Shown here: positions 1-28,759 of the stretch, piece after piece | Numbering within the stretch: the first letter of the stretch is position 1 | Layout: the number at the start of each line of letters is the position of its first letter | Virus record (IMG/VR): IMGVR_UViG_3300025767_000098 | Span: 1 to 28,759 of that record | Source of the DNA: a virus | Reading direction: 5' to 3' (one strand) | Length of the DNA: 28,759 bases | Notes under the pieces: model-generated | Seen by the model: only the letters and a program-made list of their open reading frames with translations | What the model was told of the DNA's origin: nothing | The model's database searches: none | Position numbers and translations under genes: made by a program

Positions 1-995
1 GTGCCACCTGGTTGCCCACGGCCTCCGCCACCGCCACCACCAGCGACAGCGCAGTTAAAATTAGGGTTACCGCCGTTGATGACACCGACACTACCAGCGC
101 CGCCTCCACCACCGCCTCCTGCGGTCGGATATTGAGCGTTTGCGGAGCCGCCATTGCCTCCACTATTATAACCACTACTACCACAACCACCGCATCCTCC
201 GCCAGGTTGTCCTCCGGCGATAGCTGTCCAGTAGTTGAATCCTTGGCAACCAGGATTAATAGCACCTGCTCCACCTCCACCTTGGCCTCCATATGATTGC
301 CAGGAAGCCGCGGTACCAGAAGGAGTATAGGTTGTTACATTACCACCAGGTCCTCCTGGTCCACCGTTACCACCGCCTTGCGACCCGGTCCCAGGCCATC
401 CACCGGATGGACTTTGCTGACCGTTGGGGTTACCATAGTTAAAGTACAATACAGCGGTAGAAGCACCATTACCCCCTGCTCCACCGCTTCCTGCATTACC
501 AGCACTACCAGCGTTACCAGCGGCTCCTCCTGGCAATGTAATTCCTAAGGCAGATGCGCTGTTGCCTGGGTTACCTGCGGTGCCAGCGCTACCAGCGGCA
601 CCAGCTATCCCGGCTTGATCGGGATTATAGCGTCCTGCAGAAGCACCACCGGATCCCCCATTTCGGGGATCGACTTGTACAAAGCCACCAGGTACTGGGG
701 ACCCCGGCCAATATACTCCTCCGCCCCAGGGGAAAACATAATAGTTAGGTGGACTATAGGCCGGAGGTTCATAATATACACCGTATATACATCCTCCGCG
801 ACCACCGGTACCACCACAACCTGTATTACCTGGATTACCTGAATTACCTGAATTACCCGGGGCCCCGTATCCTGAAACTGTAACAGCTCTTACTCCGGGA
901 GGAGCCACAAAAGTACCGCTAGATGTAAAAACCGCGGAACCGGCGGGAACTAGACCTGCTCCTAAAACACCTGATTTACCTGTACCTATTGGCAT
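1..995 (-). CDS. Glycine-rich, collagen-like tail fibre adhesin (3' end outside window)
   Basis: The frame is open from an ATG at 995 to the left edge, 331 codons without a stop, so the C-terminus is missing. The start is supported by GGAG eight bases upstream. Residues 1-42 contain a short beta segment (SSGTFVAPPGVRAVTVSGYG) like the N-terminal part of many Gly-rich phage fibre domains. The rest is dominated by Gly, Asn, Ser, Ala and Pro. Three runs follow a strict G-X-Y triplet pattern (about residues 44-61, 129-146, 157-177); others are poly-Gly. Several Cys lie in GCGG-type contexts. Such composition is known from gp38-type adhesins of T-even phages, whose polyglycine II helices present receptor-binding loops. 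Being last in the tail module fits a receptor-binding role. Adhesin function is inferred; no similarity search was possible. Confidence 0.75.
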   Translation of the reverse strand, partial: MPIGTGKSGVLGAGLVPAGSAVFTSSGTFVAPPGVRAVTVSGYGAPGNSGNSGNPGNTGCGGTGGRGGCIYGVYYEPPAYSPPNYYVFPWGGGVYWPGSPVPGGFVQVDPRNGGSGGASAGRYNPDQAGIAGAAGSAGTAGNPGNSASALGITLPGGAAGNAGSAGNAGSGGAGGNGASTAVLYFNYGNPNGQQSPSGGWPGTGSQGGGNGGPGGPGGNVTTYTPSGTAASWQSYGGQGGGGAGAINPGCQGFNYWTAIAGGQPGGGCGGCGSSGYNSGGNGGSANAQYPTAGGGGGGGAGSVGVINGGNPNFNCAVAGGGGGGGRGQPGG

Positions 996-1010
996 AACTT
1001 AATCTCCAAA

Positions 1011-1601
1011 CTAATTGTAGCAAAACCATCCAGTTATTATATATTTCGGCACCGTACCGTATACAGTGTTACCTCTATGCGTATGTGTGTAAGCAGCCGG
1101 CCAAAATACCGCAGTATTTTCTACAGGACTTATTTTACGCTCTTGATGTATAAACTCTGTTTCTCCACTCGACGGCAGTGTATTTAAATATATCATATAT
1201 ACGATAGCTCGAGAACTACTCGCTCTATCACCATGCTCAGAATGCCACATGTGGTATCCACCACCTCTGGATGTTTTTTGAATTTTAAATGTATTACTTA
1301 CTAATGTTACTGTTTTTAAATATGGATAATGTGTTGTATATTCGTGAAAACATTCATTTAGTGATGACCATATTACACTTTTCGGATTTTCACCATTAAA
1401 TGATTCAGTAAAATACGTGTTCTCTTCATGCAGGTAAACAGCTAAATCGTTTTTCTGTAGTTGATGAGCTCCTTCAGAATCCACGCGACTAACCGCGTAT
1501 TTAATATTCTCTTCAAATTGACTGGTTAAAAAACCGCAAAACTTGTCCGGCAGCACATTATTATATACTGCTATAGCATCATTTATAGATTCAAGCTCCA
1601 T
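1011..1601 (-). CDS. 2OG-Fe(II) oxygenase, prolyl 4-hydroxylase-like
   Basis: A 196-aa protein with the double-stranded beta-helix signature of 2-oxoglutarate/Fe(II) dioxygenases near its C-terminus. Visible ligands are H120-S-E122 (a Glu replaces the more common Asp of HxD), the distal H175 in the HTHRG stretch, and K186 in PKYIITGW as the probable 2-oxoglutarate carboxylate binder, as in prolyl 4-hydroxylases. The family oxidises a substrate side chain while turning 2-oxoglutarate and O2 into succinate and CO2. The gene overlaps the upstream oxygenase by one base (TAATG), so the two are translationally coupled, and the glycine-rich adhesin follows. Substrate unknown; hydroxylation of a virion protein is one possibility. 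Oxygenases of this class are common in marine T4-like phages. Confidence 0.8.
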   Translation of the reverse strand: MELESINDAIAVYNNVLPDKFCGFLTSQFEENIKYAVSRVDSEGAHQLQKNDLAVYLHEENTYFTESFNGENPKSVIWSSLNECFHEYTTHYPYLKTVTLVSNTFKIQKTSRGGGYHMWHSEHGDRASSSRAIVYMIYLNTLPSSGETEFIHQERKISPVENTAVFWPAAYTHTHRGNTVYGTVPKYIITGWFCYN

Positions 1602-2191
1602 TATCTAAACCTCGGTCCATTTATCCACGCTACCATCGACTGTCGACTACCCTTTGTTACAGGCTGTACTCTATGTAATCTATATGAAGGAAAGATAATC
1701 ATATCCCCTCTTCTTTTCGGACACTGTAGTACATTAGTACACCCTGCATGCATTACCTCAAAGTCACCGCCTTCGTATTCTTGAGGATCTGATAATTGTA
1801 ATGCGAAAGACAGTTTTCGGGCAAAACCATCACCAGCGTCAACATGCCATTCATATTTACCTCTTTGCGTAGCATCATAATTAGCTAATTGCATCATTTG
1901 AAAATCAGTTAAATCATAATTATAATAATGATAATTAACTCTTTTTATAATCTCTACAACTCTGTCATATGCCCACCGAAACTCTTCAGGGTTAAGCCAT
2001 GATATCTTTGTAACTCTCGTTTCCGGTTTAACACCGCCACCAGGAGCTTCATCACCAACCATAGCTACATCCTGAGACTTTTTTGCTTCAGCCTGAAGTA
2101 TGTCAAGCTCTTCGTTAGAGAACGCGTCCTGCCAATGCACAAAACTGGGACCTATTTCCCAGTAATGCCCTGTAGATTGCTTAAATTCCAT
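1601..2191 (-). CDS. 2OG-Fe(II) oxygenase, PKHD-type hydroxylase-like
   Basis: A 196-aa protein with a complete facial triad and cosubstrate residue: H116-V-D118 in YEWHVDAGDG, distal H173 in YRLHRVQPV, and R183 in KGSRQS. The EGGDFEVM stretch and the RRGDMIIFPS strand before the distal His are typical of PKHD/PiuC-type dioxygenases. It differs from the downstream oxygenase in triad (HxD against HxE) and in cosubstrate residue (Arg against Lys), so the pair is not a simple recent duplication. The upstream gap (2192-2244) is AT-rich, with only a weak GAGA-type ribosome site and no late-promoter consensus that I could see. Substrate unknown. Confidence 0.82.
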   Translation of the reverse strand: MEFKQSTGHYWEIGPSFVHWQDAFSNEELDILQAEAKKSQDVAMVGDEAPGGGVKPETRVTKISWLNPEEFRWAYDRVVEIIKRVNYHYYNYDLTDFQMMQLANYDATQRGKYEWHVDAGDGFARKLSFALQLSDPQEYEGGDFEVMHAGCTNVLQCPKRRGDMIIFPSYRLHRVQPVTKGSRQSMVAWINGPRFR

Positions 2192-2244
2192 AGTTCAATC
2201 TCAACATTAAAAATAACTAATCATAAACAAAAGCTAATTAAAAA

Positions 2245-2490
2245 TTAACTGTCGCTTGTCTCAACATAAGCAAGTAACTCGTCTGCAAGTGTAATAACAC
2301 TGCTTGCTGTAACATCAGTAGCTTCAGAGCTTGTCAGTAAGCGACGGTTTTCAAAAATTATAGCTTGAGCCTGTCGTAGCGCGTTTTCTTTGCGTTCTCG
2401 ACGTCGGATCTCAGTATTCGATAAATCACTAGCAGCATGCAGAGCCGCCTGATATTCTACTTCGTTTTGCTGGATTTCAGTAAGTGCCAT
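2245..2490 (-). CDS. Small hypothetical protein in the tail fibre module
   Basis: An 81-aa protein, acidic towards the C-terminus. The first 55 residues look like a charged amphipathic helix with a basic patch (EIRRRERKENALRQAQ); the remainder is Ser/Thr/Val-rich. There is no signal peptide, membrane segment or recognised motif. A good AGGAGA ribosome site precedes the ATG. It lies between the short tail-associated protein and the oxygenase pair, in the same orientation, so a virion or fibre-assembly role is possible, but I do not recognise a family. Confidence 0.6.
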   Translation of the reverse strand: MALTEIQQNEVEYQAALHAASDLSNTEIRRRERKENALRQAQAIIFENRRLLTSSEATDVTASSVITLADELLAYVETSDS

Positions 2491-2518
2491 GATTGTTGTC
2501 TCCTAGACTATTGTTTTA

Positions 2519-2950
2519 TTATGCTGATACATTTGTCATTGGTACACTTGCATACCAAGTTGATCCGCCATCGGGTGAAAAGAAAAACCATACGTCAACT
2601 GCGTTCGCACCTGTACTTCTGCTCACCGTTCCATTCGGATACTTTACTGTACCTCCAGTAGACCAGGCTACAGTTCTACCTGCAGAACCGTCATTTGTTA
2701 AAATTAAAACAAATGAACTTGATGCTGCATTAGCATTTGAGACGGTGAAGGTGCAGTTGCCTGTAAGTGTTGCTGTGTATACAGTACCAAGGCTAAGATC
2801 AATAGTCTTAGCAGTACCTGTATTACCGAGGGCGGTTACTGTTTCTTGGATATCAGCAAGATTTGCTGTTCCGGCTAGAGTTAGCGCTGCGATATTTGTT
2901 AGATTACGGCTGTCATCCACAACCGTAGTGCCTGATACTTTAATTGCCAT
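2519..2950 (-). CDS. Small tail fibre or tail-associated beta-structured protein
   Basis: A 143-aa protein with a fibre-like opening (MAIKVSGTTVVDDSRNLTNI) seen in many marine myovirus tail proteins. A Thr/Ser/Gly/Val-rich, probably all-beta body follows, with a KTIDLSLGTVYTATLTGNCTF stretch and a FFFSPDGGSTWYAS segment near the end. The start codon has a GGGAGA ribosome site, and a GATAAATA late-promoter-like element lies about 30 nt upstream in the duplicated 59-bp unit. It probably belongs to the distal tail or fibre apparatus; the exact role is unknown. Confidence 0.65.
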   Translation of the reverse strand: MAIKVSGTTVVDDSRNLTNIAALTLAGTANLADIQETVTALGNTGTAKTIDLSLGTVYTATLTGNCTFTVSNANAASSSFVLILTNDGSAGRTVAWSTGGTVKYPNGTVSRSTGANAVDVWFFFSPDGGSTWYASVPMTNVSA

Positions 2951-2966
2951 CTTCGTCTCCCGACTA

Positions 2967-3084
2967 TTAGCAGTTAGATTTATTTATCTATTTTCTAACT
3001 GTATTATTCTCTTTTCTAGTTCTTGTTAGCAGTTAGATTTATTTATCTATTTTCTAACTGTATTATTCTCTTTTCTTGTTCTTG
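2967..3084. repeat. 59-bp tandem duplication at the 3' end of the S74 fibre gene
   Basis: Two head-to-tail copies, 2967-3025 and 3026-3084, differ at one base by eye (A at 3018, T at 3077). On the minus strand each copy holds the last 13 sense codons of the S74 fibre, its stop, and about 17 bases beyond. Only the copy at 3026-3084 is used by the fibre gene. The other is an untranslated echo encoding QELEKRIIQLENR and a stop. Each unit also holds GATAAATA and an 8-bp inverted repeat (CAGTTAGA / TCTAACTG, 15-nt loop). Confidence 0.95.
2981..2988 (-). promoter_or_regulatory. T4-like late promoter -10 element (GATAAATA)
   Basis: One mismatch from the T4 late consensus TATAAATA, placed 30 nt before the ATG at 2950. 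An identical element in the second repeat copy lies at 3040-3047 and overlaps the stop of the S74 fibre gene. The spacing suits the small tail protein gene downstream. Confidence 0.45.
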
Positions 3085-3858
3085 TATGCCCTTAATTAAT
3101 AATGCTATTAAAGGTATATATGATACTGCTTTTTTACCGTTTTCACTATCAGATACCAATTCAGGCATGATAGTCTCTAGTTCTTGTGCTATTAAACCGT
3201 AAGATTTTTTATCTGTATCTTTCCAAGTAAAGCCAACAGGGTTTAATACGTTTAATATAGTAATACCTGGAGCAGGCTCAATATTATCTTTTAATGTAAT
3301 ATCTGAGGTATTATTAATATTATTAGCTTCAAGTAACGGTGCGGTAACTTTACCAGCAAAACCAGCGCCTGATGTACCTGTAATTTGACCAGTACTTAAC
3401 GCTGTTAATGTTCCAACTGAAGTAATATTAGGTTGAGCTGCAGTAGACAGTGTACCGGATATTGTTGTACCAGATAATGTATTAGCTGTAAATCTAGGTG
3501 CCGTTACAAGACCAGCAAAACCAGCGCCTGATGTACCTGTAATTTGACCAGTACTCAGCGTTGTTAATGTTCCAACTGAAGTAATATTAGGTTGAGCTGC
3601 AGTTGATATGGTACCTGTTAGAGTGTTAGCAGCAAATACAGGTGCAGTAACAGCCCCTGCAAAACCAGCATTATCTGCTGTTAAAGTACCTGATACTGTA
3701 ACTGCGTTGTTGAATGTATTCAACGTACCAGTAAACGTATTGTTTGATGCCAGACCCGCAGCTTGCGTGTTTATCTGGTTAGTGCGTATACGCCAAGTGT
3801 TAAACGTATCACTAAGAGCAACGTTCGCGACTGGGGAACCTGAGTCAAACAGTGCCAT
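3043..3858 (-). CDS. Tail fibre protein with C-terminal S74 intramolecular chaperone domain
   Basis: A 271-aa fibre protein. Residues 1-30 are a short phage-fibre start (MALFDSGSPVANVALSDTF). The middle is Thr/Gly/Ala-rich with a 53-residue repeat containing TAAQPNITSVGTLT and GTSGAGFAG. From about residue 185 the protein is a compact S74 peptidase domain: S185-D-I-T-L-K190-DNIEP, then the GLIAQELE helix and a terminal coiled coil (EQEKRIIQLENR). In this family the domain trimerises and folds the shaft, then cuts itself off in front of the Ser using a Ser/Lys pair; cleavage between T184 and S185 is predicted. It starts with an AGGA ribosome site and has a late-promoter-like AATAAATA about 32 nt upstream. 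Its 3' end is tandemly duplicated downstream. Confidence 0.85.
   Translation of the reverse strand: MALFDSGSPVANVALSDTFNTWRIRTNQINTQAAGLASNNTFTGTLNTFNNAVTVSGTLTADNAGFAGAVTAPVFAANTLTGTISTAAQPNITSVGTLTTLSTGQITGTSGAGFAGLVTAPRFTANTLSGTTISGTLSTAAQPNITSVGTLTALSTGQITGTSGAGFAGKVTAPLLEANNINNTSDITLKDNIEPAPGITILNVLNPVGFTWKDTDKKSYGLIAQELETIMPELVSDSENGKKAVSYIPLIALLIKGIQEQEKRIIQLENR
3352..3603 (-). repeat. Direct repeat inside the S74 fibre gene (159-bp period)
   Basis: Two 93-bp segments, 3352-3444 and 3511-3603, differ at three positions by eye and are spaced by 159 bp (53 codons). They encode the two near-identical shaft repeats with TAAQPNITSVGTLT and TGQITGTSGAGFAG. A weaker, older copy of the GFAG segment lies further upstream in the gene. 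In-frame spacing allows the shaft to gain or lose units by recombination. Confidence 0.9.
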
Positions 3859-3888
3859 CTTGGATTCCTATTCTTTTATCTTAATATA

Positions 3889-4107
3889 TTATTTATTCAG
3901 AATTTTTGTAAGCATATCTTTAATATCTTGCATTTCATGCTTTATATTATTTATCTCTTCTGACAATGCGCTTACTGTATTCTGCTGTGATTTACTGTAC
4001 TCTCTCTGCCGTCTATAGGCATTGAGAGCTTCATTATCTACACTAATAATACCCTTATTACTCATGTCTCGAACATAGCCGGGATTATTTTCTACTTTTT
4101 TATACAT
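3889..4107 (-). CDS. Small conserved-type protein with C-terminal coiled coil
   Basis: A 72-aa protein. Residues 1-30 (MYKKVENNPGYVRDMSNKG) look like an attachment segment. Residues 38-72 form a heptad-patterned helix (VSALSEEINNIKHEMQDIKDML). Short proteins of this form sit beside the large baseplate protein in other marine T4-like phages, from memory. The start follows the DUF4815 gene by two bases, with a weak AGG ribosome site. Its last codons, N-K-stop, also form the AATAAATA of a late-promoter-like element for the fibre gene. Function not known; a trimeric adaptor between baseplate and fibre would fit. Confidence 0.65.
   Translation of the reverse strand: MYKKVENNPGYVRDMSNKGIISVDNEALNAYRRQREYSKSQQNTVSALSEEINNIKHEMQDIKDMLTKILNK
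3890..3897 (-). promoter_or_regulatory. T4-like late promoter -10 element (AATAAATA) before the S74 fibre gene
   Basis: It reads GAATAAATA on the minus strand, is built from the final AAT AAA TAA codons of the coiled-coil gene, and lies 32 nt before the fibre ATG at 3858. It has one mismatch from TATAAATA. Confidence 0.45.
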
Positions 4108-4109
4108 AA

Positions 4110-7100
4110 TTATGCCTGCAACGCGATAGCCATCATCTCATCAACCTTAGGTACTACGCCTGATGATTGGGCAGTTAACACTATCTTTATCGCAAGATAC
4201 TTGTAGCCGGTATACGCTACGCCTTGATTGTTAGTATATTGTATCTCGTTGCCTGCACCGGAAAGATTAGCGGCAGGAACTTCAAAGTCAAAGATTTTAA
4301 AGTCGTTTTCGTTTTCTGGAGATGAGAACACAGTTGAGACTGTAGTCTGATCCATAAGAACCCACGATCGATCGTCAAAGGCATCACTGTCATCTTTATT
4401 GAGTATCTTGTAGTATACACTTATACCTGTTGTTGAAGGCTTATAGGCACTCAATCTCACTCTAATATCTTCAGCATCTTGACCATCAGCTAACGATAAT
4501 GTTCTTGTTATATATCTTGCCAACGCATTACCACTGTTGGCGTTTGTTTCACCTGTAGTATCGTTGTTGACTGTATTATTAACAAGCGTAAGATTTACTC
4601 TTTCAAGGTCAACAACTGGTCCAATGGCAGGATTTGACGTTGATAAAGTGTATCTTACCTCTGCAGACTTCTCACCTGAGATATTACTGGCCTCAAGCGT
4701 TTTACCGAGTACATACTTCGGAGTACGGAAGTTTGTATTATGATTAATATTAGCTGCTCTGTAGGACGTGTCCCTAACAGAAGGCGAAGTATTAAATCTA
4801 CCCGTGGAAGATAAAGCAGTCTCCTCAAAAACAAGAGCGCCTGTATTGAGTCTCATCGTATCAACTTCAATATGATCCAAACTCTTGATTGCTACAGTAC
4901 TGCCAGATAACTGTCCCTTGATCTGCATACCGCTAGCAAACGTACCAGATGCGTTTTCTAAGTGTAGTACAGTGTTGCCACTGTGGTTGACGTTATCGAA
5001 ATAAATTACTTGTCCAGATGGAGTAGATTCACTGTGAATAACAGCATGTGGCTCTTGCTTCACGCCGTTTATTACTACATTCACTCTCTCTCCTGCTGCG
5101 AACTTACTAGATGTCGAAACATCCTTGAGTATGACCGTATTAGAGCTTTGTGATACAACAAGTCCGTTGGCACCCGACGTGTTACCAACGAGTACAAAGT
5201 TAGCATTTACAGAGAGTACTGAATTATTAATTAATGTAGTCTCTCCTAAGATTTGCTCACCTACTGTAGTAAATGTATTCGAGCCTGTAATCTGGAAGAA
5301 TTCCCTATCTTCATTTTTGAATACAGCTGTACCTGTAGTGTTGCGAGCAAAGTTAGCAACGTATAAGTTGAACTTGATATCCTCTTCCTGGATCGGAGAC
5401 CACTGTCGATCATTAGATGAAGCGAATAATGTACCAACGTATGGTTGCTTGCTTATTCTCTCTCCGCTTATAAGATCAACGCCACCCAATCTTGATACAA
5501 ACAAGGAGGTGTTCGGGTTATTTGCCCCAGGCTTAACTACTATGGCGTACTCTTTATTGGCTGCCAAGAATATTGGCGATGAGAAGTATACTGGAGTAGC
5601 TGCGCCACTGTTGTCCGATACATTAATATCGGAAGCTTCAAGTGTAACTCGTGAAAGAGGGACTATTCTATCTGTAATATAAGCACCAGATGGACCTACT
5701 TCTCTTATCTCGACAAACACAGGGCGCGTATCATCCTTAGTCGCAAAGAAAAGATCAATCTTAGTTAAGTATACGCCTGACGTTAGAGTAAAGTTGTTAA
5801 AATTACCCACCGTGAACGTCTGCGCGACAGGATCAACCGCATGGTCATATCCCGGGAAGTTTAGATTTTGCTGACGTCTAAACTCCGCCACCTGCTCTGG
5901 AGTAGCGTTAACAGGCTCAAAATCTTCTGCAAAACCTGCATCAGCGTCCCACGTGTCTGTAAGATTTCTAACATTGACACGAGCGGTTCCGTCAGGGTTT
6001 TTACCAGGAGTCAACTCAACGACGTGGCCTGACAGTCGTACATCCTGGCTATCTACTGAAGTGATAGTTCGAGTATCAGTTACGGACACCTGTACAGTCT
6101 CATACGTGCGCGTAGAGATTATAGTGTCTTGTACAGTCTGCGTAGATCCACGAGACGTATATGTAGCCTCGCCTGATGTTGTTACAAGACCAGTACCTGT
6201 TTCGTTTTGAGCATTGTCTGAGAGTCTAAATCTTCTTGATCCAGATCTAAATCTTATAGAATTGTCACTTGGTACTCTAAAGTTACAGTAAATATCACCG
6301 TTATTGTCAGAGACAATATTACCACCCTCGGATCCTGTACTTGTAAACGAAGAGTTTGTTGGAGTAATGTAGGCGGATACGTCAACACCATCAAAGAAGG
6401 CATAAAGCCTGGCATTGGGTTTGAATCCTCTACCAGTCACGTTGACTATGCGAGAACGCATAAACGGAATAACATCAGTATTGATTACATTAGAGCCCGC
6501 TTTACGAGTTGTAGTTCTTGGAACAACCCTTGACTGTATGCCTCTTCTTACCTGCTGCTCTGTGACTGACGTTACAATAGTTTGATACTCGCCAGCCTTT
6601 ACAACTCGACCGTTGGGTCCATCAGCTCCCCCTAAAGGAATGTTTCCTTCAATCTTAACGGTGATATCACCGACATCTTCAGTAGGTGATCCTGACCATA
6701 TGGTTTCCCAGTTGCCCCAGTCTGTCGTCCAACTGGCACTTCCTACAGCAATATTATCATTGACGTTATCTTCATTGATAACAAGATCTGGAGCTTTGAC
6801 TGTATCTGTCCAGAAGTCAGTATCCGGAGACAGAGTAACTTGCCCCATGAAGCTCCAGAATAGACCAGCCGCATTTCTTGTTGTGGATGCGTATGGCTGA
6901 TTAATAACACGTTTGTGTGCATAATCAATAGATGCCAATTTACCATCTGGGGGCGTATACACTGCACTTATTGTGCCAGACGACGTACTGGATCCACCTG
7001 TTGCTGTTGCACTGATAGCAAAAGTACCAGATACATTTTCGAGATACAGTCTCCTACCCACTTGATAAACTAGCTTACCAGAGGCAGCACCGGCTGTAAC

Positions 7101-10100
7101 CGTCTCTCCAACAGTAAAAGTGTCTGATCCACCGACAGTAATTCTTGCATCATTCGGCTTAATAATGACGTTGCTGCTGTTGCTGGATTGGAACTCCATA
7201 TCAATATTGTTTAAAGTGAATGGAGGTCTGAGCTCGCCTCTCGTTCTATCAATAGAGATTTTGTAGTTAGGATCAATGACGTTACCAATATTGTGACCGG
7301 AGAAGTTATCAACCATCACACCATTTTTAAATCTATCTACGCCCGCGCCTGTAGCAAACTTTAAGTTAGTAGCTTCGTTCTCGAGCAAGGATAGTCTAGT
7401 GTAGTATTCTACTTTATCCAATCTATCTTTGATTCGACCAATGTCTCGCATTGTGTATCTTTCAATTCTTGTAGGTATTACCTTACAAGCAAGATCACTA
7501 CGATCATACTCTTGTCCTACAAATGAAGATAGCGATGGATATGGGGTTACGACTATTTGAGCAAGAGGAAGATGACCATCAGGCTCTTCAGGATATGCAG
7601 GTTGGATTCCAGGTTGACCACTAGTAATCTTAAGACTACCAGCTGAATCCATAGTTAGTATGTCGCGACGAGACAGGTAGTAGTCGAGGTCAAAATTAGC
7701 AGTATCGTTTGGTGACATGAACTTCAAGCCACCCGCAGGAGACGTAATAGTACTTCCTTCGGACGGATTGGTTGTTATATTAGACAACGAAGCTACATTG
7801 TTCGCCGTATCTTGAATCCTTGGTCTGATATCAATACTGTTTCTGAGGTCATATGATCTACCATTGATAGGGGATCGATATATTGGTATTTCTTGTGTTG
7901 TAATAGCAGTGGTGTTAGCAATATTATTATCATCGATAGGATACGAATCTACTGAGAAGTATCCAATACCCTGAGATGTATCGTGATCAAAGTAGTTGAG
8001 TTTAACGAGATAAACATCCCCGGCTGAAGCAGTCTTACCAGGAGCAAGTTGAAGTTTGCCGTGCTTGTAGAGGTTGTCCGTCTGACCCGAATTCACAATA
8101 AAGTTTGATGTTACATCTTCGCCTTCTGTAACTGTAGTAAACAATGTGTTACTAGTTTTCTTTCTCACCTCGATTAGCTTGTGTACATCCGACAGACCGA
8201 GATTCCAAGGACCCGTTGTATTCGTAGAGCCATCAGACTGGTTAACCGTGAGTTGTACATATCGATTAGATCGATAATCTTTGCCAATCTCTCGTCCATC
8301 GATCTTATTAAGCTTTGTTATAACAGTGGCAGAGACTGTGGCACCCAGTGTCTCTTGAATGTCAAACGAAGCACCGGTTGTCGATGTAATATTAATTTGT
8401 CTCTCTGTACCATCGCCACCAGCACCTGCCATATCAATTACTTGACCTGGAAGGAACTCTTTAGTAATATTCTGGGAACTAATGCCAGCTAAAGCGCTTT
8501 GTTGAGTGCTGAGAGTCGTTGAGGTTACAGCGGTGACAAGGAACGTGTTAGCATAGCTTGCAAACTTAATTCTATCCCCGATATTGAACTTTGTATCCGC
8601 ACTTGTCAAACCCGTGACGGTGTTTGCCCCACCAGTCATCGAACCCGTATCCACAGTACCAGCGCTAGACGCAGCACCATTTAATACAACGTGGAAGTTT
8701 GTACGAGTATTTGTATCTGATATAACGCCTGTTCCAAAGGGGAATCTCTCGTCAGCGGCACCCGTAGCTACGCTGAACGTACCATCTGTAGCGATAGTTA
8801 CGTCAAATTCTTTCAAGAATGTAAAGTTGGTATCTAGATTACCTGTAGTGTCTCTAATTGTCTTTACACTATCAATAGGTAAACGGTAGATGGCTCGGTT
8901 AAAGTCTATCTCTTGAAGTGCAGTTACACCACTAGAAAGAACAATGTCTGCTACAGCATTGGCTTGCGATGATGCACTGTTGTCAATGTGTATTGATTGG
9001 ACATTAGACAAAGTATTGCTAGTAGTTTCTATATCATAGAGATATAGATTGTAACGAGCTTCGGCAGAACCTTTTGTTCCCGATACGTAGTCGATTGCTC
9101 GAACTCTTGCCGTACCAATTTCTTCACCTGTCAGTGCTGCAGAGCCAGAGAATATATTGTTGGAAACAGCTCGACTTGCAGTACTTCTGAGAGACACTTT
9201 GCTGTGTGTGTTAACGTCCCATACTCCAGCAACTTCTTTAACAACAACATAATTACCATAGTTAGATGTTATTGCAACGTCTTCTATAGATTCAGTTGAT
9301 GTCGACTTAGGGATGCTGATAGGGAGAGTTTGAAGAATCTCATAATCATATCCTTTAACAAATGCTTTACCAGGTTCCACATCGACAACTAACTTGGACG
9401 CACTGCCTCCATTGCCTGATGTGTACTTACCTTGATTGTTTGCTTGATTGAGATGCTCTCTAATTCTTACATCCAAGCCCTCAACGACAAAGTTACCGCT
9501 TGTGTTAAAAGAACGGCGGGCGAGGTGCTCGTTGACCTTTGCATATTCGGTTTTCGGTCTATTTGATACAAGGAACCCGTTATCTATTCTCGTAATTTCA
9601 ACAAAATTTGTACCGGTATTAGCTGTAGGAGCATACTTTACAAGGGTAGGAGTTAGCTTGAGTCTGGCTGCACCAGGAGCAGCATAGTTGTAAGAGCCGC
9701 TTGCTGGATCCAGCAACGTTGAGTCTTCTTGCTCCGTAACAATGGATTCTACAATTTCAAGTCCTATCTTGTAAGAACTATAAGTGTTGTACTTACCAAG
9801 AATAATAGATTGGGGCTCTACTCTAATAAAGTGATCTTTAGCAAATATAATACCCTCGCTTATAGAGACGCGAGTTGTTGTACCTGTAGAGGATGATCCG
9901 GAAGCAACGTTAGCGGTGAATCCTCCGGTATTAGCTGTTAATATCTCTCCGTGAGTAAATGCAGTATTACCTACTGTACTTATAGAACCGGTATCGATAT
10001 ATTTAACGTACAAAGTCTTGAGGTTTGGATCTTCGGCTTCTGATCCCGTATCTGAATCCAACACTACAGCTGTTGCATTCGATGTAGATCCAATAACTTG

Positions 10101-10406
10101 TGTGTTAATAAAGCTGTTTGCAGTTATGATAGCGTTGCTGCTATTGCGGTCACGCAATTTTACAAAAGAGACAAGCTCGATTTGAGGCTCAATTCCAGTG
10201 AGAATTGCTCCCTCTTTAAATACATGCTCTCCGAACCGATCAATCTGATTCTGTAAAATAGTTTGCATCTGGGTCAGCTCACGACCCTGAACAGCTAGAC
10301 CCGGCCGGAACAAAACCCGATGATAATTTTTACTTTCATCGAAGTCATCGTAGTAAGGATCTACATTAAAATTAGTATCCAATGTGACTGTGTTAGCTAT
10401 AGCCAT
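4110..10406 (-). CDS. Giant baseplate/virion structural protein, DUF4815 type
   Basis: At 2098 aa this is the largest gene here. The N-terminus (NVDPYYDDFDESKNYHRVLF, then RPGLAVQGRELTQMQTILQNQ and FGEHVFKEGAI) is the hallmark of DUF4815 proteins found next to gp8 in marine T4-like phages; they occupy the place that gp10 and other outer baseplate proteins have in T4. The body is Thr/Ser/Asn/Gly-rich and probably all-beta. It includes several SGA-type modules (for example at 4865-5275 and 6955-7135) and a conserved central block with QQVRRGIQSRVVP and DVIPFMRSRIV followed by an RGFKPNARLYAFFDG segment. It starts with a GGGAT ribosome site 11 bases after the gp8 stop. It probably forms the baseplate periphery or fibre-attachment layer; exact role inferred. 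No frameshift was seen across the 6.3 kb. Confidence 0.8.
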   Translation of the reverse strand: MAIANTVTLDTNFNVDPYYDDFDESKNYHRVLFRPGLAVQGRELTQMQTILQNQIDRFGEHVFKEGAILTGIEPQIELVSFVKLRDRNSSNAIITANSFINTQVIGSTSNATAVVLDSDTGSEAEDPNLKTLYVKYIDTGSISTVGNTAFTHGEILTANTGGFTANVASGSSSTGTTTRVSISEGIIFAKDHFIRVEPQSIILGKYNTYSSYKIGLEIVESIVTEQEDSTLLDPASGSYNYAAPGAARLKLTPTLVKYAPTANTGTNFVEITRIDNGFLVSNRPKTEYAKVNEHLARRSFNTSGNFVVEGLDVRIREHLNQANNQGKYTSGNGGSASKLVVDVEPGKAFVKGYDYEILQTLPISIPKSTSTESIEDVAITSNYGNYVVVKEVAGVWDVNTHSKVSLRSTASRAVSNNIFSGSAALTGEEIGTARVRAIDYVSGTKGSAEARYNLYLYDIETTSNTLSNVQSIHIDNSASSQANAVADIVLSSGVTALQEIDFNRAIYRLPIDSVKTIRDTTGNLDTNFTFLKEFDVTIATDGTFSVATGAADERFPFGTGVISDTNTRTNFHVVLNGAASSAGTVDTGSMTGGANTVTGLTSADTKFNIGDRIKFASYANTFLVTAVTSTTLSTQQSALAGISSQNITKEFLPGQVIDMAGAGGDGTERQINITSTTGASFDIQETLGATVSATVITKLNKIDGREIGKDYRSNRYVQLTVNQSDGSTNTTGPWNLGLSDVHKLIEVRKKTSNTLFTTVTEGEDVTSNFIVNSGQTDNLYKHGKLQLAPGKTASAGDVYLVKLNYFDHDTSQGIGYFSVDSYPIDDNNIANTTAITTQEIPIYRSPINGRSYDLRNSIDIRPRIQDTANNVASLSNITTNPSEGSTITSPAGGLKFMSPNDTANFDLDYYLSRRDILTMDSAGSLKITSGQPGIQPAYPEEPDGHLPLAQIVVTPYPSLSSFVGQEYDRSDLACKVIPTRIERYTMRDIGRIKDRLDKVEYYTRLSLLENEATNLKFATGAGVDRFKNGVMVDNFSGHNIGNVIDPNYKISIDRTRGELRPPFTLNNIDMEFQSSNSSNVIIKPNDARITVGGSDTFTVGETVTAGAASGKLVYQVGRRLYLENVSGTFAISATATGGSSTSSGTISAVYTPPDGKLASIDYAHKRVINQPYASTTRNAAGLFWSFMGQVTLSPDTDFWTDTVKAPDLVINEDNVNDNIAVGSASWTTDWGNWETIWSGSPTEDVGDITVKIEGNIPLGGADGPNGRVVKAGEYQTIVTSVTEQQVRRGIQSRVVPRTTTRKAGSNVINTDVIPFMRSRIVNVTGRGFKPNARLYAFFDGVDVSAYITPTNSSFTSTGSEGGNIVSDNNGDIYCNFRVPSDNSIRFRSGSRRFRLSDNAQNETGTGLVTTSGEATYTSRGSTQTVQDTIISTRTYETVQVSVTDTRTITSVDSQDVRLSGHVVELTPGKNPDGTARVNVRNLTDTWDADAGFAEDFEPVNATPEQVAEFRRQQNLNFPGYDHAVDPVAQTFTVGNFNNFTLTSGVYLTKIDLFFATKDDTRPVFVEIREVGPSGAYITDRIVPLSRVTLEASDINVSDNSGAATPVYFSSPIFLAANKEYAIVVKPGANNPNTSLFVSRLGGVDLISGERISKQPYVGTLFASSNDRQWSPIQEEDIKFNLYVANFARNTTGTAVFKNEDREFFQITGSNTFTTVGEQILGETTLINNSVLSVNANFVLVGNTSGANGLVVSQSSNTVILKDVSTSSKFAAGERVNVVINGVKQEPHAVIHSESTPSGQVIYFDNVNHSGNTVLHLENASGTFASGMQIKGQLSGSTVAIKSLDHIEVDTMRLNTGALVFEETALSSTGRFNTSPSVRDTSYRAANINHNTNFRTPKYVLGKTLEASNISGEKSAEVRYTLSTSNPAIGPVVDLERVNLTLVNNTVNNDTTGETNANSGNALARYITRTLSLADGQDAEDIRVRLSAYKPSTTGISVYYKILNKDDSDAFDDRSWVLMDQTTVSTVFSSPENENDFKIFDFEVPAANLSGAGNEIQYTNNQGVAYTGYKYLAIKIVLTAQSSGVVPKVDEMMAIALQA

Positions 10407-10417
10407 CTCTTATCCCG

Positions 10418-11950
10418 TTAATACTGCAGTGTAATTTTAATATCTTCAATCTGATCAGCTGTTCTTACTGACACAGGTCTATTTTCTATATAGAGTATGT
10501 CGCCAACGTATGGTCGTAGATCACCCAACGTAACAGATGTGACATTGCCAGTAATACCTGATGTGTTACCTGTCACTCTTTCATTCTGGAACGTACCGTT
10601 TACCGCCACCACTTTAATATCACCAGACACACCTGTCGATGTATTATTTGCGTATAGTACAACTCTTGCTGTAGCGCCAGACAATGCACCAGTTAGCATT
10701 TCATCTCTGTCTGGTGTACCAGTCATATTGATAACTGATAACTTAGTAGTTTGATCGTACGCAATGGCGGTTGCTGCACTACCATTAGCTAGTAACGGAT
10801 TTTTTAATAAGCCTAATATTCTAAAATCATTATTAGAAGGTAGATTATTGCCCTCTGTACCACTTAGACGCGTGCTTAACATTAAGTTATGTGCGCCGAG
10901 CTCATCTACCGGATCAGAACCATGTCCTCCAGGAGGTGAAATTGCCGCCGTGACTGTAGCACCTGACCCAACGGGTGATGAAATACTAACATTAGCCTTT
11001 GAGTAGTTAGCTCCAACACTTACCATATTTATCCGTTTAATCTGGCCGGATTCGACATTTGCATAAGCGGTTGCATTAATTCCATCGCCATTTATTGTAA
11101 TATTAGGGCTTATATGAAATGTGCTTGATGTATTAGGGGTAATACTAAACGCAGTATTAACTGTCGCTACTTTAGTATCTCCGACATAGTTTGTAATGCT
11201 TCTTATTTGCCCAGCACCTAGTCCAGAAGATATGAAAAGAGTTGTACCTACGTAGTAATTATCAATAGTGCTCGATCCTGAGTCAAGTGCTACAGCAGTA
11301 GAGTTAGCTATACTTGAGAGCGTATTAGATCTAGAAAAATAATTAACACCGTTTGAGACAACGTTTATAACATGAATAGCTCCATTAGCAGCTGCTTGCT
11401 GTACGGCCCACTGAGCGCTACTATCATCAGCTGTAATTCTTTTTATAGGCATGTAGTACGGAGTAACAAATTTAAGTGCCTCAGCCGTACTAATAGTGTA
11501 CATAAACTTCCATCTATATCCATCTGCTGTATTGAATATGGAAGTACTTGTACCTGTAGGCTCTACAGTTGAAGCTCCGCCTCTATTATTAAACATGCAT
11601 TTATACACGTTATTCGATGAAGTTAAAACGTAGTCCCTGTATCCCAGATAAGGATCGAGATTTTCAAAGTTATCATATTGATTATAAAAGGTGCCGCTTG
11701 TCCAGTTTACACGCTCAATTGCGAACGACATATCATTAGCAGAGATATTCTTGACCCCAAGCATATCACGCCAAGGATCAAAATCAGTTTCGCTCGTAGT
11801 TTCTCGTCGTGTCGGAATTGTATCACTGTTCGGCCACTCTTGTATCCTACCAATAAAAAGATAGAGAAAATCTGGAGATGCCTCTATAAACGCTTCCTTA
11901 AACTGCTCAGCGTTATAGATTTTGAATCTTCTTGTTATTAGGGCGGACAT
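10418..11950 (-). CDS. 8: Baseplate wedge protein gp8
   Basis: A 510-aa protein, against 334 in T4 gp8. The N-terminal 170 residues match the gp8 pattern: LITRRFKIYNAEQFKEAF, a YLFIGR strand, the DPYLGYRDYVLT segment, then YRWKFMYTISTAEALKF and YYMPIKRI. gp8 dimers join gp7 and gp10 in the wedge. The extra length is beta-rich insertion material. Residues about 296-340 hold a VSVGANYSKANVSI-type module and 415-473 hold paired SGA modules, both resembling inserts in the neighbouring large proteins. The end (DLRPYVGDILYIENRPVSV) is gp8-like again, so the additions are internal. A perfect TATAAATA late promoter lies 26 nt upstream of the ATG. Confidence 0.85.
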   Translation of the reverse strand: MSALITRRFKIYNAEQFKEAFIEASPDFLYLFIGRIQEWPNSDTIPTRRETTSETDFDPWRDMLGVKNISANDMSFAIERVNWTSGTFYNQYDNFENLDPYLGYRDYVLTSSNNVYKCMFNNRGGASTVEPTGTSTSIFNTADGYRWKFMYTISTAEALKFVTPYYMPIKRITADDSSAQWAVQQAAANGAIHVINVVSNGVNYFSRSNTLSSIANSTAVALDSGSSTIDNYYVGTTLFISSGLGAGQIRSITNYVGDTKVATVNTAFSITPNTSSTFHISPNITINGDGINATAYANVESGQIKRINMVSVGANYSKANVSISSPVGSGATVTAAISPPGGHGSDPVDELGAHNLMLSTRLSGTEGNNLPSNNDFRILGLLKNPLLANGSAATAIAYDQTTKLSVINMTGTPDRDEMLTGALSGATARVVLYANNTSTGVSGDIKVVAVNGTFQNERVTGNTSGITGNVTSVTLGDLRPYVGDILYIENRPVSVRTADQIEDIKITLQY

Positions 11951-11976
11951 ATTAAATCTCTGAAATTATATCTATT

Positions 11977-11984
11977 TATTTATA
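11977..11984 (-). promoter_or_regulatory. T4-like late promoter, perfect TATAAATA, before gene 8
   Basis: An exact match to the T4 late -10 consensus, 26 nt before the gp8 ATG. It overlaps the GTA-TAA end of the upstream 893-aa gene. A second partial match (AATAAATA) is phased four bases further on. Recognition would need a gp55-type sigma; its coactivator gp33 is encoded at 28151-28378. Confidence 0.65.
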
Positions 11985-14661
11985 CGGTATAATAATATGC
12001 AGAATCGCTTATTATTGCGAGATCACCGTTGCTGTACAGTACATTAGCGGTTACAGATAGCGTATTTGCATCATTAATAATATCAACCGTTAACGTGAAC
12101 TCCTCACCTGACCCGCCAACATCATCTATAGTAAACACAGTGCCAGGAGCAAGCTGTGTTGTAAATGATGTGCTTATACCGTCTATCACTCTGTTGCCAG
12201 GGAACGTATCAATTGGGAACGAGCTGTAATCACTAACTTGCTGTGCAGAAAGATCGTTAATATCATTCACGATAAAGTTGCTTACTGTACCGTCGCCTCT
12301 CTGATCCACTCTATGATCAGCTGACATACTCAGCGTCGAGTCTATACTGATCAGATCAGCGCCACCTACATTGAGAAGAACCTCTGGTTGCGCAACGATG
12401 GTTGTTGATACTACAGTACCGGCGTCTATCGATAGCTCAAGAATTGAGGTACCGAATACTAGCGACGAGTCAATGCTAATTAAATCTGCGCCGCCAATGT
12501 TCATATCGATATCATAATCGGTAGATATTACCGATGTTGACTCAATCGGTACAACGAATAAATTAGTAGTAAATAAAACTACAGCGTTAGCAGAGAGTGA
12601 TTCTGTAGATACAATTGTACCAGGGTCAATATTGAGACCGATCAATGCAGTTCCAAAAGCGAGTGATGAATCAATACTGATGAGATCTGCTCCACCAATA
12701 TTCATATCAATATCGTAATCAGTAGAGAATACAGTAGTTGAATCAATGGCAATAGGATCTACAAGGTATACAACGGATGCATCGGTAGATATTGCTGCTG
12801 TTGATGGTATAGTGTTGGGGTCTAAGAACAATTCAAAACGAGTTGTGCCAAACGTCAACGCTGAATCAACGCTGATAAGAGTTGCCCCGCCGATAGTCAT
12901 ATCGATATCGTAATCTGTAGAGAATACTGCTGTTGGTTCAACAGATGTATCAATACTGATAACTTGGGAAACGATGGTGTCTATTGACAGCGTAGTTGTA
13001 GGAGCAACACTTGTTGCTTGTATTAAGTGTGAGACCCCTGGTAGTCCAAACTGCAAGGTAGATTCAATTTGATCTGCAATTGCAAACTCAACACTATAGA
13101 AGATATACGTATTCGCACTGAACGATATTGCTGCATTCGATATAATGCTTAGATCGGCGAACAAGTTTGTTCCACCAGGGTGCAACAGCTTCTTAACGAT
13201 CTCTCGATAAGTATTCAGGGATTGCCTAGTTTTCAATACATAAGCGAACTGTTGATAATAGTAGTTGTCCTGTAGCTTATTATTCCAGGAAACAAATCCT
13301 TTTGTATCTATATACTTACCATTATAATCTACTACACCGGTTACTTGACCGGCGCCTGATGCATTTTCAGCGGATCTTGTAATATTATTAATCGTAATAG
13401 GGTCTATTCTACTGTAGCCAGCTCCACCGTTTCGTACGTTAATATCTACTATTGACCCACCGGCGTTAACAGCGATGACATTAGCGTTTAGTCCCTTGAT
13501 ACCACCTGCACCATCTGGTAAATTTTGATCAGCAATGCTGTCCTCTACTACACTTACATTAGGTACAGTGTTATAATTTGAACCACGGCTTACTGCTGAC
13601 ATCGAAGCGATAGTTCCTACAATAGTGTTGGTTGTGCCCAGTGCAGCGCTTAGCACAGTTGAGGCATTGGCTATTGCAAGATTAGCACTAATTATGCCGC
13701 TGTTTGACGATACGTATGTGTTTGCATTGATTAGAGTATTCTGTAGATCAGAAATTGTATCATCGTAGCTAAACAATGTCTCTGTATTGCTTAAACTATC
13801 AATTTGAAATACTGCTCCTGTACCATCTCCCCCAGTATGCGTAATAGTTGCGTTTAATGAATATCCGCTACCACCGCTAATTAACTCAGGGACTATACTT
13901 GAATCATCAACGGTTAACACTGTACCGTTAGCACCAACGCCTGATGCACTTATAAATCTTACTGTATCCCCTATCCGGTGCAGTGATCCACCGAATGTAA
14001 CTATCACGTCTTGAAGAGGTCCGACTGAGGATATAATAGTACCACTAATCGCACCAGATGTATCTGTAACAGTCTCAGAGTCTAGAAACGTTCCTCTAAC
14101 GTTAATTAAGAAAACTTCAAATACTTCAATTCCGAGCTCAATTGTAGCTACAACTTTATCAATCTTAGCAGAAGCTCCAGATATAGAGCCTGTGATATTT
14201 TTACCTGCAATATCGTACAAATTACCTGTGAAGGGAGCAGCGAGTCGCAGCGAGCTTTCTTTAACCCAGCGACCATCAGATACTCTTAGTATATCTTCAC
14301 CAGGGTAATAGAACTCTATCTCATCATCATAGAGAAGTCTAAAAAGAAGCTTATAAGCCTGCTCAGATCCTTTAGAGCGGTATAAGTCTTTTATTCTTGT
14401 TATTAAAAGAGCTTTATCGGCGAGAATATTTTCTGGAAAGTCAGCCATGACTTCGCGCTGAAAATATTTAATAAACTCATTATCTGTACTATCAACATCA
14501 CTGTAGTTTAGAAGATTTTTAGATCTTTCGGTAATTTGACCTGTAGTCTCCAGCCACTCGTAGTAGGCGCGCATAAACGCCTTGAACTTAGGACCCTCGG
14601 TTTCTAAGAACTCTGGTACAAGCTCATCTACCAGTATGGATGATCTGTTATCTGTTGCCAT
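11980..14661 (-). CDS. Large baseplate wedge structural protein (gp7-like position)
   Basis: An 893-aa protein. The N-terminal 140 residues are helical and conserved in type (VPEFLETEGPKFKAFMRAYY, then FQREVMADFPENILADKALL and RSKGSEQAYKLLFRLLYDDE). This start is familiar from the large protein after gp6 in marine T4-like phages, where T4 has gp7. Residues about 151-215 are SGA-type modules, followed by GGSGYS and GGAGYS beta modules near 265 and 430. A helical segment (about 450-500) leads to a tandem-repeat domain at about 555-790. It overlaps gp6 by one base (TAATG), so translation is coupled. Assignment to gp7 rests on position and size (T4 gp7 has 1032 aa), not on clear sequence similarity. 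Confidence 0.6.
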   Translation of the reverse strand: MATDNRSSILVDELVPEFLETEGPKFKAFMRAYYEWLETTGQITERSKNLLNYSDVDSTDNEFIKYFQREVMADFPENILADKALLITRIKDLYRSKGSEQAYKLLFRLLYDDEIEFYYPGEDILRVSDGRWVKESSLRLAAPFTGNLYDIAGKNITGSISGASAKIDKVVATIELGIEVFEVFLINVRGTFLDSETVTDTSGAISGTIISSVGPLQDVIVTFGGSLHRIGDTVRFISASGVGANGTVLTVDDSSIVPELISGGSGYSLNATITHTGGDGTGAVFQIDSLSNTETLFSYDDTISDLQNTLINANTYVSSNSGIISANLAIANASTVLSAALGTTNTIVGTIASMSAVSRGSNYNTVPNVSVVEDSIADQNLPDGAGGIKGLNANVIAVNAGGSIVDINVRNGGAGYSRIDPITINNITRSAENASGAGQVTGVVDYNGKYIDTKGFVSWNNKLQDNYYYQQFAYVLKTRQSLNTYREIVKKLLHPGGTNLFADLSIISNAAISFSANTYIFYSVEFAIADQIESTLQFGLPGVSHLIQATSVAPTTTLSIDTIVSQVISIDTSVEPTAVFSTDYDIDMTIGGATLISVDSALTFGTTRFELFLDPNTIPSTAAISTDASVVYLVDPIAIDSTTVFSTDYDIDMNIGGADLISIDSSLAFGTALIGLNIDPGTIVSTESLSANAVVLFTTNLFVVPIESTSVISTDYDIDMNIGGADLISIDSSLVFGTSILELSIDAGTVVSTTIVAQPEVLLNVGGADLISIDSTLSMSADHRVDQRGDGTVSNFIVNDINDLSAQQVSDYSSFPIDTFPGNRVIDGISTSFTTQLAPGTVFTIDDVGGSGEEFTLTVDIINDANTLSVTANVLYSNGDLAIISDSAYYYTV
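12320..12925 (-). repeat. Degenerate tandem repeats in the gp7-like gene (about 195-201 bp period)
   Basis: A core unit starts at about 12887, 12692 and 12491, with a shortened fourth copy near 12362. It encodes FSTDYDIDMNIGGADLISID followed by SSLAFGT. Full units span 65-67 codons and stay in frame. The units have diverged at synonymous and nonsynonymous sites, so the array is not recent. Confidence 0.85.
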
Positions 14662-16553
14662 TAGAATACCGTAGATATTACTCCAGATCCTACAATAGTA
14701 GCATTACTTCCCTGCGTACTTACGTTAGAAGCTGAAGATGTTATTCTTTTTAAGTTTGTATCATAAAGGCTAATTTTTGTTTCTGTGATAGCAAGTATTT
14801 GATTCCTAATACTGGTGACACTGTCATTGCTCGGGACCGCATAAACTTTTAATGAACTACCCTCGTAACCGGAAATCAAGAGCTGGTTTAATATAACAAG
14901 TCCTGATGTATAATTTACAGTTCCTGCTAATCTATTTGTATACACTCTAACGCTTGATTCATCAAGATAATAAATCCTAACATTCCCAAACCCATCATCA
15001 TCAAGGTATGAATTTGCTTGATTCTGATATGTAAATTTGCTTGATGATATCGTCAGACCACTACCAGGGTGTGACTGAGGCGGTATTCTTAGTATCGCTT
15101 TACCTGTTATGTTTAAAAGGCTTTCGTTAAACGGAATACGATATGTTGTTGGCGCTGTAGTAACAGGTGTAAAGTTCTTCATCATCTTTAACGTTATTTC
15201 TATGCCTGAAATAGCTTCGTTAGCAGTATAGATATCCTTTATAAGCTCTGAAGATGTAAACTCTTTACCAAACGATACTAGATCTGTTAATTCATATTGT
15301 ATTACTTTATTAGATATGGTATCTACTACTGCACCAGCAGTTGATGCAGTTAGATTAGGATTATACTTAACCTCTATCGTAGGAACAATAAACTTGTATG
15401 TTGGATCAACAAGTTCTGGTGTTATCGACAATACATTCTTATTCTGCAAGAAAAAATCAATGTCATCTTTTCTTGTCTGCGATATAAAGAAACCGCTTTT
15501 TGGTTTTACTGATATAAAGACCTTGCCGTAAGTAGGAGGACTATTATCCTGGCCGCCCCAAGCAGACACAGCTCCAATATCACCGAAGTTGTTTTTAATT
15601 AACGTCTCGTAATCACCTACGGTTACAGCTCTATTCTGAGCTTGATAGTTTTTAGGTGCATTAAATTTAATAGAAGTAATACTTTCCTGCTCAGCACCAC
15701 CGGCAGCTGCAGTCACTGTTTGTACGGAAATATTACTGTATCCGCTAATTGTTCCTGGTACTATAAATGTACTAGCGCCTTGTGTAGCTGCTCCGCTGCA
15801 AACTCTATAGCTCGCTATAACAATATTACCATCGTTGAGACCTTTACCAACATTGTTATCGCCAAACTTTATCTCGTACCGACCGTCTTCATTTTCGTCT
15901 ATAAAATAGGCGCTTGTATTACCCGCTACAGCTGTAATATCATCTGCATTAATCCATGTACTTGAGGCAGTATTAGAAACAGACTCTTGAACTCTTACTA
16001 CAATGCTTCTTGTATCAACATTTTCGTTAGGTAAAATATATCTAACTGGAGATGCAGAGCTTACATTAAATCGATATGTGAAAGGTCTACCTTCTATAAT
16101 ATTAAGATTTGTTGAGTATACTCCAAGCGCGTTTGCATTAACAACAGCGGCGCTAGGATTAACATAGACATAATTAATACCATCTACAGTTGTAGTAAAC
16201 TGCGTATCTGCAGGAATTGTTATAGTGGATGGAGTATCGCCTGGGGTAATAGTTAGTTGCACAGTCGCAGTTGGACCTTGGGCTGAGCGGGGAGTATACC
16301 CTAACATCTTTGCTCTTGATACAACATTATTTCTAATTTGAGCAGAGTCAAGAAACATCTCGTTCCCGACCATATTCAAATAGAATGAATTTTTATAGGT
16401 GTTATAAGCCAACAGATTTAATAGAATCTGCATAGTAGAAGATTCGTAGTTATAATCTCCGAGCTCAGTTTGATTAGACAGAAAAGCTTTGAGATCATTC
16501 TTAATACCATCAAAGTCTATGCTGGTGAGCTGTAAGGCGTTGTTTGCTGGCAT
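14661..16553 (-). CDS. 6: Baseplate wedge protein gp6
   Basis: A 630-aa protein, close to T4 gp6 (660 aa). The N-terminus (LTSIDFDGIKNDLKAFLSNQ, then NYESSTMQILLNLLAYNTYK and FLDSAQIRNNVVSRAKMLGY) is the gp6 signature. Central residues form the baseplate-J-like core (INADDITAVAGNTSAYFIDE, RAVTVGDYETLIKNNFGDIG). gp6 dimers form the inner ring that ties the six wedges together. The start lies two bases after the gp25 stop, consistent with coupled translation in the order 25-6, as in other contractile injection systems. Confidence 0.92.
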   Translation of the reverse strand: MPANNALQLTSIDFDGIKNDLKAFLSNQTELGDYNYESSTMQILLNLLAYNTYKNSFYLNMVGNEMFLDSAQIRNNVVSRAKMLGYTPRSAQGPTATVQLTITPGDTPSTITIPADTQFTTTVDGINYVYVNPSAAVVNANALGVYSTNLNIIEGRPFTYRFNVSSASPVRYILPNENVDTRSIVVRVQESVSNTASSTWINADDITAVAGNTSAYFIDENEDGRYEIKFGDNNVGKGLNDGNIVIASYRVCSGAATQGASTFIVPGTISGYSNISVQTVTAAAGGAEQESITSIKFNAPKNYQAQNRAVTVGDYETLIKNNFGDIGAVSAWGGQDNSPPTYGKVFISVKPKSGFFISQTRKDDIDFFLQNKNVLSITPELVDPTYKFIVPTIEVKYNPNLTASTAGAVVDTISNKVIQYELTDLVSFGKEFTSSELIKDIYTANEAISGIEITLKMMKNFTPVTTAPTTYRIPFNESLLNITGKAILRIPPQSHPGSGLTISSSKFTYQNQANSYLDDDGFGNVRIYYLDESSVRVYTNRLAGTVNYTSGLVILNQLLISGYEGSSLKVYAVPSNDSVTSIRNQILAITETKISLYDTNLKRITSSASNVSTQGSNATIVGSGVISTVF

Positions 16554-16554
16554 T

Positions 16555-16971
16555 TTACCTAGTTCTCTCTATTTCTAAACCGACAGTTACTGGTTGCACT
16601 TCGTTCGCTACAAAAAAACTGATGCTTACTTGAACTCTATTAGAGTTAGGAGATGCAACAACTGTAACATCGTTTACTCTAGCTCTTGGTTCATAGTTAG
16701 ATATTGCAGTTTTGATATCTTCTTCGATATTTACTTGTTCGATAGGATCGAAGTTTTCGAATAATCTGCTACGAATGTCGGCACCATATAGCGGAGCGTA
16801 AGGTCTTTCAAATCTATTAGTTAAGATAAGATTTTTAAGAGCTCCGACAACAGCATCAGCATTCTTTTTTGTTGCTACATTACCCGTGACAGGATGTGCA
16901 GTCATAGTAATACCGAGATCACTAAACTGCACCTCCTTTCTTAATGGGTTTATAGATCCTGAGCTGGCCAC
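16555..16971 (-). CDS. 25: Baseplate wedge protein gp25
   Basis: A 138-aa protein, against 132 in T4 gp25. It belongs to the gp25/GPW family, a lysozyme-like fold without catalytic role, which clamps gp6 in the wedge. Supporting residues include FSDLGITMTAHPVTGNV, the KNLILTNRFERPYAPLYGA helix-strand (the family's conserved E-R-P in its core) and the final SISFFVANEVQPV strand. The frame requires a GTG start at 16971 with AGGG upstream. The ATG at 16973 is in another frame, and an in-frame TAG lies just upstream at 16981-16983, so the GTG is the credible start. A GATAAATA element lies 23 nt upstream. Confidence 0.92.
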   Translation of the reverse strand: MASSGSINPLRKEVQFSDLGITMTAHPVTGNVATKKNADAVVGALKNLILTNRFERPYAPLYGADIRSRLFENFDPIEQVNIEEDIKTAISNYEPRARVNDVTVVASPNSNRVQVSISFFVANEVQPVTVGLEIERTR

Positions 16972-16993
16972 ATTAATTCCCTAGCTTGATATA

Positions 16994-17167
16994 CTATTTA
17001 TCAGCATTTTTTGTGTCTTGTATCTCTTTCCGCCGTACTTTTACAAGCTTTCCGATCTCTGCGAGTGCTTTACGAGCTCTTGTACCTGCGGCTTTATTTC
17101 CACCTTCAAACTTTTCATTTTCAGTAACATAGGTATCAAAAAGCGATTGCATCATTTCATGTGTCAT
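16994..17167 (-). CDS. 57-aa histone H1-like (Hc1-type) basic protein
   Basis: A short gene between 5 and 25, starting at ATG 17167 with a clear GGAG ribosome site and ending at TAG 16994. The product begins MTHEMMQSLFDTYVTENEKF. It then carries the core GGNKAAGTRARKALAEIGKL followed by VKVRRKEIQDTKN. That core closely resembles the bacterial/chlamydial histone H1-like Hc1 family (KGNKAA-R-R-L-KL-RKE pattern), recognised from memory. It is strongly basic after residue 24 and predicted helical throughout. Small proteins of this form occur at the same place in other marine T4-like phages, as far as I recall. DNA binding is plausible from family; a baseplate role is suggested by position. Confidence 0.8.
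   Translation of the reverse strand: MTHEMMQSLFDTYVTENEKFEGGNKAAGTRARKALAEIGKLVKVRRKEIQDTKNADK
16995..17002 (-). promoter_or_regulatory. T4-like late promoter -10 element (GATAAATA) before gene 25
   Basis: Made of the last codons (GAT AAA TAG) of the H1-like gene, 23 nt before the gp25 GTG. One mismatch from TATAAATA. Confidence 0.5.
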
Positions 17168-17181
17168 TGTCTAACTCCTTT

Positions 17182-18474
17182 CTATGGTATAGGTACAGTA
17201 GTAACTGAACCTGTTTCAGTGTGCTTGTGACTCATAATATTAACAGTTCCCACTGCACTCGTTTTGAGTGTGGAGGTATATATTTGTCCCCCAGTTATTG
17301 TTGTGCCAATTATATTAGTGATCGAGGCAGTACCTGTAGATCCAAGTGCACCTGATCCAAGTGATATAGTATGCGTTGTTGCAGTTTGAATCAAGGATCC
17401 GTTCGTAATAAACTGACGTGATCCATTGACCGTATCTATTGACAGACCTGTGACAGTCTTCGTATAGTTGCCTATTGTTGTGTCGACAACAGCACCAGTT
17501 GTTGTAATTATTCTACCACCTGCTACAACAGAATCTGTGACACCACCTAGAGCAACAACCTTCTTGTCCCCGACATTCCCGCTGAGTGAAACGCCACCAA
17601 TATAAGTATCTCTTGTGCCTAAAATACCTAGCACTTGATCCTTTACAATATACTTATCGTCAGTGCCGCCCACTATAGTATACATATTACCTGCTACGTT
17701 TAGCTCGTAGTCACCAGAAATGTTCTGTCGCATACTACCGTCTACAGTCATATTAACATCACCTTTGATATTAATGAAACTAGATCCGCAAACTATCTCG
17801 TAGTTATCTCCAATTACTTTTACAATCTTATCGCCACTAGGAGCTCTACGCTCATCGTAACCACCCGTACAATCATAAGTAACTTGTCTGGCAGTAAATT
17901 GAGTTGGCTCTGGAGGACCTACAAAATCATCAGGTGTAGTGTAGGGCCCCTGGATTGTCTCTGTGACAAATCCAGACTCAGAAGAGACTGTTTGTACAAA
18001 CGGATAATCTTTATCTGCAGGTTCTTCAGGTTCACTCCATGTAGAGCCAGCACCAGCATTCAGAGATATATCTGTTATTCTTGTATTCTTTCTGAGCTCA
18101 GATTGAGGGGATGGATATTCTTCTTCCACACGAGCAGCTCTAGGTAGCTCGGACTCACCCTTGCCTGTTTCATCGAATCTATAACCGGGTATCATACCCA
18201 TAATCATTGGACGCTGAGCTTTATCACCATCCATAAAGAAGCCGAATACCCATGTACCGTTAGTCAGACCTGTTGGTGCTGCGGGCGGCGCAGTAACCGG
18301 TTGTATGGTTTGGGCCCATGGAAGATCAGCTGTAGGCATTACGCCTCGATCCTTAGGGTGCCATCCAAAGCACCTTACTTTTACTCTGCCCAACTTTAAA
18401 GGATCGTTCCTAGCCTCTACTTCACCAATAAACCAAGTGAAATCATATCCTGCAAAATCATTCTTAAAATCCAT
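17182..18474 (-). CDS. 5: Baseplate hub spike gp5 without lysozyme domain
   Basis: A 430-aa protein; T4 gp5 has 575. The N-terminal OB-fold is clear (FTWFIGEVEARNDPLKLGRV then KVRCFGWHPKDR, and TWVFGFFMDGDKAQRPMIMG, about residues 12-95). Where T4 gp5 carries its lysozyme there is only a low-complexity Pro/Glu/Ser linker (about 105-200). The rest is the triple beta-helix needle with short repeats (FINIKGDVNMTVDGSMRQNI and NYTKTVTGLSIDTVNGS). The C-terminus has H416-K-H418, an HxH motif like those that bind iron at the tip of P2 gpV-type spikes. The gene overlaps the gp27-like gene by one base, matching the 27-5 hub partnership. Confidence 0.88.
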   Translation of the reverse strand: MDFKNDFAGYDFTWFIGEVEARNDPLKLGRVKVRCFGWHPKDRGVMPTADLPWAQTIQPVTAPPAAPTGLTNGTWVFGFFMDGDKAQRPMIMGMIPGYRFDETGKGESELPRAARVEEEYPSPQSELRKNTRITDISLNAGAGSTWSEPEEPADKDYPFVQTVSSESGFVTETIQGPYTTPDDFVGPPEPTQFTARQVTYDCTGGYDERRAPSGDKIVKVIGDNYEIVCGSSFINIKGDVNMTVDGSMRQNISGDYELNVAGNMYTIVGGTDDKYIVKDQVLGILGTRDTYIGGVSLSGNVGDKKVVALGGVTDSVVAGGRIITTTGAVVDTTIGNYTKTVTGLSIDTVNGSRQFITNGSLIQTATTHTISLGSGALGSTGTASITNIIGTTITGGQIYTSTLKTSAVGTVNIMSHKHTETGSVTTVPIP

Positions 18475-20456
18475 TATTCACCACCACCAGTTATTGCAGA
18501 TGAAACAGAGTCTCCAGCTTGCTGCACACTAGATGTAACAGTGTCTTGTGCAGCTGCAAGGTCAGCCTTAACATCGGTAATCGGTCCTTTGAAGACCGGT
18601 ATTTTCTCCAATATCTTTATTATTTGTATAAGCCTGGCTAACTTAGCAGGGGACACATTAAGTGCAGAAAGTGCTTTAGCTGTTACTAGCGCAGTACCTG
18701 TAGCTATCGCAGCATTTGTGAGATTTTGTACTGCTTCATCTGCAAGAGCCTTAGCGTTAGCTTCGATATCTGCTGCAGTTGCATCTACTTGATCACTTAT
18801 AGCATCTTCGAGCGGAACTGCATCTGCGGCAGCATCACTGGTTGCGTCTCCTGCTGCATCCTCGGCAGCCGCGTCTGTTGCTAGCTTATCGACAGCCTCA
18901 GCGCCTGCATCTTTAGCTGCCTGCAGAGCTCTATCCTTTCCACTTGCAATTATACTACTAAGAGTACCCGAAGCTACACCAATGAAGTTATCCGTACCTA
19001 GCCCATACTGGCTGAACAACTGCACTATATACGCCAATGGACCTGCTGTAAATTCTTCGAGGCCTCCTAAGATCTTTTGACCTCTTAGATCTACAGCAAA
19101 TGACTCTTTAACACACTGCATAGTAGAAATATAGTCGCCGTCCGCTGTTAACTTTGTTGCGACAGCCACAACAAGGAACGTTGGATTAGAGCCGTAGTGG
19201 TTAATAAAAGCAGAATCTTGCGCACCTTCTCTATCTTTATTACCAGGAATATATATTTGTATAATATCCCCTGCATTGACATTCAAATTAACCGGTACGC
19301 TAATATTAATACCATACTGTCTTAAAGACGCGAGCTGCGCGGTAACAAGAGGTGATTTTCGAAATCTCTCTCGACCATGAAAGGTAAATGGGTCATTGTT
19401 TGCGGTAATTCTACTATCGAACGTTATATTGTTGCTCGATTGCTGTCTTGCAAGATCTCCAATTAATAACCGTCTATGCCCAGGGCCTGCGATATCGCTG
19501 CCTAGTACCTTACTTCGACTTAAGTTTAGAGTCGGATTACCTCCTCCACTTATATGAGGTAGTTTTGCAAAATCAGTAGCGTAGTTAAAATTAACCTCAG
19601 AATATGTTTTTCTAACAGGATCGATAACACCTGTGTTATTATCGTACATTCCTTTCATTAGTAGATCAATAGTATCTACATTGTCAAGAAACGTGTGTCC
19701 TATTATTGTTCTTTCCACGGGAAACGAATCTACAGCTGCAGGATCACTGAAGTAGTAACTCAGGTTGCGAGTACCAGCGGCATTTTCTTTTAAAGGTTCT
19801 TGAGACAGCAGATTGCTTAACGTTCGAAAGTTAAACCCCTGCGTAGTTTCATAGAACAGAAAATGAGATGCATCTTGCCACTCTTTAGATCTACTCTCCC
19901 TTCCAATTATATCTATAGCGTCAAAAGGATGATGTCTGGCTGATGTATATGGTACAACATTATCACACTCTTCAACAACAATACCTTTTCCATTATCTAA
20001 ACTGATATTGTTTTTAAATATATCCTTAACAATTTCAGAACCTGTTTTATCTTTATATGATGTGGTAACGTATGAGCTCAAATTCTCTTCGAGTTCGAGT
20101 GAAGAGCAGTTTATTGTATATACCGCTGATCCTGCAGTTAACTCTGTCTTGTTACCTACTCTATTAACTTTAAAAAGAAGATTTGGCGAAGCACCAAGAA
20201 GGCTGTCATTGTTGGATTCAAATGCAATCTCAATAAACTCTTGACCTGTCATCGGGCCTTGTCCAGCATCAATTAACCCAATTGCGTCTCTAATAACTAA
20301 ATCTGCAGATAGTGTGCTTTTAAAGATACTCTCGTAGATATTAAACTCAACCACAAGTCGAGTAATATCGATAAGACTGCTATTACTATCAATAAGAGAT
20401 ATCCGGTGACTTAAATTGCCACCGTAGGGGTTAATTTTTTCTGATACGTAGCTCAT
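18474..20456 (-). CDS. 27: Baseplate hub protein gp27-like with Ala-rich C-terminal extension
   Basis: A 660-aa protein; T4 gp27 has 391. The first ~460 residues look like a gp27/gpD hub protein: LVVEFNIYESIFKSTLSADL at the N-terminus, a mid-domain with EEKL-type strands (INCSSLELEENLSSYVTTSY), then VNLNVNAGDIIQIYIPG and GDYISTMQCVKESF. It would form the trimeric ring that carries the gp5 spike and seats the tube. Residues about 490-660 are an extra domain rich in Ala, Asp and Glu, helical, with an amphipathic LARLIQIIKILEKIP stretch near the end. It lies directly before gene 5 with TAATG overlap and starts at the gp53 stop. Assignment rests on position and on hub-like motifs. Confidence 0.75.
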   Translation of the reverse strand: MSYVSEKINPYGGNLSHRISLIDSNSSLIDITRLVVEFNIYESIFKSTLSADLVIRDAIGLIDAGQGPMTGQEFIEIAFESNNDSLLGASPNLLFKVNRVGNKTELTAGSAVYTINCSSLELEENLSSYVTTSYKDKTGSEIVKDIFKNNISLDNGKGIVVEECDNVVPYTSARHHPFDAIDIIGRESRSKEWQDASHFLFYETTQGFNFRTLSNLLSQEPLKENAAGTRNLSYYFSDPAAVDSFPVERTIIGHTFLDNVDTIDLLMKGMYDNNTGVIDPVRKTYSEVNFNYATDFAKLPHISGGGNPTLNLSRSKVLGSDIAGPGHRRLLIGDLARQQSSNNITFDSRITANNDPFTFHGRERFRKSPLVTAQLASLRQYGINISVPVNLNVNAGDIIQIYIPGNKDREGAQDSAFINHYGSNPTFLVVAVATKLTADGDYISTMQCVKESFAVDLRGQKILGGLEEFTAGPLAYIVQLFSQYGLGTDNFIGVASGTLSSIIASGKDRALQAAKDAGAEAVDKLATDAAAEDAAGDATSDAAADAVPLEDAISDQVDATAADIEANAKALADEAVQNLTNAAIATGTALVTAKALSALNVSPAKLARLIQIIKILEKIPVFKGPITDVKADLAAAQDTVTSSVQQAGDSVSSAITGGGE

Positions 20457-21025
20457 TATGTATTAAATACTGTTTTAACTTGAGTAAGAAGATCGGGTAG
20501 GAAATCTGAGCTCAATAGCTTAATATTCCTTTTGTTTTCATTTTCTTTTTGCTCATACTCGTACGATGTAACAATTCTTTTATCCGAACTTGCGAGAGTA
20601 TTATATGTAGTTAGATCAATCTGCTCATATCTCTCAGGTATAATTGTACCATCATATAACACTTGATGAGCTGTTATTAATTGATCATAATGATGAATGC
20701 TCTCGTTAGCAGCTGTTATACTACCGTACTTCTTAACAATATATCGATTTAGAGCCGCTGAGCTCAAAGGCCAGTCAAACTCTGGATCGATTATATTATT
20801 TGTAAGGTAGATCACCCAGTCAAGAGTAGCGTCGCCGTAATATTTAAACGCTATTGTGTCAGCGCGCTCACCATCTTTAACTGAATAATCGTAATAGACA
20901 GCTTCTTGTCTTTCAAAAGACTCAACTACTTTAAAGCGAGTCATAATATTAGTAAGAAGAGATGTTTTTTGATTCTTCTTTATATCATATTCAATAAGCG
21001 GGAACGATCTAAAATAGTAGGCCAT
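20456..21025 (-). CDS. 53: Baseplate wedge protein gp53
   Basis: A 189-aa protein; T4 gp53 has 196. It begins with the gp53 pattern (SFPLIEYDI, then FKVVESFERQ). Residues about 47-80 form the LysM-like segment characteristic of gp53 (VKDGERADTIAFKYYGD, then LDWVIYLTNNIIDPEFDWPL). The C-terminal helix has EYEQKENENKRNIKLLSS and LTQVKTVF, like T4 gp53. The protein locks the gp6 ring around the hub in the baseplate. It starts one base after the gp48 stop and overlaps the gp27-like start by one base, inside one translationally coupled run. Confidence 0.9.
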   Translation of the reverse strand: MAYYFRSFPLIEYDIKKNQKTSLLTNIMTRFKVVESFERQEAVYYDYSVKDGERADTIAFKYYGDATLDWVIYLTNNIIDPEFDWPLSSAALNRYIVKKYGSITAANESIHHYDQLITAHQVLYDGTIIPERYEQIDLTTYNTLASSDKRIVTSYEYEQKENENKRNIKLLSSDFLPDLLTQVKTVFNT

Positions 21026-22072
21026 TTATCTGCCCTGCCTTATTTCTTTCTTAGTAACAATCGTATCTTCTACAAATGTTAGATTAATTGTGACGCTGTA
21101 GGGAGCATTTGTGTCTTCGAAGAAGTAGGCTCCTCCTTCGCCTGTGTAGTTAACTTGAAAATCAGTTAAGATTGAATCACCTATCTTAAATAGATAATCG
21201 CCGGCTCGTAAAATAATCTGGAATTGTGACGGATACTTGAATACGTGATTAGCGGATGTATATTCTGGAGCCATGTGATACTTAAAGTTACGAATTAGAT
21301 CCCTTATCGCATCACTTTCTTGTTTATTTTTAGCTATAAGCTTATAACTAAATTGATGCTGTCTGAAGTTTACTCCAGTAAACACGTTTGCAAGATGTGG
21401 GTTACGCGCAATACCAAGGCCTCGTAATGCCCCAGCGCCAATAGATCCAAGACCAGCGGCCGCAGCTGCGCCCGCTGTACCACCTACCAGTATACCGGCA
21501 AGAACCTGAGCTGCAGTATCTGCGCCGGCAGCTGCAATACCAAGACTTGATAATGTTCCTTTTAGATTGCTTGCTGACAGTACATCAGACTTGTCAATGG
21601 CGTCAAATATATCCTGGGTTATTGAGCCAGTACCTCGAGTGAAGTTTTCAGCTACCTGTCTACCTGCTTGCCCGGCTGAGCCGAGATCGATATTATTGTA
21701 CTGAGCATTATATGACGTAGATAGATTTGACGGGATCGGCAATGCAAAGGAGTGAGCAGGTTGTGAAATATCTATTCCAAAGCTTTCTAATTTCTGTGCA
21801 AAGCTGCCTATCGCATTAATACCCGCCTTCACTTTATTAAAAAAGCCGTCTTGCGTAGTACGATTCGAACCTGCTAAGTCGGAGGCCTCGCTTGCATAGT
21901 TGACTTTAACATCAGCTAATTCTGATACTTTATATTTTTTTGTTGCTCTAAATATAATAAAATACGGAGCCTCAGAAAGATCGCTTGGAAAGTAGGTGGT
22001 ATCGTACTTTGCACCTATCTCTAGTGAGGCGAGTGGACCTTCGGCTCCAGTACCAAAATTAATAGTAGGCAT
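21026..22072 (-). CDS. 48: Baseplate tail tube cap gp48-like
   Basis: A 348-aa protein; T4 gp48 has 364. The C-terminal half is a tail-tube-type fold: FRQHQFSYKLIAKNKQESD, then IRDLIRNFKYHMAPEY, YPSQFQIILRAGDYLFKIGD and the final SVTINLTFVEDTIV strand. About residues 190-225 form a Gly/Ala-rich segment (GTAGAAAAAGLGSIGAGAL) between the N-terminal part and the tube domain. gp48 and gp54 start tube assembly on the hub. The ATG at 22072 has a GGGA ribosome site and is separated by 10 bp from the divergent gene 4. The alternative gp54 label is disfavoured because a better gp54 candidate lies at 23124. Confidence 0.72.
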   Translation of the reverse strand: MPTINFGTGAEGPLASLEIGAKYDTTYFPSDLSEAPYFIIFRATKKYKVSELADVKVNYASEASDLAGSNRTTQDGFFNKVKAGINAIGSFAQKLESFGIDISQPAHSFALPIPSNLSTSYNAQYNNIDLGSAGQAGRQVAENFTRGTGSITQDIFDAIDKSDVLSASNLKGTLSSLGIAAAGADTAAQVLAGILVGGTAGAAAAAGLGSIGAGALRGLGIARNPHLANVFTGVNFRQHQFSYKLIAKNKQESDAIRDLIRNFKYHMAPEYTSANHVFKYPSQFQIILRAGDYLFKIGDSILTDFQVNYTGEGGAYFFEDTNAPYSVTINLTFVEDTIVTKKEIRQGR

Positions 22073-22082
22073 TTTTTATCCC

Positions 22083-22520
22083 ATGAATACGTATAAAGGC
22101 TATTACAAACCTAAGAATCCTAGTAAATATTTAGGCGACCCTACAAATATTGTTTATAGAAGTTCGTGGGAGCGTCAGTGCATGCTTTATTTTGATAGAA
22201 ATGATAATGTAGTTAAGTGGGGATCTGAAGAGATAGTTATTCCTTATCGATCTCCTCTAGATCGAAGAGTGCATCGGTACTTTGTAGACTTCATTATTAA
22301 GGTGAGAACTACAAAAGGAGATTTAGAGACTCACTTAATTGAAGTTAAGCCGTATAAGCAAACAAGGCCGCCTAAAATCCCGTCTAGAAAAACAAGAAGG
22401 TATCTTAACGAGGTAACTACTTACCTTGTTAACGAAGCAAAGTGGAAGGCTGCTAATGAATACTGCGCAGACAGGCGTTGGAAGTTTCAGATTATAACTG
22501 AAAACGAGCTCGGAAGATAA
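22083..22520 (+). CDS. 4: Head completion protein gp4
   Basis: A 145-aa protein, against 150 in T4 gp4 (50/65). It shows the family's core: NPSKYLGDPTNIVYRSSWER, then VKWGSEEIVIPYRSPLDRRV, HRYFVDFIIKV, HLIEVKPYKQTRPPK and the NEAKWKAANEYC helix. The E / D / E-x-K pattern (E of SWER, D of YFVDF, EVK) is that of TnsA-like endonucleases, so a nuclease-type trimming role during head completion is plausible. The ATG at 22083 was chosen because the protein then begins as in relatives. An in-frame ATG at 21996 would overlap gene 48 antisense and add unrelated residues. No good ribosome site is visible before 22083. Confidence 0.9.
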   Translation: MNTYKGYYKPKNPSKYLGDPTNIVYRSSWERQCMLYFDRNDNVVKWGSEEIVIPYRSPLDRRVHRYFVDFIIKVRTTKGDLETHLIEVKPYKQTRPPKIPSRKTRRYLNEVTTYLVNEAKWKAANEYCADRRWKFQIITENELGR

Positions 22521-22528
22521 GATAAATA
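22521..22528 (+). promoter_or_regulatory. Late-promoter-like GATAAATA directly before the gp2-like gene
   Basis: It begins at the base after the gene 4 stop and ends five bases before the ATG at 22534. If used as a late -10, the mRNA would start near the start codon and be almost leaderless, and no strong ribosome site is visible for this gene. The match may be chance. Confidence 0.25.
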
Positions 22529-22533
22529 ATCGA

Positions 22534-23124
22534 ATGGTAGCTTACGTATTCGATACAGTATTAACAAAGGGCATGCAATCTGGCCAGGTACCGGCGCGTT
22601 CTCGTGACGCTAGAGACTGGTATAGAAACGCAGCTCAAAATGTTAATGTAACACCGTCCAGACTCCTTAAAGAGAATAGATCTAAGATGACTACGGGTAC
22701 GGAGCCTGGTACTATGGTTCTGTTTAACTATGACCCGAAAGGTAAAAAAGATCTACCTTACTATGATACCTTTCCATTAATTTTTGTTGTTGGTCCTGCT
22801 GAAGGGGGCTTCTATGGTCTCAATATGCACTATCTACCCTTGAAGCAAAGAGCAATGTTAATGGATGCGCTATATGATTTAACAACTAATAATAGATATG
22901 ATGATAGTACTAAATTAAAATTAAGCTACCAGCTATTGAAAAAAGCTTCATCATACAAATATTTTAAACCGTGCTTCAAGCACTACTTAAACAGACACGT
23001 TAAATCGAGAAAGATGCTTGTTGATTCTGTTGAGTGGGATATTGCACTGTTTTTACCACTGCAAAGATTCCAGAAAGCAAGTGCATCTCAAATATACAGC
23101 GATAGTCTCAAGAAGGTAGGATAA
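22534..23124 (+). CDS. T4-like assembly protein, possibly DNA end protector gp2-like
   Basis: A 196-aa protein with a recognisable core: GTMVLFNYDPKGKKDLPYYD, FPLIFVVGPAEGGFYGLNMH, YLPLKQRAMLMDALYDL, then SSYKYFKPCFKHYLNRHV and DIALFLPLQRFQKAS with a YSDSLKK tail. I associate this core with proteins labelled DNA end protector in marine T4-like phages. In T4, gene 2 neighbours gene 4, which also fits here. The label is from memory and T4 gp2 is longer (274 aa), so it could instead be an unrelated neck or baseplate protein. The end overlaps gene 54 by one base (TAATG). A later Met at residue 14 is a weaker start choice. Confidence 0.5.
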   Translation: MVAYVFDTVLTKGMQSGQVPARSRDARDWYRNAAQNVNVTPSRLLKENRSKMTTGTEPGTMVLFNYDPKGKKDLPYYDTFPLIFVVGPAEGGFYGLNMHYLPLKQRAMLMDALYDLTTNNRYDDSTKLKLSYQLLKKASSYKYFKPCFKHYLNRHVKSRKMLVDSVEWDIALFLPLQRFQKASASQIYSDSLKKVG

Positions 23125-23888
23125 TGGCATTTAACATATCAGATTTTAGAGCTAACGCTACCGGCACAGGTTCTCGCGGCGTATCTAAGCAGGCTCATTT
23201 CGAGCTCGTCATTAATCTTCCGAGAAAAATATTACTATCAAATAGAAGTAAAAAGGCCTACGATAGTCTGCGATTTAGAATTGAATCAGCTGAGCTTCCA
23301 GGCAGAGCAATACAAACAACTAACTATAAGCATACCGGATACGGCCTCACGTCTAAAATAGGATACGATGTAACATATCCAGATGTATCTCTCACTATGC
23401 TTTGCGGAGCGGATCTAGGAGAGAAGAGTCTTTTTCAGGCCTGGCAGAGTTCTGTTATAGGTAATCACAGTCGTAACCAAGATATTAGAAGACATCAGAG
23501 TCTTGGTTACTATGACGATTATACAGCTTCGGTTGGCATACTACAATATGATGATACTGGTAACGTCGTTCACTCCCTCGCGTTAGCAGAAGCGTATCCT
23601 GTCCTTGTTAACTCGTTGCCGCTGTCTTGGGGTAGCGAAGATCTACATAGACTAACAGTTCAGTTCACATATAAGCACTTTATTGAATCTGATGAGCCTT
23701 CAGCTGGTCGTGGTGCGCGTCTGAATACTGCAGGTGCAAGCTTAACCTTTAATAACTTACCGAGCGTAGATGATATATTTGAGGGAGTAGGTCTACCACG
23801 CTTTGGTGAGATACTTAACATTCCTCTCTTTGACACAAACAGCTTTACACTCACTGGAGCATCTGATTTTTCTGGCATATTTGGCTAA
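23124..23888 (+). CDS. 54: Baseplate tail tube initiator gp54-like
   Basis: A 254-aa protein with a tail-tube-type beta fold: FRIESAELPGRAIQTTNYK near residue 50, then YDVTYPDVSLTMLCGADLGE, a FQAWQSSVIG helix, and VGILQYDD, LAEAYPVLVNSLPLSWGSED and RLTVQFTYKHFI strands. The order ELPGR, then helix, then EAYP, then VTFxY, follows T4 gp54, which binds gp48 on the hub and accepts the first gp19 ring. The C-terminal 70 residues (NTAGASLTFNNLPSV onward) look like a separate linker. Positioned before gene 26 and overlapping the upstream gene by one base. T4 gp54 is longer (320 aa). Confidence 0.72.
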   Translation: MAFNISDFRANATGTGSRGVSKQAHFELVINLPRKILLSNRSKKAYDSLRFRIESAELPGRAIQTTNYKHTGYGLTSKIGYDVTYPDVSLTMLCGADLGEKSLFQAWQSSVIGNHSRNQDIRRHQSLGYYDDYTASVGILQYDDTGNVVHSLALAEAYPVLVNSLPLSWGSEDLHRLTVQFTYKHFIESDEPSAGRGARLNTAGASLTFNNLPSVDDIFEGVGLPRFGEILNIPLFDTNSFTLTGASDFSGIFG

Positions 23889-23903
23889 TAGGATTTAAAT
23901 ATT

Positions 23904-24617
23904 ATGTTACCTAATCTCAACCTACCTGAATTTACTACAACCCTACCATCTAACAACCGTGAAGTTCGTTTTAGACCTTTTCTTGTAAAAGAGGAAAAGA
24001 TACTATTAATGGCTCTTGAGGGCGGAGATCCTAAAGAGATTGAAAACGCGGTTATTAGAATATTATGTAATTGCATAGAGTTAACAGAAGAAGAGGTGAA
24101 TGAACTGCCTCCTTTTGATGTAGAGTACTTGTTTTTACAGCTGAGAGCTAAGTCAGTAGATAATATCGTAAGCCTTAGACTTTCACATAAAGACAAAGAA
24201 AAGTGTGATCACGTTACCGAGTATAGTCTCAATCTAAATGATATTAAAGTAGTAACGGATGAGAATCATAGCAATAAGATATTCCTTACCGATACCGCAG
24301 GCGTTGTTATGGCGTATCCATCAATGAGCAGTACGAAAGGTATTGAAGATGCATCTCAAAATTCAGCAGTGCATAGTATGTTTGAAATGATTGCTGCAGG
24401 TATTAAGATGGTATTCGATAAAGATAGTGTATATGAAGATTCGACGCATGAAGAGAAAGTAGAGTTTGTAGAGAATCTTAATAAAAATCAGTTTGAAAAG
24501 ATCTTAGACTTTTATCGTACAGTACCAACGGTGTCGCATGATATTGGTTTCACGTGTGAGCAGTGCGGTGAATCCGAGAGTATTACATTAAGAGGACTGT
24601 CAAGTTTTTTCTTATAG
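23904..24617 (+). CDS. 26: Baseplate hub / tail assembly chaperone gp26 (zero-frame product)
   Basis: A 237-aa protein of the T4 baseplate gp26 family. It begins LPNLNLPEFTTTLPSNNREV, then RFRPFLVKEEKILLMALEGG and the NCIELTEEEVNELPPFDVEY helix, and ends with CEQCGESESITLRGLSSFF. The CxxC near the end suggests half of a zinc site, with C210-type partners unclear. An AGGA ribosome site lies 11 bases before the ATG. The last three codons contain a -1 frameshift heptamer (24605-24611) whose shifted frame leads into gene 51. The stop TAG is at 24615-24617. Position directly before the 51-like ORF and the tape measure matches the place of tail assembly chaperones (G/GT) in other phages. Confidence 0.85.
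   Translation: MLPNLNLPEFTTTLPSNNREVRFRPFLVKEEKILLMALEGGDPKEIENAVIRILCNCIELTEEEVNELPPFDVEYLFLQLRAKSVDNIVSLRLSHKDKEKCDHVTEYSLNLNDIKVVTDENHSNKIFLTDTAGVVMAYPSMSSTKGIEDASQNSAVHSMFEMIAAGIKMVFDKDSVYEDSTHEEKVEFVENLNKNQFEKILDFYRTVPTVSHDIGFTCEQCGESESITLRGLSSFFL
24605..24611 (+). promoter_or_regulatory. -1 ribosomal frameshift slippery heptamer T TTT TTC
   Basis: It reads X XXY YYZ with the zero-frame codons AGT TTT TTC. The first T is the third base of AGT, so the phase is correct. After a one-base slip the ribosome reads CTT ATA GGG CTC and continues without a stop to the 51-like Met and the TGA at 24791. The zero frame stops six bases after the heptamer at TAG 24615. Confidence 0.8.
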
Positions 24618-24793
24618 GGCTCAGTCATAACAGTCTAGCAAATATGTATCATACTAACTTTTCCCTGATGCAGCATCATAAATATTCGTTGACTGAGCTC
24701 GAAAACATGATACCATTTGAGAGAGATCTTTATGTACTAATGCTTGTGTCTTACCTTAAAGAGCTAGAAGAGAAGCGTAAACAGAATGGATGA
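24611..24793 (+). CDS. 51: gp51-like baseplate hub assembly ORF, probably made as a -1 fusion to gp26
   Basis: The -1 frame is open from 24611. Its first Met is at 24644, giving a 49-aa product: MYHTNFSLMQHHKYSLTELE, then NMIPFERDLYVLMLVSYLKE and a charged end (LEEKRKQNG). This MQHHKYSLTELENMIPFER pattern is typical of gp51-like hub assembly proteins and of the T half of tail chaperones. There is no Shine-Dalgarno before 24644, which favours entry by frameshifting from gene 26; the fusion would be 296 aa (236 + 60). It overlaps the tape measure start by 8 bases (ATG at 24786, TGA at 24791). T4 gp51 is independent and longer, so the fusion is an inference. Confidence 0.78.
   Translation, partial: LIGLSHNSLANMYHTNFSLMQHHKYSLTELENMIPFERDLYVLMLVSYLKELEEKRKQNG
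24617..24700 (+). promoter_or_regulatory. Stem-loop downstream of the frameshift heptamer
   Basis: GGGCTCAGTCA (24617-24627) pairs with TGACTGAGCTC (24690-24700): 11 bp with one G-U. The stem begins five bases after the heptamer. The 62-nt loop contains a further 5-bp hairpin, TGATG/CATCA at 24666-24678. The spacing and strength suit a stimulatory structure for -1 frameshifting; a pseudoknot is possible but not proven by eye. Confidence 0.65.
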
Positions 24794-26480
24794 GTCAAAT
24801 AAACTTTTAGAAGTTATTCATAATGATCAGCTGAGCATGAAGGAAGAAATCCAGGCAGGTAATGCTGAACTGGATAAGATCCTTACCGTTCTTACTGATC
24901 AGTTTACGTTTACAAAAGATCTGGCTAATATAGAAGCTCTACGATCACAGACTGAGAGCTTACAAGAGATAGAGCGACAGCAGGAAGAGGCTAGAAGCGC
25001 AGGAGGTCTTTCACCTGCTATAGAGAGAGCTGAAGCATCTACTAAAGGCTTTTTTGATAATATGGGAAGAGGTATTTTAGGTGGTCTTAGAATGCCAACG
25101 TTCGGCGGAGCTCTTCGTGGCGGTTTGCTTACTGCAATAGGCTTTAAGTTTGGAGATCAGATAGGCGAGTTTCTATCGAGAGAGTTAGATACCATTCTCA
25201 CATCGGCTGGTTTTTCGCAAGACCTCACTGATGCGTTTACTGAAAAGGTTGAAGAATATACTGGACCAGTTCTGATGGGCGCTGGTATCGGCTCATTATT
25301 TGGTCCGAAAGGATTAGTTATAGGTGCAATCGCTGGATACCTTTATAAATGGACAGGGATGGATGAACTGTACAGTGACCTTGAAAAAGCGAGTTCTGAA
25401 GAAGAAAAGCAGAAGCTATGGAAAGAATTTGGCAATAGTCTCATCGACAAGCTTCAAGAAAACCCCGTACCTGCTTTACTGCTCGCCGGCTCATTGTTCG
25501 GTGTTAAGGGTATACTGGTAGCCGGTGTGGCAGGCTACCTTTACGAGTCTCTCGGATTGGAAAGACTCTTCAACGGTGAAGGTCGCAAAGAGTTCGCTAA
25601 TGATATTTACAACGCTGTAATGAATAAGGTTATGGGTACACCAATACCAGGTGCTGACGATAGCACATTCGTAGGACCTCCTGTACCAGGGGCTGAGATA
25701 ACTTCAACCGCAGCTGCAGCTGGAGGTGAAAATAGTTTCCTAACTGACCAGGCTTTAGAGGCCGCTCAGTTTACAACGAGACGTAGATTGCTTGCTAGAG
25801 TAAATAGGGATGTACCGCGAAGTCGTTTCGGTCTTCCAACTACAACCGTAACTTCTACGTCTGAGCGTGCTGCTAGAGAAGGTGCTGAACAGGTAGCAGA
25901 GAATGTCGGTGAGAGAGTCGTTCGGGGTGTCAGAAGTAACGGTGTTGAATATTTCCGTGACACAGCAACAAATAAATTTATTGGTAGAGAGGCTGCTGAA
26001 CAGATACTTGAAACCGGTGGTAGAGAGGTTGCAGAACAAGCTGCAGAGACAATTGCTGTTACTACAACAAAAACGATTGTAAAGCATCTTCCATTTGGAA
26101 TCGGATTAGCGTTTAGTGTCCCTTTCGCGATAGGCCGAGCTATGAAAGGTGATTATGTAGGTGCTGGCTTAGAGCTAGCAGAAGGTCTTACCGCTGCTAT
26201 CCCAGGATACGGTACTGCCGCATCATATGCTATTGCTGGCGGGTCGATGGCTAGAGATATTAGCAGAGAGCTCGGCGGAACAGGGGTCATGGAGCCTGCT
26301 GTAGGTACTAATCAATTAGCTCCGTTAGCGGCAGATCTACAAGGCGCTTCTACAATAAACGCCAGAGGCGGTGATACTACGATCATTAATAATAATACCA
26401 ATATGTCTAGTGGTGGATCTGGTACTACTAATCTGCCAAGCGCTAAAGTAAGCGACGGATATATCGCTGGTCGTATATAA
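24786..26480 (+). CDS. 29: Tail tape measure protein (gp29-like)
   Basis: A 564-aa protein; T4 gp29 has 590. Residues 1-70 form a helical, coiled-coil-like N-terminus. Residues 87-125 are Gly-rich (GFFDNMGRGILGG). A duplicated hydrophobic unit follows: about 161-195 (GSLFGPKGLVIGAIAGYLYK) and 229-262 (GSLFGVKGILVAGVAGYLYE). A linker with GAEITSTAAAAG leads to an Arg/Glu-rich helical region (about 330-430), another hydrophobic stretch (PFGIGLAFSVPFAIGRAM) and a Gly/Asn-rich tail (IINNNTNMSSGG). Helical content, hydrophobic segments and position right after the chaperone pair 26/51 support a tape measure. Its stop overlaps the terminator hairpin region. Confidence 0.78.
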   Translation: MDESNKLLEVIHNDQLSMKEEIQAGNAELDKILTVLTDQFTFTKDLANIEALRSQTESLQEIERQQEEARSAGGLSPAIERAEASTKGFFDNMGRGILGGLRMPTFGGALRGGLLTAIGFKFGDQIGEFLSRELDTILTSAGFSQDLTDAFTEKVEEYTGPVLMGAGIGSLFGPKGLVIGAIAGYLYKWTGMDELYSDLEKASSEEEKQKLWKEFGNSLIDKLQENPVPALLLAGSLFGVKGILVAGVAGYLYESLGLERLFNGEGRKEFANDIYNAVMNKVMGTPIPGADDSTFVGPPVPGAEITSTAAAAGGENSFLTDQALEAAQFTTRRRLLARVNRDVPRSRFGLPTTTVTSTSERAAREGAEQVAENVGERVVRGVRSNGVEYFRDTATNKFIGREAAEQILETGGREVAEQAAETIAVTTTKTIVKHLPFGIGLAFSVPFAIGRAMKGDYVGAGLELAEGLTAAIPGYGTAASYAIAGGSMARDISRELGGTGVMEPAVGTNQLAPLAADLQGASTINARGGDTTIINNNTNMSSGGSGTTNLPSAKVSDGYIAGRI

Positions 26481-26509
26481 AAAAAGGGACCGAAGTCCCT
26501 TTCTCTTTT
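26478..26509. terminator. Bidirectional terminator with UUCG tetraloop
   Basis: An 8-bp stem (AAAGGGAC/GTCCCTTT, 26483-26490 and 26495-26502). On the minus strand the loop is UUCG closed by C-G, an extra-stable tetraloop, and the stem is followed by a U7 run: a textbook intrinsic terminator for gene 32 mRNA. On the plus strand the loop is CGAA and the tail is the weaker UUUCUCUUUU, serving the tape measure transcript less well. It starts in the stop codon of the tape measure gene. Confidence 0.88.
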
Positions 26510-26524
26510 ATCATTATCTATTTA

Positions 26525-27439
26525 CTAGTCGTTAGCTAGCTGTTCAAAGAACGACATACTATCATCGTCGTCATCGGTTGATGCAGCAGCCATGGTAGGT
26601 GCAACGGGCTCTGCAGCTGCTCTAGGTGCTGGTGCAGGTGATACATCCTCAACATTCTGAGCAATATCATACCTGTTACCTTGCGACCCTCCATCTAATC
26701 CAAGTACACGATTAAGCTTAGCTTGAAGTTCTTCATATGACTTGAAGTTCTTGGGATCAACAAACTCGGCGAGCGAGTTCTCAGACTTCCAGATTGACTC
26801 TAGCTTATCATCATCATCTAGAAGAGGACCAGACTGATCGAATTCTGATTTATCGTAGTTGCGGTACCCTTCCACTTGACGAATTTTAAGTTTAAAGTTC
26901 GCACCTTCCCAAAGATCAAAAGGATTAACCGGTTGTTCATCTTGGAACTGAGGGTTCATCATATCATTGATCTTATCGAAGATCTTCTTACCGAACTTAT
27001 AAAGGAATACTTTACCTTCGTTCTCCGGCGCAGAAGGATCACTTACAACATAGATGTTAGCGATATAGTTTAGACGTCGCTTTTGCTTACGCACGATGTC
27101 TTTATTAGACTCGATACCTGAGTTCCAAAGCATTGAATTATGCTCTGAGACGGGATCCTTCTTACCAAGAGTGGTAAGAGAGTCTTCGATATACCATCCA
27201 CCGGGTCCTTGGAAGCCATGGTTAAAGACCCTTACCCAAGGTAGATCTTCACCGGCAGGAGCAGGCAGAAGGCGAATAACAGCATAGCCATTACCAGCTT
27301 TATCTACAGTAGGTTTCCAGAAGTTATCGCTGTTGCGATCTTGATTCTCACCGGGGCTATTCAGCTTGTTAGTTTCGCTGATTAGGGTTTCAAGGGAGGT
27401 TTTTCGAGCGCGTTTTAGATCTGCGAATGATGCAGTCAT
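26525..27439 (-). CDS. 32: Single-stranded DNA-binding protein gp32, without zinc cysteines
   Basis: A 304-aa protein, close to T4 gp32 (301 aa). The N-terminal basic segment (FADLKRARKTSLETL) serves cooperativity in the family. The OB core follows T4 well: YAVIRLLPAPAGEDLPWVRV, FNHGFQGPGGWYIEDSL, YIANIYVVSDPSAPENEGKV, FLYKFGKKIFDKINDMM and WEGANFKLKIRQVEGYRNYD. A Pro/Ala linker leads to an acidic tail (DDDDDSMSFFEQLAND) for partner binding. There is no Cys anywhere; where T4 has its zinc-binding Cys residues this protein reads KKDPVSEHNSMLWNSG. It has its own sigma70-like promoter and a strong terminator. An AGAAAG-type purine run precedes the ATG. Confidence 0.93.
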   Translation of the reverse strand: MTASFADLKRARKTSLETLISETNKLNSPGENQDRNSDNFWKPTVDKAGNGYAVIRLLPAPAGEDLPWVRVFNHGFQGPGGWYIEDSLTTLGKKDPVSEHNSMLWNSGIESNKDIVRKQKRRLNYIANIYVVSDPSAPENEGKVFLYKFGKKIFDKINDMMNPQFQDEQPVNPFDLWEGANFKLKIRQVEGYRNYDKSEFDQSGPLLDDDDKLESIWKSENSLAEFVDPKNFKSYEELQAKLNRVLGLDGGSQGNRYDIAQNVEDVSPAPAPRAAAEPVAPTMAAASTDDDDDSMSFFEQLAND

Positions 27440-27517
27440 TTTCTTTCTCCGTATATGCGTTGTATAGTTAGTTTATCCAATATCAAAAACAAATAATATA
27501 ATCATAATGTGCACGTT

Positions 27518-27546
27518 ATTATAGACCAGTTACTACAATAAATCAA
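27518..27546 (-). promoter_or_regulatory. Sigma70-like promoter for gene 32
   Basis: On the minus strand: TTGATT (27546-27541), a 17-bp spacer, then a perfect TATAAT (27523-27518). Transcription would start near 27511, leaving a leader of about 70 nt before the gp32 ATG. A 6-bp dyad, CCAGTT/AACTGG (27526-27531 and 27545-27550), spans the -35 and spacer and could be an operator or a small hairpin at the end of gene 59. Confidence 0.6.
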
Positions 27547-28151
27547 CTGGTAAATACCTTTCTCATAATCTTTTTATATGCATCTTTGTCGATATGTAGA
27601 AAGGGCTTATACTTTACTACCTTGCGTTTAATACTATCGTAACTAAAGTCGTCAATAGTTTTATCCCATCTAGTAGTAAAGGATAATATAATATCCATAA
27701 TTGAGAATGTCTCAATAGAGATATGACCACCTAGCAACTTAGAAAGAAGCATAGGATGGCTGTTATTATTTATAGTGAATAGATCGTCGAACTTGAGGTT
27801 CTTTGAATCTAGATCATCCTGTATCTTCTCACAGTCTAATCTGAAGTTATACTTTAAGCTTTCTGCATACTTGAGCCACTCTTGATACACCTTTTCTGAC
27901 TCAGACCCAACCAAGGATCCAGACCACATACCTTCATCTTTAATAAAGTTTGCGGTAAAGAAGTATACTAGCTCATTCTTTCGATACTTTCTTTCCAGTT
28001 TCGCGAAGAAAAACTTATCGCGTCGCTTAAGAAAGCTATCGTTAGATACCTTCATCTTGCCATTATATTTAAAGAAGTCGTAATCTGTTTTGAAATGATT
28101 TCGAATGGCTAGATAAGTTCTATAAGCATCTGCACCTTCGTATATGTTCAT
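27543..28151 (-). CDS. 59: Helicase loader gp59
   Basis: A 202-aa protein, against 217 in T4 gp59. The N-terminus (GADAYRTYLAIRNHFKTDYD, then FFKYNGKMKVSNDSFLKRRD and KFFFAKLERKYRKNELVYFF) matches the gp59 pattern, with AYRTYLA and the basic KRRDKFFF segment. The second half has the DLFTINNNSHPMLLSKLLGG and ETFSIMDIILSF elements. gp59 is helical, binds forked DNA and gp32, and loads the gp41 helicase. It overlaps gene 33 by one base (TAATG) and lies upstream of gene 32, matching the T4 order 33-59-32. Confidence 0.93.
   Translation of the reverse strand: MNIYEGADAYRTYLAIRNHFKTDYDFFKYNGKMKVSNDSFLKRRDKFFFAKLERKYRKNELVYFFTANFIKDEGMWSGSLVGSESEKVYQEWLKYAESLKYNFRLDCEKIQDDLDSKNLKFDDLFTINNNSHPMLLSKLLGGHISIETFSIMDIILSFTTRWDKTIDDFSYDSIKRKVVKYKPFLHIDKDAYKKIMRKVFTS
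27767..27774 (-). promoter_or_regulatory. Possible late promoter TATAAATA inside gene 59
   Basis: An exact T4 late -10 match on the minus strand, 328 nt before the gp32 ATG, within gene 59 codons for I-N-N. A late promoter for gene 32 inside the upstream gene would fit T4 practice, but the bases are also needed for coding. Confidence 0.3.
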
Positions 28152-28378
28152 TAGAGTGGTAACTGAGCGGATTTTTCTTTAAGACAATTTAGTTCAGAAG
28201 CTTCTGCTTCTAGTTTCTTTTTAATAATAGAGTTGATAAGCTTTGCACCAGTCTCAATCTCTATCTCGTTTGTTTCACAGTAATGCAGTATTGCGTCCAT
28301 GTACGAGACGTTTCGTCCTCGACGTACAATATTTTCGATCTCAGCTGAGAACGTCTGCGTATTCATTAGTTCAACCAT
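28151..28378 (-). CDS. 33: Late promoter transcription accessory protein gp33
   Basis: A 75-aa protein, against 112 in T4 gp33. It shows SAEIENIVRRGRNVSYMDAI, then LHYCETNEIEIETGAKLINS, and the C-terminal LPL end (KEKSAQLPL). T4 gp33 bridges the RNA polymerase beta-flap and the sliding clamp, activating late transcription with gp55; the hydrophobic LPL tail suits a clamp-binding end. It sits directly before gene 59 with a TAATG overlap, as in other marine T4-like phages. A weak AGGA ribosome site lies 9 bases before the ATG at 28378; a second in-frame Met (28366) is an alternative start. Confidence 0.85.
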   Translation of the reverse strand: MVELMNTQTFSAEIENIVRRGRNVSYMDAILHYCETNEIEIETGAKLINSIIKKKLEAEASELNCLKEKSAQLPL

Positions 28379-28405
28379 ATAGTAATATCCTTTTTTCGCT
28401 ACACG

Positions 28406-28759
28406 CTAATTATAATAGATATCTTCATTAGAGGCAACTGTTGCCTTTGTATTCCAGTAATAAAAATGATGATCGTGGATAGACTTTACGTATGACATAC
28501 CTTTATCGTTACGCCATATAGGTTTAACTTTAGAGGAGTGATAGTTAGTAGCGCCTTCTGTAATATCATACCCGTACGACCACGCAAAGTAACTATAACG
28601 AGCTACGTCTAGCGCATTCTGCCAAGTAGATAGCTCCTTCGGTCTATCTGATAAACCATCGCAGTACCAAGAGAACTGACATTGATGTCTTGATACTCTT
28701 CCGGTAGTATATGAGCCTTGCTTAACAACATCACATATATTGTTCGGCCAAAAATCTTC
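28406..28759 (-). CDS. SleB/CwlJ-type cell-wall hydrolase (5' end outside window)
   Basis: A frame open from the right edge to TAG at 28406, 117 residues visible. The product has the C-terminal half of the hydrolase_2 (SleB/CwlJ) fold: NNICDVVKQGSYTTGRVSRH, QCQFSWYCDGLSDRP, then DITEGATNYHSSKVKPIWRN and a closing HDHHFYYW. The upstream part with the expected catalytic Glu is outside the window. In the family such enzymes cut peptidoglycan glycan strands; here it may act as endolysin or in entry. It ends 27 nt before gene 33 in the same orientation and could share its transcript. The tape measure and gp5 in this window lack any lysozyme domain. Confidence 0.85.
   Translation of the reverse strand, partial: EDFWPNNICDVVKQGSYTTGRVSRHQCQFSWYCDGLSDRPKELSTWQNALDVARYSYFAWSYGYDITEGATNYHSSKVKPIWRNDKGMSYVKSIHDHHFYYWNTKATVASNEDIYYN

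Follow-up and report, generated by a model that had tools for sequence, protein, structure and literature searches.

A conserved slippery heptamer and a selected -1 reading frame point to a G/GT-type tail assembly chaperone locus at gene 26 of an uncultivated phage

Gene 26 and the open reading frame that follows it in the -1 frame almost certainly constitute a single tail assembly chaperone locus of the G/GT type, expressed with -1 ribosomal slippage, in an uncultivated marine T4-like phage represented by 28,759 nucleotides of viral DNA (IMG/VR record IMGVR_UViG_3300025767_000098; this whole stretch is referred to as the window). Gene 26 (23904..24617, + strand) encodes a protein of 237 amino acids, the putative short form of the chaperone (TAC-N, lambda gpG-like), and ends with TAG at 24615-24617. 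The T domain lies in the -1 frame (24611..24793, + strand) and would be read from base 24611 after the slip; gp26 and the T domain together make up the predicted long form (TAC-NC, gpGT-like), which ends with TGA at 24791-24793. Most ribosomes are expected to stop at TAG 24615 and release the short form, while a minority, positioned on T TTT TTC with one tRNA-Phe in the P site and another in the A site, would slip back by one base and go on in the -1 frame to TGA 24791, producing a form of 296 amino acids that ends in a short T domain. If the lambda model applies, the tape measure protein may be coated by many copies of the short form and few of the long one, and tail tube subunits may be recruited by the T domain. 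A frameshifted G/GT-like pair had been proposed in a first-pass annotation made from the letters alone, and the proposal is supported here by the conserved in-phase heptamer, by selection on the -1 frame and by the homology of the fusion to T4 gp51.

The gene 26 frame reads TCA AGT TTT TTC TTA TAG at 24600-24617, with the codons AGT TTT TTC TTA TAG at 24603-24617. Direct reading confirms that the slippery heptamer T TTT TTC (24605-24611, + strand) is in the phase of gene 26, as the first-pass annotation had stated; the heptamer ends one codon (TTA) before TAG rather than the two codons given there. The -1 frame is without a stop from 24572 to TGA 24791-24793, in agreement with the earlier description of an open frame up to TGA 24791, and the lengths of the predicted slip product and of unslipped gp26, 296 and 237 amino acids, were both reproduced. 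The first ATG, GTG or TTG in this frame, open from 24572, is the ATG at 24644.

The heptamer and its phase were followed through three samples of IMG/VR contigs, gp26 serving to choose two of them and the T domain the third. Every readable locus of the three sets (79/79, 82/82 and 78/78) has T TTT TTN in phase, with C, T or A as its last base, and in all three sets it is followed by the conserved -1 frame peptide. The set of 82 includes two KVP40-like loci (L263 and L264) that came from a separate scan, and the third sample has nine loci whose gene 26 stop lies more than eight codons past the heptamer. The samples overlap; pooled, they contain 213 different 160-nt sequences, and presence of the heptamer was a condition for being counted. 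The cultured phages Aeh1, ValKK3, S-PM2, phiM19, IG49 and Astolliot also carry the heptamer, and it is absent from the T4-type phages RB32 and MIZ5. The alignment of relatives that had been suggested as a check shows a conserved heptamer, a conserved phase and a -1 frame that is always open, and within the cyanophage-like set there is no relative in which the heptamer is lost while both reading frames are kept.

A separate group of loci has a different arrangement. In Ackermannviridae (Kuttervirus and Limestonevirus) and in Vibrio phage K471 (loci L265-L282, L089, L093 and L090), gp26 is followed by a T-like reading frame in the -1 frame, and an XXXYYYZ heptamer is absent. Stop and start overlap as TAATG in Limestonevirus and K471, the Kuttervirus-type loci have TAATTT, and T_TTC before the gene 26 stop is common to the Kuttervirus, Limestonevirus and K471 loci.

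The -1 frame encodes a recognizable and selected peptide. The T domain matches phrog_634, 'baseplate hub assembly catalyst' (E 1.1e-24), and matches the C-terminus of the phrog_150 profile more weakly; no Pfam model matches it. In relatives, conservation of the -1 peptide starts with the heptamer. The pN/pS values were compared on either side of the first Met position that is commonly conserved: ahead of it, the -1 frame has 0.34, the 0-frame 1.34 and the +1 frame 5.3, and past it the -1 frame has 0.08; overall, the 0-frame ranges from 1.34 to 1.84 and the +1 frame is above 5. Purifying selection acts on the -1 frame peptide from the heptamer on.

Translation of the T domain as an independent small gene, starting at an internal ATG or through reinitiation downstream of the gene 26 stop, would agree with the GenBank cyanophage records that annotate a separate 'baseplate hub assembly catalyst, gp51', with a GGAGG-like sequence shortly 5' of the gene 26 stop, and with a -1 frame ATG near the junction in 31/69 loci. 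However, in 29 of the 69 loci the stretch from the preceding -1 stop to the conserved block contains no ATG, GTG or TTG, and the first Met is scattered across loci from index 4 to index 57, so that many relatives lack a usable start for the second reading frame. The -1 frame residues between the heptamer and any Met are conserved, and an internally started protein would not keep them; the GGAGG, located about 10 nt 5' of the heptamer, is too distant to serve any common start; and the heptamer itself would be left unexplained. In the window, the ATG within the T domain (24644..24646, + strand) is not at a conserved Met position and is not a supported start. The first-pass annotation had described it as lacking a ribosome site, and its anti-Shine-Dalgarno pairing is indeed almost nil (-1.1 kcal/mol versus a median of -4.0 for 15 window genes), although several real genes of the window are equally weak, which makes the poor site weak evidence by itself. 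Taken with the relatives, we consider an independent T gene very improbable.

Two further explanations do without ribosomal slippage. RNA polymerase could slip on the T run, so that a changed number of U residues in some transcripts fuses the frames, and runs of seven to eight T in some relatives would suit such a process. The window, on the other hand, has exactly six T and then C, as do 96/163 representatives, which is shorter than the 9-base runs of bacterial cases (PMC5009743), and the codon phase T TTT TTN never varies, a constraint that polymerase would not need; this explanation appears somewhat less probable still. The heptamer might instead be a by-product of Phe-Phe in gp26 within an AT-rich genome, with a -1 reading frame open by chance, given that FF is conserved in gp26 and that Phe is more often encoded by TTT than by TTC (0.74 of Phe codons). 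From the amino acids and the pooled codon usage, xxT TTT is expected in 29.6 of 69 loci that were not chosen by the heptamer, and it is found in all 69; the corresponding values for 163 representatives (<80% identity) are 74.6 expected and 163 observed, a count that is not independent because this set was selected by the heptamer. Three relatives with TTT TTA (Phe-Leu) retain the T run, and the -1 reading frame is under strong purifying selection and homologous to the C-terminus of T4 gp51. The by-product reading is refuted by the selection test, and its probability is close to nil.

With ribosomal slippage as the preferred reading, the cyanophage T domain, which is routinely given as a separate 'baseplate hub assembly catalyst gp51' or left out, should be annotated as a -1 extension of gene 26. 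In many cyanophage records (e.g., KJ019069, KF156339 and NC_027132) gp26 is the sole feature under the T domain match, so the domain appears to be unannotated there; other cyanophage records list it as a separate gp51.

The relationship to T4 gp26 and gp51 places the two forms in a known protein family. The window gp26 is a full homologue of the T4 gp26 family, PF12322 T4_baseplate (E 8.5e-59, residues 8-236), and also matches phrog_150, 'baseplate hub'; it is about 40% identical to its nearest cultured relatives. A look for a second, full-length PF12322 gene with the T domain in frame gave one match only in the 28.8-kb record, which is a fragment. In profile comparisons, the alignment between T4-type gp51 and the predicted fusion runs from one end to the other, across the junction (244 columns, E 1.7e-20), and T4 gp51 matches gp26 (E 5.3e-20). 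PF12322 spans residues 1-201 of gp51 and the T domain corresponds to the remaining tail; the last ~50 residues of T4 gp51 align with the T domain alone (hhalign, E 1.5e-9). The name "51-like" given earlier to the -1 reading frame is correct in that this frame is homologous to T4 gp51, but the homology covers only those last ~50 residues, and the whole of gp51 is the counterpart of the fusion. As judged by these profiles, T4 gp26 and gp51 are paralogues within PF12322, and since gp51 corresponds to the fusion from end to end, T4 has a distinct gene in which the long form is encoded in frame. T4-type phages thus obtain the long form from a second gene, and the phage studied here, as predicted, by slippage. 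In the T4-type phages RB32 and MIZ5, genes 26 and 51 lie on opposite strands, and unlike in the window the short and long forms are two paralogous genes with no heptamer.

The AlphaFold model of gp26 has a pLDDT of 91. When the model was searched against 350,542 PDB chains, the HK97 tail assembly chaperone 2ob9 ranked first and fourth, the first match having a probability of 0.94, a target TM of 0.56 and an E of 0.41; because of this E value, the resemblance of the modelled fold to the HK97 chaperone is no more than suggestive. The named viral matches of the model are mostly 'baseplate hub' proteins of the gp26 type. A PDB sequence search with the gp26 profile gave nothing relevant, and NCBIfam gave no hits.

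The sequence upstream of the slip site carries a second conserved signal. Heptamers made of a T run slip less readily than A AAA AAG in E. coli (PMC5009743), and for this reason only a low slip rate would be expected unless slippage is helped. A position-specific anti-Shine-Dalgarno scan of the 163 representatives has a peak centred ~10 nt before the heptamer, where the pairing energy is -5.78 kcal/mol versus -4.08 for synonymous codons (p 1e-11, an optimistic value because related loci are not independent). Glu is encoded by GAG in 33/46 cases versus 11.1 expected. As far as these codon choices indicate, a GGAGG-like element ~10 nt 5' of the slip site is under synonymous selection in the relatives, and it may stimulate the slip. 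In the window the element has the weak form GAGG (24592..24595, + strand), a candidate stimulator on the 5' side, 9 nt away from the heptamer. The spacing of 9-10 nt is inside the 9-14 nt range of Shine-Dalgarno elements that stimulate -1 slippage, for which dnaX and many IS elements have been named (PMC5009743). The dnaX signal of E. coli likewise has a Shine-Dalgarno-like element within this range 5' of its heptamer (PMC5009743). It combines A AAA AAG with a 3' stem-loop and reaches ~50% efficiency, and no conserved 3' stem is found here.

RNAalifold on the relatives gave no consensus 3' structure. Complementary arms of 11 bp in the window (24617-24627 with 24690-24700, + strand, within 24617..24700; fold z -2.7) could form a local RNA stem, and as a conserved stimulator this stem was rejected, just three other loci keeping 10/11 pairs. 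A hairpin in some FFY-type relatives was not clearly better than slid controls. We lean slightly towards a model in which the slip in marine T4-like phages is tuned mainly by the internal GGAGG ~10 nt upstream, without a conserved 3' structure. If this is true, the ratio of short to long form would be set by mRNA-rRNA pairing, as in the 5' half of the dnaX signal; the conserved element is a candidate regulator of this ratio and is directly testable.

Slip-made chaperone pairs are not new in kind: the lambda pair is known already, and those of T4-like phages were added in 2022. The lambda gpG/gpGT pair likewise consists of a short protein and a -1 extended long form, and is encoded between the tail tube and tape measure genes. 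The lambda heptamer is G GGA AAG, unlike T TTT TTC in the window, and the gp26 domain is larger than its lambda counterpart and has Cys pairs. A 2016 review describes G-T frameshifting as widely conserved, with T4 as the exception (PMC5009743). Vladimirov, Gautam and Davidson (2022, Virology 566:9-15) identified tail assembly chaperones of T4-like phages, as cited in two later papers (PMC10885494, PMC12846349). The paper on PRFect cites them for T4-like phages with a short gene and a fused long gene (PMC10885494), and the paper on phage Adele for poly-T -1 slippery signals in the short-form genes of T4-like phages (PMC12846349), which belong to the same gene family as gene 26. The Adele-type chaperones of Vandenendeviridae and Andersonviridae resemble the present locus in their poly-T -1 slip, C-terminal domain and position upstream of the tape measure gene, which here is a putative one, and differ in their GTTTTT motif and phage families (PMC12846349). 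The Shine-Dalgarno-like GGAGG ~10 nt before the slip site is an addition of this analysis; a limited literature search found no description of such an element for these phages.

Directly 5' of gene 26 is a tail-tube-family gene of the gp19/gp54 type (23124..23888, + strand; PF23849, E 5.9e-10, phrog_45 and phrog_3629). Downstream is a 564-aa gene (24786..26480, + strand) with its ATG inside the end of the T domain; it is a putative tape measure gene, as suggested by its position and by weak tape-measure PHROG matches of the genes at the corresponding position in ValKK3 (a Vibrio phage) and phiM19 (a Sinorhizobium phage). The order of gene 26, T and a long gene is common to S-PM2, Aeh1, ValKK3 and Astolliot, and phiM19 and IG49 have an extra small reading frame before the long gene. 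Residues 377-493 of the putative tape measure protein match endolysin/peptidase PHROGs, as does its S-PM2 counterpart. Elsewhere in the window, a head-closure gene (21996-22520, + strand; phrog_218) has a TnsA-like endonuclease domain (PF08722, E 1.1e-23), and two adjacent 196-aa reading frames (1011-1601 and 1601-2191, - strand) look by eye like 2-oxoglutarate/Fe(II) oxygenases.
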